64,000 nt of DNA from Parvicella tangerina (GTDB lineage Bacteria; Bacteroidota; Bacteroidia; Flavobacteriales_D; Parvicellaceae): contig NZ_OU015584.1 in assembly GCF_907165195.1 (NCBI RefSeq), positions 1,798,001 through 1,862,000 of the forward strand, in the 5' to 3' direction. Made by a program: the position numbers and the translations under genes. The notes under the pieces are model-generated. The model was not told the origin of the DNA. It worked only from the letters and a program-made list of their open reading frames with translations, and ran no database searches. Shown piece after piece: positions 1 to 64,000 of the stretch; position 1 is the stretch's first letter, and the number at the start of each line of letters is the position of its first letter.

Positions 1-211
1 TGTTCGAACCATATACATGGGGGCATCATCCAGCGAAAAGATGATACCCCCTGTCCGTGGTTAAGTCAACTACAGTATATATGGTAAGTTTGAGCATTCT
101 GGTAAACTTTAATACGTATCGATTTTTTCAACCGTTAAACAAATGGACACGATATGCCGTTCAAAAATTTTTGCAGATTTTTTCATCCCAATTTTTAGAA
201 TCCACCTAATA
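1..211. other. Non-coding start of window with a strong hairpin
   Basis: No open frame was recognised here. Positions 19-30 (GGGGGCATCATC) pair with 40-51 (GATGATACCCCC), giving a 12-bp stem with one mismatch and a 9-nt loop. No T-run follows, so it does not look like a simple terminator. It may be a structured end or regulatory site of the mobile module that follows. The GTTCGAACC at positions 2-10 resembles a tRNA T-loop but no matching acceptor stem could be drawn. Confidence 0.35.
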
Positions 212-358
212 CTACTGGTTACGTTTTTTCAATTCTTCAACTTTTCGTTGGGCCTGTAGTATGGCCAAATCACCCGAGAGCTTACGTCTCTTGGTTGGGT
301 CCTGTTCCAAGTTCAACTTAGTCTGAACCATTCGTATCTTTTTATCTATTTCATTCAT
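212..358 (-). CDS. Small charged helical protein (48 aa)
   Basis: A 48-residue frame begins MNEIDKKIRMVQTKLNLEQD and ends in ELKKRNQ. It is rich in Lys, Glu, Gln and Leu and should form one or two helices, possibly a coiled coil. It is divergent from the module that follows. No family was recognised. The composition is protein-like rather than random, but short length keeps the confidence low. Confidence 0.35.
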   Translation of the reverse strand: MNEIDKKIRMVQTKLNLEQDPTKRRKLSGDLAILQAQRKVEELKKRNQ

Positions 359-634
359 AGTACCTTTTAACTATAAATATGTTGTAATAGCCTTAAAAGG
401 CAATTGGTAAAGTTCCTGTTTTGCAGTTGTCGCTCACGTTATCGCTCTTTGACTCTCATTATGGAATCTCACTAAACAACATCAAAATCCCATATTCCAA
501 TTATGTGGTCCTTAAACACAGGGTCCAAATTGGTCAAATATTTTAGTTTTGAGTTGTAACTACCTGGTTTCCAGGGTTTTTTCTTGTTTATTGATTTCCA
601 GGTCGTTACCTTGGAAGCCAATTAAAGATATAAC

Positions 635-895
635 ATGAAAACAGCAGATTACCTAAACAGATTTTTCGAGGAAAAGCAAATTCCAAACGTGAATTACGAG
701 ATAACCGATGCAGATGGGTTTGTACACCTATTTGATAACGTGGCACTAATAGACCGAATTAAAAACACCTGTGAAGCTGAGCAAAAACAAATTGCGAATG
801 TGTTACGTCAAATCGATTTCAGAAATGGGAGCATCCAACATTTTTTAAACTATCTGGCTGAGGCGATGGTGAAACAATGGAGCAATGCTGCATAA
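635..895 (+). CDS. Hypothetical protein (86 aa), first gene of mobile module 1
   Basis: This small soluble acidic protein has an ATG preceded by an A-rich stretch (AAAGATATAAC), as is usual in Bacteroidota. No transmembrane segment, signal peptide or known motif is visible. It lies just upstream of an inverted-repeat cluster and of the short tyrosine recombinase, so it probably belongs to the same mobile module. Function is unknown. Confidence 0.5.
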   Translation: MKTADYLNRFFEEKQIPNVNYEITDADGFVHLFDNVALIDRIKNTCEAEQKQIANVLRQIDFRNGSIQHFLNYLAEAMVKQWSNAA

Positions 896-896
896 C

Positions 897-994
897 TTTC
901 ACTTACATGAAAAGTGAAGGTTGCAATCGAAAAACACAGCAATACCAAGGCTTTCGGGAGATATTAACTAAAAAGAACAATTTCCAACCTTCAC
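897..994. repeat. Inverted-repeat cluster upstream of the short recombinase
   Basis: TTCACTT (898-904) faces AAGTGAA (912-918) across a 7-nt loop. GTGAAGGTTG (914-923) has an exact reverse complement, CAACCTTCAC, at 985-994. These nested repeats lie directly before a tyrosine recombinase gene. Such arrangements are typical of recombinase or excisionase binding sites or of an operator. The assignment is inference. Confidence 0.4.
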
Positions 995-1037
995 AAACGA
1001 GATAAATCAACAAAATTGAAACTTAAAAATTAGAATT

Positions 1038-1613
1038 ATGGCACTTAAAGGACAAAAAACAAAATCAGATTATATGGAATGGGATACGATGCAAACACTT
1101 ATCCTAAAATTGGAACGAGATGGAGAATACAAATTTGCTGCACTAATCGCAAGTGGGTGTTTTTTGGGATTGCGAATTTCGGACCTATTACAATTAAAAT
1201 GGTCTGACCTCATCGGTCAAACTTCATTAACAGTAAAAGAGAAAAAAACCAAAAAGGACCGTACATTAACTATCAATCCCCAATTGGTTGAGATAATGGA
1301 ACGTATTTACTCTGTACTGGAACCAAATCCAGAGGAGCTAATATTTGTTAATCGTTTCGGTACAAAGCCTATCAGCGTACAATACGTGAACTCCAAATTA
1401 AAAGAGCTATTTACCCAATACAATATAAAAGGCCAGTACAGCTCCCACTTCATGCGTAAAACGTTGGGGAGAAGAGTATGGGCAATGAACGAGTACAGCG
1501 AACAGGCCCTAATTATGCTTAGCTATTTGTTTGGTCATTCCAGCATCCAAACGACTAAAACCTATTTGGGAATCCGTGAGCAGGAAATAAGCAATCTATA
1601 TTTAAGTGTATAA
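1038..1613 (+). CDS. Tyrosine recombinase, catalytic domain only (191 aa)
   Basis: The protein is a XerC/XerD-type phage integrase that lacks the usual N-terminal core-binding domain; most relatives have about 300 residues. All catalytic boxes are visible: Arg in GLRISDL, Lys in the VKEKKTKKD beta-hairpin, H-x-x-R in SHFMRK, His in LFGHSS and the nucleophile Tyr in KTYLG. It should therefore be able to cut and rejoin DNA, though without an N-terminal clamp it may need a partner. It is followed by a small membrane protein gene starting 2 nt after its stop. It is the third recombinase of module 1, beside the pair at 5041-6837. Confidence 0.85.
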   Translation: MALKGQKTKSDYMEWDTMQTLILKLERDGEYKFAALIASGCFLGLRISDLLQLKWSDLIGQTSLTVKEKKTKKDRTLTINPQLVEIMERIYSVLEPNPEELIFVNRFGTKPISVQYVNSKLKELFTQYNIKGQYSSHFMRKTLGRRVWAMNEYSEQALIMLSYLFGHSSIQTTKTYLGIREQEISNLYLSV

Positions 1614-1614
1614 T

Positions 1615-1899
1615 ATGAAAGATTATTGGGGTATAACCGACAACAGCATATCGACCCGACAGCGGTACGACTTAATCGCTGAGCATCAGTACAGGACTTA
1701 CAGTCAGATACATAAACGAGAGCAGAGAAAGCAACGAGAAAACGCCATAATCTCCAACATAGTGTTGGGGATTATATGGTATGTAATCATTCAACCAGCT
1801 ATTACATTGGTCAAATTTATTTTTTGGACCATAATTAGACTGTTTAGAGCCAAAAATCGCAATAATAGACCGAAAAATGGTAAAAACCAACCTAAATAA
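1615..1899 (+). CDS. Small membrane protein (94 aa)
   Basis: The ATG at 1615 is preferred over a GTG at 1606 because it lies just after the recombinase stop codon. The N-terminal half is hydrophilic and rich in Arg, Gln and Tyr. One long hydrophobic stretch (IVLGIIWYVIIQPAITLVKF) is followed by a very basic tail (RAKNRNNRPKNGKNQPK). It could be a single-pass or hairpin inner-membrane protein. No family was recognised. Close spacing suggests co-transcription with the recombinase and the following small frame. Confidence 0.5.
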   Translation: MKDYWGITDNSISTRQRYDLIAEHQYRTYSQIHKREQRKQRENAIISNIVLGIIWYVIIQPAITLVKFIFWTIIRLFRAKNRNNRPKNGKNQPK

Positions 1900-1907
1900 G
1901 CCAGAAA

Positions 1908-2078
1908 ATGAACAAAATATTAGGAATTCTCAATTATTATTCGTATCTATGTAACCACGGTAGAAAAATAAGCGGTTCTGAGGGAAACCTACCGAGTAAA
2001 AATCCCATTGTATCGAAATATCGGAACCACTACTACAAAGAAAATCAACTTAGTTTTGAGAAGCGTTCCATTTGGTAG
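1908..2078 (+). CDS. Small hypothetical protein (56 aa)
   Basis: The frame begins MNKILGILNYYSYLCNHGRK and starts 8 nt after the stop of the membrane protein gene, on the same strand. It is basic and Tyr/Asn-rich with no recognisable motif. The tight spacing is the main argument for it being real. Confidence 0.3.
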   Translation: MNKILGILNYYSYLCNHGRKISGSEGNLPSKNPIVSKYRNHYYKENQLSFEKRSIW

Positions 2079-2107
2079 CATCAGCTACTGAACTGGAATT
2101 TTTTTGT

Positions 2108-2305
2108 TTATGGTTTTCCCAAAAATCTAAAAAGATGCGATACAGAAAGAAGCAAAAAGACCCATAGGGCAACAGTAAAAACAGGATAACTGCTCTGGTT
2201 ATCCATAGTCCAATTATTCACTAAAAAATCATCAAATGCAGTAGCTCCAACTACCTGTACTGGGAGAGCTATGCCCAATTGTAAGCAAATTACTAAAAAC
2301 AACAA
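2108..2305 (-). CDS. Possible small two-pass membrane protein (65 aa)
   Basis: The translation has an N-terminal hydrophobic segment (MLFLVICLQLGIALPVQVVG) and a second one near the C-terminus (FTVALWVFLLLSVSHLF) separated by a polar loop. This pattern fits a small membrane protein or an exported one. It is antisense to the surrounding module, fills the only gap in it, and has no recognised relative, so it may be spurious. Confidence 0.25.
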   Translation of the reverse strand: MLFLVICLQLGIALPVQVVGATAFDDFLVNNWTMDNQSSYPVFTVALWVFLLLSVSHLFRFLGKP

Positions 2306-2310
2306 GTAAA

Positions 2311-2631
2311 ATGAATTTATCAGCAGATAGAAAAAAACAGATACAGAAGGATTTTAATAGAAATGTCCAAAGACGTTGTTTCGGAAAAGCCATTAGAATG
2401 GCAAAGTACTATAAGATTAAAGGAGTATTAGTTACTCGTAAAACTTTAAAAGAGGAGTACCAATTGTCAAACGAACAAATAAAGAAATTACAATTCATAG
2501 AGGTCGATAATCCTCATTTCAAATGCGCTGGCAATATGAAGCTTTATTTAAAAGCTCAAGCCAAACACATAAAAGCCAAAACCCCCAATATTCAAGGGAC
2601 TGCCATTAAAAATAAACAAAAAGACCATTAA
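2311..2631 (+). CDS. Hypothetical basic protein (106 aa)
   Basis: This is a Lys-rich soluble protein. The middle (TRKTLKEEYQLSNEQIKKL) could form a helix-turn-helix-like pair of helices, which would suit a small DNA-binding protein, but no family was recognised. It ends 15 nt before the ATPase gene on the same strand and is probably in one operon with it. Confidence 0.5.
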   Translation: MNLSADRKKQIQKDFNRNVQRRCFGKAIRMAKYYKIKGVLVTRKTLKEEYQLSNEQIKKLQFIEVDNPHFKCAGNMKLYLKAQAKHIKAKTPNIQGTAIKNKQKDH

Positions 2632-2646
2632 GCTAATAGTTAAAAC

Positions 2647-4929
2647 ATGAACGATAAAAACATATTAGAGGACCTGTTTACTTACTTCAGAAATGGCCTG
2701 TTTGCTGGTAAAGCGAACGCAGCTCAAAAGTTCTTACATCAAACGGGTATATCCCCAACGGATGTACATATAGGGTTTAATTCTGGCCAGTTCCATCACG
2801 GTAAGAGCGAAGAGTTTAGAAAGCCATTTATTGAGGCTGGGATACTCATTCCCAGTAACGCCCCTGTTAACTCCCCCGATAGAGTGGCCTATGGAACATT
2901 TGGTAAAGAGGCTATAGTATTCCCACTTAGGGACCAGTTCAACCAGATAGTAAATTTTTATGCCTACCGCATAAAGCTTAAAACCCCCAAAGGAGAGTAT
3001 TTGAATGAGGCTGGACTATACCCAAAATACCCGAAAAGCAATACTCAAAAACTGTACTTGGTCCATAATGAATTGGAAGCAGCAACGCTCATTCAATCTG
3101 ATGTGATGGACAACCGAGAAACAGTTATTGCCCTAAGAAATGGAGAACTACCAACTGAGCTGAGAAGCGTACTACAAAACCTAACAGAGCTAATCCAAAT
3201 AATTGTTGTTGGAAGCATTAGCCCAAACGCAAAACAGCAGCTAAATGAGTTAACTGAGAAAGCAATATACTTGGACCTACCAAACAACCATACGTTAAAC
3301 GATATGTGGTTAAACTATGGAGCTGAAGGAATGAGCGAGTTTTTGGAGTCAACCCAACCAGAGCAGACACCAGATGCGGAGAGAACGGGATTCTCCGCTC
3401 CAAAAGTGGGGCTAATCATCCATAACCCCAGAAAGTTAAGTTATAAGGGTAATGCAGCGTATTACTCCGTATTAGGTAGCCTTCCGAATGACCTCGGGAG
3501 TATGAAAGTTTCGCTACTGGTGGAGGATTACCAAACTGGAAAAAAGCACCGTCAGAAATTGGAGCTGTTTAGCACAATGGACTTGGAGGAGTTTGCCCAA
3601 AGAATTGGAGAAAAGGAGAGCCTAAATGCGAATGAAATGGTAATGGACCTTAGCACGTTAAGCGACCTACTTGAAGCTCACCGAGAGGAACAAATAGCCA
3701 TTATGTTCCCATCCCAAGGACAGCAGAAACAAAAGCAACCTCTGTCCAAAGATTTACAGGCCGAAGCAATGGAGTTTTTGCAGCAAAAAGGACTCTTAAC
3801 CAACATCGATAAGCTATTGGAACAATCGGGAATAGTTGGAGAGCATAACACCCGAATGATACTATTTGTCATTGCTTCCACCTACAAAATGCCGTATAAC
3901 CTCCACGCATTGGTACAGGCCAGTTCTGGGAGTGGTAAAAGCCACCTCATCAACTCAATTATGGAGTGCATACCCAAACATGAGGTAATGAATATGACCC
4001 GTGTTACCAGTAAGTCATTTTACCACTACACCAATAACGAACTGATAGATAAACTAATTGTAATACAGGACTTTGATGGTTTAGACGAAGAGGCACAGTT
4101 TGCCTTTCGGGAGATGCAGAGCGCAAAGTATTTGAGCAGCTCTACCACCCAAAAGGACCAATTCGGCAACCTACAGTCCTACATCCGAACCGTGAAAGCT
4201 CAATTTGCCTCCATAGCTGCGACCACCCGAATGGATATTTACAAGGACAACGAGAGCAGGAGTATTGTTATTGGAATAGATGAAAGTATGGAACAGACCC
4301 AAAATATCATCGATTACCAGAACAGGAAATTAGCTGGACTCATTGATGCAGAAAAGGAGGAACAAAACAAAGTGTTTCTACGAGCTTGTGTGGAGCTTTT
4401 AAAGCCCTCAGAGGTAATTAATCGATTTGCAGATAAGATTGCCTTACCAATGGATGCTAAGATGCTTAGGAGGCTTAACAGTCAGTTTCAATCTTTCGTT
4501 GCTCAGATAACCATACTCAACCAGTACCAAAGACAAAGGGATGAGCAAAATAGACTGATAACCACCCCAGAGGATGTGAGACAGGCTATTGATATATTCT
4601 TTGATGCTATAGTGCTAAAAGTGGATGAGCTGAACAGTTCAACCAGACAGTTTTATGAGGAGCTGAGAGACTATTTAAACGAGACAAAACCCCAACGAGG
4701 GGAGTTCTCCCAAAGAACCATTAGAGAGGCTCTAAAAATGGGTAAAACAAGTGTAGCAGCCTACATAAAAGAGCTGATAGAATTGGAGTATATCCGTGTT
4801 AGTAATGGTTCAGCAAATAGAGGGTTCAGATACCAGCTCACCGAGGACGATAAGATGAAACAAAAGCGAATAGCCATCAAAGAGGACCTGTATGGACAGT
4901 TGGATAAAATCAGTAATTCCAAAATGTAG
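2647..4929 (+). CDS. Primase-like / P-loop ATPase of mobile module 1 (760 aa)
   Basis: Residues about 15-230 resemble the DnaG catalytic core without its zinc finger: a GISPTDVHIGF-type segment, the core signature IVFPLRDQFNQIVNFYAYRI, and a Toprim-like strand KLYLVHNELEAATL near 136-150. The Toprim Glu is present, but the usual D-x-D is replaced by VGSIS, so priming activity is doubtful. A beta-rich middle (about 250-370) is shared with the ATPase of module 2. A P-loop domain follows, with Walker A SSGSGKSH near 427-434, Walker B LIVIQDFDG near 470-478, and a later ATTRMD segment. A winged helix occupies about 685-735 (FSQRTIREALKMGKTSVAAY). It sits directly before two tyrosine recombinase genes. 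A role as a replication or DNA-remodelling ATPase of the element is inferred. Confidence 0.7.
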   Translation: MNDKNILEDLFTYFRNGLFAGKANAAQKFLHQTGISPTDVHIGFNSGQFHHGKSEEFRKPFIEAGILIPSNAPVNSPDRVAYGTFGKEAIVFPLRDQFNQIVNFYAYRIKLKTPKGEYLNEAGLYPKYPKSNTQKLYLVHNELEAATLIQSDVMDNRETVIALRNGELPTELRSVLQNLTELIQIIVVGSISPNAKQQLNELTEKAIYLDLPNNHTLNDMWLNYGAEGMSEFLESTQPEQTPDAERTGFSAPKVGLIIHNPRKLSYKGNAAYYSVLGSLPNDLGSMKVSLLVEDYQTGKKHRQKLELFSTMDLEEFAQRIGEKESLNANEMVMDLSTLSDLLEAHREEQIAIMFPSQGQQKQKQPLSKDLQAEAMEFLQQKGLLTNIDKLLEQSGIVGEHNTRMILFVIASTYKMPYNLHALVQASSGSGKSHLINSIMECIPKHEVMNMTRVTSKSFYHYTNNELIDKLIVIQDFDGLDEEAQFAFREMQSAKYLSSSTTQKDQFGNLQSYIRTVKAQFASIAATTRMDIYKDNESRSIVIGIDESMEQTQNIIDYQNRKLAGLIDAEKEEQNKVFLRACVELLKPSEVINRFADKIALPMDAKMLRRLNSQFQSFVAQITILNQYQRQRDEQNRLITTPEDVRQAIDIFFDAIVLKVDELNSSTRQFYEELRDYLNETKPQRGEFSQRTIREALKMGKTSVAAYIKELIELEYIRVSNGSANRGFRYQLTEDDKMKQKRIAIKEDLYGQLDKISNSKM

Positions 4930-5009
4930 TGTTCACTTTTCAAAAACACCAAACCGAACGCCAGAACTCAACAATACTGTGCTATACGCCTTTGGCGTTC
5001 GGTGTTCAC
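4929..5009. repeat. Inverted repeat between ATPase and recombinase pair
   Basis: ACCGAACGCCA (4953-4963) and TGGCGTTCGGT (4993-5003) form an exact 11-bp inverted repeat. The sequence GTGTTCAC occurs on both sides (4930-4937 and 5003-5010) as a direct repeat. There is no T-run, so a terminator is unlikely. It could be a recombinase binding or crossover site, or an operator for the recombinase pair. Confidence 0.45.
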
Positions 5010-5040
5010 CAAAACATGACACACCCAAACTATTAAAACT

Positions 5041-5955
5041 ATGATTTTTCAAATTTCAAATAAGCAATACCAGTCCATCGAGAAGCAGTACGAAAAGTAC
5101 ATCCACGCTAAAGGGTACAAGATAACAGGAGGCAATATGTACCTTACTTGTGTTAACGAGTTCCTGTACTGGTTGGAAGGGTACGGAGTAACCAATGTCA
5201 AAAAGATAACTACAGCCATTATGGTTGAGTACATCGAGTACCTATCCACCAGAGAGAAGTTCAGAGGAGAGGGGACCCTAAGCCAACGAATGATTGATAT
5301 ACACCTGTTCAGCTTACGCATTCTCTTTGATTACCTTTTGGAGAGTAATATAGTTACTTCAACGGTCTCCATTCCTAAGTTCTTTAAAAGCGAGGGAAGA
5401 AAGAGAAATATACTCTCAATGGATGAGGTTAAGCTACTGTATGCTCATACTGAGAATAATTTGGAAAAGGCCATTTTAACTGTTGCGTATGGATGTGGCC
5501 TCAGACGAAATGAACTCCACCGATTGAACCTACAGGATGTAATACTAAGTAAAGGAATACTACAGGTAATAACGGGTAAGGGCAATAAGTCCAGAGAGGT
5601 CCCAATGAGCGATACAATTGTTACCTATTTGAGAGAGTATGTAACAACCGATAGAGTGGAGCGACTAAAAAGAACTACACAGTTGGAAAAGGCGTTTTTT
5701 GTCAACTCCCAAGGCAAACGAATGAGCGGGGATTTACTGAACAGGACCCTAAAAAAGATTATTCAGCGAACCGATAACCCCTCCATTAATTCAAAGGACA
5801 TCACGCTGCATTGTTTGAGACATTCCATTGCTACCCACCTCATCGAAAATGGGGCCAGTATGGAGTTTGTAAGAGACTTCTTGGGCCATGCGCTGGTAGA
5901 TACAGTTCACATCTATGCAAAGCGTAGAAAAATCAGACAGAAATATACACTATAA
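5041..5955 (+). CDS. Tyrosine recombinase A of module 1 (304 aa)
   Basis: This is a full-length XerC/D-like integrase. The N-terminal SAM-like core-binding domain covers about 1-110, and the catalytic domain about 125-304. All active-site residues are present: Arg in GCGLRRNEL (about 154), Lys in TGKGNK, H-x-x-R in LHCLRH (about 257-260), His in FLGHAL and Tyr in HIYAK. It is followed after 12 nt by a second, degenerate recombinase. The same A/B order occurs in module 2 (11792-13671), so the two probably act together as the element's integration or excision machinery. Confidence 0.9.
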   Translation: MIFQISNKQYQSIEKQYEKYIHAKGYKITGGNMYLTCVNEFLYWLEGYGVTNVKKITTAIMVEYIEYLSTREKFRGEGTLSQRMIDIHLFSLRILFDYLLESNIVTSTVSIPKFFKSEGRKRNILSMDEVKLLYAHTENNLEKAILTVAYGCGLRRNELHRLNLQDVILSKGILQVITGKGNKSREVPMSDTIVTYLREYVTTDRVERLKRTTQLEKAFFVNSQGKRMSGDLLNRTLKKIIQRTDNPSINSKDITLHCLRHSIATHLIENGASMEFVRDFLGHALVDTVHIYAKRRKIRQKYTL

Positions 5956-5967
5956 ACAAGAGAGACA

Positions 5968-6837
5968 ATGAGAAAAGAAACATTAGAGCAGTTCATTTAT
6001 TCGACCCACACAAGCAAAACGGCTGATAGTTATTTACGCAGTATTACAAAGTTCACAGCACAGGTTCCCAATGCCCCAGAAGCACAGTACAGGGATATTG
6101 TGGAGTATATGGTTGGAATACAGAAAAAGTACAAGGACTCGGCAACCCCAACCAGAATACTTGCAGCTATTAAAAGGTATTACGACTACCTACAGCTAAT
6201 GGGGGAACGAAATGACCATCCATGTAGGAGGTTTACCGTTAAGGTTAACTCAAATAGGACCATACGATTTGGTGAGCTTTTTACCCCTGATGAATTGGAA
6301 CTAATGCTTAACAAGGAGGAACGATATAAGGTTTTAAAACAGCGCAATATAGCTGTAGTAAGCTTATTGATTTACCAAGGGTTAACGATAGATGAATTAG
6401 TACGGTTAACTGTTAATGATATAGATTTGGATAATGCAACTGTGTATGTAAAAGCTTCAAAAAAGAATGCCAGAAGAACACTACAAATGAACTCAAAGCA
6501 AATTCTGATTTTTCTCAAATACATTGAAACTCGAAAGGAACTGATACAGAGAAATTCGGATAAACTGTTATTAAGTATTCGAGGGGTTCCAATTTCGGGG
6601 GATGGTATTAACTCAATTGTCGAAGGTTTTAAACCTTTATTCACCGATAGAAACCTAAACCCCAAAACAATAAGAATGAGCGTTATTGCCAATTGGTTGA
6701 ACGTGAACAAACGACCATTGGATGAGGTTCAATTAATGGCGGGACATAGGTGGCCAAGTAGTACAGAAAGGTATATTAGAAAGGACTTAACGGAGCAAAG
6801 AGAATTAATCAATAAGTTTCATCCGTTGAATGATTAA
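5968..6837 (+). CDS. Tyrosine recombinase B of module 1, degenerate active site (289 aa)
   Basis: It has the same fold as its neighbour: an N-terminal core-binding domain and a C-terminal catalytic domain. Box I reads QGLTIDEL, where intact relatives have G-L-R, so the first catalytic Arg (about position 140) is Thr. Box II reads PKTIRMS, with Lys replacing His but Arg kept. The later His (AGHRWPSS) and the Tyr (ERYI) are kept. The same two substitutions occur in recombinase B of module 2, which argues for a conserved non-standard role rather than decay. Its last 4 nt overlap the convergent toxin gene. Confidence 0.85.
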   Translation: MRKETLEQFIYSTHTSKTADSYLRSITKFTAQVPNAPEAQYRDIVEYMVGIQKKYKDSATPTRILAAIKRYYDYLQLMGERNDHPCRRFTVKVNSNRTIRFGELFTPDELELMLNKEERYKVLKQRNIAVVSLLIYQGLTIDELVRLTVNDIDLDNATVYVKASKKNARRTLQMNSKQILIFLKYIETRKELIQRNSDKLLLSIRGVPISGDGINSIVEGFKPLFTDRNLNPKTIRMSVIANWLNVNKRPLDEVQLMAGHRWPSSTERYIRKDLTEQRELINKFHPLND

Positions 6838-7121
6838 AACTTGTTTTGAGTTCTGTTTGGAACGAGTGTTACTATAGTGATGATTCTTCCCTCAACCTCA
6901 TAAATTATTGATGTTTGCTTTGAAACGACACACTTATGTAGTTGAGCTAATTTTGACTTAGGGCAAAGGTGTTTATTCTCTCTCAATCCAGATTCGAGGC
7001 GATTCACTTTTGCTCTAAATTTCAAAGCAGCTTCCACGCCCCAATCGTCCAAAATCTCTGATATTAACTCTTGATAAATTAATTCGGCTTTGTCGGACCA
7101 GTCAACTGTATATTTAGGCAT
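6834..7121 (-). CDS. RelE/ParE-family toxin
   Basis: The 95-residue protein has the typical ParE layout: a short strand with a basic helix (MPKYTVDWSDKAELIYQEL), a second helix, then a beta-sheet with SIIYEVEGRIITIVTLV. Toxins of this superfamily block gyrase (ParE) or cleave ribosome-bound mRNA (RelE); which applies cannot be told from sequence. It overlaps the upstream antitoxin gene by 8 nt. It may stabilise the mobile module. Confidence 0.8.
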   Translation of the reverse strand: MPKYTVDWSDKAELIYQELISEILDDWGVEAALKFRAKVNRLESGLRENKHLCPKSKLAQLHKCVVSKQTSIIYEVEGRIITIVTLVPNRTQNKF

Positions 7122-7353
7122 GATTCTTAATTAAAGCTTCAATAGCCATATCAACCTCACTATGGGATTTTGTTTTCCCATTCTTAATGTCAGTCAAACC
7201 CTCTGAAACTGAGGCTTTATCCTCTTCTGTTAATTCTTCCCACCAATCACTACTATTGGATTTGATTGACTGATATATCACCTTTAATCGCTTTTCGTCT
7301 TCAATCGAAGAAATCAATTCAAAAATGTTGTATTTCAGTTCTGCTGTACTCAT
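7114..7353 (-). CDS. Antitoxin partner of the ParE-like toxin
   Basis: This small acidic helical protein (79 aa) has a central WWEELTEEDKASVSEGLTDI segment and a C-terminal VDMAIEALIKNHA tail. It is typical of the antitoxins found next to ParE-like toxins in Bacteroidota. The gene lies upstream of the toxin and overlaps it by 8 nt, so translation is probably coupled. Autorepression by the complex is usual for the family but is not shown here. Confidence 0.75.
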   Translation of the reverse strand: MSTAELKYNIFELISSIEDEKRLKVIYQSIKSNSSDWWEELTEEDKASVSEGLTDIKNGKTKSHSEVDMAIEALIKNHA

Positions 7354-7357
7354 AATA

Positions 7358-7365
7358 CAAATATA
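7358..7365 (-). promoter_or_regulatory. -7 box of the toxin-antitoxin operon
   Basis: On the minus strand TATATTTG matches the Bacteroidota -7 consensus TAnnTTTG and ends 4 nt before the antitoxin ATG. Transcription would begin at or next to the start codon, so the mRNA may be leaderless. No good -33 TTG is visible at the right distance. Confidence 0.45.
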
Positions 7366-7520
7366 ACGAGAAATCTTATATTTTGTTTCATTTTATGTTG
7401 GGTAGATTAATCCCATTCGCTATATTAGCATGATTAAAGAAAAGTTCTTTGAAAACCCCGTATTTGTGCGGTATTACTAATGAAGCGGGATAGTTGCTGT
7501 TAGAATAAATCTGGTCTAAT

Positions 7521-8468
7521 CCTTATAGATACGGATTCCAAGGACAGGAAAAGGATGATGAAGTTAAGGGTGCGGGTAACTCGATTAATTATGCATTTAG
7601 GATGCATGATCCTAGGTTGGGGAGGTTCTTTGCGGTGGACCCGTTGACGGCTAAATATCCCCATTACACCCCATATAGTTTTAGTGGGAATAAGGTTATT
7701 GCCTTTATTGAATTAGAAGGAATGGAGGAATTATCCGCAATAACCGTAAATAAAGAGAAGTGGACGGGAACGATTGACTTATCTAAAACAGAAAATCGAT
7801 CTACCAAAGAAGCTATTGAAAAACAAACAGGTATCAAACTTGGAGCTAATGATATTGTTACATTTGACTATCAAGGAGGGATTCTTGCAAATAACTCATA
7901 TTTACAGACGATTAATGTCTCAAGTGCTGGTCAAAAAACAAAGAAACACCAGATTTCTGTTGAGAGAGAGGAAGTTCCAGTTTTTGAAGGCACAGGAAGA
8001 GTTACTGTTGGAGTACAAGGAGGGTTTGAAACAAGACTTGGTGGAGAACACTTTGGAGTTGAACTTAATGCTGTTAATGTTGAATTAGGAGAATTAACAG
8101 TAAGTCAGCGGTATGACAGCGATGCTCCAGTAAAATTTGAAGCTGACTATATAGGAAAGGATCATAGGGTTGAAGTATCTCAATCTATTGGGCTAGAGCT
8201 GGGAATTGTAGGCTATAATGTTGAGAGGTCATTTGAAATTGATACTAGGACTGGGAATGATTATGGTGAAGAAATCACGGAACGTTATAATGTCGGCCCT
8301 ATTATGGGGGAAGAAGGAAGTGAGCAACTAAATGGACACACAACAACTTCTAAGAGTTTTATTGGAGTGGACATAGGGTTTAAAGGAGCACTGATTCTTG
8401 GTGTTGATGTTGGCGTTAAGTCTGGTAAAGAAATAATTACTACTAAAACAGAAACAAAAAACTATTAA
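7521..8468 (+). pseudogene. 5'-truncated Rhs protein with C-terminal variable domain
   Basis: The frame opens after a stop just upstream and reads PYRYGFQGQEKDDE, then RMHDPRLGRFFAVDP and YSFSGNKVIAF, the hallmark end of the Rhs core. Only the last ~70 core residues remain, and the long YD-repeat shell is absent. The first in-frame ATG is at 7602, inside the core motif. After EGMEE comes a variable domain of about 240 residues with repeated beta-strands (GVQGGFETRLGGEHFGVELN) and no recognised toxin motif. In intact Rhs proteins this position carries the toxin. The next gene encodes a lipoprotein that could be its immunity partner. It is probably an orphan Rhs tip. Confidence 0.7.
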
Positions 8469-8471
8469 TTT

Positions 8472-9182
8472 TTGGACACAAAAAAAAGCATATTAAAGCT
8501 ACTTTTTTGCTTTTTATTGTTCATTAGTTCTTGTGGAATGTCAAACGATTCGCAACCACCTAGTGATAAAGCCAAGAGTGATTTAGAAAAGGTAAATGAA
8601 TACAACAGTCTGAAAAATGAGTTTCAAAATTATTATAATGGACAATGCGAAATTTCAGAAACTTTTTCAAATAGCTCCAAGTCACTAGTGGTTGAGCTAA
8701 TCAGCTCCGAAATACCAGAAGACAGGCTTAGTTTGAGTGCATCAAGAGTGTCTTATCTTACCTTTCAGAAAGTTTCAAACAACTTTGATAGTTATACTAT
8801 AACAATTAACGAAAAAAGTTTTAATTATGATTCCGAAACACTCACTCGAATAGTTACTTCTGATTCTCTTACAGGAGAAGTTGTAGCGTTGCTAAAAGAA
8901 GGAGACTATCTAGCTCTAAAAAAGCTGTTCATTCAAGAAAACCCATATAACCTCAATCTGTCCGAATTCATTTCAAAACTTGAATCTTCCGAAATGAAGT
9001 TACCTCCAATTACTGAAGGGTATAGATTCATTGGGTTTGATGTTTTCCCCAACAATGACATTAGAATTTACGGATTAGTTATTAGGGAAGGAATGATTAC
9101 CAACCTAACGATTGAGTTTATTGAGAGGCAAAAAAAACAATTTATCGCACTTATTGATTATAATTTACTAACCACAGGCTAG
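8472..9182 (+). CDS. Putative lipoprotein, possible immunity protein
   Basis: The gene starts at a TTG 3 nt after the Rhs fragment. The N-terminus has a basic start, a hydrophobic core and a lipobox ending in FISSC, so it is predicted to be a lipoprotein. The rest (236 aa total) is mixed alpha/beta with no recognised domain. Position directly behind an Rhs C-terminal domain suggests an immunity role, but this is inferred from context only. Confidence 0.5.
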   Translation: MDTKKSILKLLFCFLLFISSCGMSNDSQPPSDKAKSDLEKVNEYNSLKNEFQNYYNGQCEISETFSNSSKSLVVELISSEIPEDRLSLSASRVSYLTFQKVSNNFDSYTITINEKSFNYDSETLTRIVTSDSLTGEVVALLKEGDYLALKKLFIQENPYNLNLSEFISKLESSEMKLPPITEGYRFIGFDVFPNNDIRIYGLVIREGMITNLTIEFIERQKKQFIALIDYNLLTTG

Positions 9183-9210
9183 GGGTGCCTGTTTAGGTAG
9201 AATGATTTTG

Positions 9211-9555
9211 TCAACCCCCCTCAATTAAATTCAAGATTACTATTATTATTGGGACAACGGTGAAAAAAGAAATCCATAAGATTGCAACAGCCTTATTATG
9301 TTTTTTTCTTGCCATTGAGACTTCAATACTTTCATTTTTTTCCTTAACTAGGGGTATAGGTGCACGAAACCAATATTCGTTTCCCCCCATCCAACTTCCT
9401 CCATTTTTACCTATAAAATAACCAGTGCCTTTTTCTTTCCATCCTGGTTCTTCCTTTCTCTTTAAGCTTAGAAAGGTATTGTAATGAAAGTGAATCAAAA
9501 AAAAAAGGACTACAATATATACTACTAAAAATGAAACTAGAATAGTGCTCAGCAT
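9211..9555 (-). CDS. Two-pass membrane protein co-transcribed with XRE regulator
   Basis: Of 114 residues, one hydrophobic segment covers 3-25 (TILVSFLVVYIVVLFFLIHF) and a second about 88-109 (VAILWISFFTVVPIIIVILN), with a polar loop of about 60 residues between. Its start overlaps the stop of the XRE gene (TAATG), which implies translational coupling. No family was recognised. A repressor paired with a membrane protein could be a small toxin-antitoxin-like or element maintenance unit. Confidence 0.55.
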   Translation of the reverse strand: MLSTILVSFLVVYIVVLFFLIHFHYNTFLSLKRKEEPGWKEKGTGYFIGKNGGSWMGGNEYWFRAPIPLVKEKNESIEVSMARKKHNKAVAILWISFFTVVPIIIVILNLIEGG

Positions 9556-9890
9556 TACAAAGTTTTCAGTTTAGCAGATCTAAGCAAGTTATCGAGGGCA
9601 TAAAGTATTCCTTTTCTATCTTCCTCCTGCAAGTTTTTAATATCCTTTAATCGTTGCATCATTTTAGGATCTTTCAATAGGTTATCATCCTCCGTCTCAC
9701 CAATTAAGTACCCCACAGACGTATTGAGTAAATCCGCAATCTTTTTAGCTGTATCAATACCTGGAGTCATCTCATCACGTTCGTATCTAGAAATTACACT
9801 CACAGAAGTGTTTAGCTTTTTAGCCAGTTCGGTTTGAGAAAGTTTGAGTTCCTTTCTAAGAGCTGCTATTTTTTTACCAAAAGTCATCAT
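9555..9890 (-). CDS. XRE-family transcriptional repressor
   Basis: This 111-residue protein has a Cro/CI-type helix-turn-helix at about 8-62 (LKLSQTELAKKLNTSVSVIS followed by the R-Y-E-R and P-G-I-D motif). A C-terminal helical tail is probably for dimerisation. It is divergent from the module 2 ATPase. The intergenic region contains three copies of an ACCkTAAACGr-like half-palindrome, one of them overlapping the ATPase promoter. It therefore probably represses both itself and the ATPase-recombinase operon, as lysogeny-type regulators do. Confidence 0.85.
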   Translation of the reverse strand: MMTFGKKIAALRKELKLSQTELAKKLNTSVSVISRYERDEMTPGIDTAKKIADLLNTSVGYLIGETEDDNLLKDPKMMQRLKDIKNLQEEDRKGILYALDNLLRSAKLKTL

Positions 9891-9898
9891 ATCATTAC

Positions 9899-10030
9899 CA
9901 ACCTTAAACGGTTATTATTCATAGCTTTTTACCACTTAAAAACGAAAATACAAACCTTAAACGAGAAAATAAAATCACTCAAGGCTTGTGTGTTTAAATG
10001 GATAAGATTAATTTTGACCGTAAACGGTTC
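9899..10030 (+). promoter_or_regulatory. Promoter and operators of module 2 ATPase operon
   Basis: TAATTTTG at 10009-10016 matches TAnnTTTG, and a TTG at 9986-9988 lies 20 nt upstream, a good -33/-7 pair. ACCGT-AA-ACGGT at 10017-10028 is a perfect palindrome sitting at the expected transcription start. Related copies ACCTTAAACGGT (9901-9912) and ACCTTAAACGAG (9954-9965) lie toward the divergent XRE gene. This layout supports XRE repression. It also supports an ATPase start at 10049 rather than 9998, since 9998 lies upstream of the -7 box. Confidence 0.65.
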
Positions 10031-10048
10031 AAAAAAATAATTTTCACT

Positions 10049-11683
10049 ATGTCAACCAAAAAGTTCAATCCAAGCAATCCCGAATCTTTAATTTACGAAA
10101 ACGACCTGTTAAAAATCACGGTATTAGGCGGCATTAAATTAGAAGGCTTAGACAGGATGCGTAGCACGTTGAAAATAGAACTCAAAAATACAAGTGTTCC
10201 CCCCGTTCGCCATAACCTCGACTTATATAATGACTCGCAGTGCGAGAAACTGATAAGAAAAACCGCAGAGAAATTAGAAACAGGCACCAGTATCATAGCC
10301 GCCAGTCTATCAGAACTCACAGAATCCTTAGAAGTTTACCGCTTAGAGAGAGTACAAGAAACACAACCCCAACCCCTGCAAACACCCAAACTATCCAAAG
10401 AGGAAAAAGAAGCGGCTCTATCACTACTTACAGCTAAGGACTTATTACTAATCACTAACAACTACATCGGCAAAAGCGGCATAGTAGGAGAAGAAAACAA
10501 CCGTCTGCTGATGTATCTGATCTTTACCAGCCGCAAACGAGAACAACCCCTACACATCGTTAGTCTGGCATCTAGCGGAACAGGAAAAACCCACCTGCAA
10601 GAAGGAGTAGCCAAACTCATCCCTGATGAAGATAAAATCGAACTCACCACACTCTCAGAAAACGCCTTTTACTACTTCGGTCAACGAGAACTTAAAAACA
10701 AACTCATCTTAATCGAGGATCTGGACGGTGCAGAAAATGTACTCTACCCACTTAGAGAACTCCAAAGCAAAAAGAAGATCAGTAAAACCATCGCCCACAA
10801 AAGCACCAACGGAGAAACCAAAACCATGCACTTAGTAGTAGAAGGCCCTGTAAGTGTAGCAGGATGTACCACCAAAGAACAAATCTATGAAGACAATGCC
10901 AACCGTAGTTTTTTAATCTATCTAGACGAAAGCCAGCAGCAAGACAATAGAATTATGGAATATCAGCGGTTAAGATCCGCAGGAAAAGTTAATACAGCAG
11001 AAGAACATCAAGCAGCGGAGCTTCTGTGCAACGTGCAAAGGTTGTTAGAACCCATCCGAGTAGTCAACCCCTATGCCAAAGACCTCATTATCCCCAAAGA
11101 AGTTCTCAAACCCAGAAGAACCAATAACCACTACTTACAGTTTATCGAAGCCGTTACCTTTTACCATCAACACCAGAGAGAGCAAAAAGTAGATGAAATC
11201 ACAGGAGAGCTTTATATCGAAACCACTTTAGAAGACATAAAAAACGCCAATCAATTATTAAAAGACATCCTGCTAAGAAAATCAGACGATCTAACAGGAG
11301 CTTGTCGCAACTACTTCGAGAAGTTGAAACTGTATTTAATAGGCAGAAAAGACAATAACAGCCAGCCGGGCTCCGGCTTTACCAACCGAGAAATGAGCCT
11401 AAAACTAAGAATCCCCATCTCCACCGTAAAACGACACCACTATGACTTATACAACTGCGGTTATTTACGCGTATCCAAGAAAGACAAACTCAAAGGATAT
11501 GAATATGAGATCGTAAGCTATGAAGAATACAAGCAGCTACAAGCAGGTATTACTGGGGTCTTGGAGGAAAGCCTTAAACGGCTGTCGGCCTCCGACCAGC
11601 CCAGTAGCCCAAAGGCGGCTCAACAAGAAAATGAGCCACTTAAACCACAGAAAACCAAACGAGTAAGTAAAGCAGCTCAATAA
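10049..11683 (+). CDS. P-loop ATPase of mobile module 2 (544 aa)
   Basis: It is homologous to residues ~250-760 of the module 1 protein but has no primase-like part. Order: a beta-rich N-terminal domain (1-100), Walker A SSGTGKTH near 175-182, Walker B LILIEDLDG near 218-226, a sensor-like segment VAGCTTKEQIYEDNANRSF, and a winged helix near 445-480 (FTNREMSLKLRIPISTVKRH). A frame extends up to an ATG at 9998, but promoter and operator positions favour 10049. It heads an operon with two tyrosine recombinases. Bases on the + strand are strikingly A/C-rich, unlike the chromosome further right, which suggests transfer. A role in element replication or DNA transactions is inferred. Confidence 0.7.
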   Translation: MSTKKFNPSNPESLIYENDLLKITVLGGIKLEGLDRMRSTLKIELKNTSVPPVRHNLDLYNDSQCEKLIRKTAEKLETGTSIIAASLSELTESLEVYRLERVQETQPQPLQTPKLSKEEKEAALSLLTAKDLLLITNNYIGKSGIVGEENNRLLMYLIFTSRKREQPLHIVSLASSGTGKTHLQEGVAKLIPDEDKIELTTLSENAFYYFGQRELKNKLILIEDLDGAENVLYPLRELQSKKKISKTIAHKSTNGETKTMHLVVEGPVSVAGCTTKEQIYEDNANRSFLIYLDESQQQDNRIMEYQRLRSAGKVNTAEEHQAAELLCNVQRLLEPIRVVNPYAKDLIIPKEVLKPRRTNNHYLQFIEAVTFYHQHQREQKVDEITGELYIETTLEDIKNANQLLKDILLRKSDDLTGACRNYFEKLKLYLIGRKDNNSQPGSGFTNREMSLKLRIPISTVKRHHYDLYNCGYLRVSKKDKLKGYEYEIVSYEEYKQLQAGITGVLEESLKRLSASDQPSSPKAAQQENEPLKPQKTKRVSKAAQ

Positions 11684-11791
11684 ATCCTAAAAACGCAAGA
11701 TAGGGGTGATAAAAAATCAAGCGTCTAGCGTCAAATATCAAGCGTCCAACTCCCTATTGCCTAATCCCTATTGCCTAATAACTAACCAACA
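11684..11791. repeat. Short degenerate direct repeats
   Basis: The gap before recombinase A holds two copies of TCAAGCGTC, a related TAGCGTC, and two copies of CCTATTGCCTAAT. Similar wording (TCAAGCATCTAATGTC) recurs in the 20-nt gap at 12719-12738. They look like slippage-generated spacer repeats; a regulatory role is not evident. Confidence 0.4.
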
Positions 11792-12718
11792 ATGAAAAAA
11801 CTAAAGTTAAATAATGCAGGCTTTGAGTATCTAGAATTAGCCTTTACAGAGTGGTTAGACATACTCGGTTATAACAAAGGCACAGTTTACACAATGGGAG
11901 CTGTAGTAAGAGAGTTTTTATACTTTTTAACCTCCCGTTCAGTCGTTCATATCAGCCAATTAGACACCCCACACTTTAAACAATACTACCAGTACATCAG
12001 CACCAGAAGTAACCAAAGAAAAGGAGGAGCATTAAGCCTGAATTACATTAACAAACACATCCAAGCCCTGGAAAAATTTAACGAGTTCCTCACTCACAAA
12101 ACAGGCACATCCATCACTATGAATGTTCGCCAAATCAAGTACAATACTAAACCCATTACCGTACTCACACAAGCAGAAATCAAACAACTTTTTACCCTCA
12201 CACAGCAAGACAGAATCACAGAAAGAGAAACCGCATTACAGTCAAGAGATGCAGTGATACTGGTTATTTATTACAGCTGCGGATTAAGAAGAAACGAAGG
12301 AGTACACATAGAGCTAAACGACATTAATTTAGACACCCGAATCCTCCACGTAAGAAAAGGGAAGAAATACAAAGAGCGGTTAGTTCCTATCAGTCAGCAC
12401 AGTGCTAAAATCTTAGAAGACTATATCTACAATCATCGCCCGATCTTACTGAAAAGTAATACAGAAAGTCGTTTGTTTGTCAGCTACTACGGCAAACCCT
12501 GTACGGGTGGCACACTCTACAGGTGCTTACAAAAACTCATTTATAGATCAGAAAACCCCGAGTTAGCAGAAAAAGAAGTGGGGTTACATACCCTCAGACA
12601 CAGCATCGCCACCCACTTACTCCAAAACGGAATGGAATTACAGAAAATACAACGGTTCTTAGGACATAGCAGTTTAGAATCTACCCAAATCTATACACAT
12701 TTAACAGAAGAAGTCTAA
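11792..12718 (+). CDS. Tyrosine recombinase A of module 2 (308 aa)
   Basis: This is a full XerC/D-type recombinase with a core-binding N-terminal domain (about 1-115) and a catalytic domain. The catalytic residues are complete: Arg in SCGLRRNEG, Lys in RKGKKYKERL, H-x-x-R in LHTLRH, His in FLGHSS and Tyr in TQIYTH. It is closely similar to recombinase A of module 1 (shared G-L-R-R-N-E and LRHSIATHL). It is followed after 20 nt by recombinase B. It probably carries the cleavage activity of the pair. Confidence 0.9.
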   Translation: MKKLKLNNAGFEYLELAFTEWLDILGYNKGTVYTMGAVVREFLYFLTSRSVVHISQLDTPHFKQYYQYISTRSNQRKGGALSLNYINKHIQALEKFNEFLTHKTGTSITMNVRQIKYNTKPITVLTQAEIKQLFTLTQQDRITERETALQSRDAVILVIYYSCGLRRNEGVHIELNDINLDTRILHVRKGKKYKERLVPISQHSAKILEDYIYNHRPILLKSNTESRLFVSYYGKPCTGGTLYRCLQKLIYRSENPELAEKEVGLHTLRHSIATHLLQNGMELQKIQRFLGHSSLESTQIYTHLTEEV

Positions 12719-12738
12719 CGTCTAAAATCAAGCATCTA

Positions 12739-13671
12739 ATGTCAACATTCAAAGAATACTTACAACGGCAAGGAAAAAGCAAATCTACCGTTACCCATTA
12801 CAGCACCTATATACTAGACTTTATCACCTGGTTAGACAAGGACAATACCGAACCCGAACAAGCCACAGCAAAAGAGGTGCTCAGTTACTTAAATCACTTA
12901 CAGCAAAAGGGAATCTCCAACAAAACAAAGGCTATTCGATTAAACACCATCAATCACTTTTTTGACTACCAGTTAGACAAAGGCATCCGAGCAGACCAAC
13001 CCACCAGACAACTAAAAATAAGAGGAGCAAACACCCAAAAACTAACCCCCATTCTCAAACGAGAACAATTAGAAAACATCTATACTACCTATGAAGTTCC
13101 CACAGCAAAAGATCCACGTAATAACCGCAACTGGTTCACAACCTACAGACTGAGTAAACAAAGAAATAAAACGATACTATCTCTGCTAGTCAATCAAGGA
13201 TTAACCACCGCAGAGATTACCAAAATAGAAGTGAATGACTTAAAACTAAGAGAAGGCACGATTTATATAGCAGGAAGCAGGAAAAGTAACGAAAGAACCT
13301 TAGACCTAAAACCCAATCAAATAATGGACTTGATGGAATACACTTTGCAATTAAGACAATCATTGTTGAGTTACCAAAAAGACAGGGAAGATAAAAGACT
13401 ATTCCTACCCACACCAGTAGTAGGGAGAAAAACAGCAGGAGGTAGTTTAAACATTTTTAAGCGACTAACTGAAGAGATCAAGGAGCAGCACCCACAATTT
13501 ATAAATCTTAGACAAATAAGAACCAGTTTAATTACTCATTGGTTAAAACTTCACAACCTCAGAAAAGTACAATACATGGCAGGACACCGATACGTAAGCA
13601 CCACAGAAAGATATTTAATCAACCACACAGAAGACCTACAAAAAGAAGTAGATCAGTTCCATCCTTTTTAG
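12739..13671 (+). CDS. Tyrosine recombinase B of module 2, degenerate active site (310 aa)
   Basis: It has an integrase fold with a SAM-like N-terminal domain. Box I reads QGLTTAEI, with Thr where Arg is expected. Box II reads NLRQIRTS, with Arg in place of His and the second Arg kept. AGHRYVSTTERYL keeps the late His and the Tyr. Both substitutions parallel those in module 1, although the two proteins differ elsewhere, so the altered site seems to be a stable feature. The C-terminal ends are alike too (VDQFHPF here, INKFHPLND in module 1). It may direct site choice or regulate its catalytic partner. Confidence 0.85.
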   Translation: MSTFKEYLQRQGKSKSTVTHYSTYILDFITWLDKDNTEPEQATAKEVLSYLNHLQQKGISNKTKAIRLNTINHFFDYQLDKGIRADQPTRQLKIRGANTQKLTPILKREQLENIYTTYEVPTAKDPRNNRNWFTTYRLSKQRNKTILSLLVNQGLTTAEITKIEVNDLKLREGTIYIAGSRKSNERTLDLKPNQIMDLMEYTLQLRQSLLSYQKDREDKRLFLPTPVVGRKTAGGSLNIFKRLTEEIKEQHPQFINLRQIRTSLITHWLKLHNLRKVQYMAGHRYVSTTERYLINHTEDLQKEVDQFHPF

Positions 13672-13717
13672 CAATCAAAGTCTAAGATTCAATAGGCCGC
13701 TACAAAAAACTAATAAC

Positions 13718-13725
13718 TAACTTTG
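13718..13725 (+). promoter_or_regulatory. -7 box before the nucleotidyltransferase-like gene
   Basis: TAACTTTG matches TAnnTTTG. It ends 1 nt before the ATG at 13727, so a transcript from it would start inside that longer frame. This favours the in-frame ATG at 13748 as the real start. Confidence 0.45.
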
Positions 13726-13747
13726 CATGAAAACACACCCAAGACGT

Positions 13748-14233
13748 ATGCTCACGATCAACGAAGCAGGATATTTAGAACCCAACACAGCCATACCATC
13801 AGACCTTACGGAGATGGAAAAAACCTTTGTAATAGAGTATTCTTCCGTAGAGCGAAGTGCCTTATTTGAAATGTATCAGCAGTACATTGAAGATTTAAAA
13901 CAACTTTGCGGAGATACACCATTACGCCAGTGGATTAACGGGTCATTCATTACCAAAAGAAAGCCAAGACCTTCAGACATTGATATGGTTACTTTTATAG
14001 ACAGCCATACTGTGCAGAAATTAGGAGAAAAACTCCGACCATTCGTTTATCCACAATCAAAATCGAACTATCCAGGCATAGATGCGTATATAGTAGAAGT
14101 TTATCCAGAGGATAGTAATAAGTTCATGTTGTTTAAAAGTGATACAGCCTATTGGCATAACCAATTTGATACCACACGTAGAAACAGACAAGGACAAAAA
14201 GAACCCAAAGGATTTTTAGAAATAATACACTAA
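13748..14233 (+). CDS. Nucleotidyltransferase-like protein (DUF6932-like)
   Basis: The start at 13748 gives MLTINEAGYLEPNTAI, which resembles the usual beginning of this family, and fits the promoter just upstream (alternative start 13727). The nucleotidyltransferase signature is visible as INGSFIT followed by PSDIDMV, a G-S...D-x-D arrangement of metal-binding residues. Related minimal nucleotidyltransferases act in toxin-antitoxin or defence pairs by transferring nucleotides to a partner. Here the partner would be the small helical protein encoded 10 nt downstream. The promoter suggests it is expressed separately from the recombinases. Confidence 0.65.
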   Translation: MLTINEAGYLEPNTAIPSDLTEMEKTFVIEYSSVERSALFEMYQQYIEDLKQLCGDTPLRQWINGSFITKRKPRPSDIDMVTFIDSHTVQKLGEKLRPFVYPQSKSNYPGIDAYIVEVYPEDSNKFMLFKSDTAYWHNQFDTTRRNRQGQKEPKGFLEIIH

Positions 14234-14243
14234 GACAATAGCC

Positions 14244-14555
14244 ATGACAAAAGATAAATTATACCGTTTAATGGATATTTTAGATGAGATAAAACAAATT
14301 GATGAATTACTATCTCAACATACAGCACATCAAAATGAAAGCACATTAATGGCGGGTCAATACAAAGCAAGAAAAGAACAGTTATTAGTGTACTTTATCA
14401 ATGAGTTAAACGCTTCTAATGCTTACCAAACACATCGTCTAGGATTGATTAAGCAAATGATGGAAAGGTTTTACCCAACTTCTGAAAAAGAAAGTAGCGC
14501 ACCATCTATCACAGATGAAGACCTACACACCCTCGCACAAGCCATCTCCGCATAA
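14244..14555 (+). CDS. Small helical partner of the nucleotidyltransferase-like protein
   Basis: The 103-residue protein is almost entirely helical (KLYRLMDILDEIKQIDELLS, then ARKEQLLVYFINEL) and ends in a hydrophilic tail. It lacks the R-x4-6-H motif of HEPN toxins, so it is not an obvious HEPN partner. The 10-nt gap to the upstream gene implies one operon. A pair-forming role (antitoxin or substrate) is inferred only from position. Confidence 0.5.
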   Translation: MTKDKLYRLMDILDEIKQIDELLSQHTAHQNESTLMAGQYKARKEQLLVYFINELNASNAYQTHRLGLIKQMMERFYPTSEKESSAPSITDEDLHTLAQAISA

Positions 14556-15162
14556 CCCCCCGCGCACGCTCCGTAAAACTCCGCTTCCCACACAGGAAAA
14601 GCGGCATTCGGTCTGCACTCCTTTAGCTTCACAAAAACATATCTGCAAGGGTAAAGTAAACAACCAGAGGTTGCCCGTGCATATATCGCCTTATGCTATC
14701 CGCTATAAAATAGCCAATAGCACAAGGCTTGTTTTGTTACGCACAGTCGTTTATCCCTCATACGGTGTTCCCATGCCTCATAGCACACCATCCCCCGAAG
14801 CTTCGGGGTTGGTAAGCTATAAGTCACTCCACACCTTGTTGTTTATGCTCGCCTGCGGGTCGCTACGTGTTAGGGCTGATTGGTTTATTGATAGCCTGCC
14901 GGCAGCAGGTAGCCCTAAGCAGAGCCACATAGTCACCTTTGCGAAAGCAAAACTATGTCTATGGCACTTGCTCCACTCGCAGGCGGCTCGCCCCTCAATC
15001 CATACGCACTGCTCAAGGCTGTTTTTCCTGTGCTTCGCACTGAGTTTATCGAAGTGTACGCACTATCAACATTTTTTCTTTTTCAATGTTGACAACCAAG
15101 ACCATAGAAATTAGTCCTGAAATCAAAAGACCTTTAACTTTGCTGAAAGGTGGGCAAATAAG
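14556..15162. repeat. Palindrome-rich non-coding region
   Basis: No convincing gene is present. CCCCGAAGCTTCGGGG (14793-14808) is a perfect 16-bp palindrome. TTAGGGCT (14870-14877) pairs with AGCCCTAA (14911-14918) around an inner CCTGCCGGCAGCAGG. GCCTGC and GCAGGC recur further on. Near 15035-15058 the segment CTTCGCACTGAGTTTATCGAAGTG resembles dispersed REP-like units of Bacteroidota. The region is more G+C-rich than the flanking genes. It may be a non-coding end of the mobile element or a transfer or replication region. Confidence 0.45.
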
Positions 15163-15426
15163 TTAAAGCAAGTAGGGCAGTCGTTTAACGACATGGCAGC
15201 ACACCCTTCCGCACGAAATGACTCCACCACTCAAATGAAAAGGCAGTAGCTCGTTTGGATCATCCAGTCCGATAATTAAAACGCACTTGCCACCACACCA
15301 CCTAATTTTAATCATCGCACAGGATGTAGAAGTTATCGAACGTTCGAATTCTTTTAAAAACTGTCCTTTATCTTCTGAATTTACCTGTTGATTTTTGCAG
15401 AAAACAATAAACATGTAACAAGACAC
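15163..15426 (-). CDS. Uncertain hypothetical protein (87 aa)
   Basis: The Cys-rich translation begins MSCYMFIVFCKNQQVNSEDK. The middle (FLKEFERSITSTSCAMIKIR) looks protein-like, the C-terminus less so. No family was recognised and no promoter seen. It could be real or chance. Confidence 0.25.
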   Translation of the reverse strand: MSCYMFIVFCKNQQVNSEDKGQFLKEFERSITSTSCAMIKIRWCGGKCVLIIGLDDPNELLPFHLSGGVISCGRVCCHVVKRLPYLL

Positions 15427-15503
15427 TAAGTCGAGTGTTTATTGCAAAGAATTTACTCAAGCCGTTTTACTCGTTTAAAACCCTTGAAGCCAAAACAAAA
15501 ATT

Positions 15504-15635
15504 ATGAGCATTGAAATTAACAACATTTACGGACTTATTACCATCGTAATTATTTTGGCGATTCTTCTGCCTAGAAAACAAAAATCTCAGTTCCTAAAAG
15601 CATTAAAGGAAATCAGAAAGATGATTACTAAATAA
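15504..15635 (+). CDS. Small single-pass membrane protein (43 aa)
   Basis: The ATG at 15504 gives MSIEINNIYGLITIVIILAI then a short basic tail (LPRKQKSQFLKALKEIRKM). One transmembrane helix followed by an amphipathic basic helix is typical of small membrane peptides of type I toxins or of accessory subunits. A longer upstream extension (to 15435) lacks protein-like character. Function is unknown. Confidence 0.4.
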   Translation: MSIEINNIYGLITIVIILAILLPRKQKSQFLKALKEIRKMITK

Positions 15636-15681
15636 CGATCAACGCATTGGTTTATAGTCACTAATCATTGATACAAAAAAC

Positions 15682-15755
15682 GAACAGATGCGGTGCAATA
15701 CGGATACAAAAAGTGTTCGCATTTGTTCATTTTTGTTCAAAAAGGATTACTTTTG
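15682..15755 (+). promoter_or_regulatory. Inverted repeat, TTGTTC repeats and promoter of candidate small RNA
   Basis: GAACAGATGCG (15682-15692) and CGCATTTGTTC (15718-15728) form an inverted repeat with one mismatch. TGTTC recurs three times at 15714-15738. TACTTTTG (15748-15755) matches the -7 box TAnnTTTG, and a TTG at 15723-15725 lies 22 nt upstream. The overlap of repeats with the -33 region suggests a regulated promoter. Confidence 0.5.
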
Positions 15756-15759
15756 AAAA

Positions 15760-15960
15760 AGAAATGCCCCACTACATCCCGTAGCAGGGCACTCTGTTAG
15801 AAGACTGAATATAATACAGGTGTGATTAAAGAAAGCCACCAAATGACCTCTTTAACTACCTTATAGACCTTCTTCCCTCTGGATGGCTTGTTTGAATCCG
15901 TCATCGTTTTGGGTTGAAATTTTAAAGAATCCTGAGTGCGTCACCACTTAGGATTTTTTA
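15760..15960 (+). ncRNA. Candidate ~200-nt small RNA
   Basis: The segment is framed by a matching promoter (15723-15755) and a strong intrinsic terminator (15928-15959). It contains no long frame, only tiny ones (MPHYIP, MTSLTTL). The 5' part folds into a hairpin in which TGCCCC-ACTAC pairs with GTAG-AGGGCA (15773-15793). No known RNA family was recognised. It could also be a leader, but nothing coding starts within 400 nt on this strand. Confidence 0.4.
15928..15959 (+). terminator. Intrinsic terminator of the candidate small RNA
   Basis: AATCCTGAGTG (15928-15938) pairs with CACTTAGGATT (15945-15955) with one G-U pair around a 6-nt loop, followed by a run of T (15954-15959). Confidence 0.7.
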
Positions 15961-16104
15961 ATTATATACCAAACTTAAGCAATTGTTCTCCGAAAGTAAA
16001 GGACAAATTTTATATCCGTACGTTTTTATAAACCTTATTGGTACAGAAGAAAAACCAATAGTATCAAAATCGACAGTTTAACCATTAGCTTTTATCATAG
16101 TTCA

Positions 16105-16182
16105 GCCGTAGATTAGTCGTATATGAGCCGTACATAAGCCGTATATATAAATAGATCTCTCAGGTATCAGTCAGGTATATAT
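16105..16182. repeat. 11-bp phased repeats (iteron-like)
   Basis: GCCGTA or GTCGTA recurs at 16105, 16116, 16127 and 16138, exactly 11 bp apart, each followed by an A/T-rich pentamer. After an A/T-rich stretch, CAGGTAT occurs at 16161 and 16172, again 11 bp apart. One-helical-turn spacing suits cooperative binding of a protein on one DNA face, as at iterons, partition sites or recombinase arm sites. No replication gene is immediately adjacent. Confidence 0.55.
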
Positions 16183-16362
16183 CACAGCTCATTTACCCCT
16201 TACCCACTAACTAGACATATAGATCCTCCATATACTTTAAACATTACTCGTAGCATAGCTACACACCAAAAATGGATGAAACGAGCTTAAAACAGCCTCA
16301 AATAAGACTTCTTTTAAGACTTTTGAATAATCCACCCAATACTTGTATCTTTAAAAGAAAAC

Positions 16363-16656
16363 ATGAATCAATCTGAAATAGCGGGTTACATCTATGCGGG
16401 ACGTGCAGAATTAGGCTGTAATGACAGGGTAAGTCACCCTATCGAACTTTTAAAATTGCCTGTAAATCAACAGTGCGATGCTTTAATCAAAGTAATTAAA
16501 ATGAATCACGAAAAGTTAGAAGCTTGGGAAGGAGACCAGAACTTAGTAGATCAGTCAGTTGTAACAACAATAGAAGGTCTGTATAAAATCATTAAGCAAC
16601 AAGAGAAAGCACTAATGCAAACATTAAAAAAAGCCCACCCGTCAACAGACGAATAG
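16363..16656 (+). CDS. Hypothetical protein (97 aa)
   Basis: This is a helical soluble protein (MNQSEIAGYIYAGRAELGCN at the start; a central LIKVIKMNHEKLEAWEGD; a basic C-terminal helix). A near-consensus -7 box (TATCTTTA) precedes the ATG. No family was recognised. Its 3' end overlaps the terminator of the convergent gene at 16685. Confidence 0.5.
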   Translation: MNQSEIAGYIYAGRAELGCNDRVSHPIELLKLPVNQQCDALIKVIKMNHEKLEAWEGDQNLVDQSVVTTIEGLYKIIKQQEKALMQTLKKAHPSTDE

Positions 16657-16661
16657 GCTTT
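16630..16661 (-). terminator. Intrinsic terminator for the gene at 16685-17479
   Basis: AAAGCCCACCCGTC (16630-16643) pairs with GACGAATAGGCTTT (16648-16661) around a 4-nt loop with some G-U pairs in the transcript. On the minus strand the stem runs into a T-tract of seven. Confidence 0.55.
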
Positions 16662-16684
16662 AGTTGTATGGCAAAGTACAATCT

Positions 16685-17479
16685 TTAGAAAGCATCAATA
16701 ATCTTCATCGCATTATCCTGTGCGAATAAGTAATGGTTACCACTTACTTCTTGGTAGAACTCAATCCCTAGTGTCAGGATCACAGTACACTCCGCATCTA
16801 TTACAGGAGCATTAGGTAATGATACTGTTAACGTCTGCGCAGGTGTGTTAGCCGTTAGTGAAAGCATATTACTGTAAGCTTGCGCCCCCAAAGTGTCCTG
16901 TGTTGGCACAGCAGGCTCATACTCGTTCGTGCCACTATCAAAGATATAATCACTTACAACTCCTAAAGCTGCGACCAACTTAAAGTGGGTAGCTCCTGGT
17001 GGAGCGTTGACATAACTATCGGGGGTAAACGCATTAATATCAATTATTGCTTCGTTGCGATCTGCGTTAATCGTAGTGGCAAAGCTTGCTGAAAAGATAG
17101 TCCCGAAACTAGACTTTCTGTTAAACTCTAAGTTCTTCAGCATAGCTTTATAACTAGATGCCTCGATAGGTCTTTGCCCTCTTACTCCATTAGCTTTTAA
17201 GTTAATCGACTTAAACAGGGCAGTTAACCGAGAGACGAGCCGTGAACCTGCCATTGTCTGCATTAATCCTCCCATCGAGAGTCGTAATGCTTTAGCAGCT
17301 CTGGCACTCCCTCCAAACTCTTTGTTGTTCTCTCGGGTTCTTTTGAACGCTGGATCTTTAGCGATACGTTCCTTAGATGGCCCTCCCGCCACTCGGGCAA
17401 GGTGTTTACCATCCGATACATAGAAGCTAATCCCTCCCAGATTACCTTCTAACTTAATTACTCCTTTTTGTTTACTCAT
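16685..17479 (-). CDS. Conserved Bacteroidota hypothetical protein (264 aa)
   Basis: The N-terminus (MSKQKGVIKLEGNLGGISFY, then AGG, then a Lys/Arg-rich FKRTRENNKEFGG) is a pattern often seen in unnamed Flavobacteria proteins. The rest is a basic helical region (70-125) and a beta-rich C-terminal half. A second member lies at 57589-58287 and shares the spaced G-x2-K-x2-G-x2-G-x3-FY motif. Both lie in accessory DNA. There is no signal peptide or transmembrane segment. The basic N-terminal half and beta-sandwich-like second half could suit a structural or nucleic-acid-binding protein, but function is unknown. Confidence 0.6.
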   Translation of the reverse strand: MSKQKGVIKLEGNLGGISFYVSDGKHLARVAGGPSKERIAKDPAFKRTRENNKEFGGSARAAKALRLSMGGLMQTMAGSRLVSRLTALFKSINLKANGVRGQRPIEASSYKAMLKNLEFNRKSSFGTIFSASFATTINADRNEAIIDINAFTPDSYVNAPPGATHFKLVAALGVVSDYIFDSGTNEYEPAVPTQDTLGAQAYSNMLSLTANTPAQTLTVSLPNAPVIDAECTVILTLGIEFYQEVSGNHYLFAQDNAMKIIDAF

Positions 17480-17702
17480 GACTATAAGTTTTAATTGTTA
17501 ATACTGTTTAATCCTACACAGCCACCATGCCAAATGTTCAGCATTTACAAGGGTTTAACAGATTTTAACGCCACTAAACGAGGTAACGGTCAGAATAAAC
17601 AGATTAACGGAAAAAGCACCTTCATAAGAAAACACGTAAAAACACCTGTTTTCTAGGCTAGACGTAGAACTAAGTCTAAAAATAACTACCTTAGTAGGAC
17701 GG
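17480..17702. other. Intergenic region without recognised features
   Basis: This stretch lies between the divergent hypothetical gene and the Rhs remnant. It is A/T-rich and holds no convincing reading frame, promoter or terminator that I could identify. Confidence 0.4.
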
Positions 17703-17849
17703 ATGGGATGTCTAAAATTAGATCATATCAATACTGGAGGTAGCTTAAAAGTTATCCATTCTAAATTTTCTGAGGTGCTAGAAAAAAACGAGAACGCCTC
17801 AAAAATTTGCCTAAATACTTATAGGTATGGATGTACAAACCAAGAATAA
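17703..17849 (+). pseudogene. Rhs remnant of the MGCLKL type
   Basis: The 48-residue frame starts MGCLKLDHINTGGSLKVIHS and continues to NTYRYG before losing the Rhs reading (CTNQE, stop). In Bacteroidota, orphan Rhs tips commonly begin MGCLKL and run through YRYGFQGQEKDDE. The fragment at 7521 starts with NPYRYGFQGQEKDD, so the two remnants meet at the same YRYG motif. They lie 10 kb apart in the reverse of the expected order, which points to rearrangement around module 2. Confidence 0.6.
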
Positions 17850-17918
17850 GGTTTATGCGATTGTCTCAAAAATTGATCCTGGTAATATCAGTAAGTACAA
17901 TAAGATGAGGAAGTAAAT

Positions 17919-18521
17919 TTATTCGTTTCTCTTTTGTAGCACTTCTTCAACATCCTTTAATTTTTTACCCTTAGCTTTTAGCAGAATTAGGAAATGATAT
18001 AGTAGATCTGCTGATTCATTAAGAAAAAGGTCATCATTATCATCTTTAGCTTCAATGACTACTTCCACGGCTTCTTCACCAACCTTTTGAGCAACTTTAT
18101 TGATCCCTCTGCGAAATAACTCATTGGTATAAGACTGTTCATCATTAGATTCGATTTTCTGTTCAATAATGTCTTCTAGTTTGTAGAGAAAACCTTTTGA
18201 GTCTGCCTCGCCAAAACAGGAAGAAGTCCCTTTGTGACAAGTTGGTCCTTCAGGTATTACTTTGATTAACAACGCGTCTTTATCGCAATCAAAAGAAATG
18301 GAGATTACATTTAAAAAGTTAGCACTAGTTTCTCCTTTTGTCCAAAGTCTGTTTTTCGATCTGCTAAAAAAAGTCACTTTTTCAGATTCTATCGTTGTTT
18401 TCAAAGCATCTTGATTCATATATCCAAGCATCAATACTTCATTACTTCTATTGTCTTGGATAATTGATGGGATTAATCCATTGCCTTTTTCAAAATCCAA
18501 TTCGCTTATTTTTAGGTTCAT
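17919..18521 (-). CDS. hisIE: Bifunctional phosphoribosyl-AMP cyclohydrolase / phosphoribosyl-ATP pyrophosphohydrolase
   Basis: This is a fused HisI-HisE enzyme of 200 aa for steps 2 and 3 of histidine synthesis. HisI (about 1-110) shows [24 protein letters not shown] and the metal-binding Cys residues CDKD and CHKGTSSCF. HisE (about 110-200) shows the acidic motif [22 protein letters not shown]. It is the last gene of the operon and overlaps hisF by 4 nt. Confidence 0.97.
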
Positions 18522-19273
18522 CTTATTGATATATTTAATGATTTCAGTTCTTTCTTTAATTGTGGTATTGGTATTTCTCCATAATGGAAAATACTTGCTG
18601 CAAGACCAGCACTTGCGGTGGTAGATTGAAAGAGGTCTGCAAAGTCAGCCACTTTTCCAGCACCTCCTGAGGCAATTACAGGAATATTAACACAGGAGGA
18701 TATCTTTTCTGTAATCTCTAAGGCAAATCCACTTTTTGTGCCGTCATTGTTCATAGAGGTAAGTAAGATTTCGCCAGCTCCCCGCTTTTCAACTTCTTGT
18801 GCCCAGTATAAAGCTTCCAGATTATTGCGATTTCTGCCTCCAGACGTATAGACATACCAATTTCCATTATCTTCTTTCTTGATGTCAATGGCTACGACAA
18901 CGCATTGATTCCCGTATTTATTAGCAATTGAAGAGATCAACGAAGGGTCTCTGACTGCAGCGCTGTTAACACTAATTTTATCCGCTCCAGCATCAATAAC
19001 AGCAGATGCATCCTCCAGGCTGTTAATCCCTCCACCTACAGTAAATGGAACATTAATTTTTTTAGCAATTCGATTGACAAGTTCGACCATAGTTTTTCGT
19101 TTTTCATGAGTAGCAGTAATATCTAGAAAAACGAGTTCGTCTGCACCATCTCTAACGTATTTAGTTGCCAATTCAATTGGATCTCCTGCGTCTTTGATGC
19201 CCACAAAGTTTATACCTTTCACCGTTCGTCCATTTTTAATGTCCAGACACGGTATGATTCTCTTTTTTAGCAT
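18518..19273 (-). CDS. hisF: Imidazole glycerol phosphate synthase, cyclase subunit
   Basis: This 251-aa (beta/alpha)8 barrel uses ammonia from HisH to turn PRFAR into IGP and AICAR. Landmarks are [18 protein letters not shown] with the catalytic Asp, [21 protein letters not shown] (second catalytic Asp), and the phosphate-binding ASGGAGK. It overlaps hisA by 7 nt and hisIE by 4 nt. Confidence 0.98.
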
Positions 19274-19980
19274 AGCTCTCGTAATTCGTTCAACGTAATT
19301 CTTCCTTCATAAATAGCTTTTCCGATAATAACACCTTCACATCCTAGCTTTTTTAACCTTTCGAGATCATGCATCGATGACACGCCACCGCTTGCAATAA
19401 GGTTAACTGACGTCTTGGATAAGATTTCTTCGTAAAGCTCAAAAGAAGGACCAGCAAGATTCCCGTCTTTTGAAATGTCAGTGCAAATAACTTGCTGGAT
19501 GCCTTTTTCAATATATTGTTGGATAAAATCCAATACATCAATTTTGGATGTCTCTATCCAACCACTGGTAGCAATTTTTCTGTCTTTGCAGTCTGCCCCA
19601 AGGATGATCTTGTCAGGACCGTACTGTTCAATCCAATTCAGAAATAACTCTTGATCTTTAACCGCAATACTTCCCCCAGTGATCTGTTTTGCTCCAGATT
19701 CAAGCGCGATTCGTACATCATCATTACGTTTTATTCCTCCTCCAAAATCTATCGATAGTTGTGTTTCGCTGGCAATTTCTTCAAGTACACGGTGATTTAT
19801 GATTCGAGACGCTTTGGCTCCATCCAGGTCTACGAGATGTAGATATTGAATGCCATTATCTTCAAATTCCTTAGCTACCTCCAATGGGTTTTCATTATAA
19901 ACCTTCTTGCTGTTGTAATCACCTTCGGTAAGTCTAACACACTTTCCTTCTATGATATCTATGGCTGGTATTATTCTCAT
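19267..19980 (-). CDS. hisA: ProFAR isomerase
   Basis: This is phosphoribosylformimino-AICAR-phosphate isomerase, 237 aa, a (beta/alpha)8 barrel paralogous to HisF. Visible motifs are [17 protein letters not shown] with the catalytic Asp, DLDGAK, FGGGI, the second Asp in CTDISKDG, and the phosphate site IASGGVSS. It lies 1 nt after hisH and overlaps hisF. Confidence 0.98.
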
Positions 19981-19981
19981 T

Positions 19982-20563
19982 TTATTGTAGTTTAAGAAAG
20001 TTTTGAAGCAACTTCATCCCAGGATTAGCTGATTTCTCTGGGTGGAATTGCACACCATAAAAGTTATTCTTGTTTATTGCGCTGGCGAAATCAACTATAT
20101 AATCTCCTGTTGCAATTTCACTTTTGTTTTGTTCAACATAATAGGAATGCACAAAGTAAAAGTCTTCAGCGTGATCAATGTCCTTGAATAATTCTCCTTT
20201 GACCATAGTGTGTGAGTTCCATCCCATGTGCGGAACTTTCTCCTTTGGTGGGAACTTCTTGACTTTTGAGTCGAAAATACCGAGACAGGGAGTATTGTCT
20301 TCTTCAGAGAATTCACACATGAGTTGTAATCCCAGGCAAATGCCTAAGAAAGGAGTTTCTAACAGCTTAATGACTTGGTCAAGACCTTTTGTTTTAAGAC
20401 TTTCCATGGCTGGACCAGCTGAACCAACCCCAGGAAGTATTACTTTATTTGCAGTTTTGATAACCTTCGGATCATCAGTCACGATGCATGCCGCACCCAG
20501 ACTTTTAATGGCGTTGACTACTGAAGTAGTATTGCCTGCTTGGTAATCTATTATTGCTATCAT
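19982..20563 (-). CDS. hisH: Imidazole glycerol phosphate synthase, glutaminase subunit
   Basis: This is a class I glutamine amidotransferase (193 aa) that supplies ammonia to HisF. It has the [10 protein letters not shown] oxyanion segment, nucleophile Cys in [11 protein letters not shown], and the catalytic His-Glu in GVQFHPEKS. It overlaps hisB by 4 nt and precedes hisA by 1 nt. Confidence 0.98.
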
Positions 20564-21651
20564 AATGTTCCTTTAGTACTTGGTATGCTGTAATTACCCG
20601 TTTTTTGAACAGCCATTTTTATTGCCTTTGCAAAACCTTTAAAAATAGCTTCAATTTTGTGGTGTTCATTTTCTCCTTCCGCCTTGATGTTTAAGTTACA
20701 CATGGCTGCATCTGAAAAAGATTTAAAAAAGTGAAAAAACATTTCTGTTGGGCAGTCTCCAATCTTTTCTCTTGAAAATTGTGCGTCCCATTCGATCCAT
20801 GGTCTCCCTCCAAAATCTAATGCAACTTGAGCTAAACAGTCATCCATAGGTAATAGCCATCCATATCTTTCAATTCCTTTTTTTGACCCTAGCGCATCTT
20901 TGAACGCAGCTCCTAAGGCTAATGCCGTATCTTCTATGGTGTGGTGTTCATCTACAAATAGATCGCCTTTAACATCGATGGAAAGATCGATATTTCCGTG
21001 TTTAACGATTTGTTCAAGCATGTGATCAAAGAAACCTAACCCAGTATTGATTGCTTTTTTGCCGTTTCCGTCAAGGTTCACAGTTACCTCAATCTGTGTC
21101 TCTTTCGTTTTTCGAGTCACGGATCCAATTCGAGGTTTTGACTTCAAATAGGCATAAATTTCACTCCAGTTTTCAGTGGCAAGAACAGCATCTTCGGCAT
21201 TTTTTCCGATAAAAATTCCTTGCGCACCTAAATTCTTTGCTAGTTCGATATCTGTTTCTCGATCTCCGATCACATATGAGTTCTCGAGGTCATAATCACC
21301 ATAGATATACTCATTCAGAAGTCCGGTTCTCGGCTTTCTTGTAGGGGCATTATCCTCAGGAAAACTCTTGTCGATCAAAATTGCTGAAAAGGTTACGCCC
21401 TCATTTTTAAATGCCTGAATGATCTTGTTCTGAGCGGGCCAGAAAGTGTTCTCTGGAAAGGAGTCGGTGCCTAATCCGTCTTGGTTTGTGACCATTACTA
21501 ATTCATAGTCTAACTCCTCCACGATTTTGGACAGGTTGCGAAATACACCCGGGTAGAACTCTAGTTTCTCGAAACTGTCTAACTGATAATCAATGGGAGG
21601 TTCAATGACTAACGTCCCATCTCTGTCAATAAATAGTACTTTCTTTTTCAT
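20560..21651 (-). CDS. hisB: Bifunctional histidinol-phosphatase / imidazoleglycerol-phosphate dehydratase
   Basis: This is a two-domain enzyme of 363 aa. The N-terminal HAD phosphatase (about 1-165) begins [10 protein letters not shown] with the DxD nucleophile and has [12 protein letters not shown]. The C-terminal IGP dehydratase (about 170-363) shows the two metal-binding motifs DHMLEQ and [10 protein letters not shown], later [14 protein letters not shown]. The fused form is that of enterobacteria and many Bacteroidota. The 5' end overlaps hisC by 26 nt, an unusually long overlap for the operon. Confidence 0.97.
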
Positions 21652-22675
21652 AGCAATAGTTTTTCAATTCATTAATCAACTTTTCATTTTCTTCCTTACT
21701 TCCGATAGTGATACGGATGGTGTTTTTTATTTCATTATCTCTATTTCTTACCACTATATTTTTTTCAAGAAGCCAATTATAAACCTTTGGTCCATCTTCA
21801 AATTTTACGAGAATGAAGTTAGCTTCAGAAGGGAAAATTTTATTGACGATAGGTAGCTGAGCTAGTTCGTCTTTAACTTGTCTTCTCTGGGTTTTGATGA
21901 GTTCTACTTCTTGGTTGTACTTTTCTTTATTCAGGAGTGCTTCTAAGGCAACTTTTTGATTGAGTTTGCTCACGTTATAGGGAGGTTTTACCTTATTCAT
22001 GAGGTTAATAAGCTCCTCAGATCCAATCGCATAGCCAACTCTGGCTGCAGCAAGTCCTCTTGCCTTGCTAAATGTTTGACTGACTACTAAATTCCAGTTT
22101 TTCCCTAATAGTCCTACGGCTGAAGGGGAGTCAGAAAAATCAATATAGGCCTCATCAACGACCACTATACCATTGAATCTTGAGCAAATTAGTTCAATGT
22201 CCTCTAGAGGAATAATGTTTCCAGTAGGGTTATTTGGACTACACAAGAAGATGATCTTTGTATTTGGGTTAACTGCATTTAAAAGCTTGTCAACTTGCAC
22301 ATTATAGTCAGAGTCCAATGGAATACGCTGTATCAATACATCATTGATTGCGGCACTAACACTATACATCCCGTAGGAAGGATTTAGTGTAATCACGTTG
22401 TCTACTCCTGGGGTACAGAATATCCGAAACAAGAGATCGATCACTTCATCACTTCCGTTGCCAATGAAAACATTATTACTAGAAACATTAAGCTCAGCTG
22501 CAAGAGCTCGTTTTAGATCCACTTGCATTGGATCGGGATACCTATTTAATTCCCCAAAAGGATTTTCGTTCGCGTCTAAAAAGATGTCAGCGTTTCCTTT
22601 AAATTCATTTCTAGCGCTAGAGTAGGGTACTAGCGATAGAATATTTGGACGAGTTATTTTTTCCAGTTTATTCAT
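21626..22675 (-). CDS. hisC: Histidinol-phosphate aminotransferase
   Basis: This is a fold-type I PLP aminotransferase (349 aa) converting imidazole acetol phosphate to histidinol phosphate. Visible are LDANENPFG, the SPNNPTGN loop, DEAYIDF (Asp that pairs with the pyridine nitrogen) and the PLP lysine in [17 protein letters not shown]. It overlaps hisD by 4 nt and hisB by 26 nt. Confidence 0.97.
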
Positions 22676-23961
22676 GAGTTCAAGTAGTTTAGTCTTACCG
22701 TAACCGCGTTTTTGTGTGCGATGAGTTGTTCTGCTTCCGCCATTAATTCAATCGAAGGGCCAATGGAATTTATTCCTTCTGCTGTCAGCTTTTGAAAAGT
22801 TATTTTTTTGACGAAGCTATCCAGAGAAACCCCGCTATAGTTTTTGGCAAAACCATTCGTAGGAAGTGTGTGATTGGTCCCACTTGCATAATCGCCTGCA
22901 CTTTCACAACTATAATTCCCAATGAATACAGACCCGGCATTAGTGATAGAAGGAATATAGTCCTCTGCGTTGTCAAAGGCCAGAATTAAGTGCTCAGGTG
23001 CGTAAAGATTACTAAAGGCGATACATTGAGATATATCATTAAGAATGATCGTTTTACTATTCCACAATGCCTTTTTTGCTATTTCTTTACGAGGTAACTC
23101 ATTTAACTGAGCATCTAATTCATTAAGAATATTATCGCTCATGAATTCAGAAGTTGATAAGAGAATTACCTGACTGTCTGGACCGTGTTCTGCTTGAGAT
23201 AACAGGTCGGCCGCCACAAATTCTGGTATGCTTGAATCATCAGCTACTATTAGCACTTCACTGGGTCCAGCCGGCATATCTATGGCTATTCCGAATTGTT
23301 GAGCCAACTCTTTAGCTTTTGTTACATACTGATTTCCGGGTCCGAAGATCTTGTTCACTTTAGGAATGCTCTCCGTTCCAAAGGCCATGGCTGCTATAGC
23401 TTGAGAACCACCAGTCTTAAAGACGCTGGTCACTCCAGTTAATTTAGCAGTGTATAAAATTGCAGGATCAATTTGACCCTGGCTATTCGGAGGAGTACAT
23501 AAAACTATGTTTTTACAGCCAGCTATTTTTGCAGGGATCGCTAACATGAGAATGGTTGAAAAAAGAGGAGCTGATCCACCAGGAATATAAAGCCCCACAT
23601 TTTCAATACCTCTTGATTCACGCCAGCATTCTACGCCAGGCTGGGTTTCAATGATTTGCTTTTCGGTCTGTTGAGAAAGGTGAAAAGCTTCAATATTTGC
23701 CTTGGCAAGTTGAATAGCCTTTTTCAAGTCATCGCGAATAAGGTTTTCAGATGCTGCAAATTCCTTTTTTGAAACCGCAATTTCGGTAAGTTCACATTGA
23801 TCAAATTCCTTGGTGAATTTTTTCAAAGCACGATCGCCATTTTCCTGAACATCTTGAAATACGTTCAGAATAAGGTCAGTTAGATCAGTTTGATTGAGCT
23901 GAGGACGTTTTGATAATTCCGACCAATCTTTAAGTTGTGGGTTAATTATTTTTTTCATCAC
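22672..23961 (-). CDS. hisD: Histidinol dehydrogenase
   Basis: This NAD- and zinc-dependent enzyme (429 aa) oxidises histidinol to histidine. It has the typical GLYIPGGSAPLFSTILML, IFGPGNQYVTKAK, DMPAGPSEVL, a zinc-site segment SQAEHGPDSQVIL, and APEHLIL. It overlaps hisG by 4 nt upstream and hisC by 4 nt downstream. The length is normal for the family. Confidence 0.98.
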   Translation of the reverse strand: MMKKIINPQLKDWSELSKRPQLNQTDLTDLILNVFQDVQENGDRALKKFTKEFDQCELTEIAVSKKEFAASENLIRDDLKKAIQLAKANIEAFHLSQQTEKQIIETQPGVECWRESRGIENVGLYIPGGSAPLFSTILMLAIPAKIAGCKNIVLCTPPNSQGQIDPAILYTAKLTGVTSVFKTGGSQAIAAMAFGTESIPKVNKIFGPGNQYVTKAKELAQQFGIAIDMPAGPSEVLIVADDSSIPEFVAADLLSQAEHGPDSQVILLSTSEFMSDNILNELDAQLNELPRKEIAKKALWNSKTIILNDISQCIAFSNLYAPEHLILAFDNAEDYIPSITNAGSVFIGNYSCESAGDYASGTNHTLPTNGFAKNYSGVSLDSFVKKITFQKLTAEGINSIGPSIELMAEAEQLIAHKNAVTVRLNYLNS

Positions 23962-24815
23962 ACGACCATTTTATCGATTGGAACAATAAGGATATCTTCG
24001 GCACCGGCTAATTTTAATTCGTCAATTACCTCCCAGAACTGGTTTTCATTGATGACCGAGTGAAGAGAACTCCATCCGGGTTCAGCTAGAGGTAGTATCG
24101 TTGGACTTTTTAAAACAGGTAGCAGGTTAGAAACAGCCTCTATGTTCTCATTTTTTACGTTCATCAAGATGTATTTGCTGTTTTTTGCCTTTAACACAGC
24201 TTTCATGCGAAAAACTAATCTTTCAAGAATGGCAAGTTTTTCATTATTTAGAAGTTTTGACCGAACGAGTACTGCTTGTGACTTGAGAATAACTTGAGTT
24301 TCTCTCAGTCCATTTTTAAAAAGTGTACTTCCTGAACTTACAATGTCACAAATACCATCTGCTAAGCCAATATTGGGAGCAATTTCAACTGACCCAGAAA
24401 TGGTGTGGATTTCTGCTGAAATATTATTTTTCTGCAGGTAGTTTCCAAGGGTAACAGGGTAGGAGGTGGCTATTCGCTTTCCTTGAAAATACGCTAAATC
24501 ATCCGTTTTTACCTCTTTTGGAACGGCTAACGAAACTCTACATTTTGAAAATCCTAGAGGAAGAATTACTTCAACCTTTTTTTGCTTCTCAATTAACAGA
24601 TTTTCGCCTACAATGGCAATATCAGCAGTTCCATCTTCTAAGTACTGAGGAATATCAGAGTTCCTGAGGTATAGAATCTCCAGAGGAAAGTTTTCGACCT
24701 CTACTTTTAGTTGATCTTTTCCGTTATTGAAAGAAATGCCGCAAGACTTTAATAACTTAAGTGAGTCTTCATTTAAACGACCACTTTTCTGAATTGCAAT
24801 TTTTAATTTACTCAT
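23958..24815 (-). CDS. hisG: ATP phosphoribosyltransferase (long form)
   Basis: This is the first, committed enzyme of histidine synthesis, 285 aa, the long HisG form with a C-terminal ACT-like regulatory domain (about 215-285). This form needs no HisZ and is feedback-inhibited by histidine. Motifs include KIAIQKSGRL, DIAIVGENLL, and the PRPP loop DIVSSGSTL. It is the first gene of the operon, behind a leader peptide and attenuator. The start is preceded by an A-rich stretch rather than a Shine-Dalgarno site. Confidence 0.97.
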   Translation of the reverse strand: MSKLKIAIQKSGRLNEDSLKLLKSCGISFNNGKDQLKVEVENFPLEILYLRNSDIPQYLEDGTADIAIVGENLLIEKQKKVEVILPLGFSKCRVSLAVPKEVKTDDLAYFQGKRIATSYPVTLGNYLQKNNISAEIHTISGSVEIAPNIGLADGICDIVSSGSTLFKNGLRETQVILKSQAVLVRSKLLNNEKLAILERLVFRMKAVLKAKNSKYILMNVKNENIEAVSNLLPVLKSPTILPLAEPGWSSLHSVINENQFWEVIDELKLAGAEDILIVPIDKMVV

Positions 24816-24863
24816 TTTAATTTTTGTTAAGTCCGAGTAAATTCAAATGGCCTAGAAAGAAAA

Positions 24864-24892
24864 AACACCATCTGACTTACTCAGACGGTGTT
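24864..24892 (-). terminator. his attenuator terminator with alternative antiterminator pairing
   Basis: In the transcript AACACCGTCTGA pairs with TCAGATGGTGTT around GTAAG (12-bp stem, one G-U), followed by TTTTTTCTTTC, and lies about 50 nt before hisG. The 5' arm (CGTCTGAG, positions 24887-24880) can pair instead with CTCAGGCG (24938-24931) inside the leader reading frame, 8 bp with one G-U. This is the terminator/antiterminator choice expected of ribosome-mediated attenuation. Confidence 0.85.
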
Positions 24893-24924
24893 TTTGATAT
24901 AATTATAGTTCAAACATATCACGA

Positions 24925-24978
24925 TCACTTCGCCTGAGAGCAAAAATGACAATGATGATGTGTAAATGGTGTTTGCAT
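24925..24978 (-). CDS. hisL: his operon leader peptide (17 aa)
   Basis: The frame reads MQTPFTHHHCHFCSQAK, stop: four His codons within five positions, in the 5' region of the histidine operon. A ribosome stalled on the first three His codons would leave codons 14-16 free to form the antiterminator. A ribosome at the stop codon would cover them and let the terminator form. The peptide is too short for standard gene finders. The symbol hisL is used by function, not by sequence similarity to the enterobacterial peptide. Confidence 0.85.
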   Translation of the reverse strand: MQTPFTHHHCHFCSQAK

Positions 24979-24993
24979 ATTTTTTTGTTGCCA

Positions 24994-25025
24994 CAAATTT
25001 AAAGGAAAGTTTTTGAATTATGCAA
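24994..25025 (-). promoter_or_regulatory. Promoter of the his operon
   Basis: On the minus strand TAAATTTG (25001-24994) matches the -7 consensus TAnnTTTG, and TTG (25025-25023) lies 21 nt upstream as the -33 element. The leader peptide ATG is 15 nt downstream of the -7 box, so the untranslated part is very short. Confidence 0.7.
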
Positions 25026-25150
25026 TTTTTTTTGTTCGTGATTTTCGTGTTGAACTTCCAGCGAGGTGTTCTATTCAGGATGTAGAGCTATTCATGTCTG
25101 TGAGTTCGGAGATAATCATCAATTGGCCTAAAATAGGTTGGCGATTTTTG

Positions 25151-27046
25151 TTAAAATCGAATTCCTATTACACAAAGATCATCTAATTGCTCAAGGTCAC
25201 CTTTCCATTTTTCAAATTTTTGGTCGATGATCTTTTTTTGTTTTTTCATGCTTTCGTGTTGCATAGATAGGACTAGTTTCTTAAAGCGACCGGTCTTAAA
25301 TTTCTTACCTTTTTCTCCACCAAACTGATCGGCATACCCATCAGAGAAGAAATAGATGGTGTCACCTTCGTTCATAACGACCTCATGAGTCTTAAATGGT
25401 TTGTCCACGTGAAATTTACCAATAGGTTGCTTGCAAGCTTTAATCTCTTCAACGGTATCACTTCCTTTTCTAACAATCCAAAGCGGATTATGAGCACCAG
25501 CATATTTAACGGTATTACCTTTAATTGCACACAGCGCTATGTCCATTCCGTCTTTAACTTCTTCATGAGACTTCTCAAACTCAGCGATAACAATCTCTCT
25601 AGTACGATCTAGTATACGTCCAGGTTCCAATTCCTTATATTCTCTTACAGAACGACTTAACCCATTCTTACAGACTACGCTGACCATTGCTCCTGGTACA
25701 CCATGGCCAGTGCAATCTGCGGCAGCTATTAAAATATGCCCGTCTTTTTCCTCTAACCAGTAAAAGTCTCCTGCAACAATGTCCTTGGGCTTATAAAGGA
25801 TAAACGAATTGGGCAGCAGACGCTTAACCTCATGGTCAGGCGGAAGTATGGCACTTTGAATACGCTTTGCATAAATGATGGAATCTGTAATTTCCTGACT
25901 CTTTTCTTGAATTAGTAATTTCTGATGCTCAATCTCTTTGTTTTTTGCGGCTAAAGCTCGATTTGCTTTTTTCGACTGACCATATGAGTAAAGAACAAAC
26001 CCTGTTAGAATAAGTACAAATAAAAACCCTCCGATAATGATTCGTTTGGTCCGTTCTACTTCACTTAAAATATCCTTTTCAGGAACGATTACACCAACAA
26101 TTAACGAGTTTCCTGGGGATAATTCATAATAGGTGAGTTTTCCCCACCAGTAGTCCCCCTGGCTAACGAACTCAAATGACGAGTCTGCCTGATTAAGCCT
26201 CGACCATTCCGTGTATGCTTCTTGGATTGCAGGTACATTAACATCACTAACTGATTTTAGAATGTTATTGTTTCGTTCTTCTTTTGAGTCAAAAGCTGGA
26301 TCATTCGGGAGTCCAATAAATTTGCCTTCTGATGACAGAACGAACATTTTACCATGCTTACTGATCGAAATATTCTGGGTAAACTCTGAAATGTCATGAA
26401 GCGTTAGATCGTAGGCGATGATGTGCTTTTTATCCGAGTACTTATCTTTCCAAGCTAAAGATGCCGTAATGCCTACTTCATTTGTAGTGTTGTATATGTA
26501 GGGTTCTGTCCAATTGATGTAGGCTCCGTCTGCTGCAATAGCTCCTTTAAACCACGGTCGTACTCTTGGGTCGTGCTTCAACGAATCTGTCCATTTGTCA
26601 ATTTCATGGATTACATTTTTATCTGCATTTATATCCCATGAAGACCATTTTTCTATATTTCCCCATTTATCTACCCAAACTACACGATTTCTCATATCAT
26701 CCTCAGAGGGTAGCACGTCAAACTCAAACCCATCGGTATTTGCTAATCCCATTGATGATACCTGATGGTAATGTTTGATAACAGGTCCGAAATAGCCATT
26801 CATGAATCTGGGAGTGATGGAATCCAAAATACCCAACTGGGCTTGTTCTTTGATGGATTCTAACTCCCCTTCAATGGGCTCAAAAAAACCATTTAGCGTA
26901 ACTTCTGCACTCTCCATTGGTTTTTGAAGAAGAGATTGTGCTAGACTTTTCTCCGTTTTATTGATGTCATAGATCAAATAGGAGAGGATGGCTCCTGCCA
27001 ATCCCAGAATAACCAGAGCTAATATTCTCAGGTTGATTTTTTTCAT
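25151..27046 (-). CDS. Membrane sensor with SpoIIE-type PP2C phosphatase domain
   Basis: A 631-aa protein with an N-terminal transmembrane helix (7-28), a periplasmic sensor of about 300 residues resembling double-Cache domains (WVDKWGNIEKW, PRVRPWFKGA, AYDLTLHDISEF), a second transmembrane helix (about 335-355), a coiled coil (360-395) and a SpoIIE/PP2C phosphatase domain. The latter shows AGDFYWLEEKDG, AADCTGHGVPGA and YFFSDGYADQFGG with metal-binding Asp residues. Such proteins dephosphorylate anti-sigma-factor antagonists or two-component partners in response to a ligand. No partner gene is adjacent. A -7 box (TATATTTG) precedes it. Confidence 0.85.
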   Translation of the reverse strand: MKKINLRILALVILGLAGAILSYLIYDINKTEKSLAQSLLQKPMESAEVTLNGFFEPIEGELESIKEQAQLGILDSITPRFMNGYFGPVIKHYHQVSSMGLANTDGFEFDVLPSEDDMRNRVVWVDKWGNIEKWSSWDINADKNVIHEIDKWTDSLKHDPRVRPWFKGAIAADGAYINWTEPYIYNTTNEVGITASLAWKDKYSDKKHIIAYDLTLHDISEFTQNISISKHGKMFVLSSEGKFIGLPNDPAFDSKEERNNNILKSVSDVNVPAIQEAYTEWSRLNQADSSFEFVSQGDYWWGKLTYYELSPGNSLIVGVIVPEKDILSEVERTKRIIIGGFLFVLILTGFVLYSYGQSKKANRALAAKNKEIEHQKLLIQEKSQEITDSIIYAKRIQSAILPPDHEVKRLLPNSFILYKPKDIVAGDFYWLEEKDGHILIAAADCTGHGVPGAMVSVVCKNGLSRSVREYKELEPGRILDRTREIVIAEFEKSHEEVKDGMDIALCAIKGNTVKYAGAHNPLWIVRKGSDTVEEIKACKQPIGKFHVDKPFKTHEVVMNEGDTIYFFSDGYADQFGGEKGKKFKTGRFKKLVLSMQHESMKKQKKIIDQKFEKWKGDLEQLDDLCVIGIRF

Positions 27047-27078
27047 GAAGAGGTTTCAGTTCAGTAGTAATCGTCAAT

Positions 27079-27086
27079 CAAATATA
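27079..27086 (-). promoter_or_regulatory. -7 box before the SpoIIE-type phosphatase gene
   Basis: On the minus strand TATATTTG fits TAnnTTTG and lies about 32 nt before the ATG. No clear -33 TTG was found. Confidence 0.4.
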
Positions 27087-27158
27087 AGCATTCTATTTAA
27101 CCTCTTGAAAATGGTTTGTTTTAGTGAGTTTACTGAATGGTAGTTTTTAAAAAAAATA

Positions 27159-27184
27159 GCCTATCCGAAAGTTCTCGGATAGGC
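27159..27184 (-). terminator. Terminator after the T9SS surface protein gene
   Basis: GCCTATCCGA pairs perfectly with TCGGATAGGC (10 bp, 6-nt loop), followed on the minus strand by TATTTTTT. It lies 25 nt after the stop of the gene at 27209. Confidence 0.8.
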
Positions 27185-27208
27185 CGTTTTTATTAGCATG
27201 TTCAAAGT

Positions 27209-30200
27209 CTATTGTTTGACAACTTTAGTGATAGTTGATTTTGTTTTGACAAAGTAATAACCATCACTAAGACTTCCCAGGTCAATATTTATTTGATTTT
27301 CGGAAGTTGTTTGGACAATCGTTTTGTAAGTAACGTCTTGTCCTAAGGAATTAACTACCTTAATGTCATCCCCAGAAAGGTCAGTTCCTAAGACAGTAAT
27401 TATACCTTTTGTTGGGTTAGGGTAGACTTTAATCGGATTCTCTAAGCCTTTAAAATGAACAACAACTGCATGAGAATATTCGAAATCACCATTGAAGTCG
27501 GTTTGCTTCAATCGATAATAAGAATTTCCAGACAATGGCTCGTAATCAGTTAAGTTGTAAAGTAGCTGTTTAGATGAGTTTCCAGCTCCTTCAACTCTTG
27601 CTAACTCTTTCCACTCAACCCCGTTTTTAGAGCGCTCAACCGTGAAGTAGTCATTATTGATTTCAGAAGCGGTTTCCCAATAAAGATCGACAACTTTTTC
27701 TTTAGGCTGTGCATCAAAACTGATTAATTCAATTGGAAGTTCATTACCAGGGGTGATTGAACCGAGGGTGAACCAATCGCCATCACTAAAATCAACTCCT
27801 GTAAAAACCGCATAAGGAGCTGAGTAGCTAGATAGGGCAATGGTAGAAGCATTTACAAAGTCGCCATCATCTGAATCGATCATTAATACAAGATCTCCAG
27901 TTGATGTTATGGTAAGCGCACTCACATCAACCATAACAGTAACTGTTCCCAAATCTCCGGTTTCATCAACTCTCCAAACTCTGTGAAGCGAATTATCAAC
28001 TCCAGGAGGGTTGGTTCCAGTCCAGGGAGCTGTGTAGGTGCCATCATTCAGCGCTACATTGTCATGGCCCCAAAGCATATATTCTCCATCTCCAAGATCG
28101 GATGCTGTATTCATACGTATGATGCTCGAACCTTGTCCGTCCTGATGGAAATTATTTACATCTTCACGTCCGATACCCGCAACTTCATGTCCAAATGTAC
28201 CCTCAAAAGCATAGAGGTCATTCGCAACTGTTAAGCCATATTTAGCCGCTAGGTAATTATTGACTATGTTTCTTTGAGCAGTGTTGAGTTTGACGTTATA
28301 CATAATTGTTTCAGCAATGTCACCGTCATAATCCTGTCCAGCATCGTAACCTCCATCTACAGCGTCTTGCTCTCCACCGAGTGCTAAGCACCCTCCTGTT
28401 GTAAATGAATTTCCGGTTGAAATTGTTCCGCTATAAACCTGAGAGTTATCTTCATACAACAGATTTTCACCGTCTGAACTCCTCCAGGTATGTCCGAGTA
28501 TATGCCAGGTGCCATCCGCATAAGAATGTCCAGTGGCTACGTTTGCTCCTGCAACATAGGTTCTTTGGTTCCCAGAATCAAACAACAAGTACTCGTTGTT
28601 GTCGCCAGTTGTGGCATAAGAAACATGTCCATCACCTGTTTGAGAGGTGTTCATTACGCTTATCGTTGTAATTGCATTTACTGGAAAATCACTGAAAGAA
28701 GTTCTCCTGATTCTATTATTGGCTACATTGAATCGAATGGCAGGTAAACTGTTTACTGCATTCGTAACGTAAGTTGGTTTAAATGTGGCATTTGTTTGAG
28801 AAAGGTCATTTCCATTTCCTGAGCGGTCATGCCATTCTTGGGCTGCATCCCCATTCCCTGCTAATGTTGCTCCAGCATCATTGTAAATACCGTTATCACC
28901 ACTTACCCACAAAACATTATTACTACTGCTACCAACTCCACCAGGTCCTTGGTAACCGAACACATCGTTATCATTGATCGTGTAGGTGAAAACCGTGTTT
29001 GTTCCTAAAGAAGCATCAGTAGGAGCCGATAGGGTAATCGTAAAACTCTCGGCTACTTCTTCAATACCATCATCAATGATCGTTGCCAGTAGATCAATAG
29101 TTGACGATCCTGCAGGAATAGTTACTGTTCCACTGCTCATGGAATAATCGCTGCCATTTACGGCAATCACGTCAGCAACCGTATAGGTAGCAGAGGCATC
29201 AGCTTGTGAAGTACTGCTCAACTCTACGGTTATCGATGCCGGTGAAGTAGATTCTGATCCTGATGCACTCGCAGTGCTGAATTGAATTTCAGGCGGAGTA
29301 TCATTATCAATGATGGTGTAGGTATACTCCGTGAAGCCTGTTCCTACATTAGAAGGAGCAGGGAGGTCCATATTACATCCCACGGGATTACTCAACGAGA
29401 TCACTACAGTTTCATCATTTTCATAAATAGCATCATCATCCACAGTGAATGTAAAAGACCCAGTGGTCAATCCAGAACCGCCCACTATCGTTACAGTTCC
29501 TGATGCTAAAACATAGTCGTCAGAGGCACCTTCGGTAGCGGTTCCTCCCGTTACGGTATAGTCAATGGAAACATCTGTAGCAGAGGTTGAACTCATACTC
29601 ACATTTACTGTAACTGGTGAAATACTTTCATCTCCAGAATCAGTGTCTAGGTCAAAGTATATTTTTCTGGCATTGTCATCATCATGAATGGTGTAAGTAT
29701 GCACGGTAATTGCGCCAAGATCAACACCAGCCATAGGGTTACTAAGGGTTATCGTGAATGTTTCATCCGATTCAACAGCTGCATCATCGTTGATTGAAAT
29801 GGTAAATGTTCCAGAAGTGTTACCGGCTAAAATGGTAGCTGTAGCACCAGCAGCAGCAGTATAGTCGGGTTGTGCAGCAGCTGCACTACCGTCAGCAGTC
29901 GTGTAATCAACAGTGACGTCATTTCTCGGAATGTAGTTGAGTTCAATGTTTAAAGTTGCATTATTAGGTTCAAAACCATCTGATTTATCAGTTGTAAATG
30001 TTATTTGTGGATCTATAGCGCAAATCGCAACGTAGTCTCCATCAGCAATATTAATTCCCGTTACATCATAGACAGAGCCAGCTACTAATCCTACCTCGTA
30101 GATGGTTGCTCCTGAACTGAAATCGCCATCACTATCCACCATAATTCCATAAGAGGTAAACCCTGCTGGAAGAGCTGGGAAGGTACTGATATCGACATCA

Positions 30201-31270
30201 AAGTCAACTGTACCCACATCACCATTTATTTCACTAAAACGCCACTCTCTTGCCAATCGTTGGATGTCGGCTCCACCATTTGGAGCTTCAGTAGTCGTCC
30301 AGGCAGTTGATACGTCAGAATTATCATGCCCAAAAATCAAATATTCTTGATCGGCATCTAGCCCAGATGGGTTGCTCACTTCAAGAATATCTGCAGACAT
30401 GGCATCGGTGTGTGTTTGTGTAGCTGTTTCACGTCCAATTCCAGCAACATCAATGCTATGGGTTGCTTCATAAGCGTAATAGTCATTTGCAGAAAGAGCT
30501 ATGTTATATTTAGCGGCCAAGTAATTATTGACAATGACCATTTGAGCATCGTTTAGACTAAAGTCAAAGACTAAAACCTCGGCAAAATCTCCAAGATGTG
30601 CTTGTGCAGCAACATATCCGCCATCTATTGCATCTTGCTCACCTGCAATGGCAAAACATCCACCTGCTGTTATTGAAGCTCCTGCCTGAAAGGTGGCAGT
30701 ATATTCTTCATTCCCATCTAACCAGATCTTCGTATCTCCATCACTACTTCTCCAGTTCGGACTGATAATATGCCAATTGCCATCGTTAGAAGAAACTCCA
30801 GAAGAAGTATTACCCCCATCGATATAAAAGGATAAGTTAGAACTATTGAACAACAACATATCGTTACTGTTTCCTGAAGATGCGTATGAAGTGAGGGCAT
30901 CATTTGACTCACCTGAGTTGAAGTTTACAACAAATTCTGTAATAGCGGAGCTAGGAAAACTTGCAACCCCCGTTCTTCTCAATCTACCATAGGTTCCTGT
31001 TGTTTTGTTAAAACGCACAACTGGATAACCATTGACAATGCCTGTTTTATACTCTGGTGTCAATGATGGCGTTGGTTGAGTAAGGTCTAGTCCGTTTCCC
31101 GAAACATCGTTCCATGTGTCGAGGTCATCTCCATCAGCATAACCAACAATTTGACTAGCGTCTAACCAAAAAATGTTGGAAGTTGCATCCCCAACACCAC
31201 CTGGACCTGTTTGGGCACTATAAATGGCAGAAGTAAGTATAAATACGTAGGAAAGTAAGTGTTTTTTCAT
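27209..31270 (-). CDS. Large secreted surface protein with Calx-beta domains and T9SS sorting signal
   Basis: 1353 aa. A signal peptide (1-19, ending SAIYSAQ) is followed by a LamG/concanavalin-like module (about 22-260, FWLDASQIVGYADGDDLDTW). Three Calx-beta domains follow (about 425-760; repeated D-D-x-x-x-E-x-x-E-x-F-T-I-x-L-S). A second copy of the first module lies at about 765-1000 (VLWVSGDNGIYNDAG), then a fibronectin-like segment. The C-terminal type A sorting domain (about 1280-1353) has VYPNPTKGIITV and SDGYYFVKT. Sorting domains direct export by the type IX system and attachment to the surface lipopolysaccharide. A role in adhesion is likely; the modules bind calcium or carbohydrate in relatives. 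Confidence 0.85.
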   Translation of the reverse strand: MKKHLLSYVFILTSAIYSAQTGPGGVGDATSNIFWLDASQIVGYADGDDLDTWNDVSGNGLDLTQPTPSLTPEYKTGIVNGYPVVRFNKTTGTYGRLRRTGVASFPSSAITEFVVNFNSGESNDALTSYASSGNSNDMLLFNSSNLSFYIDGGNTSSGVSSNDGNWHIISPNWRSSDGDTKIWLDGNEEYTATFQAGASITAGGCFAIAGEQDAIDGGYVAAQAHLGDFAEVLVFDFSLNDAQMVIVNNYLAAKYNIALSANDYYAYEATHSIDVAGIGRETATQTHTDAMSADILEVSNPSGLDADQEYLIFGHDNSDVSTAWTTTEAPNGGADIQRLAREWRFSEINGDVGTVDFDVDISTFPALPAGFTSYGIMVDSDGDFSSGATIYEVGLVAGSVYDVTGINIADGDYVAICAIDPQITFTTDKSDGFEPNNATLNIELNYIPRNDVTVDYTTADGSAAAAQPDYTAAAGATATILAGNTSGTFTISINDDAAVESDETFTITLSNPMAGVDLGAITVHTYTIHDDDNARKIYFDLDTDSGDESISPVTVNVSMSSTSATDVSIDYTVTGGTATEGASDDYVLASGTVTIVGGSGLTTGSFTFTVDDDAIYENDETVVISLSNPVGCNMDLPAPSNVGTGFTEYTYTIIDNDTPPEIQFSTASASGSESTSPASITVELSSTSQADASATYTVADVIAVNGSDYSMSSGTVTIPAGSSTIDLLATIIDDGIEEVAESFTITLSAPTDASLGTNTVFTYTINDNDVFGYQGPGGVGSSSNNVLWVSGDNGIYNDAGATLAGNGDAAQEWHDRSGNGNDLSQTNATFKPTYVTNAVNSLPAIRFNVANNRIRRTSFSDFPVNAITTISVMNTSQTGDGHVSYATTGDNNEYLLFDSGNQRTYVAGANVATGHSYADGTWHILGHTWRSSDGENLLYEDNSQVYSGTISTGNSFTTGGCLALGGEQDAVDGGYDAGQDYDGDIAETIMYNVKLNTAQRNIVNNYLAAKYGLTVANDLYAFEGTFGHEVAGIGREDVNNFHQDGQGSSIIRMNTASDLGDGEYMLWGHDNVALNDGTYTAPWTGTNPPGVDNSLHRVWRVDETGDLGTVTVMVDVSALTITSTGDLVLMIDSDDGDFVNASTIALSSYSAPYAVFTGVDFSDGDWFTLGSITPGNELPIELISFDAQPKEKVVDLYWETASEINNDYFTVERSKNGVEWKELARVEGAGNSSKQLLYNLTDYEPLSGNSYYRLKQTDFNGDFEYSHAVVVHFKGLENPIKVYPNPTKGIITVLGTDLSGDDIKVVNSLGQDVTYKTIVQTTSENQINIDLGSLSDGYYFVKTKSTITKVVKQ

Positions 31271-31462
31271 GTTAAAATTCTATTTGTAGGTATTTTAACC
31301 TATAGTTGAAAGGTTATAAGGTAAATATACAATTATTCGTGAAACTTTGTTCTGTTTATAGGGTGTATTGTGAGGTTTTGTAAATAAGGCCTAGAAAATG
31401 ATCAACGAGTGTTCAGCTGATATGTCTGATGCCTCTCTGATATCGTGAGCTAATCATGAAGT

Positions 31463-32137
31463 TCATTCTATGAAACGAATGAACTTTTTATCATAGTTAA
31501 ATGATAATACTGGAATTGAGGAAGTAATGATTTTCCATTCAGTCATGGAGAGTTCAGCTTCATTGGTTGGAATATAATCGCAAACGGTCAAAGAAATGGT
31601 AAGAGCCGTTCCTTTTCTCGGCAAAATGTAATGAAAGTCATACAGTTCCCGATGTAGGTCAATGATAGTTGCATCACTGGAAAGGTAGCGGCCTTTTAGT
31701 TGTTGTAATAGGTTCTCAAGAATGCTGTTTAGTTCATCACTGTGGAGGAAATGATTGTAATCTTTTGTGAGGTTAAGCTCGTCCATTCCCATTTCAATGT
31801 ATTTATCGCCTGAAGGAAAAATCAAGAAAGAGCGTGTATTATATCTTTCACATACCATGTCATATTCATAGCCTGTAATCATAAGAGTGATCGACCCGTC
31901 AGCATTGTTATATTTTGCAGCTTGAATGTAGGTGATGTCTAATTCTGGTTTGCTAATCTCATAGTAGCCATTTTTAAGGTCAATTATTGGTTCGATTTGA
32001 TCAAGGGATTCGGGAAAGTCTCCTGAGGCAAATTGGTCTGGCTTGAAATCAACAAGCTCAAGACATTGTAGAATGTCAAGGTTTTTTGCTTGAACAAGGG
32101 TTGACACGAATAGTAAAAAGGGTAGTAGTGATTTCAT
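31463..32137 (-). CDS. Secreted hypothetical protein (224 aa)
   Basis: An N-terminal signal peptide (MKSLLPFLLFVSTLVQA) predicts export. The mature part is mixed alpha/beta with one Cys pair candidate and no recognised domain. Its start overlaps the last base of the MORN lipoprotein gene, so the two are probably co-translated and may work in the same envelope process. Confidence 0.6.
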   Translation of the reverse strand: MKSLLPFLLFVSTLVQAKNLDILQCLELVDFKPDQFASGDFPESLDQIEPIIDLKNGYYEISKPELDITYIQAAKYNNADGSITLMITGYEYDMVCERYNTRSFLIFPSGDKYIEMGMDELNLTKDYNHFLHSDELNSILENLLQQLKGRYLSSDATIIDLHRELYDFHYILPRKGTALTISLTVCDYIPTNEAELSMTEWKIITSSIPVLSFNYDKKFIRFIE

Positions 32138-32877
32138 TATTCCTCCATAATTCCATTTACATAATGTTCTATAGCAATAATGTTGCCCAAAGTGTCAAAT
32201 TGAACGTAATCGCCCTCCATTAGGTTGTTTTCGTAGGTAACTTGACCTGCCAACATCCCATTAGGGTGAAACTCTTTATAAGTACCATGAAGCAGTTCTT
32301 CTTTAAAAATTGCTTCGGTTTTTAGAGTTCCATCCGGGTAAAATTCTTCAGCTTTACCGTCCTTTAAACCTGAACTGTAATTCGTAGCTTCTTTCATGGA
32401 ACCATTTTTATCGTAGTAAAACCAAGTGCCTTCCATCTTTCCATCTTTCCATGTAACGGAGGATTGAAGCTTACCATTATCGTAGTAGGTTTTTGAAATT
32501 CCATGAGGCTTACCATCTTTCCAATTGCTTGCTTCGATCAAGATGCCTTTATCATTCCAGTAGTTCCATAACCCTTCGGGCTTTCCATCTAAATACTTTC
32601 CTTCACTTAGCTTTACACCATTAACAGAATAAGAAATGAACATTCCATTTAGTTTTCCATCCTCATAATAAGCCGAGTCTTTGATGGCGCCAATTTCATA
32701 ATGAGTGACCCACCAACCGGTCTTTTGGTTAGCAGCATTGTATTTTCCCTGATCCAAATCACTTTCAGCTTGACTTTGATCATCTGTATTATTCTCGGGA
32801 TTGCTCTCACTAGTGTCACAACCAAGAAGTCCTAAAAGTAAGGAAAGGATGATGTATTGTTGAATGACTTTTTTCAT
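32137..32877 (-). CDS. MORN-repeat lipoprotein (YwqK-like)
   Basis: The lipoprotein signal ends in the lipobox LLGC (position about 20). After an acidic linker come about eight repeats of the MORN_2 type, visible as Y-x-x-G-x-x-x-G-x-W (KNGSMKEATNYSSGLKDGKA, FHPNGMLAGQVTYENNLMEG). Such repeats build a beta-meander and are common in Bacteroidota proteins annotated as YwqK-type antitoxin components, though no toxin is adjacent here. The protein is predicted to be anchored in the periplasm or at the surface. Confidence 0.8.
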   Translation of the reverse strand: MKKVIQQYIILSLLLGLLGCDTSESNPENNTDDQSQAESDLDQGKYNAANQKTGWWVTHYEIGAIKDSAYYEDGKLNGMFISYSVNGVKLSEGKYLDGKPEGLWNYWNDKGILIEASNWKDGKPHGISKTYYDNGKLQSSVTWKDGKMEGTWFYYDKNGSMKEATNYSSGLKDGKAEEFYPDGTLKTEAIFKEELLHGTYKEFHPNGMLAGQVTYENNLMEGDYVQFDTLGNIIAIEHYVNGIMEE

Positions 32878-32910
32878 ATCTTTCCAAAAGTAAATAATCT
32901 AATTAGAATC

Positions 32911-33369
32911 ATGGAAATATTGAACACATTTGATAGCTCAACGACAGAAAAAGTATTGAATCGACTTGAAAAGCTAACAGTTGATTCTCAACCGAAATGG
33001 GGTAAAATGAATGTCGGTCAAATGTTAGCCCATCTCAATGTAGCTTATGAAATGGCTTACGGTGAGAAGAAGGTTAAAAATGGAGCTATAGCAAAATTTA
33101 TGTTGAAGAAATTTGTCAAGCCAATCGTGGTAGGCGATAAACCTTATAAGAAGAGTTCAAGGACGGCCCCCGCTTTTATGGTGGTTGATGAAAAGGATTT
33201 TTCTAGAGAAAAAGAGAGGTTGATGGAGTATATCAGAAGAACAGAAGCTCACGGTGAAGCCTATTTTGAGGGAAGGGAAAGCGCTAGTTTTGGTCCCCTT
33301 ACGGCAAAAGAGTGGAGTAATATGTTCTATAAGCACATTGATCATCATTTTAGTCAATTTGGTGTTTGA
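32911..33369 (+). CDS. DUF1569-family protein
   Basis: The ATG at 32911 (MEILNTFDSSTTEKVLNRLE) is chosen over an upstream frame that overlaps the divergent lipoprotein start. The 152-residue protein has the DinB-like four-helix layout of DUF1569: PKWGKMNVGQMLAHLNVAYE, a middle KKFVKPIVVGDK, and a C-terminal MFYKHIDHHFSQFGV, with spaced His residues suited to a metal. The biochemical function of the family is unknown. It converges with the MATE gene with no gap. Confidence 0.75.
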   Translation: MEILNTFDSSTTEKVLNRLEKLTVDSQPKWGKMNVGQMLAHLNVAYEMAYGEKKVKNGAIAKFMLKKFVKPIVVGDKPYKKSSRTAPAFMVVDEKDFSREKERLMEYIRRTEAHGEAYFEGRESASFGPLTAKEWSNMFYKHIDHHFSQFGV

Positions 33370-34707
33370 TCAAAGTTGTTTCAAGCGCCATTTACCGTAT
33401 TTCAGATAGCCCCACGCCATAAAGCCCAGGAAGGTGAAGTAGATGAATTCTGCACACCAGACAATGTGGATATGCGGCTCCAGTAGCGTAACGAATAGAG
33501 CTGTAGAACCCAGATAAATAATAATATTAATGGTTTCTATAGCTAACGATGCCATCGTATCTCCCGTTCCGGTGACACTGTTGAAATGAATATAGGCTAC
33601 GCAGAAAAAGAACATTGAAATATCAACAACCCAAAGCGTTTTTTTCGCTGCGGGTAATAGGGTTGCATTTTCTGTGTATAACAAGATGATGTCGTCAGAG
33701 AAAATAAAACTCAGTAATGCCAATGGTAATGTAAGGATGATACTCAAGCCTACAATCTTCCAGGTAGTGGGTAAAACTTGGTCACTTCTCTGCTCTCCAA
33801 TCAGATTACTTGTGATGGTATTTGCAGCTGTGCTGAGACCGAACATCGGGATCATCATCACCATGTATATACTTTTGATAATGTGAGAGATAGCTAACTC
33901 TTCTTCACCTATCCATTCAATCATCATAAAGAATACAAACCAAGAGCCTAAGGTGATGAAGTTTTGAAACATTATAGGGGTTGAAATGCGTGTTATACTC
34001 CGCAAAACAGAAAGGTCTGGACTTCTGAACTTGAATAATTCATAGCGTTTATTTCGGGCAAGAAAAACAGTGGCCAGAATAATGAATAGAGCAGCTACAA
34101 ACTCGGCAATAACGGATGCCAAAGCGGCTCCCTTGATTCCCATTTCTGGAAGACCAAGATTCCCAAAAATCAGTCCGTAATCCAGCACAACATTCGTAGC
34201 AGACATCAGTATCGTGCCGATCATGATGACTCGTGTTCTGGTGACACCAATATAAAATGCATTGAAAGCGAAAACGATCAGGGCAAAAAGAATCCCATAA
34301 GAGCGAATGTTCAGAAAGTCACTAGCTGCAGATCTGATTGACGAGGAGCTTACTACCTCCGTCAGTAATGCTGGCGAAAGGAACTGCATCACAAAAAACA
34401 TGATTAAAGCCAGTGGTATGACAAAGTATAAGGTTTGGTCCAATAGCTGACCGATTGCCTTGTAATTTTGCTCACCATTTCTTCTGCCCATTATGATTTG
34501 AGCTCCAGTGGTAAAACCTAGACAGGTATGAACCAATAGAAAATAAAGAATTCCAGCATTTCCAGCAGCTCCTACTTGAGTGTCTCCGAGATTACCAAGG
34601 AAGGCAGTGTCAGTCACATTCACCACATTTTGGGCAATACCTCCCAGCATAATCGGAAGAGCAATCTGTCCGATATGTTTTGTTGATATGTGAGTTTTTT
34701 CTTGCAT
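33370..34707 (-). CDS. MATE-family multidrug/Na+ antiporter
   Basis: This 445-aa protein has about twelve transmembrane helices in two similar halves (LPIMLGGIAQNVVNVTDTAF in the first; TPIMFQNFITLGSWFVFFMM in the second). MATE proteins export cationic drugs or metabolites using a Na+ or H+ gradient. Length and N-terminus fit the NorM/DinF branch. An intrinsic terminator belonging to the upstream gene lies only 4 nt before its start codon, so its own expression may depend on read-through or on a promoter inside that stem. Confidence 0.9.
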   Translation of the reverse strand: MQEKTHISTKHIGQIALPIMLGGIAQNVVNVTDTAFLGNLGDTQVGAAGNAGILYFLLVHTCLGFTTGAQIIMGRRNGEQNYKAIGQLLDQTLYFVIPLALIMFFVMQFLSPALLTEVVSSSSIRSAASDFLNIRSYGILFALIVFAFNAFYIGVTRTRVIMIGTILMSATNVVLDYGLIFGNLGLPEMGIKGAALASVIAEFVAALFIILATVFLARNKRYELFKFRSPDLSVLRSITRISTPIMFQNFITLGSWFVFFMMIEWIGEEELAISHIIKSIYMVMMIPMFGLSTAANTITSNLIGEQRSDQVLPTTWKIVGLSIILTLPLALLSFIFSDDIILLYTENATLLPAAKKTLWVVDISMFFFCVAYIHFNSVTGTGDTMASLAIETINIIIYLGSTALFVTLLEPHIHIVWCAEFIYFTFLGFMAWGYLKYGKWRLKQL

Positions 34708-34711
34708 AAAA

Positions 34712-34739
34712 AAACCCTGAACGATTGACGTCAGGGTTT
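34712..34739 (-). terminator. Terminator between transaldolase-CBS and MATE genes
   Basis: AAACCCTGA and TCAGGGTTT form a perfect 9-bp stem with a 10-nt loop, followed on the minus strand by TTTTATG. It ends 22 nt after the upstream gene and abuts the MATE start codon. Confidence 0.65.
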
Positions 34740-34761
34740 AAAGGTTAGTTTCGTTTTTTGA

Positions 34762-35772
34762 TTATCCTATCAAATCCTGTACGTCAAGCATTCCAATGAC
34801 TTTATTGTCTTCTACAACCACTAGCTCATCTACTTTCTTTTCAGAGAAAATCTCTTGGGCATGATAGAGTAGGGAAGAGCTATCAATGGTAACTGGTCTG
34901 GCTAGGTCCAATTCACCTAAGTTCTTGGAGATCGCATCAGCTCCTTCGTTTTCAACCAATCTTCTCAGGTCACCGTCCGTAAAGATGCCTAAAGGTTCGT
35001 TGTTACTGCTGATAATCGTAACGGCTCCAAAACCTCCTGCAGTCATCTTGATTAGACAATCAGAAACCGTCATATTTGTAGTCACCACAGGGTTTTTATC
35101 TGACATGGCATCAGCAACAGTTTTTGTCATTAACCTTGTATGGTCTTCAAACTGCTGAGTTCCTACTGTTGTAAAGTTATTCTCGGTAAGGTTTTGCATC
35201 ACTTTCCAAGGAACAGTAACCGTATGAACTCCCGCGTTGATCGCATTTCGAACATGTTCAGTATGTCGAACCGAAGAGAACATGATCTTAGTGTTATAAC
35301 CGTAGTAATTTACGGCTTCTACACACTGTTCGATTAGTGTAATAGCGTCATGTCCCTGATCTTGCAATCTCCCAACCAACGGACAAACATAAGTAGCACC
35401 GGCCTGCATGGCCATATAGGCTTGTTGAAGTGTATAGACAAGGTGAATGTTAACCATAAACCCTTCATCAGTGAGTTGTTTACAAGCTTTAACGCCTTCC
35501 ATTGAAATGGGAATTTTGTAAACCGTCTTTGTTCTATCAAGTCCTAACGCTTCTTGCCTATAAGCTTCAGCAACAATCTCATCAGCATTTGATCCTAATG
35601 CCTCAATCTGAAGCACAGGAACAATTTTAGCAAGTTCTACGATTGCACCATCCACATCCGTGATCCCGTGTCTGTGCATAAATGTGGGGGTAGTGGTAAG
35701 ACCAGTAATAAAACCTAATTTCATCACTTCCTTGATCTCGTTGATGTCTGCTGAATCTAAATATAATTCCAT
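34762..35772 (-). CDS. Transaldolase/FSA-like enzyme fused to paired CBS domains
   Basis: Residues 1-220 are a small transaldolase or fructose-6-phosphate aldolase-type barrel: MELYLDSADINEIKE, GLTTTPTF, the probable Schiff-base Lys in VYKIPISMEGVKA, and GATYVCPLVGRLQDQG. Residues 225-336 form two CBS motifs with GIFTDGDLRRLVE, typical of the CBS pair in KdsD arabinose-5-phosphate isomerases. CBS pairs bind adenine nucleotides or sugar ligands and control attached enzymes. The fusion suggests an allosterically regulated sugar-phosphate enzyme. Substrate is unknown. Confidence 0.8.
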   Translation of the reverse strand: MELYLDSADINEIKEVMKLGFITGLTTTPTFMHRHGITDVDGAIVELAKIVPVLQIEALGSNADEIVAEAYRQEALGLDRTKTVYKIPISMEGVKACKQLTDEGFMVNIHLVYTLQQAYMAMQAGATYVCPLVGRLQDQGHDAITLIEQCVEAVNYYGYNTKIMFSSVRHTEHVRNAINAGVHTVTVPWKVMQNLTENNFTTVGTQQFEDHTRLMTKTVADAMSDKNPVVTTNMTVSDCLIKMTAGGFGAVTIISSNNEPLGIFTDGDLRRLVENEGADAISKNLGELDLARPVTIDSSSLLYHAQEIFSEKKVDELVVVEDNKVIGMLDVQDLIG

Positions 35773-35791
35773 GTTTATTCTATAATTTGTG

Positions 35792-35799
35792 CAAATGTA
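35792..35799 (-). promoter_or_regulatory. -7 box before the transaldolase-CBS gene
   Basis: On the minus strand TACATTTG fits TAnnTTTG, 19 nt before the ATG. The -33 region is not clear. Confidence 0.4.
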
Positions 35800-35832
35800 A
35801 TATTTTTTGTTCCTATGCGTATTCGTTGTGAC

Positions 35833-37704
35833 CTACTCTACAAAGGAGAATACGCGATCCCATCTCAAACCTCCAGAGAACCAACCCTTTTCTGGGTGTT
35901 TACTCATCCAAACAAATGAAGCGGTTCCCACAATGTGATCTTCACCTACAAATCCCCAGTATCTACTATCTACTGAGCCGTGACGGTTATCACCCATCAT
36001 CCAATAATAGTTTTGCTTAAAGGTATAATTCTCCGCTTTTTGTCCGTTGATAAAGGCTGCTCCATCCTTCCAGTAGGCTTCTTCATTTCCTTCGTAAGCC
36101 TGGATTACTCTTCTGTAGACAATCCAGTTTTCTTCAGTCATTGGAACAGTCATTCCTTCCTCTGGTATTACTAATGGCCCAAAGTTATCTCTAGACCAGT
36201 CGAATTTGGGACTGTTTGGAAATACCGGACAATACTGAAACTGAAGTTCGTAGAATGGCCTTTTGGGGTCAAACATAGGTTTGACTTTGTAGATGTCTGG
36301 TCGTGCTTTTATTTGTCCAATTACGTCTTGCGTTGCTGAAATATACAACATGTTCAGTGAAACGCTATCTTGTCCAAGAATCGTATCAAAAGTATAATTT
36401 GGAGCGATGTAATTGTTGCCAGTCACATCTGTCAACCCTTGATAAATACCGTAAGTTTCGTCTGCGAATTCCCTTGAAAACGGCAGAGCTCCTGGTTTAA
36501 AGTAAACCTCATACATAAACTGAGATTCCTCTGGTAAAGGTTGCGGTTGATCATCGATATAGATGATTCCATTTTTAATTTCCAGCTTATCGCCATGAAT
36601 GGCAACACATCGCTTAACGTAGTTCTCTTTTTTATCTAGCGTAAGGGTTTGAAGTCCGTCAGTTTCTTCTAGTTTAGTAACGTAAGCCATTTGCTGATTA
36701 TTGAACTCAATAAAATCACCTCCTTCAATCAAATGTTGTCTGGTTTGCTCCATGTATTTGGAAGCTTTTTTATTGAATTCCTTTAACACTTCTGGATGAG
36801 GAAGTTGGTTAGTTGCCCTCATATATCTTAAAAGAGCCTGATCTCTTACGAAACTGTAGTAATCATGAGCTACAACGCTTTCGTGGAGTATTACACTATC
36901 CCCAACAGGCCAGTTAAAGACCATAATATCACCTCTTTCAAAGTCACCGTAACCAGGAAGCCTTAAGTAACTTGCTTCAATCCACGTTACATAAGATTTC
37001 ATAAACGTTCCAGGAATTCTGTTGTGAACGAACGGAACGGATAGGGGTGTCATCGGAGAACGAGCACCATACTTCATTTTGTTTACAAATAAATAGTCAC
37101 CTATACGCATGGTCTTTTCCATAGAACCCGTAGGAATGGTAAAGGCCTCGAAAAAGAATACTCGAATGATGGTAGCAGCCACAACAGCAAAGCCAATTGC
37201 ATTGGTCCACTCGTATTCCATACTCCCTTTGCCTTCGCGTTGTTTACTTCCTATCAATTTAAAAATCAGTAAAACGGCATGTCCTACGAAAGGAGCAATA
37301 AAGAACAATGTGATATGGTCATGTAAAAAGCGCTTTTCCCGATATTCCTTTTTCTTCCAGGCGACAGGTTCATTGGTGAATTGATTCTCATCCTTAAAAC
37401 CAAGGTAGGGTATATAATACCAAGGAACTAAGATGCATAAAATGGTATCTTTAGCAGAGAACTTTCCGAATAATCGAGCTGTTTCTACATGTAATGCAAC
37501 CATTACGATAAGATTAACCAATGGAACGATCCCAAAAAAGATCCACCACCATGGTTTTCCGACCAACTTTAGCCAAACCAAATAATTATAGACTGGAACA
37601 TAACCTTTCCAGGTTTCTTTTATTCCTCCTTTTTCAAAGATCTTAGGAAGTGTTACAATATGCAACACTAACATGAGGTAGATCAATATTTCAAAAATTC
37701 CCAT
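35833..37704 (-). CDS. lepB: Signal peptidase I, large Bacteroidota form
   Basis: This 623-aa protein removes signal peptides from exported proteins at the inner membrane. The N-terminal ~170 residues have several hydrophobic segments (DUF5684-like), then a transmembrane helix leads to the catalytic Ser in FTIPTGSMEKTMRIGDY. The Lys region is NYVKRCVAIHGD and the conserved box E is MMGDNRHGSVDSRYWG. Between these is an insertion of about 200 residues, common in this phylum. The gene follows dapB by 8 nt and is probably co-transcribed with it. Confidence 0.93.
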   Translation of the reverse strand: MGIFEILIYLMLVLHIVTLPKIFEKGGIKETWKGYVPVYNYLVWLKLVGKPWWWIFFGIVPLVNLIVMVALHVETARLFGKFSAKDTILCILVPWYYIPYLGFKDENQFTNEPVAWKKKEYREKRFLHDHITLFFIAPFVGHAVLLIFKLIGSKQREGKGSMEYEWTNAIGFAVVAATIIRVFFFEAFTIPTGSMEKTMRIGDYLFVNKMKYGARSPMTPLSVPFVHNRIPGTFMKSYVTWIEASYLRLPGYGDFERGDIMVFNWPVGDSVILHESVVAHDYYSFVRDQALLRYMRATNQLPHPEVLKEFNKKASKYMEQTRQHLIEGGDFIEFNNQQMAYVTKLEETDGLQTLTLDKKENYVKRCVAIHGDKLEIKNGIIYIDDQPQPLPEESQFMYEVYFKPGALPFSREFADETYGIYQGLTDVTGNNYIAPNYTFDTILGQDSVSLNMLYISATQDVIGQIKARPDIYKVKPMFDPKRPFYELQFQYCPVFPNSPKFDWSRDNFGPLVIPEEGMTVPMTEENWIVYRRVIQAYEGNEEAYWKDGAAFINGQKAENYTFKQNYYWMMGDNRHGSVDSRYWGFVGEDHIVGTASFVWMSKHPEKGWFSGGLRWDRVFSFVE

Positions 37705-37712
37705 ACTTTAAA

Positions 37713-38438
37713 TTAAATAGCTAAAACATCCTTCATGGAATAGACCCCTTTTTTATCTGCAATAAACTCAGCTGCTAGCACCGCCCCTAAACCAAATCCT
37801 TTTCTGCTTTTTGCCTCGTGTGTGATTGTTATCGAATCGATATCCGAATCATAAACAATTTCATGCGTACCAGGTACATCCTCCATTCGAAGTGATTTGA
37901 TGGCTAGATCACTTTTTAATTCCGCCACTTCTTTGGTCCACCTGTCTTTGGTGGTGGAGTTTTCAATAATCCCTTCCGCCAGAGTGATCGCTGTACCGCT
38001 TGGGGCATCTTTTTTTTGGGTATGATGTGTTTCCGTGATCATGGCTTCATATTGCTGTTGCTTGGCCATTAACGCAGCAAGGTGACGGTTTATTTCAAAA
38101 AATATGTTAACACCAATGCTGAAGTTGGTAGCTGGAAGAATACAACCGTCCTTTTCTTTGGTCAGACCAACAATTTCGTCAATATCATCGTACCATCCAG
38201 TAGTTCCAATGGCAATGGGTACTCCAGCGTTTAGACACTTTTTAATATTCTTAACGGCAGCTTCAGGAATCGAAAATTCTATAGCAACATCAATGTCCCT
38301 CAGGTCATTTAAATCATAGTCAGCATTTGACGTAGTGACTTTTAATCCTATATGATGACCACGAGAAAGTGCAATGTCTTCAATGATTTTACCCATTTTT
38401 CCGTATCCAATCAATGCTATGTTCAGTGATTTAGGCAT
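37713..38438 (-). CDS. dapB: 4-hydroxy-tetrahydrodipicolinate reductase
   Basis: This enzyme (241 aa) acts in lysine and diaminopimelate synthesis and reduces HTPA with NAD(P)H. It has the N-terminal dinucleotide-binding IGYGKMGK, the GTTGW loop, and the substrate-binding ETHHTQKKDAPSGTA with catalytic His-His and Lys. It lies first in an operon with lepB, a linkage seen in many Bacteroidota. A -7 box TATTTTTG lies about 31 nt upstream. Confidence 0.97.
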   Translation of the reverse strand: MPKSLNIALIGYGKMGKIIEDIALSRGHHIGLKVTTSNADYDLNDLRDIDVAIEFSIPEAAVKNIKKCLNAGVPIAIGTTGWYDDIDEIVGLTKEKDGCILPATNFSIGVNIFFEINRHLAALMAKQQQYEAMITETHHTQKKDAPSGTAITLAEGIIENSTTKDRWTKEVAELKSDLAIKSLRMEDVPGTHEIVYDSDIDSITITHEAKSRKGFGLGAVLAAEFIADKKGVYSMKDVLAI

Positions 38439-38469
38439 GCTTTAATTCGTTGTTTATTGCAAAACCTCA

Positions 38470-38477
38470 CAAAAATA
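38470..38477 (-). promoter_or_regulatory. -7 box before dapB-lepB
   Basis: On the minus strand TATTTTTG fits TAnnTTTG, about 31 nt before the dapB ATG. No convincing -33 TTG was found. Confidence 0.35.
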
Positions 38478-38540
38478 GATGTTTTATTTATCGCACCTAA
38501 GGATTGTGATAACTTATCTGGAATTGTTTATATTTATACA

Positions 38541-39065
38541 ATGAAAAAGCATCGATTTCTATTTGGATTTCTCATTTTCGCAATTACCGCTATCCTTGCT
38601 GGTTATGGCTATTTGCCTGCGTTAAACGAACTGGATGAGTTGGAAAAAGTCCAATATACGGAAGGGGAGTTTGATGGTTATAATACCAAAAGAAAGTGGA
38701 GGAGTCGAAGAAAAGGCAAGCAACCGTTTAGAAAATACCTTTATATCTATCTTGAAGACGACCTTGCCCGTTATGAAGACAGTAAATACTTGCTCGGAAA
38801 CCTCGAGCAAAATGCACTGTTGATGGTTTTTGACCAGTGGCCAAGAGAGCGCATTGAGATTGGTTATGTAGAAACGGATGATGCAGGACTTCGTAAAATC
38901 TATAATATTAAGTATCAGGGAGAAAGCTTAGTGGATATGGAGGGAATCAAAACTGATATTAAAAGAGAAGCAATGATGCTGTTAATCTTTTCTATAGTTG
39001 CGGGAATATTGGCCGTATTGAGTTTGATTAAGTATTTGGTGGAAAAGAAAAAACAAGTAAACTAG
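38541..39065 (+). CDS. Two-pass membrane protein (174 aa)
   Basis: The ATG at 38541 (MKKHRFLFGFLIFAITAILA) is chosen because it gives a normal membrane-anchor start; the longer frame lacks protein character. One helix is at 7-28 and another near the C-terminus (AMMLLIFSIVAGILAVLSLI), with an extracytoplasmic domain of about 115 residues between. The layout resembles DUF3592-type proteins, but identity is uncertain. Its stop overlaps that of the convergent murein endopeptidase gene. Confidence 0.6.
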   Translation: MKKHRFLFGFLIFAITAILAGYGYLPALNELDELEKVQYTEGEFDGYNTKRKWRSRRKGKQPFRKYLYIYLEDDLARYEDSKYLLGNLEQNALLMVFDQWPRERIEIGYVETDDAGLRKIYNIKYQGESLVDMEGIKTDIKREAMMLLIFSIVAGILAVLSLIKYLVEKKKQVN

Positions 39066-39835
39066 AGACTTTCAAAATCGACATGATAATGATCATCGTG
39101 TAGGGCATTGATTAAAGGTGACAAGGCTTTCACTACATAAATATTGCTGGATTTTAGTTGCTGACCGTATTTGCCAGCATATAACTCATCTTTCAGTTCA
39201 GTGTGAATGATGACTTTTTTAATTTTTAGCCCTACTTCATTGGCTTGTTGTTCAAGCAAGAGTAAATGTTTTGCCACTACCTCAAAGTCGATTTGAATGC
39301 TCGGATCATCAAGATACCTTCCTTCATAGTCAAAGGCTAGTAAATAATGTTGTCCACCAAGTTTGTCAAGATCATAATAAGGCTTATTGTTTTGGTTTAA
39401 AGGCATCATGAAGTCTACACTTAGCCCATTCTGATGTGTGCGGTGCGGAAAGATCTTTCCACCATTTTGGTTAGCGCATTCCATGAGGTAGAAATGACGA
39501 CCGCTGATTTCCTTCTCACAGCGTTGATAGGTGCTCAATACAGTGGTTTTGACTTTATCATTCATGAACCCTCTTCCCATGAGGTAGCTGGTCGTATCAA
39601 AATACTGATAGTTGGTTCCTGAAAAGGGGAGAAGTTTACCATTCTCAAGTGAACCATTGCTCACAGAACCTTTGGATTGACTTGGTTGATCATTTCCTTT
39701 ATTATTCAAATAGTACTGCTCAACACGACTTATTTCTTCAGAAGTTTCTTTGGTGACATGTTCTGTCTCCTGTGCGGTCTGTGCATCGCAAGAAAGAAAT
39801 ACCAGAGAACAGGTTAACATCCAAATTGGTTTCAT
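39062..39835 (-). CDS. Penicillin-insensitive murein endopeptidase-like lipoprotein (M74/LAS)
   Basis: A lipobox ending LVFLSC is followed by a low-complexity linker and a catalytic domain. Metal-binding motifs of the LAS peptidases are visible: HRTHQNGLSVDFMMP (H-x-x-H...D type) and DDHYHVDF at the C-terminus. MepA-like enzymes cut D-Ala-meso-DAP crosslinks of peptidoglycan in the periplasm. The protein (257 aa) would be anchored to a membrane and help remodel the wall. Confidence 0.8.
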   Translation of the reverse strand: MKPIWMLTCSLVFLSCDAQTAQETEHVTKETSEEISRVEQYYLNNKGNDQPSQSKGSVSNGSLENGKLLPFSGTNYQYFDTTSYLMGRGFMNDKVKTTVLSTYQRCEKEISGRHFYLMECANQNGGKIFPHRTHQNGLSVDFMMPLNQNNKPYYDLDKLGGQHYLLAFDYEGRYLDDPSIQIDFEVVAKHLLLLEQQANEVGLKIKKVIIHTELKDELYAGKYGQQLKSSNIYVVKALSPLINALHDDHYHVDFESL

Positions 39836-39918
39836 AGGTTGATGATTTAAAGAACAAAAACCTATACTTCACCTACTGGGAAAGAGTTTCGTTTTTAACA
39901 AACGTTGACATAAAACAA

Positions 39919-39949
39919 AAAGACCTCAGTTTTTGAAACTGAGGTCTTT
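39919..39949 (-). terminator. Terminator after the T9SS repeat protein gene
   Basis: AAAGACCTCAGTTT pairs perfectly with AAACTGAGGTCTTT (14 bp, 3-nt loop), followed on the minus strand by TGTTTTATG. It lies 20 nt after the gene at 39969. Confidence 0.75.
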
Positions 39950-39968
39950 GCATAAAAACTAAGTAGTT

Positions 39969-42542
39969 TTAGTGCTTAAGCACTTTGAATGTTTTCGAAG
40001 CATTACTGCTCTCCACAATGACAAAATAAACACCTGCTGCTCCTTCAATAGTAACTGTTGAGTTTACTTGATTGATGTTGTACTTTCCAATCACCTTTCC
40101 TAGGTTGTCGGTAACAGTAACCACTACTTCCTCAGTAGCAGGAACTCCGATCAATTGGAATTCACCAGCATTAGGATTCGGGTAAACGGACACATTACCA
40201 AGTGTAAATTCATTCAATGACAGACTGATAATTGTTTCACAAGTAGATTGATCCGCACATCCATTTTGAGTTACCTCAACAGCGTAATTACCATTTGCAG
40301 TCGCTGTGAAAGATTGTCCTGTTTCACCACTAATTGGTGAGTTGCCATTGTCACAATCTAACCATTGATACGTTGCTCCAGTCGCATTAGCGGTTAAAGT
40401 AGGATCGCTATTAGTGATAGATACATCTACCGTATTGATCGTTAGGTCAAGCGTAACAATTGAATCACATCCGTTGGCGGCACCACCAACTATCGTATGA
40501 GTAGCGGTGTTGTTACTAGCCGTGTACGTGTTTCCATCAATCCAGGTGAAAGAATCACAAGCAGACTGCGTATCTGTTCCAGTTGCTACCTGAAGGATAG
40601 TAAGGTCTAACGTCACCAAAGAATCACAACCATTAGCTGCACCACCAACAATGTTATGCGTAGCAGTACTGTTGTTAGCGGTGTAGGTGTTCCCATCAAT
40701 CCAAGTGAATGAACCGCAGGCAGACTGTGTATCTGTCCCTGTTGCAGGGGCTAATACTGTAAGATCTAATGTAACTAATGAGTCACAACCATTAGCAGCT
40801 CCTCCAACGATGATGTACGTTGCTGTGTTGTTACTAGCTGAATACGTATTACCATCAATCCAGGTATACGGACCACAAGAAGTTAATACATCTGTTCCCG
40901 AAGTCGGTGTGTTGATTGTTAGATCAAGAGTGATAATAGAGTCACATCCAAATGGGGTAGCACCAACGATGGTGTGAGTAGCTGTGTTGTTACTAGCGGT
41001 GTAGGTGTTACCATCGATCCAAGTATATGAATTACATGCGGAGATAATATCCGTGTCGTAAGCTGTAACACAACAGGCATTCACTGAGCCTGGACTTCCC
41101 ATTAATTCATTTCCGTTGATGATGATGCCAGTTCCAGTAGCACTAGCAGACCAGTTTGCGCCATCATTATTATCTGAGAAGACATCACACAGAACTAATG
41201 ATGGTCCTCCTCCATTGGCTGCGGTAGACCATGTACTTGTATTTTTATAATCTACACTATCAATGGTAACTCCAAAATTGTCTTTCAATACAATATCTTC
41301 GCCTCCATTACTTAAAGCTCCAGCAGTCCATTCATACGCAGCAACACCAAAGTTGTTGTCTATTGCTAATGAGTCGATGCAAACAACTATATAGTCACTT
41401 GCAGCAAGCGTTACTGAAGGAAAGGTAAATACAACACCTTGATCAAAATAAAAGTCTGTTAGGTCAACGCTCGTAGCACCAGCATTATAGATCTCAATAA
41501 ACTCCAAAGAGTCTGTTCCAGATTCGGGAGGGTTGTACATGATCTCAGAGATCACCAAATTTGGTGTTGCTCCAATCATTTTTACCGTATCTGTTATACA
41601 GTTTCGCGTCCAGCCATAAAGTGTATCCGTGAGTGTAACAGCGTAATTCTGTACATTAGGATAAGTAGTAGCACCGTCAACGACATTTTCAACAGGATTT
41701 CCGTTTCCGTAATCCCAGGTGAAAGATAGTTCATTCATAGCCAGGAATTCTGCATAGCTATACATACGATCCATAATAACTGCTGATGAAGTGTTTGTAA
41801 AATTTACAGGGGTTGAAGCTGAACTCCATGTTGCAGGTGTTGCAGTGAAATCTGCTTGTAAATCGTAGGAAACGAATGGTTCAATTAATGCATCAGCGTC
41901 AAATGGAGTACCACCTACATTCACATCATAACTTCTTAACCACGTTCCGAAAAGGTCAAGACTTGAGTACCACTCTTGGTTACCATCTCCTGATATGTAA
42001 CTATTGGAAACGAAAACAATACTGTTTGGAGATAAGTTAGACAAAACAACCAAATAAGGTTGGTTTACAGTGACAGGAGTTGTAAAAACGGCTTGCTTCT
42101 TCAACGTATCTAATGATCCACCACCAAAAGAGGTGTCTACAACTACGGAAGTTGAGGCAATTGGAGCGCCTGTTGGTAGTGAATCAGCACCAGCCAAATA
42201 GATTTCTAAATCTACTGAAATACTCGCACCACCAGTAAGGTCAGACTTGTACGCATAAAACTGGGCACCGCTAATTGTTAGGTCTTGATTAGCATTAAAA
42301 TATTGACCAACTCGCTGAGCTGACGAAGCGCTGTTTAAGCTTAGCGTGCTTAATCCTGTTGCTTTTGCATAAGAAATCCGAACGGTATCCTCACTACAAG
42401 CGGTGATTGCTTTGGTAAAATAATTTGATCCAAGTTCTTTTTGAGGAAAAGGAATCGATTGATTAGTTTCAAGAATTTGACCTTGCTGCGCAATGAAACA
42501 TGCTGAAAACAAGGTAAACAGAATAAGTAGATGTTTTTTCAT
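39969..42542 (-). CDS. T9SS-exported surface protein with lamin-tail domain and Cys-rich repeats
   Basis: 857 aa. A signal peptide (1-19, CFIAQQ), a beta-sandwich region (about 60-225), a PKD-like segment with TFTWDYGNGNP, a lamin-tail domain (about 320-480, VISEIMYNPPESGTDSLEFI), then four tandem 53-aa repeats, an Ig-like segment, and a C-terminal type A sorting domain (VYPNPNAGEFQLIGVP). Each repeat has one Cys in the S-C-x-x-Y/F-T-W-I-D-G motif and one in GCDS, so each can form a disulfide. A -7 box precedes the gene. Probably an extracellular adhesin or enzyme carrier. Confidence 0.85.
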   Translation of the reverse strand: MKKHLLILFTLFSACFIAQQGQILETNQSIPFPQKELGSNYFTKAITACSEDTVRISYAKATGLSTLSLNSASSAQRVGQYFNANQDLTISGAQFYAYKSDLTGGASISVDLEIYLAGADSLPTGAPIASTSVVVDTSFGGGSLDTLKKQAVFTTPVTVNQPYLVVLSNLSPNSIVFVSNSYISGDGNQEWYSSLDLFGTWLRSYDVNVGGTPFDADALIEPFVSYDLQADFTATPATWSSASTPVNFTNTSSAVIMDRMYSYAEFLAMNELSFTWDYGNGNPVENVVDGATTYPNVQNYAVTLTDTLYGWTRNCITDTVKMIGATPNLVISEIMYNPPESGTDSLEFIEIYNAGATSVDLTDFYFDQGVVFTFPSVTLAASDYIVVCIDSLAIDNNFGVAAYEWTAGALSNGGEDIVLKDNFGVTIDSVDYKNTSTWSTAANGGGPSLVLCDVFSDNNDGANWSASATGTGIIINGNELMGSPGSVNACCVTAYDTDIISACNSYTWIDGNTYTASNNTATHTIVGATPFGCDSIITLDLTINTPTSGTDVLTSCGPYTWIDGNTYSASNNTATYIIVGGAANGCDSLVTLDLTVLAPATGTDTQSACGSFTWIDGNTYTANNSTATHNIVGGAANGCDSLVTLDLTILQVATGTDTQSACDSFTWIDGNTYTASNNTATHTIVGGAANGCDSIVTLDLTINTVDVSITNSDPTLTANATGATYQWLDCDNGNSPISGETGQSFTATANGNYAVEVTQNGCADQSTCETIISLSLNEFTLGNVSVYPNPNAGEFQLIGVPATEEVVVTVTDNLGKVIGKYNINQVNSTVTIEGAAGVYFVIVESSNASKTFKVLKH
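40419..41054 (-). repeat. Four tandem 159-bp (53-aa) repeats inside the surface protein gene
   Basis: The unit reads TD...C.SYTWIDGNTYTASNN, then ATHTIVGGAANGCDS and LVTLDLT. The four copies have the same length (53 aa) and differ at scattered positions. Copy number could vary between strains by recombination. Confidence 0.85.
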
Positions 42543-42573
42543 AAATTGATAATTTAGTCTTTTTTAGTGTAGG

Positions 42574-42581
42574 CAAATTTA
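42574..42581 (-). promoter_or_regulatory. -7 box before the T9SS repeat protein gene
   Basis: On the minus strand TAAATTTG fits TAnnTTTG, 31 nt before the ATG. No -33 TTG at the expected distance. Confidence 0.4.
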
Positions 42582-42733
42582 GGTAATCTAGTAGGGGGTG
42601 TTTGAAGTTTGTTGATAACTAAGTCTTAAATGTATATAACTCGACCTGTTGACGAGTAGCGCTCCATGCCATCAAAAGTGAACGCGCTTTAAATGGTTAT
42701 TCTTACCTTTAGGCCGCAAGTAAATTTAGAATC

Positions 42734-43960
42734 ATGAAAAGAATATTATTACCAGCGATTTTATTCGCTTCCTTCACACTATCAGCTCAAGACAAAGGGG
42801 TTTTTAAAGCATCAAATAGTAAGTATTATAACGAAACCATCATGAAAGGGGTGGAGTCGTTTGAAGAGTCAAAAGAAGAGAAGCCAACTTACAAGAGGTT
42901 GTTCATGGATCATTCTGATAAGAATTATCCTAAAGATATCAAGAAGTATAAAACAGTTTGGTATCAACAACCAATTTCTCAAGGGAACACAGGTACTTGT
43001 TGGTGTTTTTCAACTTCTTCTTTTTTTGAAAGCGAAGTAAAAAGAGTGAGTGGCAAAGAGGCTGACCTTTCTGAAATGTATACCGTATACTGGGAATATG
43101 TTGAACGTGCCAAGTACTTTGTGGCACATAGAGGAGATATGACGTTAGGTGAGGGGTCTGAAACAAATGCTGTAGCGAAGATCATGAATTTGTACGGAGC
43201 TGTTCCTGCAAAAGCGTACACAGGAATGTTAGAAGGACAGGCTTTTCACAATCACGAGCAAATGTTTGAAGAGATCAACAATTACTTTGCAAGTGTAAAG
43301 GCGCAGAATGCCTGGAACGAAAGTCAGGTGGTAGGAACAGTGAAAGATATCCTAGAGCACTATATGGGACCTATACCCTCAAAGGTAACAGTAGATGGTA
43401 AAGAAATGTCGCCAAGAGAGTATCTCAAAAAACACCTCGGACTTCAACCTGAAGAATACGTTAATTTTATGAGTTTAGTTCAACACGATTATTACAAGAA
43501 AGCAGTCTATGATGTGCCAGATAATTGGTGGAGAAGTAACGATTATAACAACGTGCCTTTAGATGATTTTATGGCGATCATTAAATCGGCTATAAAGAAT
43601 GGCTATAGCTTGGCTATCGGTGGAGATGTATCTGAGGTAGGGTTCGATAAAGACGAACAAGTTGCTGTAGTACCAGATTTTGATATTCCTTCTGCTAATA
43701 TAAATGAGTATGCTCGTCAGATGCGTTTTAGTAATAATGCCACAACCGATGACCATGCTATGCATATTGTAGGGTATCAAGAAGTGAAAGGAGAGACTTG
43801 GTTTTTAGTGAAAGATAGTGGTAGTGGCTCAAGAAACGGAGGTCCAGAAAGTGATATTTTTGGTTATTACTTCATGCATGAGGATTACGTTAAGCTTAAA
43901 ATGATGACCATTACTTTACACAAAGATGCTGCTAAAGAATGGTTGGCTAAAATGAAGTAA
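42734..43960 (+). CDS. Secreted papain-family cysteine peptidase (C1B, bleomycin-hydrolase-like)
   Basis: A signal peptide (MKRILLPAILFASFTLSAQ) precedes a 390-residue C1B-type peptidase. The active-site region is QGNTGTCWCFSTSS with Gln and nucleophilic Cys. The His lies in TTDDHAMHIVGYQ. At the position of the catalytic Asn (N-S-W in papain) it reads VKDSGSGSRNG, so Asp replaces Asn; relatives in Bacteroidota seem to share this. Exported C1B enzymes act as aminopeptidases on peptides. It lies 6 nt before a PrsW-like membrane protease gene and is probably in one operon with it. Confidence 0.85.
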   Translation: MKRILLPAILFASFTLSAQDKGVFKASNSKYYNETIMKGVESFEESKEEKPTYKRLFMDHSDKNYPKDIKKYKTVWYQQPISQGNTGTCWCFSTSSFFESEVKRVSGKEADLSEMYTVYWEYVERAKYFVAHRGDMTLGEGSETNAVAKIMNLYGAVPAKAYTGMLEGQAFHNHEQMFEEINNYFASVKAQNAWNESQVVGTVKDILEHYMGPIPSKVTVDGKEMSPREYLKKHLGLQPEEYVNFMSLVQHDYYKKAVYDVPDNWWRSNDYNNVPLDDFMAIIKSAIKNGYSLAIGGDVSEVGFDKDEQVAVVPDFDIPSANINEYARQMRFSNNATTDDHAMHIVGYQEVKGETWFLVKDSGSGSRNGGPESDIFGYYFMHEDYVKLKMMTITLHKDAAKEWLAKMK

Positions 43961-43966
43961 CATCTC

Positions 43967-46276
43967 GTGGAGGCAGTATATTGGACTAACCTTGGTTTTG
44001 TAATCCTTTGGATGGTAGGGTGGTGCTATGTAGCTCATCTTTTTTTAGCTACGCCTCATAAATTCAATTTTTGGAAACGAACGGGAATAAAAAAGAATGC
44101 GGTTAATTTAGCTGCGCTTATTGGTTTGTTGGTTGTTCCGTTCATTTGGGTCAACTTTCATCAGGACGATGGCTATTACGACTATAAGCGTAATCTTGAA
44201 AAAGTCATTGAAAATGGAGATGCAGGAGATGTCACCTCATTTCATAAGAAAGCGATTAAGCAGTTTCCTGATAATATCAGTGTAAATATCGAGTACATGA
44301 TGTTTGCTTCTAACTATGGGTTAAAGTCATGGCTAATTAAAAGAGCAGACTTCTATCAGGAACAAATAGCACAGGGCAATGAAACAGAGAAGTATCAATT
44401 GCTTTCTCATTTGGGTGCTATTTATACAGGTTTACAACGATTTGAGTATACCCACGGAAAAGTAAACCAAGAGTCGCTAATTGGGCTATACCACTTTTTA
44501 AATGCAGAAAAAGCATATAAGGACCTTGATCTGGAAGTAGCTCAAAAGGAGTTCATTCTGGCGCTGCAAGACGATGAATTGCAAGACCTGGCTTATGCGA
44601 GACTAGAAGGGATTTGGTGGAACTATTACACCATTGATGAATTGTCTGCGTATGCTTATGATATGGATATCTTCCCGCACATGCCTTTCAATTTGAGAAG
44701 AGAGATTTACATCAATGATGGTAGCTGGGGTTGGTATCTCTTCAACGGTATTTATCGAGACTTTTTCTCTGCTGATTTACCAGCTTATCTGGCCGTGAGT
44801 TTTTCCATGTTCGTGTGGTTGTTGTTCATTGCTCAGATCTTATTTATTGAAAGAAAACGTTGGAAGTTCATCGTGCCTTTATTTATTCTTGGGGCTGTCT
44901 TGCCCATTTTAGTTTATGTACTGAGTGATCTGTTAAGGTATGTCTACGGAGTGCTGGATATTCATCTCAAACATAATGATTTGTGGTATTGCATCATTAA
45001 TATTGGATTGGTTGAGGAATTGGTCAAGATGTTCCCATGGGTGATCTTTCTGTTTGCGTTTAGGAAGCACTTTCAGCGCCCGGTACATTATGTTCTTTTA
45101 CCAGTTATTTCGGCTTTAGGGTTTGCCTTTTCTGAGAATCTGATCTACGTGAATTCGAATGACTACGAACTGGTTTTCAGTAGAAGTGGGATAAGTTTGA
45201 TTGTCCACCTCACTTGTTCGGCAACTATAGGATATATGACCTGGCGGTCTAACCTGCAAAAAGGATGGTTGTTAAAAACTGGTTATGTTTTAGCAGGAAT
45301 TGGAATAGCGAGTGTTCTTCATGGTGTTTATGATTTTATCATCTTCAATGGAAGTTCATATCTCAATATTTTCACGCTGCTGGTAGCACTTCATTTGTTT
45401 ATACTTTTTACGAACAACACGATTAACTTCAGCGGAATTAAAGACAAGCAGGCAAATCGTCAGCTTAGGCGTTCTGGAGTTATTCTGCTAGTTGGGCTCA
45501 TCGCAACCTTCTTAATTCAGTACTTGATCATTGGTTGGCATTTCTCTCCCTCAGCAGCTAACATCATGTTCCATGCAAACATCATCATGGTATTGATCAC
45601 ATCAGGCTATTTGGTTGTCACCTTAAGTAGGGTGAGATTGAGGCCTGGAGTACTTTACAAATTCGCAATCGGAGATGTTTTTGGACAATTCTTAAAGACG
45701 AGTAAGGGAAGTTATATGGATGAAGTAGACTACACGGATTGGAAGTTTCGATTGTTTGCGCCAAAATCAAATCAGTTTGTTGGTCATCAACTTCCCGTTA
45801 CAGTAACTGCAATTAGAAGAGTAGTGGTTCAGGGAAATTTAAACTGGTGGTTAGTGTGCTTTGACGATCCGATTTATGTAGGTTCAAATGATAGCAATTT
45901 TGGACTTTTGAAGGCAAAAGAAAGTGATCAGGATCTTTATATGGATAAAGTAGAGGTAATGTTAATGATGATTCCCAACATGAATGAGTTCAATATAAGA
46001 GAAAAGCATCATAGTCGTGATTTTTATTACACTGATCGGGTTTATAGTAGACCATTAATAGTTGCCATGAACGATGAAATGAACGTGGAAGACCGTACAT
46101 CTTATGACCATCTTATCATGGCTAGCTTCTTAATAGTCTTGTTTTTGGTTTTCATTTTTTGGAGGGGAATCTTTGATGGTACTGCGTTCAACACAAGATC
46201 GTATCGAAGAATAGGAATAGGAATTTTGATGTTATTTGGGCTCGTCATCTTTTGGTTATACAAGAAGAGGAAATAA
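43967..46276 (+). CDS. PrsW-like intramembrane protease with large extensions (769 aa)
   Basis: The start is a GTG 6 nt after the peptidase gene. The N-terminal part has two membrane helices and a cytosolic or periplasmic helical domain (about 85-245). Helices from about 280 on carry the PrsW signatures: E-E in GLVEELVKMFPW, FSENLIY and VLHGVYDF, which supply putative metal or active-site residues. A soluble segment (about 540-700) and a final membrane helix pair follow. PrsW cleaves an anti-sigma factor in Bacillus; the substrate here is unknown. Pairing with an exported cysteine peptidase suggests a joint proteolytic role. Confidence 0.75.
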   Translation: MEAVYWTNLGFVILWMVGWCYVAHLFLATPHKFNFWKRTGIKKNAVNLAALIGLLVVPFIWVNFHQDDGYYDYKRNLEKVIENGDAGDVTSFHKKAIKQFPDNISVNIEYMMFASNYGLKSWLIKRADFYQEQIAQGNETEKYQLLSHLGAIYTGLQRFEYTHGKVNQESLIGLYHFLNAEKAYKDLDLEVAQKEFILALQDDELQDLAYARLEGIWWNYYTIDELSAYAYDMDIFPHMPFNLRREIYINDGSWGWYLFNGIYRDFFSADLPAYLAVSFSMFVWLLFIAQILFIERKRWKFIVPLFILGAVLPILVYVLSDLLRYVYGVLDIHLKHNDLWYCIINIGLVEELVKMFPWVIFLFAFRKHFQRPVHYVLLPVISALGFAFSENLIYVNSNDYELVFSRSGISLIVHLTCSATIGYMTWRSNLQKGWLLKTGYVLAGIGIASVLHGVYDFIIFNGSSYLNIFTLLVALHLFILFTNNTINFSGIKDKQANRQLRRSGVILLVGLIATFLIQYLIIGWHFSPSAANIMFHANIIMVLITSGYLVVTLSRVRLRPGVLYKFAIGDVFGQFLKTSKGSYMDEVDYTDWKFRLFAPKSNQFVGHQLPVTVTAIRRVVVQGNLNWWLVCFDDPIYVGSNDSNFGLLKAKESDQDLYMDKVEVMLMMIPNMNEFNIREKHHSRDFYYTDRVYSRPLIVAMNDEMNVEDRTSYDHLIMASFLIVLFLVFIFWRGIFDGTAFNTRSYRRIGIGILMLFGLVIFWLYKKRK

Positions 46277-46409
46277 TCTAGAGTGTAATACATTCGTTAA
46301 TGTATTCGTATTGAGGTGAAATTAGCTGTGAAAAAAACGAGAATCCAGTAAGGTAATTATCCTGTAATAGAGATTTTCACTTTAACACTATTCAAGACCG
46401 TTTGTAAAA

Positions 46410-46424
46410 TATGGTGTAACCATA
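46410..46424. promoter_or_regulatory. Palindromic operator candidate upstream of phhA leader
   Basis: TATGGT-GTA-ACCATA is a perfect 6-bp inverted repeat with a 3-nt centre. It lies 14-28 nt upstream of the -7 box, overlapping the -33 position, where no TTG is present. An activator binding here could replace a weak -33 element. Confidence 0.4.
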
Positions 46425-46438
46425 AATAAAAACAGTCG

Positions 46439-46446
46439 TATATTTG
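46439..46446 (+). promoter_or_regulatory. -7 box of the phh operon
   Basis: TATATTTG fits TAnnTTTG. It ends 4 nt before the leader peptide ATG, so the transcript should begin at or within a few bases of that AUG. Confidence 0.6.
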
Positions 46447-46450
46447 AACT

Positions 46451-46495
46451 ATGAATTTTAACAACAATACCTATTATTATTTCTTGTCCAACTAG
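46451..46495 (+). CDS. Tyr/Phe leader peptide of the phenylalanine hydroxylase operon (14 aa)
   Basis: The frame reads MNFNNNTYYYFLSN, stop, with three Tyr codons followed by Phe. Directly after the stop codon, GGTCAGG (46495-46501) repeats the 3' arm of the downstream terminator and can pair with its 5' arm. A ribosome stalled at the Tyr codons leaves this segment free; a ribosome at the stop codon covers it. This is the arrangement of amino-acid-responsive attenuation, and tyrosine is the product of the downstream enzyme. Confidence 0.8.
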   Translation: MNFNNNTYYYFLSN

Positions 46496-46535
46496 GTCAG
46501 GAGTTAATTTTGGTATTCAATATATTATTAACACG

Positions 46536-46570
46536 AGCCCTGATCAATTTGGTCAGGGCTTTTTATTTTT
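46536..46570 (+). terminator. Attenuator terminator before phhA
   Basis: AGCCCTGATC pairs with GGTCAGGGCT (10 bp, one G-U, 5-nt loop), followed by TTTTATTTTT. It ends 6 nt before the phhA ATG, so it can only serve as a premature terminator of this operon. The competing antiterminator pairs 46495-46501 with 46539-46545 (7 bp, one G-U). Confidence 0.85.
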
Positions 46571-46576
46571 AAGAAT

Positions 46577-47305
46577 ATGAGACAAGAATACGACAAGTAC
46601 ACCGCAGAAGACATGAAGGTCTGGAGGACGCTGTTCGAGAGACAAATCGAAAATCTTCAAGGCAAGGCATGTAGTGATTACCTGCAGTGTCTGGAGGAAA
46701 TGTCAGGAGTTTTGAATGCGGATAAAATTCCTAACTTTGAAGAACTCAACGCCTGGTTATTAGGCCAGACAGGGTGGCAGATTGAAGTAGTTCCAGGAAT
46801 GATCCCTGTGGACGAATTCTTCGAGTTGCTGAGTCAGAAGAAGTTTTGTTCCAGTACTTGGCTGAGGTCGTGGGAGCAATTAGATTACCTGGATGAACCA
46901 GATATGTTTCATGATATATTCGGGCACGTTCCTTTGCTAGCCAATCCTGTCTTTTCAGAATTCGTTTTAGAATTTGCTAAAATGGGAAAAGAGGCGATAG
47001 GTGATGAAGAAAAATTGATCCAATTACAGCGCTTATACTGGTTTACCATAGAGTTTGGTTTGATGAGAGAGAGGGGGGAACTAAAGATCTATGGAGCGGG
47101 GATCATGTCAAGCTTTGGTGAAAGTAAAACCTCTATCGCAGAAGACATGACGCATCATGCTTACGATATTCAGACTATTCTGAACAAGCATTTTGTAAAC
47201 AATGAGCCACAGACGGAGTACTTTGTAATTAATTCTTTAGAACAGTTGTATGAATCTATTTTAGATTTGAAGAGAAATTCTAACTTAGCAGAAAAGATGA
47301 GCTAA
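46577..47305 (+). CDS. phhA: Phenylalanine 4-monooxygenase
   Basis: This iron- and tetrahydropterin-dependent aromatic hydroxylase (242 aa) converts phenylalanine to tyrosine. The iron ligands are visible as His-His in MFHDIFGHVPLL (about 112 and 117) and Glu in WFTIEFGL (about 159). It lacks an N-terminal ACT regulatory domain, as bacterial forms do. The operon also contains the pterin-recycling phhB, two genes downstream. An upstream Tyr/Phe leader suggests induction when charged tRNA-Tyr is scarce, so a biosynthetic rather than purely degradative role is likely. Confidence 0.95.
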   Translation: MRQEYDKYTAEDMKVWRTLFERQIENLQGKACSDYLQCLEEMSGVLNADKIPNFEELNAWLLGQTGWQIEVVPGMIPVDEFFELLSQKKFCSSTWLRSWEQLDYLDEPDMFHDIFGHVPLLANPVFSEFVLEFAKMGKEAIGDEEKLIQLQRLYWFTIEFGLMRERGELKIYGAGIMSSFGESKTSIAEDMTHHAYDIQTILNKHFVNNEPQTEYFVINSLEQLYESILDLKRNSNLAEKMS

Positions 47306-48066
47306 TGAGAGTATTGTTACTTGTGATGTTGACGTTAGTCAGTATCATTTGTTATACGCAAATTGAGGATCCCGCGGACTATTCTTTGCAAGAAGAGTCG
47401 AAACTGAAAAACCGAATAAAAATAGGCCTGGCAGAGGCTTTTGCTGGTGAACTATTCTACAGTTATGAAAGAAGGTTCGGTGATCATATCTGGGGTGAAT
47501 TTGGTATCGGATTGACAAATTTGTATTTCGGAGAATGGTTTCTGCTAAAAAGTGAGAGATTTACTGACGAGATCGCTCCTGTAGATTTTGATTCGCCCAT
47601 CCAAAACAGATATGGAAAAATGGCTAAGTTCGGTATTACTTTCGTGACTCGCGAAGAGGAGAGTAGTGCAATTTATGGTACAGTTTATTTTGGAGGAGAG
47701 TTTGATTACAAGGAGTTTCGATTTTCCCAGTTACAGAAAGTTGATGGATTAGCAAAAGATAATTATGGCGATGAACAACTTTGGTTAACTAATACTTTTT
47801 ACGGAATTCGGGCAAAGGCTGGAGCGAATCTTTACTTTGGAGCATTTAGAAATAAAAGAGGAAAGTTAAGGTCTTATGGTTTAGATTATAGCGTTGGCCT
47901 TGGACTGGCATATCTGCAAATTCAGCGATATGATGAAGAAGAAACAGTGACTCCATCAATGACAATTCAAAATAGAGATGAATACTCATACACCTACGCA
48001 AGTAATCTAGTGACCAAGGTTCGTCCTACATTCCACGTGAGCATTAAATTTTTCTATTCTTTATGA
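47305..48066 (+). CDS. Secreted beta-rich protein in the phh operon (253 aa)
   Basis: A signal peptide (MRVLLLVMLTLVSIICYTQI) is followed by a protein with alternating beta-strand character (ELFYSYERRFGDHIWGEFGI; TVYFGGEFDYKEFRF) ending in FHVSIKFFYSL. A terminal aromatic strand is typical of outer-membrane beta-barrels. It overlaps phhA by 1 nt and phhB by 4 nt, so it is translationally coupled to both. A link between an outer-membrane protein and phenylalanine hydroxylation is not known to me. Confidence 0.6.
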   Translation: MRVLLLVMLTLVSIICYTQIEDPADYSLQEESKLKNRIKIGLAEAFAGELFYSYERRFGDHIWGEFGIGLTNLYFGEWFLLKSERFTDEIAPVDFDSPIQNRYGKMAKFGITFVTREEESSAIYGTVYFGGEFDYKEFRFSQLQKVDGLAKDNYGDEQLWLTNTFYGIRAKAGANLYFGAFRNKRGKLRSYGLDYSVGLGLAYLQIQRYDEEETVTPSMTIQNRDEYSYTYASNLVTKVRPTFHVSIKFFYSL

Positions 48067-48311
48067 TAAGCTGGAAAGTTAAAAACGATTATTTAGTCAA
48101 AACCTTTGAGCTATCATCCTTCACCGAATGTGTGGATCTATTGAATGAAGTAACTGATATTGCTGAAGAATTACAACATCACCCAGATGTTTCTATTAAG
48201 GATTATAAGTATATCACATTTAAGTTGAGGACGCATGATGCAGATGCTGTTACTGATCAGGATTGGCAGTTGGCAAAAGCAATAGATGATCTCCAAAGGA
48301 GTCTTTCGTAG
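48063..48311 (+). CDS. phhB: Pterin-4a-carbinolamine dehydratase
   Basis: This 82-aa protein has the family signature: an N-terminal W-K, then AEELQHHPDVSIKDYKYIT and LRTHDADAVTDQDWQLAKAID. It dehydrates the hydroxylated pterin released by PhhA so it can be reduced again. It overlaps the preceding gene by 4 nt. Its presence confirms the assignment of phhA. Confidence 0.93.
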   Translation: MISWKVKNDYLVKTFELSSFTECVDLLNEVTDIAEELQHHPDVSIKDYKYITFKLRTHDADAVTDQDWQLAKAIDDLQRSLS

Positions 48312-48385
48312 TCTCTAATCCACTATTCGTTAAACCGCAAAAAGAGTTGAAGCGATAATACAAAACCGTTCAATTCTTGTGATAA

Positions 48386-49090
48386 CTACCAGGGATTAGT
48401 TGCCCAAACAGCGGCATCTGGAATAAACCCAACATCATTCATTTTGAGCATAGCAACAACCGTATGGGCAATTTGCTCTGGTTTTAGTTTTTTCTCTATG
48501 TTTTGAGGAGTCCAACCCATTTTTTCATAAAAAGGAGTGATCACTTCGCTCGGATTAACTTGCATTACTCGAACATTGTGAGGTCTGAGTTCTGCACGCC
48601 AACATTCGGTTAGTCCGGAAACAGCAAACTTACTAGCAACATAAGAAGAACCTTTTGCAAATCCTTTTAAAGCTGCAGTGGAACCTATATTAATGATGTT
48701 GCCGTAATCGTTTTCCTTGAAGATCTTAGCAGCTTCTTTGCCAGCTAAGAACAACCCTTTTACGTTAATTTCCCAAACTTTCTGAAAATCTTTAACATCA
48801 GTATTGGCTAATTCCTCAAAAGTTCCACCAATACCAGCATTGTTGATCAAAACATTAACGGTGTCCATTTCTTTAACGGCATAATCGAATAAACGGATTA
48901 CATCTTGCTCGTTACTAACATCTGCAGCTATTCCTTTTGAGCCTAATGTAGCGTATGCTTTACCTACGGTTTCCTCATTTCTTCCGCATATAACAACTTC
49001 TGCTCCCTCTTTAAGTAATTGGCTGGCAATTTCATATCCAATTCCAGTAGTGCCTCCAGTGATAATGGCTTTTACATTTTTGATTTCCAT
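48386..49090 (-). CDS. Short-chain dehydrogenase/reductase
   Basis: A classical SDR of 234 aa: cofactor-binding TGGTTGIGYEIA, structural NNAGIGG, catalytic Ser in NIGSTAALK and Tyr-x3-Lys in SSYVASKF. It resembles FabG/3-oxoacyl reductases in layout, but the residues after the active site do not decide the substrate. It is monocistronic and convergent with phhB. Confidence 0.9.
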   Translation of the reverse strand: MEIKNVKAIITGGTTGIGYEIASQLLKEGAEVVICGRNEETVGKAYATLGSKGIAADVSNEQDVIRLFDYAVKEMDTVNVLINNAGIGGTFEELANTDVKDFQKVWEINVKGLFLAGKEAAKIFKENDYGNIINIGSTAALKGFAKGSSYVASKFAVSGLTECWRAELRPHNVRVMQVNPSEVITPFYEKMGWTPQNIEKKLKPEQIAHTVVAMLKMNDVGFIPDAAVWATNPW

Positions 49091-49202
49091 GGGTTTCTTT
49101 TTTTTGCAATGTTATCCATTTTATGGACTATTCGGTAAAATCTATATAGTATTCTAAATTCATATTTTAGGCTGAACCATTCAGACTTCAATTTGTTTTA
49201 AA

Positions 49203-49748
49203 GTGGTGAGGACATTGTTTTTAACCCTTTTACTTATGCTTGCTGCTTGCTCCACAGATAAACCAGAAGGCTATCGTTTTAATGAACAATCATTAGATGA
49301 TTGGAACATCATAAATGATAGGGTAATGGGTGGGAAGTCAGAAGGTGATTTTAACCTTTTAGAAAATGGAGTAGGAGCGTTCTCTGGTTTTGTCTCATTA
49401 GAAAATAACGGAGGTTTTACCATGGTGTCAAATCGAAAGGTTGCTTGGGCTGTTAGACCAGACGAGCGGTTACGGATTAAGTTGAAAGGAGATGGTAAGG
49501 AATATCAGTTTAGAGTTAGAGCTGATAAAGGAACATATTACTCTTAAGTTTATACGTTCAAGACTTCAGGTCAGTGGGAGACAATTGATATACCATTGAA
49601 AAGTATGCGAGCATCTTGGCGAGGTATGAAGCAGGATATACCAAATTTTGATCAAAATAGTATCGAAGAGATTGCATTCTTAATTGGGAATAAAAAAACA
49701 GCATCATTTAGGTTATTGATCGAGTCAATTGAGGTGGTTAATGGATAA
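49203..49748 (+). pseudogene. CIA30-family lipoprotein interrupted by one in-frame stop
   Basis: The frame starts at GTG with a lipoprotein signal ending LLMLAAC. A CIA30 (NDUFAF1-like) domain follows (WNIINDRVMGGKSEGDF, YQFRVRADKGTYYS). A TAA at 49545-49547 stops the frame, but the same frame continues with VYTFKTSGQWETIDIPLKSM, PNFDQNSIEEIAFLIGNKK and IESIEVVNG to a final stop at 49746-49748. Relatives have a Tyr at the stop position (YYSYxYTF), so a single TAT/TAC to TAA change explains it. It is either a recent nonsense mutation or a sequence error. Confidence 0.8.
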
Positions 49749-49761
49749 CCTGTCGAGGTTT

Positions 49762-50895
49762 TTAAGCTTTAATTAAAACCCCAACCTTCTCTATAATCAC
49801 GTCCACATTAACAAGATTATCAAAATGCTTAGAAAGGATATCTTTACGTTTATTTAGGTCTACTTCTTCGAAAGAAAGGCTAAACAAACGGTCCAATTCT
49901 TTCATCCACTCTTGAGGTGTATTAGCAACACTACAAAGCGATTCTAAGCCAGTATTTTCAACCATCTCATTATTTACTAGGGCAAACCTTCCTTTGTATA
50001 GAGCAGAAAGCATCTTCAACTTAATACCCGTAGGTTGAAAAGTGGGTAGAACATTCACATGCGCATCAGCAATCAATTGTTCTAAGTGCTCCACAGAAAT
50101 GTTGGCTCTCATTTCAACGTTTTTGAATTGCGAAGCTAATTGCAATAACTCGGGTGGGGGATTAGACCCTGCAATGATCAGATAATACTCCGGCTTGTGT
50201 GCGAAAACTTCTTCGATCAGAAAGGTAGCTGCTTCTACATTTTCACCCACGGCCATGTTGCCATGGTAGAGTGCAAAATCTCCCTTGCCGATGGAAGTCG
50301 TTACTTTTTCACCGCTATGAAAAGCTGGAAGTAAGGTAGCGTTACCGTATTTTTCGTTGAAGTAATCTTGGTCGTTTGGTGAGATAGAGAACAGTCCATC
50401 TGCCTTAGTAAGGATCTCTTCGTATTTCTCCAGTTTAGCCGCTTCCCACTTGAAGTACTGTCGCTTGGTTAGGCTCTTTTCCACTTTAGCTAAACCGTTG
50501 TAGTAATCGTGCTCTACGTTATGCGTACGCACAAAGATTTGACGATCACTTGGTTTTAGTGAATCAATGATCCAGCAGTTATGCAATCCTTCGATGATGA
50601 TCGGAAGGTGATCTTGCTTTAGGCGATCCAACAAGTCAGCATTTGCTCTAGAGGCAACGATATACGGCTCGCTCTTTAAGAAGTTCAGTTTGTTCTCATC
50701 TCTACGATAGTAAGAAACACTTGAACAGATCTTGTTCAATTCTTCCTGTTCACCTCTTCCGTACTCAAAACAGTGCAGGTGTACCCCCACTCCTTTAGCA
50801 TGCAATGCTTTAATCTTATAGTAAACATCAACGACACCTCCATAATTGGGAGGAAACGGTACGTCAAAAGATATCAAGTGTAGCTCCTGTTTCAA
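49762..50895 (-). CDS. Glycosyltransferase, GT-B type
   Basis: This 377-aa protein begins with a glycosyltransferase N-lobe (FDVPFPPNYGGVVDVYYKI, HLHCFEYG) and has a C-lobe with YHGNMAVGENV, IIAGSNPP and HVNVLPTFQPTGIKLKMLSA. These are features of family 4-like nucleotide-sugar transferases. It overlaps the next glycosyltransferase gene by 4 nt. The two probably add sugars to a surface polysaccharide. Confidence 0.8.
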   Translation of the reverse strand: MKQELHLISFDVPFPPNYGGVVDVYYKIKALHAKGVGVHLHCFEYGRGEQEELNKICSSVSYYRRDENKLNFLKSEPYIVASRANADLLDRLKQDHLPIIIEGLHNCWIIDSLKPSDRQIFVRTHNVEHDYYNGLAKVEKSLTKRQYFKWEAAKLEKYEEILTKADGLFSISPNDQDYFNEKYGNATLLPAFHSGEKVTTSIGKGDFALYHGNMAVGENVEAATFLIEEVFAHKPEYYLIIAGSNPPPELLQLASQFKNVEMRANISVEHLEQLIADAHVNVLPTFQPTGIKLKMLSALYKGRFALVNNEMVENTGLESLCSVANTPQEWMKELDRLFSLSFEEVDLNKRKDILSKHFDNLVNVDVIIEKVGVLIKA

Positions 50896-52010
50896 TGGTT
50901 GGTAAGGTTTTTATACGTCTCTATCAACTTAATGACTTCGTTTTCCCATGAAAGTTGCCCAGAGGCAGTGGCGATTTTCTGGTTCAGCTCGTCTTTGTTT
51001 ACGTTGCAAAGATACGTATTAATGGTTTCTGCCATTACTAACGGGTCGTGATTCGGAATTATTGCACCTACTTCATACTTTTCGATGATCTTTTTGATCT
51101 CGATGATATTGCTTGAGATCACGGGAATTCCAGCACGGATATAATCGAAGACTTTATTGGGTAAACTGAACTTATAGTTGATATTGGTATCCTTGTCTAA
51201 GGTCAGTCCAGCATCTGCAATCTGTGTGTAACGCATCATCTCCTCGTAAGGTAACTTTCCGAAGAATAGGATCTTGTCTTTCAGGTCGGGTTGAGCTGCT
51301 CTAGCTTTCAATACGTTGATCACATCACCGCTTCCGATGATCATCAACTTGCAGTTGTCCAAGTGTACCATCGCTTCGAGCATTTCTTCGGCTCCCCGAT
51401 CTACGTTGATGCCAGCTCCTTGAAGAACGAGTAGTTTAATGTTCGGATCATCAGTCACGGAGTCACGCTCAATAGGTGAGGGTAGTTCCTGCTGAAAGGG
51501 AATGTTTCGCATCACATGCGGACGCTTTCCATAATCCTGATAGTACAATTCTGCGATAGAATCATTAACAGTGAATACGTGTTTTAATTTCGGGAAAATC
51601 CAGTTTTCCAGTTTAGTCCAAGTTTTCTTAACGAAAGCGCGATGCTGTATTTCAGGAACTCCCGTGAAGTATTCATGGCTGTCATAAACAATCGGAATGC
51701 CCTTTAGTTTACTGATTAAGTAATTCGCCAGTAACGTATCTAGATCATTCGCATGCACAATGTCTACCTTTCGAAAGAGTAAGAACAGGAATAAACGAAT
51801 GTTGTAGAACGCGTAGAACAAAGCTCCTGAAGTAAAGAATAAGCGCATTCGATGCGTGGCATAGTCTCTTTTGAGTGGTCTGCTGTCCTTTAACTTTCTA
51901 CCCACTAAATGGATTTCGTATCCTTGCTGATGTAGTGAGGTACACACCTTGTGGACACGCTGATCACTGGATAGGTCGTTGATTACGGATATGTAGACTT
52001 TTTTGCTCAT
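50892..52010 (-). CDS. Glycosyltransferase family 4-like protein
   Basis: 372 aa with a GT-B layout: VINDLSSDQRVHKVCTSLHQ, VHANDLDTLLANY and DSHEYFTGVPEIQ in the N-lobe; LVLQGAGINVDRGAEEMLEA and FSLPNKVFDYIRAGIPVISS in the C-lobe with the E/D-x7-E-like donor site. It is the first gene of a two-gene operon and lies next to REP-like repeats. Confidence 0.85.
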   Translation of the reverse strand: MSKKVYISVINDLSSDQRVHKVCTSLHQQGYEIHLVGRKLKDSRPLKRDYATHRMRLFFTSGALFYAFYNIRLFLFLLFRKVDIVHANDLDTLLANYLISKLKGIPIVYDSHEYFTGVPEIQHRAFVKKTWTKLENWIFPKLKHVFTVNDSIAELYYQDYGKRPHVMRNIPFQQELPSPIERDSVTDDPNIKLLVLQGAGINVDRGAEEMLEAMVHLDNCKLMIIGSGDVINVLKARAAQPDLKDKILFFGKLPYEEMMRYTQIADAGLTLDKDTNINYKFSLPNKVFDYIRAGIPVISSNIIEIKKIIEKYEVGAIIPNHDPLVMAETINTYLCNVNKDELNQKIATASGQLSWENEVIKLIETYKNLTNH

Positions 52011-52050
52011 TAATCGCGAATGCGAATATAACGAGGTTTTGTCAAACAGA

Positions 52051-52313
52051 TTGTCATCTCGACCGTAGTGGAGAGATCTTTTTCTGGTAGGGACAATTTA
52101 AATTATGAGTTAAAGATTTCTCGACTACGTTGCCACTCCGCTCGAAATGACAATTAGTAAGTGTCATCTCGACCGCAGTGGAGAGATCTTTTTGTTATTG
52201 GAATATTTGTGCTTGGAATATAGAGATTTCTCGATTCCACTGCGTTTCACTCGAAATGAAAAGTTAAAAAGAGTTATTTCGATCCGTTAGTTGAGGGAAG
52301 AGATCTTTCTATT
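52051..52313. repeat. REP-like palindromic repeats, left cluster
   Basis: Two full units (52051-52153, 52162-52260) and one half unit (52272-52313). Each has a left arm TGTCATCTCGACCGnAGTGG then AGAGATCTTT and a right arm AGATTTCTCGA...CTCGAAATGACA, which are imperfect reverse complements of each other and could fold into a ~100-nt hairpin. Confidence 0.8.
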
Positions 52314-52339
52314 AAAAGGAAGATGCTTAAATTGCAAAT

Positions 52340-52651
52340 GTGAAACCTACAGGAACGCACAATTACTTTGTATATATTCTAACCAATAAGAACAAAACAG
52401 TTCTATATGTTGGAGTAACGGAAGACTTAAAGGAGCGATTGTATTATCATCAAAATCCTATCTCAGAGCATAATCGAATACCGTTTACTACAAAGTACGC
52501 TTGTTATTATCTCGTTTATTTTGAACGATTTGAAGATGTTTCACAAGCCATTGATCGTGAAAAGCAAATCAAGAAATGGAGCAGGACGAAAAAAGAGTCT
52601 TTGATTAACGCTACAAATCCGGAATGGAGATTCCTCAATGATGAAATATAA
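52340..52651 (+). CDS. GIY-YIG family endonuclease (single domain)
   Basis: The start is GTG (MKPTGTHNYFVYILTNKNKT). The catalytic module is visible: YFVYILTN (the GIY equivalent), LYVGVTEDLKERLYYH with the catalytic Arg and Tyr, and a later Glu in AIDREKQIKKWSR. It is 103 aa, typical of UPF0213/YhbQ-like nucleases. It is placed between two clusters of REP-like palindromes, the third repeat on the left being a half unit. The arrangement is reminiscent of transposase-REP associations, so the nuclease could be involved in spread of the repeats. Confidence 0.85.
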   Translation: MKPTGTHNYFVYILTNKNKTVLYVGVTEDLKERLYYHQNPISEHNRIPFTTKYACYYLVYFERFEDVSQAIDREKQIKKWSRTKKESLINATNPEWRFLNDEI

Positions 52652-52653
52652 GC

Positions 52654-52973
52654 TGTCATCTCAATAAGTTAGAGGAGATCTTTTCAAAAATGGCAGTAGC
52701 ACAATTAAGAGAAAGATTTCTCGACTCCACTTTGTTTCACTCGAAATGACAAATTAAAAAGTGTCATCCCTACCGTAGTGGAGAGATCTTTAGGTCGCTA
52801 GGACATTTGTACTTAGAATAGACAGATTTCTCGATTTTGTTATCACTTCGCTCGAAATGACAAATTAAACATTGTCATCTCGACCAACGTGGAGAGATCT
52901 TTAGGTCGCTAGGACATTTGTACTTAGAATAGACAGATTTCTCGATTTTGTTGTCACTTCGCTCGAAATGACA
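52654..52973. repeat. REP-like palindromic repeats, right cluster
   Basis: Three units (52654-52752, 52762-52863, 52872-52973) of the same type as the left cluster. The last two are nearly identical over their 3' ~90 bp (AGGTCGCTAGGACATTTGTA in both), indicating a recent tandem duplication. The last unit ends 12 nt before the bioB stop codon. Confidence 0.8.
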
Positions 52974-52984
52974 AATTAAATAGT

Positions 52985-54112
52985 TTAAATCTTCTCTACA
53001 GAAGAAACTTTTCTCGGTTCGAACTCCCCTTTACGTGAAGCTTTCGCCTCAGCTTTTTTAGCTTCATTTCTTTCGATCTTGTGCCCTGGTCTTGACCACT
53101 TGATCTTTTCATTCGCCTCTTCTGAACGCTCTTTGTAGGCTTCGTTGATCTGTGGTTTCGGTCCGTGCTTATAGGCTGGCATTGGCTTGATCCCAAGGTT
53201 GTTGAACAAGGCCATGTCACCTACAAACTCTGGGTTTGGCGTAGTTAATAGTTTCTCACCAGCGAATATACTGTTGGCTCCTGCCATGAAGCATAGCGCT
53301 TGTCCTTCATCTGTCATTTGTGTTCTACCAGCAGATAGACGAACATAAGAAGTATCCATCACGATTCGAGTAGTAGCGATCATTCTCACCATCTCCCAAA
53401 TCGAAACCTCTTGTTGATCCTCCATGGGTGTTCCCTCTACAGCTACTAGAGCATTAATTGGAACTGAGGCTGGTCTTGGATTCATTAAGCTCAACGTGTA
53501 AAGCATTCCGATTCTATCTTCATCTTTTTCACCCATTCCTAAAATTCCTCCACTGCAAACCGTGATTCCTGCTTTGCTGGCATTGTCAATCGTGTTTAAA
53601 CGATCTTCGTAACCCCTGGTAGAGATGACTTCTTTATAATATTCTTCTGAGGTATCTAAATTATGGTTATAGGCATACAAACCTGCATTCGCCAATCTTT
53701 TAGCTTGGTTTTCAGTTAGCATCCCCAACGTACAGCAAACCTCCAGATCCATTTCGTTGAGTGAACGAACCATTTCTAAAACTTGGTCAAAGTCATCGTC
53801 TTCTTTCACGTTTCGCCAAGAAGCGCCCATACAAACTCTACTGGAACCTGCCGCTTTCGCGTCTTTTCCTTTTTGAATGACTTCTTCTAAAGACATTAAC
53901 TCATTGGTGTCAATACCAGTGTTGTATCTCGCTGCTTGCGGACAGTAACCGCAGTCCTCAGCACAGTTACCTGTTTTGATAGATACTAACGTACTTACCT
54001 GTACCTCTAATGGGTCAAAGTTTTTACGGTGCACACTTGCTGCTTCATACAGCAATTCCATTAATGGTTTATGATAAAGTTCGGTAATCTCTTCTTTCGT
54101 CCAAGTTCTCAT
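52985..54112 (-). CDS. bioB: Biotin synthase
   Basis: This radical SAM enzyme inserts sulfur into dethiobiotin. The cluster motif is NCAEDCGYCPQAA (C-x3-C-x2-C). Further landmarks are YNHNLDTSEEYY, CSGGILGMGE, and VRLSAGRTQM with the Arg that helps hold the [2Fe-2S] cluster. The ATG at 54112 is chosen over 54169, because a -7 box lies between them. A lysine-rich C-terminal tail (about 340-375) extends beyond the barrel. No other bio gene is next to it. Confidence 0.96.
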   Translation of the reverse strand: MRTWTKEEITELYHKPLMELLYEAASVHRKNFDPLEVQVSTLVSIKTGNCAEDCGYCPQAARYNTGIDTNELMSLEEVIQKGKDAKAAGSSRVCMGASWRNVKEDDDFDQVLEMVRSLNEMDLEVCCTLGMLTENQAKRLANAGLYAYNHNLDTSEEYYKEVISTRGYEDRLNTIDNASKAGITVCSGGILGMGEKDEDRIGMLYTLSLMNPRPASVPINALVAVEGTPMEDQQEVSIWEMVRMIATTRIVMDTSYVRLSAGRTQMTDEGQALCFMAGANSIFAGEKLLTTPNPEFVGDMALFNNLGIKPMPAYKHGPKPQINEAYKERSEEANEKIKWSRPGHKIERNEAKKAEAKASRKGEFEPRKVSSVEKI

Positions 54113-54131
54113 GTTCACTCTTTTAGTTACA

Positions 54132-54139
54132 CAAATGTA
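54132..54139 (-). promoter_or_regulatory. -7 box of bioB
   Basis: On the minus strand TACATTTG fits TAnnTTTG and ends 19 nt before the ATG at 54112. It would lie inside the coding region if translation began at 54169, so it also decides the start. Confidence 0.5.
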
Positions 54140-54247
54140 AGGCAAAAAGGGGTTATGAAGATTACCCAAGAGCAGAATGTTGTTAACCCTTCTGTTTTGA
54201 TAGTTTTATTATCTTTAAGTTCAAGAATTTAACCTATCCTAGAATTC

Positions 54248-55426
54248 ATGGAAGAATCAATAGACCTCTTAGAAGAAGTAAATAATATTTCAAAAATTCA
54301 CAGTTTATCCAGATCAGATATCGATAACCTGATGATTGAAATAGCCAGACGAGTGTTGAAAACGCTGAGGCTAGAGCGAATGAGTGTTTGGATATTTGAT
54401 AAGCACAAGACAGAGTTGGTATCCATTGGAGAGTATCATTTGCCGACTGAGCAGTTTTCCAAGGATAATCATCTAAAAAAGGATAATTACCCCACCTACT
54501 TCAATGCAATTGTGGAGAATGAGATTGTGTTAGTTGAGAACGTTCATACGAATCCACTAACGATGGAGCTTGATGAAGATTATTCCATGCCGAATAATGT
54601 GATTTCTTTAATGGATATTCCATTGCGAATGGAAGGGGAATTGATTGGGGTGATGTGCTTTGAAAAAACAGGTGATAAGGAACGCATGTTTTCTAGAAAA
54701 GAACAAGTCTTTGCATTGAGTATTGCGATCATCTTTGCTTCAAATATGGAGGCAAGGTATCGAAGAGCGCTGCAAAAGAAACTAGATGAGGAACTTAAAG
54801 AGAAAACAATTTTACTAAAGGAGGTTCATCACCGTGTTAAGAATAATTTGTCGGTAGTTTCTAGTTTGATCAATTTGCAAGCCTCTAAGGCCATGGACAG
54901 CTTCCACCGCACATTATTCAAAGAATGTAAAACCAAGATTAATTCAATCGCTAATATCCATGAGTTTATCTACAAGTCTAAATCGTTGTCAAAAATAGAC
55001 TTGAAACTTTATTTTGGACGGTTGATTAATGAATTAGAAGAGTTCTATTCTTCTGAAGGTGGCAAGGTGAAAATCGAAAAGGAGATTACCGAAGGTTATT
55101 TAGAGTTAGAGCAAGCCATTCCGTTAGCGTTGATCATTAATGAGGTTATTACCAATGCGTTCAAGCACGCTTTTGTGAATGAAAACGAAGGTAAAATAAA
55201 GGTGGTTTTATCGGTTGACGAAAAAGAAGCTGTTCTTAGAATAAGAGACAATGGTATCGGTATCCAGACGGATTTAAACGAGCAGAAATCTTTAGGAATA
55301 GAAATTATTGAAAGCCTCACTAAACAATTAGAGGGACGTCAAGAATATGTTGTGGATGACGGTACCGCTTTTTCTTTGCGATTTCCTGTAGTTATGAAAC
55401 ATGAAGAAGTGATAGAAAGTGAGTAG
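54248..55426 (+). CDS. GAF-domain sensor histidine kinase (HisKA_2 type)
   Basis: A cytosolic kinase of 392 aa. A GAF domain (about 20-170) is followed by a short linker helix, the phosphoacceptor motif KEVHHRVKNNLSVVSSLINL (His about 194) and an HATPase domain with N-box NEVITNAFKHAF and G-box DNGIGIQ. This H-box type (LytS/HWE-like HisKA_2) often signals to PP2C or output-domain regulators. No response regulator is adjacent, so it is an orphan. A near-consensus -7 box (TATCTTTA) precedes the ATG. Confidence 0.9.
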   Translation: MEESIDLLEEVNNISKIHSLSRSDIDNLMIEIARRVLKTLRLERMSVWIFDKHKTELVSIGEYHLPTEQFSKDNHLKKDNYPTYFNAIVENEIVLVENVHTNPLTMELDEDYSMPNNVISLMDIPLRMEGELIGVMCFEKTGDKERMFSRKEQVFALSIAIIFASNMEARYRRALQKKLDEELKEKTILLKEVHHRVKNNLSVVSSLINLQASKAMDSFHRTLFKECKTKINSIANIHEFIYKSKSLSKIDLKLYFGRLINELEEFYSSEGGKVKIEKEITEGYLELEQAIPLALIINEVITNAFKHAFVNENEGKIKVVLSVDEKEAVLRIRDNGIGIQTDLNEQKSLGIEIIESLTKQLEGRQEYVVDDGTAFSLRFPVVMKHEEVIESE

Positions 55427-55753
55427 TAGGGATTAATCATAATGTGCCTCAATATCCCAGTCCTCTGAAAGGCTATAAGATGTTTTAATCGCGTTCATGG
55501 TGTAGAATGGTGCAGAATTGAAGTTCCAATAACTATTTGACCATCCATGGGATGGGTGTATTATCCACTGTCAATTTGTTACAGATCTAGATAAGTACAC
55601 CATCTAGGTATCACTTAGGTGGTCGCCACACCTTTCTAGCAATAACATAGCCACAACTAGAGCACCTTTACTGCATACGGATAGCATAAAGATACCAGAG
55701 AACTACCAGAAGTAGGGTGAACCTAGTTCAATATCGTCTATTAAAGGGACCAG
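55427..55753. other. Intergenic region between HK and CPBP genes
   Basis: No gene, terminator or promoter is recognised. The stretch is richer in CTAG-containing words (AGATCTAG, CATCTAGG, TTTCTAGC, AACTAGAG) than its surroundings but no clear repeat unit emerges. It may be decayed sequence. Confidence 0.3.
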
Positions 55754-56668
55754 TTAACCAGATAATCGATTTCCTTGCTCAAAGAAGCCTTTTCGTTTCA
55801 ACAAAAGCACCACACCCAAAAAGAGCAATTGTACAAAAGCTCCTGCGTATTCCATGATGTAGGGATTGCCACCGATGATCTCTATGTTGGCGATGGCGCC
55901 TAGTTTCCAGTTGTATCCGAAGAAAGTGAAACCGATCCAGTTTACTCCGCTGTGCATACCGATGGTCAACCAGATGGAGCCCGAGTAATAATAGAGTAGG
56001 GAGTAGATATAAGACGCAACGAACAGGCTAATAAAATACCCCATGCTAAAGTCATTCAAGGCAAAGTGTCCCATGGCAAAGATCAATCCCATGATGGTAA
56101 ATATGATGTGTGGATTCATGTGGTCCTTCAACTTTTGAATGGGATAGGCTCGGGTGCCAACTTCTTCGATGAGTGAGTTCCAGATGATGAAGCCAAAGAA
56201 AAAGTAGAGGTAATAACCGATGTAGCTAAAGGCATTGACGTTCTCCCCAAATGCAGGTTCGGTATCGACTTCGTCTGCGAAGTACATCATTATAGCGTAC
56301 TTGCTGGAGACTACGATCACGCCCAGGACAAAACCAACTAATAAAGTAGGTACCGCATTTCGGGTAAAGCCCAGTTCACTGAATTTTTGTTGATGGATGA
56401 ACTTCTGCGCCAGCCAGATGATGAATAGCGAACATGCTCCAAACAAGGTAAAGAAGAATACGTTTCCCAGCTGCACTTTGAAGTTGAGTCCCGTGTTCTC
56501 ACGGATGTTTACTCCAAAGACTTCTGCTAGTTTGAGTAAGGGCAGCATGATGGCTACGGATAGTAATACTACAAGAACTACCGTGATGATCTTTACTGCT
56601 AGGTGGTTGTTATAGGCTTGTCTGATTTTGGAGAGCAAGGAGGTTTTGGTTTTTGGGTGATGGGGCAA
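55754..56668 (-). CDS. CPBP-family intramembrane metalloprotease
   Basis: 304 aa with about eight membrane helices. The CPBP (CaaX protease/bacteriocin-processing) motifs are present: E-E-x3-R in NSLIEEVGTRAYP, F-x3-H in IFAMGHFALND, and H in IGMHSGVNW. Such proteins cleave near or within the membrane; their bacterial substrates are mostly unknown. It is monocistronic and beside a repeat-rich intergenic region. Confidence 0.85.
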   Translation of the reverse strand: MPHHPKTKTSLLSKIRQAYNNHLAVKIITVVLVVLLSVAIMLPLLKLAEVFGVNIRENTGLNFKVQLGNVFFFTLFGACSLFIIWLAQKFIHQQKFSELGFTRNAVPTLLVGFVLGVIVVSSKYAIMMYFADEVDTEPAFGENVNAFSYIGYYLYFFFGFIIWNSLIEEVGTRAYPIQKLKDHMNPHIIFTIMGLIFAMGHFALNDFSMGYFISLFVASYIYSLLYYYSGSIWLTIGMHSGVNWIGFTFFGYNWKLGAIANIEIIGGNPYIMEYAGAFVQLLFLGVVLLLKRKGFFEQGNRLSG

Positions 56669-57588
56669 AGGTACTATTTATGGGATGATTGCTAGAGTAG
56701 ATTCTTTGGAAGTAGAAAGAGGCATTGCGTTATGTTCATTTCTTTTGTCTTGCAGCGCCTTCAGGCAAGCTTATGGCGGCCGAAGGATACAAAAGAAACG
56801 AACCAAAGAAAAAATCAAGGCTGATCACTACTTTCTGTTCAATGACGAAATGGTCACTAACTCACCCAAACTCGCTAAATCGCCATGAGCGAAAATGAAT
56901 TTTCGATGGCTGAGCTCAAACATGGGTTCGTCTTAACGTTCCTCATTTCTATTTCACTACGAAAGTTGAGATAGGCCGCTTTTTAATTGTCACTCTGAGA
57001 GAAACGAAGAGTCTTCCTATTGGGATTACCGCTTAAGGTGGGGAGATCCTTCGCTGTGCTCAGGATGACGGGGTTGTTTTGCTAAGGCTGTTGCATACCT
57101 CAAGCCGGTAGGACTTTTCATTTTTGTCTTGATACAAAAACGAAACAAAAAAATCAAGGCTGATCAAACTCCGGAATCGATCTATGTGCAAAGACTAAGT
57201 GCGGCCGGGTGATCACTTCGTGCTTCCCGGTCTTACTAAGTCTTTTGCTGTATCTCTCATCCATCGTTTAATAGGCCATTTTTTAATTAGTGCTTTGAAG
57301 AGTAGGAAATTACTCTTTAATGTGCGTTTATCGTGTCTCTAACGAAGCTCGGAGGGAGCGCCAGCGTATATCCAACGGGGCGCTGACGTATACGGGTTGG
57401 GTAGGGGTAGGGATGACGTTGGGTTAGTGTGGTGAGTTGGTGGGAAGATGGTGGGGTGATGGTAGGAACAGGGTAGGGAGATAGTAGGAAGTGTTCCTTT
57501 GTAATTATGATTTTTTAACAGGCTCAATGGTCTGTTTGGCATGGTTCTGCCACTGTAACTAGGTATTAACAATAAAAATACCAAAGTT
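56669..57588. repeat. Decayed dispersed repeats, REP-like unit and G-rich stretch
   Basis: Two copies of one unit are visible: CTTTTGTCTTG...ATACAAAAGAAACGAACC...AAAAAATCAAGGCTGATCA (about 56737-56825) and TTTTTGTCTTGATACAAAAA...AAAATCAAGGCTGATCA (about 57121-57173). Each is followed downstream by ATAGGCC and TTTTTTAATT (56971 and 57270). A REP-like palindrome (GTCACTCTGAG...GCTGTGCTCAGGATGAC) lies at about 56991-57071. The 3' end is G-rich with a quadruplex motif. Reading frames here are by-products of the repeats. Confidence 0.55.
57394..57412 (+). other. G-quadruplex motif
   Basis: GGGTTGGGTAGGGGTAGGG has four G-tracts of at least three separated by 2-nt loops, which meets the usual rule for a stable intramolecular quadruplex. 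Further G-tracts follow to about 57480. It lies on the coding strand about 180 nt upstream of the gene at 57589. Confidence 0.55.
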
Positions 57589-58287
57589 ATGGCAAAAGCA
57601 AGTGGACCGATGAAGATCAGTGGAAGAATAGGGGATCTAGTTTTCTACATAAAGAATGGACAACAATATGTGATGCTTGCGGGTGATAAGAGCGATAAGC
57701 GCAGGAAATCGTATAAGAAAAATGAAAAGTTCATTAGCACGAATAAGCTACGAGGTGGCGTTAACTACTTTGCTGCGAGCTTGTATCGATTGATGAAGCA
57801 AAGTGGCGTGGCGACTGGTTCGAAACAATTTAATGCGTTTAAGAATGAGATCCAAAACCGTATGAAACGCCTGATCAAACCGGGTGATACGATCAAGGCT
57901 GCGGATGTAAAGCAACGGATTCATGGTTATCAATGGCGAAATAATCATGAGGGACAGGCGATACATGCAGAGCTACAAGGGGATTGTATTGTGATTGAAA
58001 ACACGAGTAGTGAGCGAAGTTTTTTTAATACAGCCATAAAATACCAGATCAATGTTTACCGAAGAACGCTGGATGATGTGCATTGGAATGGTGAGAAATA
58101 TGATTATCAATTGCCGGGTAAGATACCTGCGTTTGCTCAACTGGAGTGGATTTGTACGCCTGAGGCTACTTCGGTGCGTATTTCATTGGAAGGATTGGCT
58201 GAAAATGAATTTATAGTGATGAGCATACTGCCCATGCAGGATGAGCATTATGTGATGCAGAGTGGTGCGAGTGTTTGGGTGTTTTGA
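57589..58287 (+). CDS. Conserved Bacteroidota hypothetical protein (232 aa), paralogue of 16685-17479
   Basis: The N-terminus MAKASGPMKISGRIGDLVFY followed by IKNG and AGD aligns without gaps with that of the 264-aa protein (shared G6, K9, G12, G15, FY19-20). The middle is very basic (KRRKSYKKNEKF; NRMKRLIK) and the C-terminal ~110 residues are beta-rich. There is no signal peptide. Both family members lie in accessory DNA, here next to a restriction-modification system. Function is unknown. Confidence 0.6.
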   Translation: MAKASGPMKISGRIGDLVFYIKNGQQYVMLAGDKSDKRRKSYKKNEKFISTNKLRGGVNYFAASLYRLMKQSGVATGSKQFNAFKNEIQNRMKRLIKPGDTIKAADVKQRIHGYQWRNNHEGQAIHAELQGDCIVIENTSSERSFFNTAIKYQINVYRRTLDDVHWNGEKYDYQLPGKIPAFAQLEWICTPEATSVRISLEGLAENEFIVMSILPMQDEHYVMQSGASVWVF

Positions 58288-58402
58288 GGTTAGATTTTCG
58301 ATTGAATTGCAAAACGTATTCAAATTACGGTGTAGCCGAGCTTAATTTGTAGTGGACTATTAATTAAACATGAGAAGCAAAATAAATGTCTGGTTGAATT
58401 TA

Positions 58403-58460
58403 TTTGCAGATTACTTAATCTGTCCGTAAATTTGTCCGTGTCCGTAAAAATGTCCGTAAC
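58403..58460 (+). promoter_or_regulatory. Promoter and TGTCCG repeat array of the restriction-modification operon
   Basis: TAAATTTG (58427-58434) matches the -7 box and a TTTG at 58403-58406 lies 20 nt upstream, a very good promoter. TGTCCG occurs at 58421, 58433, 58439 and 58451 (spacings 12, 6 and 12), three of them as TGTCCGTAA. The array covers the -7 box and transcription start, so a protein bound there would repress. The methyltransferase carries a DNA-binding-like N-terminal domain and is a candidate for that protein. Confidence 0.65.
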
Positions 58461-58473
58461 AAAATTGATTTAA

Positions 58474-60687
58474 ATGGCTACAATAAATTTCTATCTAGAT
58501 AAAGCAGATAAAAAAGGTTTTTCACCAATTCACCTAAGGATTAACTGCGGTGGTAAGCAGATTAAGATTTCTACGGGTGAGAAGATTATGTCGAAGGATT
58601 TTGATAAGGACAAGCAGTTGGCTAAGCCTTCTTATGAAAAATCAATGGAGCTGAATCATTATTTGAATTATCTGAAAGAGAGGGCAGATGAATTGTTTGA
58701 TAACCCTAGTAAAAAGGTGTATACCAATGCTGAGGTGAAGGATATTTTGAACGGGTACATTTCGAACTTTAAGGAGGACAACAATGTAAGTATTGTTAAG
58801 GAGCAATTAGCTTTATATGGCAAGCCAGTTACTTTTATCGACTTATTTGCTGGTGCGGGCGGTTTTAGTGAAGGATTTTTACAAGCAGAATTAAATAATA
58901 AGTTTTATGATTTCATTGTAGCCAATGATATTAATGAGAACTGTGAGCTCACGCATGAAGTAAGGTATAATCATCAATTGGGTCTGGATGCGAAGTTTCT
59001 TTGTCAGGATATTACTGAGCCAGACTTCTTGGATAATTTACTGGAGAAGATTGACGGAAAACAAGTAGATGTGGTTTGTGGAGGTCCTCCTTGTCAAAGT
59101 TTTAGTTTGGCAGGTAAACGAAAGAAATTCGATAAAAAGGATGATTTGTTTGCTCATTACCTAGAGGTTATTAAGATTTTGCAGCCGAAGTACTTTGTAA
59201 TGGAGAACGTTAAGGGAATCCTCACAAAAGAGAAAGGCAAAATCAAAGAAGAGATTTTAAAAGAGATCAATTCAATCGTAGATATTAAGGAAGTGCCCAA
59301 ATTGGCTTCATTTGTTAAGAGTTTGAAGAAATCGAAGAAGAATGATGAGTTCATTCTAGACTGTCTAGTTAAAAGGGTGAACATGGAGCAGTTTGGCGAT
59401 GAGAAATCTGAACAAGCTAGAGAAGAGTATATCAAATACGTAGAATCTAAATTCCGTCAGTTAACCCCTAAGATTGTTGATTACAAAACGAGTAAGACAG
59501 ATCAACGAATTAGTACCATTAGGCATGGTTTTAATATGTTGATTAGGAATAAGCAATGGGAGACTTTGAAGCGAGATATTATAAAGGAAAAGGATTTCTG
59601 TAATATAGATAATGACTATTTCGTTAATGCTTTCACAGAGTTCTTGCATGAGCTAGATTCTAGTGAGATTATCAAAAAGATAGAGGAGGCGTTCAATAAT
59701 TTACATGTTGCAAAATCGTACAAGGCAGAGTGCGATCATATTATATCTGCGTTGAAAATTTATACGCTGAATTTTGATGATAGCTTAGAATATATCTACA
59801 AGTATTGTAATAAGAAGCAAGAAAGTGAACTCAATAAGATCATTGATGATATTCGATTGTATAAGATAGAATCGCCTTTCGTGGCAAATGCATCTAATTA
59901 CGGGGTTCCTCAGAATAGAGAAAGGGTGTTGTTTATTGGATGTAGAAAGGATCAGAAGTTCATTTCTGAAGTACCTAGAACTGTTGAGGAAAAGGATAAG
60001 GTGACTGTTTTTGAAGCATTGTATGATTTGGATTTTGTGGGCAATGATGAAGAAGCACACCATTATGAATTGGTAGATATTTCAAAGCAGTACAACGGTA
60101 CTGCAAAGAAAATGAAGAGCTTGCTTAAAACAAGAACCATCGATGGTAAAGTAAATAGTAAAGAAGGAAAGTCATTTGCAGATTGGAGTAGAGAGGGAAG
60201 GTTGAATGGCAGGTTCAAGAATGCGACCGCTCCATTTTATGTGAGAAACTATGAAGCGTTGAGAAATGGCGAGAAAGTTTTTGATATCTTACACAATCAT
60301 AAAACGAGTAAACAAAATGAGAACGTGCTGAAGCGTTTAGATATTATTTTGCAAGAAGGTGATTATAAGAGTGCGCAGTGTAAATTAGATGAGTGTGGAT
60401 TGTCTTCTAACAAAAGAAACTATAATGTGCTGAAGCCAGAAAAGCAAAGTCCTACAGTAATGACTATTCCGGATGATTATATCCACTACAATACGCCAAG
60501 AGCGCTGACGGTAAGAGAGATGGCAAGATTGCAGTCTTTTGATGATTCGTTTGTGTTTCAAGGTAAAAGGTCTACTGGAGGGAATAATAGAAAGACAGAG
60601 GTTCCTCAGTATACGTTAGTTGGGAATGCTGTTCCGCCACTAATGGCAAGGGCTGTGGCAATGGAAATTTTAAAAAACATCAAATGA
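58474..60687 (+). CDS. C5-cytosine DNA methyltransferase with integrase-type N-terminal domain
   Basis: Residues about 1-110 look like the arm-DNA-binding and SAM-like region of Bacteroidota tyrosine recombinases (NFYLDKADKKGFSPIHLRIN, then STGEKIMSKDFDKDK). The methyltransferase follows: motif I FIDLFAGAGGFSEGF (121-135), IV GGPPCQSFSLAG with the catalytic Cys (207), VI ENVKG (244-248), VIII ASNYGVPQNRERV (about 473-485), IX RALTVREMARLQSF and X YTLVGNAVPPLMARA at the C-terminus. About 220 extra residues lie between VI and VIII. At 737 aa it is far longer than usual (350-450). It overlaps the nuclease gene by 4 nt (ATGA). Confidence 0.9.
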   Translation: MATINFYLDKADKKGFSPIHLRINCGGKQIKISTGEKIMSKDFDKDKQLAKPSYEKSMELNHYLNYLKERADELFDNPSKKVYTNAEVKDILNGYISNFKEDNNVSIVKEQLALYGKPVTFIDLFAGAGGFSEGFLQAELNNKFYDFIVANDINENCELTHEVRYNHQLGLDAKFLCQDITEPDFLDNLLEKIDGKQVDVVCGGPPCQSFSLAGKRKKFDKKDDLFAHYLEVIKILQPKYFVMENVKGILTKEKGKIKEEILKEINSIVDIKEVPKLASFVKSLKKSKKNDEFILDCLVKRVNMEQFGDEKSEQAREEYIKYVESKFRQLTPKIVDYKTSKTDQRISTIRHGFNMLIRNKQWETLKRDIIKEKDFCNIDNDYFVNAFTEFLHELDSSEIIKKIEEAFNNLHVAKSYKAECDHIISALKIYTLNFDDSLEYIYKYCNKKQESELNKIIDDIRLYKIESPFVANASNYGVPQNRERVLFIGCRKDQKFISEVPRTVEEKDKVTVFEALYDLDFVGNDEEAHHYELVDISKQYNGTAKKMKSLLKTRTIDGKVNSKEGKSFADWSREGRLNGRFKNATAPFYVRNYEALRNGEKVFDILHNHKTSKQNENVLKRLDIILQEGDYKSAQCKLDECGLSSNKRNYNVLKPEKQSPTVMTIPDDYIHYNTPRALTVREMARLQSFDDSFVFQGKRSTGGNNRKTEVPQYTLVGNAVPPLMARAVAMEILKNIK

Positions 60688-61862
60688 GACCTTTAACAAG
60701 TGATGAGGAGGCTAAATTAAAAGCACTTACAGAGAATTCTGTATCGCTAACTTTAATAGAGCCGACTGAAACAGGTTTAAAGAAGTCTATCATGGATGCT
60801 ACTGGTCCAGTACGTAGTTATTTGAAGTCTAATGGGTTTCATGATTATTCTCTACAGTTACAAGGTCCAGATTATAAGGTTGTTATTGATGCGGTTTTGT
60901 ATGATGATCATGCGATTAAGAAATCAAGAACTTCTTTGTATCGTCCCAAAACTAAAAAGGGAGATCCTAGAATTTGGTTTACAGGGCTAACTAAATATGC
61001 AAATCCTAATGATATTCTAGCTCTCGTTTGTTTTGATGGAAAGATTCATGTCCTCAATTTAACACAATTGCCTGTGCGAGCTTTGATCAATTCAGTGGTC
61101 TTAAATCCACTGAAAGAATTGGTTGAAGAAATTAATGGGACGGAGAATGCTGTGGCGAATGAATTACTGCAAATGCTGAAAGAGATTGCTAAAAAGCCTG
61201 TTCCTTCGCTTGTGGATGCCGATACTTCTGTGGGTAGGACATTGGAAACTGCTTTGGGAATTGATATTAACTCTTCTAAAAAGCCAGATTTCAAGGGGAT
61301 TGAATTAAAGTCTTTTAGAGACAAAAGAGGAAACAGGAAGACCTTGTTTGCGCAGGTTCCAGATTGGAAGCTCAGCAAGTTTAAAAGTTCTGCAGAGATT
61401 TTAGATGCATTTGGTTATGAGAGAGGGGATGATTTCAAGTTGTATTGCACGGTTTCTTCAATTACGACCAATTCGCAAGGATTGTCTTTGCGAGTAGATA
61501 ATGATATCAACCAGCTCTTAGAATATTCGGATCAAAAAAGTATTGGAGATTTTGTGGTTTGGAGCTTAGAAAAGCTGCATAAACGATTGTTAGAGAAACA
61601 CCGTGAAACTTTTTGGGTAGCAGCCGAAACCTTGAAAGAAGATGGTAAGGAGTATTTTCAATACAAAGAAGTGGAGCATACTAAGAAGCCTATCGTCTCT
61701 CAGTTTGATTTATTGCTTGATCAAGGAGTGATTACTTTGGATCACTTGATTAAAAGAAATTCTAAAAATAGAGTAGTGGAGAAAGGACCACTATTTAAAA
61801 TTAAACCTAAAAGTTTGGATTTGTTGTTTCCTCCGAGTCTTAAGTATGATTTGTTAAATTGA
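60684..61862 (+). CDS. MvaI/BcnI-family restriction endonuclease
   Basis: The 392-aa protein has a nuclease domain with TSVGRTLETALGI, then KKPDFKGIELKSF, the PD-x4-E-x-K active site (about D202, E207, K209) of the MvaI/BcnI family. Those enzymes cut CC(W/S)GG-type sites; the specificity here is not known. An N-terminal extension of about 170 residues precedes the nuclease core. Its start overlaps the methyltransferase stop, giving coupled expression in the order methyltransferase then nuclease, which favours protection first. Confidence 0.85.
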   Translation: MRPLTSDEEAKLKALTENSVSLTLIEPTETGLKKSIMDATGPVRSYLKSNGFHDYSLQLQGPDYKVVIDAVLYDDHAIKKSRTSLYRPKTKKGDPRIWFTGLTKYANPNDILALVCFDGKIHVLNLTQLPVRALINSVVLNPLKELVEEINGTENAVANELLQMLKEIAKKPVPSLVDADTSVGRTLETALGIDINSSKKPDFKGIELKSFRDKRGNRKTLFAQVPDWKLSKFKSSAEILDAFGYERGDDFKLYCTVSSITTNSQGLSLRVDNDINQLLEYSDQKSIGDFVVWSLEKLHKRLLEKHRETFWVAAETLKEDGKEYFQYKEVEHTKKPIVSQFDLLLDQGVITLDHLIKRNSKNRVVEKGPLFKIKPKSLDLLFPPSLKYDLLN

Positions 61863-62441
61863 AGATATATCGATTGAGTTATTTTGGGTTGCTTTTCTTA
61901 AGTCTTGAATGAATAATCCAAGATCTCTAATAAATAGATTTCCGTTAATATTCTTTAGCTCTCTAACAGGTTGCGCCAATTGTGTGTATAGTGAAATTGG
62001 CATGTAAATAGCCACAAATGATCTGTAAAGATAACTTTTAACTCTATCAAGTGTCCATTCATCTGGATCATTAAACAATCCCCATCCAATCGTTGGAGAT
62101 AGGTTGTTTCCGCTACCACTAACTATAAGTCTTTCTTTGGCCTTAAAACTCTTGACAGAAATGAGTAAATTAAAAGGGTGGCCATATATTGAAAAGTCAG
62201 CCATCCAATTCCAATCGTTTCCAATTTTTTTATAAAAATTAGGAACTGCTGCCTGAAGTCCAAATTCGCACAATCTTTCTGAAATTGTACCAGTGGTTTT
62301 TTGATGAATTGCTGCTTGGTTATTAATAGCTTGAAGACTGTTTACTATTTCGTTTATTTGGTTGTATTTGGTTTCAAAGGTTTCGTTTTGAAGGTTCAAT
62401 TGATTTAAAACCTGAAGTATCAACTCGTCTGCTCTAGACAT
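61854..62441 (-). CDS. Hypothetical protein next to restriction system (195 aa)
   Basis: A helical N-terminal half (MSRADELILQVLNQLNLQNE) is followed by a beta-rich core (MADFSIYGHPFNLLISVKSF). The D...S-V-K pattern could be a degenerate nuclease-like sheet, but this is weak. It is convergent with the nuclease gene, overlapping it by 9 nt, and is followed on its own strand by the Roco gene upstream. It may belong to the same defence-type cluster. Function is not recognised. Confidence 0.5.
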   Translation of the reverse strand: MSRADELILQVLNQLNLQNETFETKYNQINEIVNSLQAINNQAAIHQKTTGTISERLCEFGLQAAVPNFYKKIGNDWNWMADFSIYGHPFNLLISVKSFKAKERLIVSGSGNNLSPTIGWGLFNDPDEWTLDRVKSYLYRSFVAIYMPISLYTQLAQPVRELKNINGNLFIRDLGLFIQDLRKATQNNSIDISSI

Positions 62442-62464
62442 AACATTAAAAAATTAGTTCTTTT

Positions 62465-64000
62465 TTAGTTCAGAGAAATGAGTGACTCTATTTTGGTTTT
62501 AAACCAGTTCGTTTGTATTAGGTCGGATTCTTTTAATGCATATTTTTCTAGATATGATTTGTTGAATTTATCTTTCATGCTGTAAGCCTTAAAGAAAATT
62601 TCGATGTCATCAGATTTAAGGTATTCTATGACTAACTCTTCATTACTTTTATCTAAAAACTTATCAGCTTCAACTTTAAATTCTTGATATGAAGACCTAG
62701 CTCTCTTGTAGTTAGAGACTATAGTGAATTTTTGTTCATTTTTCTGTCTAATTATCTCTTCGGTGTATTCCTTTACGTTGAAACCGACTAAATCCAGTTC
62801 TTCAATGTTTTTTGGATGATAGAGGTAGTTTTCAAAACAATAGTAATCAAGAATGTAATAATTTTCGTGTTTGGCTCTTATTCTCTTTATTTCAGTGTCT
62901 AGTAAAAAGTCTCTATCTCGCAATCCATAATAATCAGGTTTAGTAGTGACTTTCATGTAAACTGATGAACTATCTCTCTCTGCAAAAAACTTCACCCTTT
63001 TGAGTGATAGTTTGTTTAGTAAATCTGCATTCTTGTTCTCACAAATTATGATTCTTTCTTGACTTAAAACGTGTTTTCCGATGTCACTTGTTAACTTATA
63101 AACAGAGACTAGCTTTAAGCTAAGGTCACAACGAATCTCATCAATTTCATTAGCTTCGTATCTTCTTAAGATATTGAAATCATAGAAGTGTGGCTCAGTG
63201 CTTGTAACGCATCTGCTGCAGTTGCAAGGAATCATTTCTCTGACCTCTAGCTTATTAAAGTCTCTGTGAATTTGATTGATCGTTTTACGAATTAAGAACA
63301 AATACTCACGTTTATTTGGACCATTTAGTTCTATTGTAATTTTGTTATCGAAATACTTTTCTCGAATTATGGCGAATGTTCCTTCAGATTCTAAAATTAC
63401 ACCATAACGCCAATATTTGTTATTGTAAATATCCGAATTCAGCTTAACGATAAGTCTCGCTAAGATTCCCTTAGGCATGAAATTATAATTAAACTCAAAT
63501 CTTGAGTTATGTTCTGACGGCTTCCAATTATGATCGACTTCATCAACAGGTAAAAGTCTAGGGACTAAGTATTCACCATTGTCTAGTTCAAAACAAAGGT
63601 CAAACTTGTTATTCTTCATTAAGGAGAGTAACTCCCTAACCTTGTCTTTGTGTTCTTGGTTTGACCAAATACGAATGATATCATCTTTATTGAATCTTCC
63701 GTTCTTTTTAATGACTTCTTTATCGTCTAATATCTTGTAGACACCTTTAGTAATCCACTCGTGATTGAGCACGACAATATCTCTTAGTTCGACATCGTCT
63801 TGAAAATGAATTATTACCCCTAAGTCGTGAAAATATTCACTTAATGACAATGCGCTTTCTTCTTTTCTGTAATAGTTTTTACATATTTGTAAATATTCGT
63901 CTCTACTTATGTAGTTGTTTCCGGCTTTCTTAAGTGCTTCAATTTCTTTGCGGATATCAACCCAAACTTTAGGGAGAGGAGCTCCGATATGAGGAAGGTT
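62465..64000 (-). CDS. Roco-family protein, COR domain and C-terminal part (partial)
   Basis: The frame runs open to the window edge; a TTG at 63850 is not the real start. Upstream residues (GAPLPKVWVDIRKEIEALKK, ISRDEYLQIC) and downstream ones (SEYFHDLGVIIHFQD, VVLNHEWITKGVYKIL, EYLVPRLLP) form a typical COR (C-terminal of Roc) domain. A Cys cluster PCNCSRC follows near the end of COR. The last ~190 residues are an unassigned extension. In Roco proteins COR follows a Ras-like Roc GTPase, often with leucine-rich repeats, which should lie beyond 64000. COR mediates dimerisation and GTPase control. Confidence 0.85.
   Translation of the reverse strand, partial: NLPHIGAPLPKVWVDIRKEIEALKKAGNNYISRDEYLQICKNYYRKEESALSLSEYFHDLGVIIHFQDDVELRDIVVLNHEWITKGVYKILDDKEVIKKNGRFNKDDIIRIWSNQEHKDKVRELLSLMKNNKFDLCFELDNGEYLVPRLLPVDEVDHNWKPSEHNSRFEFNYNFMPKGILARLIVKLNSDIYNNKYWRYGVILESEGTFAIIREKYFDNKITIELNGPNKREYLFLIRKTINQIHRDFNKLEVREMIPCNCSRCVTSTEPHFYDFNILRRYEANEIDEIRCDLSLKLVSVYKLTSDIGKHVLSQERIIICENKNADLLNKLSLKRVKFFAERDSSSVYMKVTTKPDYYGLRDRDFLLDTEIKRIRAKHENYYILDYYCFENYLYHPKNIEELDLVGFNVKEYTEEIIRQKNEQKFTIVSNYKRARSSYQEFKVEADKFLDKSNEELVIEYLKSDDIEIFFKAYSMKDKFNKSYLEKYALKESDLIQTNWFKTKIESLISLN

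Follow-up and report, generated by a model that had tools for sequence, protein, structure and literature searches.

A predicted tyrosine-sensing leader-peptide attenuator upstream of phhA in Parvicella tangerina and across Bacteroidia

In Parvicella tangerina, the DNA between phhA and its upstream neighbor appears to encode a transcription attenuator of the ribosome-mediated type, in which charged tRNA-Tyr is the signal and phhA, probably together with phhB, is the target. We assign this reading a probability of about 90%. The window in which it lies is a 64,000-nt stretch of contig NZ_OU015584.1, and all features of the window named below are on the forward strand. The leader open reading frame (ORF) and its tyrosine codons can be read from the sequence and from its comparison with relatives, and so can the pairings that exclude one another, the spacing of these elements, and the conservation of them all. 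If the reading is right, tyrosine joins the amino acids sensed by classical leader-peptide attenuation, and an aromatic amino acid hydroxylase joins its targets.

The candidate regulated gene, phhA (46577 to 47305), encodes a phenylalanine 4-monooxygenase according to both Pfam (PF00351, E = 2.7e-46) and NCBIfam, and phhB (48063 to 48311) encodes a pterin-4a-carbinolamine dehydratase (PF01329, E = 7.6e-20). The preliminary description of this DNA had named a phhA-phhB pair; both genes are present, but they are not directly adjacent, because a 253-aa ORF (47305 to 48066) without a Pfam match and with a likely signal peptide is wedged between them. Its start codon overlaps the phhA stop codon, it also overlaps phhB, and both it and phhB probably belong to the same operon as phhA.

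The leader and its alternative structures

The leader ORF (46451 to 46495) reads ATG AAT TTT AAC AAC AAT ACC TAT TAT TAT TTC TTG TCC AAC TAG, 14 codons that translate as MNFNNNTYYYFLSN followed by the stop. Its putative sensor is the run of three TAT codons, YYY (46472 to 46480). As the preliminary description had it, the 14-aa frame is followed by GGTCAGG (46495 to 46501), whose first G is also the final base of the leader stop codon, and then by an intrinsic terminator (46535 to 46561) with a second GGTCAGG in its 3' arm (46551 to 46557). The repeat extends to 13 nt, CAACTAGGTCAGG and CAATTTGGTCAGG, with 11 of 13 positions identical. The terminator stem has 12 pairs and a loop of 3 nt, followed by a TTTTTATTTTT-type tail; the U-tract (46562 to 46570) stops 6 nt short of the phhA ATG, again as described. 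Folding of the whole leader is much stronger than that of its own shuffles (z = -5.7).

Four regions can be assigned within this sequence, and their computed layout, with mutually exclusive pairings, is that of a trp/phe-type attenuator. Region 1, TTCTTGTCC (46481 to 46489), pairs in the fold of ribosome-free RNA with region 2, GGTCAGGAG (46495 to 46503), to give a 1:2 hairpin of -7.6 kcal/mol. With positions 46451 to 46490 masked, as by a ribosome on the tyrosine codons, and before the 3' arm of the terminator has been synthesized, region 2 acts as the 5' arm of an antiterminator and pairs with 46536 to 46545 (-13.8 kcal/mol), a segment that includes region 3, CCTGATC (46539 to 46545), which antiterminator and terminator have in common. 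With the leader masked to 46506, to mimic a ribosome that has reached the stop codon, the 3:4 terminator forms; its hairpin alone reaches -18.6 kcal/mol. The earlier proposal that the two GGTCAGG copies compete for the 5' arm of the terminator finds support in the exclusive 2:3 and 3:4 pairings; the 2:3 pairing is locus specific in relatives as well. Since the terminator is the more stable structure at equilibrium, the switch must be kinetic, like the classical cases. Region 1, together with the promoter box discussed below, was absent from the preliminary description.

We infer the transcription start, the stalling, the read-through, and the response to tyrosine as follows. RNA polymerase would start at or near the leader AUG, so that a ribosome could load on the 5' end of the transcript. 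When Tyr-tRNA is scarce, the ribosome would stall on the three tyrosine codons and mask region 1, with region 2 still accessible from 46495 onward; the latter would then pair with region 3, the terminator would be blocked, and transcription of phhA would lead to production of tyrosine from phenylalanine. When Tyr-tRNA is ample, the ribosome would reach the stop codon and mask region 2, allowing 3:4 to pair and transcription to end just before phhA. Without translation, the 1:2 pairing would likewise leave the terminator free to form.

Such a mechanism places demands on distance and on complementarity, and both can be followed across related loci. When a Tyr codon occupies its A site, a ribosome covers about 10 nt past that codon, so that a region 2 freed by stalling is expected to begin approximately there. 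In the window it begins 14 nt past the last Tyr codon, and 14 nt is also the median distance among the 44 loci in which regions 2 and 3 pair at -8 kcal/mol or better; 82% of these 44 loci have a start 11 to 17 nt past the last Tyr codon, compared with 13% of shuffles. In nearly all loci, region 2 begins at the stop codon or before it, and it is paired upstream in the minimum-free-energy fold of 57 of 59 leaders, a count that comes without a direct null. Across the 59 nonredundant loci, the pairing of region 2 with the 5' arm of its own terminator sums to -566.9 kcal/mol, versus -457.4 ± 14.5 kcal/mol for permuted partners (z = -7.6; none of 20,000 permutations was equally good). The single-locus shuffle gives p ≤ 0.05 in just 47% of loci, and the duplex is weaker than -8 kcal/mol in 15 of 59. 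Arms that have diverged in sequence remain complementary, as in L047 (CAGAGG/CCTCTG), L022 (TGGACAGGAT/ATCCTAGTCCA), and L097 (CGGGAAC/GTTCCCG).

The same spacing would fit any stall at the Tyr run, and the leader peptide is short with a fixed aromatic run, which brings to mind arrest peptides such as TnaC with tryptophan; here, the nascent peptide would stall the ribosome by sensing free tyrosine or phenylalanine rather than uncharged tRNA. We consider this improbable, although it fares best among the alternatives. Unlike in arrest peptides, the sequence outside the Tyr run is not conserved (compare MNFNNNTYYYFLSN, MSPTYYYSPLPIGFMQ, and MCYYYGFLAGVA), and the logic of the structures requires a stall when tyrosine is low, which arrest by a free amino acid would invert.

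The promoter is the remaining element of the leader. A match to the Bacteroidota sigma-A -7 box, TATATTTG, lies at 46439 to 46446, and no -33 element is evident in the window. In Flavobacterium psychrophilum, one report places TAnnTTTG at -12 to -5 (PMC9723704), and with that spacing, transcription is predicted to start at 46451, on the first base of the leader ATG. The box is located exactly 4 nt upstream of the leader ATG in the window, as it is in 17 of 59 loci; 36 of 59 have it 4 to 9 nt upstream, against an expectation of about 1% per 7-nt slot. We therefore predict that the leader mRNA is leaderless or nearly so. Only a minority of mRNAs in Bacteroidota are leaderless: the same report gives 5.5% for F. 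psychrophilum (PMC9723704), and about 3.7% of 5' untranslated regions in Bacteroides thetaiotaomicron are shorter than 10 nt (PMC7366714). The predicted start offers a handle on how translation of the leader initiates in bacteria that largely lack Shine-Dalgarno sequences.

Conservation across Bacteroidia and the specificity for tyrosine

PhhA genes were gathered, with their upstream DNA, from the family, order, and class of the window and from named genomes. A leader was scored when an ORF containing 3 or more Tyr residues within 5 codons ended shortly before a terminator that itself lay within 500 nt upstream of the gene. A terminator within this distance is present in 87 of 158 distinct PhhA upstream regions, and 66 of these 87 also have the Tyr-run ORF. 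These 66 loci span at least 17 families of Bacteroidia. The remaining 92 upstream regions have no strict leader, and several of them belong to phhA copies inside other operons. Neither the phhA genes of proteobacteria (0 of 16) nor the separate long family of approximately 590-aa PAH genes (0 of 16) passes the test. On a tree of 93 PhhA proteins, presence of the leader requires 13 changes versus 27.8 with shuffled labels, which suggests that the leader is old or has been repeatedly regained; the protein of the window falls within a clade of 16, 13 of which have a leader. The three other genomes of the genus that were searched, two of them incomplete, contain no phhA, so conservation becomes visible only from the family level up. 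The preliminary description would have been contradicted by leader codons or pairings that relatives do not share; in the relatives compared, the Tyr runs are conserved, as are the spacing and the complementarity between region 2 and the terminator, and these features covary.

The hairpin could instead do no more than end transcription of the upstream gene, or it could act constitutively as a partial terminator, with the small ORF there by chance. Terminators are indeed common: in the same DNA, with phhA-like and other ORFs sorted by blastp, a terminator was found within 500 nt of 31 of the 204 other genes. However, the full layout of ORF and terminator is found upstream of 32 of 79 phhA-like ORFs versus only 1 of 204 other genes, that one being pheA. 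In the window, moreover, the hairpin lies approximately 260 nt past the stop codon of the upstream gene (46276), yet 15 nt before phhA. The accompaniment of phhA by an ORF/terminator pair across families, and the locus-specific antiterminator pairing, also speak against a plain terminator, which we rate as slightly less probable still than peptide arrest.

Tyrosine is the only residue with a run conserved at such a level. When the identical run test was applied to other residues in the 158 regions, Leu passed in 22, Ser in 7, Ile in 5, Phe in 1, Trp in 0, and each of the rest in at most 7. The preliminary description had suggested a joint Tyr/Phe sensor. The tyrosine part of this stands, with 66 loci and 21% of leader residues; the phenylalanine part falls away, as Phe runs are absent (the single locus mentioned) and Phe makes up 4% of residues. 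A TAT microsatellite was considered and rejected, since the Tyr codons of the leaders mix TAT and TAC (177/48); runs of Ile or Leu in the other frames are also fewer.

That in-frame Tyr codons are the conserved part also speaks against control of the terminator by a ligand-binding riboswitch, a T-box, or an RNA-binding protein, with the ORF being incidental. All of these can act through a terminator in the 5' untranslated region, and tyrosine-specific transcription attenuation is known for T-boxes (PMC1262725). Nevertheless, an Rfam scan of the window gave no match at gathering score, T-box included, and the leader offers short alternating helices rather than a conserved structured domain; we regard this as very unlikely. 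Least likely of all is that the ORF chiefly raises phhA translation through reinitiation without sensing tyrosine, as has been proposed for Bacteroidetes among others with leader genes 11 to 14 bp from the gene (PMC4833913), since the leader stop codon lies 81 nt from phhA with the terminator in between and such a model gives no reason for Tyr runs.

A second operon in relatives provides a counterpart to the putative tyrosine attenuator. In a genome of the same genus that lacks phhA, the operon pheA-aspC-tyrA-aroG has the same layout upstream, with a terminator and the Phe-rich leader MKTTITYPFYYFFFTKKG (L127:3182-3285, reverse complement of the locus). Phe/Tyr-rich leaders with a terminator before these genes were found as well in L130:2696-2837 and, on the reverse complement of each locus, in L131:2818-2958, L133:1933-2078, and L134:1898-2034; NFYFYFFW occurs in others. 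The choice of codons in the leader thus follows what the regulated genes make, and the Tyr-only phhA leader, set beside the Phe-rich pheA-tyrA leader of related genomes, provides a clean natural experiment on codon specificity.

Two groups of loci depart from the common pattern. The PhhA leaders of L172, L180, L183, and L185 mix His and Tyr (for example, MNPTPRTYVHHSYHFLQ and MNQTYHSYSHYHTSFWG) in ORFs that end approximately 37 to 45 nt before the terminator, and the mixture suggests a possible second signal. In L154, L158, and L196, all from one family (f61), a terminator precedes phhA and the sequence before it has no Tyr run, reading GVGLYCRY in L154 and GVGLHCRY in L158; these may be a different or degenerate switch.

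Relation to known attenuators

The proposed phhA leader shares with the enterobacterial attenuators trpL, pheL, and hisL (the Phe_leader/Trp_leader class of Rfam) a short ORF in which codons for the end product form a run, a layout of regions 1 to 4 with exclusive 2:3 and 3:4 pairings and a predicted 1:2 pairing, and an intrinsic terminator right before the gene. It differs from them in its Tyr codons, in its target, which is a hydroxylase and not an enzyme of the chorismate branch, in its phylum, in its predicted leaderless start, and in having no Rfam match. Attenuators with leaderless leader ORFs occur in Actinobacteria; there the ORF begins at the 5' end of the transcript, as is predicted here, and phylum and amino acids differ. 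The Tyr T-box riboswitches of tyrS in Firmicutes attenuate transcription specifically in response to the charging of tRNA-Tyr, as is proposed for the phhA leader, but they do so through direct binding of the tRNA, and a leader ORF plays no part in them.

A survey published in 2010 extended leader peptides to Firmicutes, having known them from Proteobacteria and Actinobacteria alone (PMC2965389); an earlier one assigned control by tyrosine to T-boxes (PMC1262725). The closest precedent comes from F. psychrophilum, for which clues to leader-peptide attenuation before amino acid operons have been reported, among them 5' elements that are conserved at pheA and at hisG (PMC9723704). These elements belong to the same phylum and point to the same mechanism, which, going by that account, is not new to Bacteroidota, and the Phe-rich leaders before pheA-aspC-tyrA-aroG look like its pheA element; the available text of the account names neither phhA nor tyrosine nor leaderless leaders. 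In the open-access literature searched, we found no Tyr leader peptide, no attenuated phhA, and no paper joining phhA with a leader peptide. The mechanism is therefore already known, and what we did not find described there is the specificity for tyrosine, the phhA target, and the distribution.

PhhA and tyrosine supply

Aromatic amino acid hydroxylases of bacteria are usually regarded as catabolic. The genome of P. tangerina, a single contig estimated as 99.8% complete, has chorismate synthase and three matches to the DAHP-synthase family, and a profile search of it gave no match for prephenate dehydratase (PheA). Its sole candidate for TyrA (prephenate dehydrogenase), a PDH_N match, was rejected, as its sequence reads as ProC. 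With chorismate made and neither PheA nor TyrA detectable, the genome should need phenylalanine and make tyrosine via PhhA, which is probably its only source of tyrosine.

A profile-based survey of 399 genomes drawn from the order bears on how general this is. By the profiles used, the majority of sampled genomes have neither prephenate dehydratase nor tyrA. Where prephenate dehydratase is present, phhA and tyrA tend not to occur together: phhA is found in 25 of 37 genomes without tyrA versus 2 of 12 that have it (Fisher p = 0.003, uncorrected for phylogeny). The predicted attenuator indicates that, in many Bacteroidota, PhhA serves to supply tyrosine and is controlled by its end product. The wider proposition, that in much of Bacteroidia PhhA is an anabolic tyrosine synthase that replaces TyrA by converting Phe to Tyr, as in animals, under a widespread Tyr attenuator with a leaderless leader peptide, is one on which we judge the odds to be even.

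Two individual loci show other fates of the gene. In the same family as the window, phhA closes a trp operon after a DAHP-synthase-like gene and has no leader of its own, with identities read from sequence (L126 of G007, reverse complement, 1747 to 9819). In L005/L010 (G005:C10:38369-39134), phhA is interrupted by several stop codons, and the gene is intact in other members of that genus.
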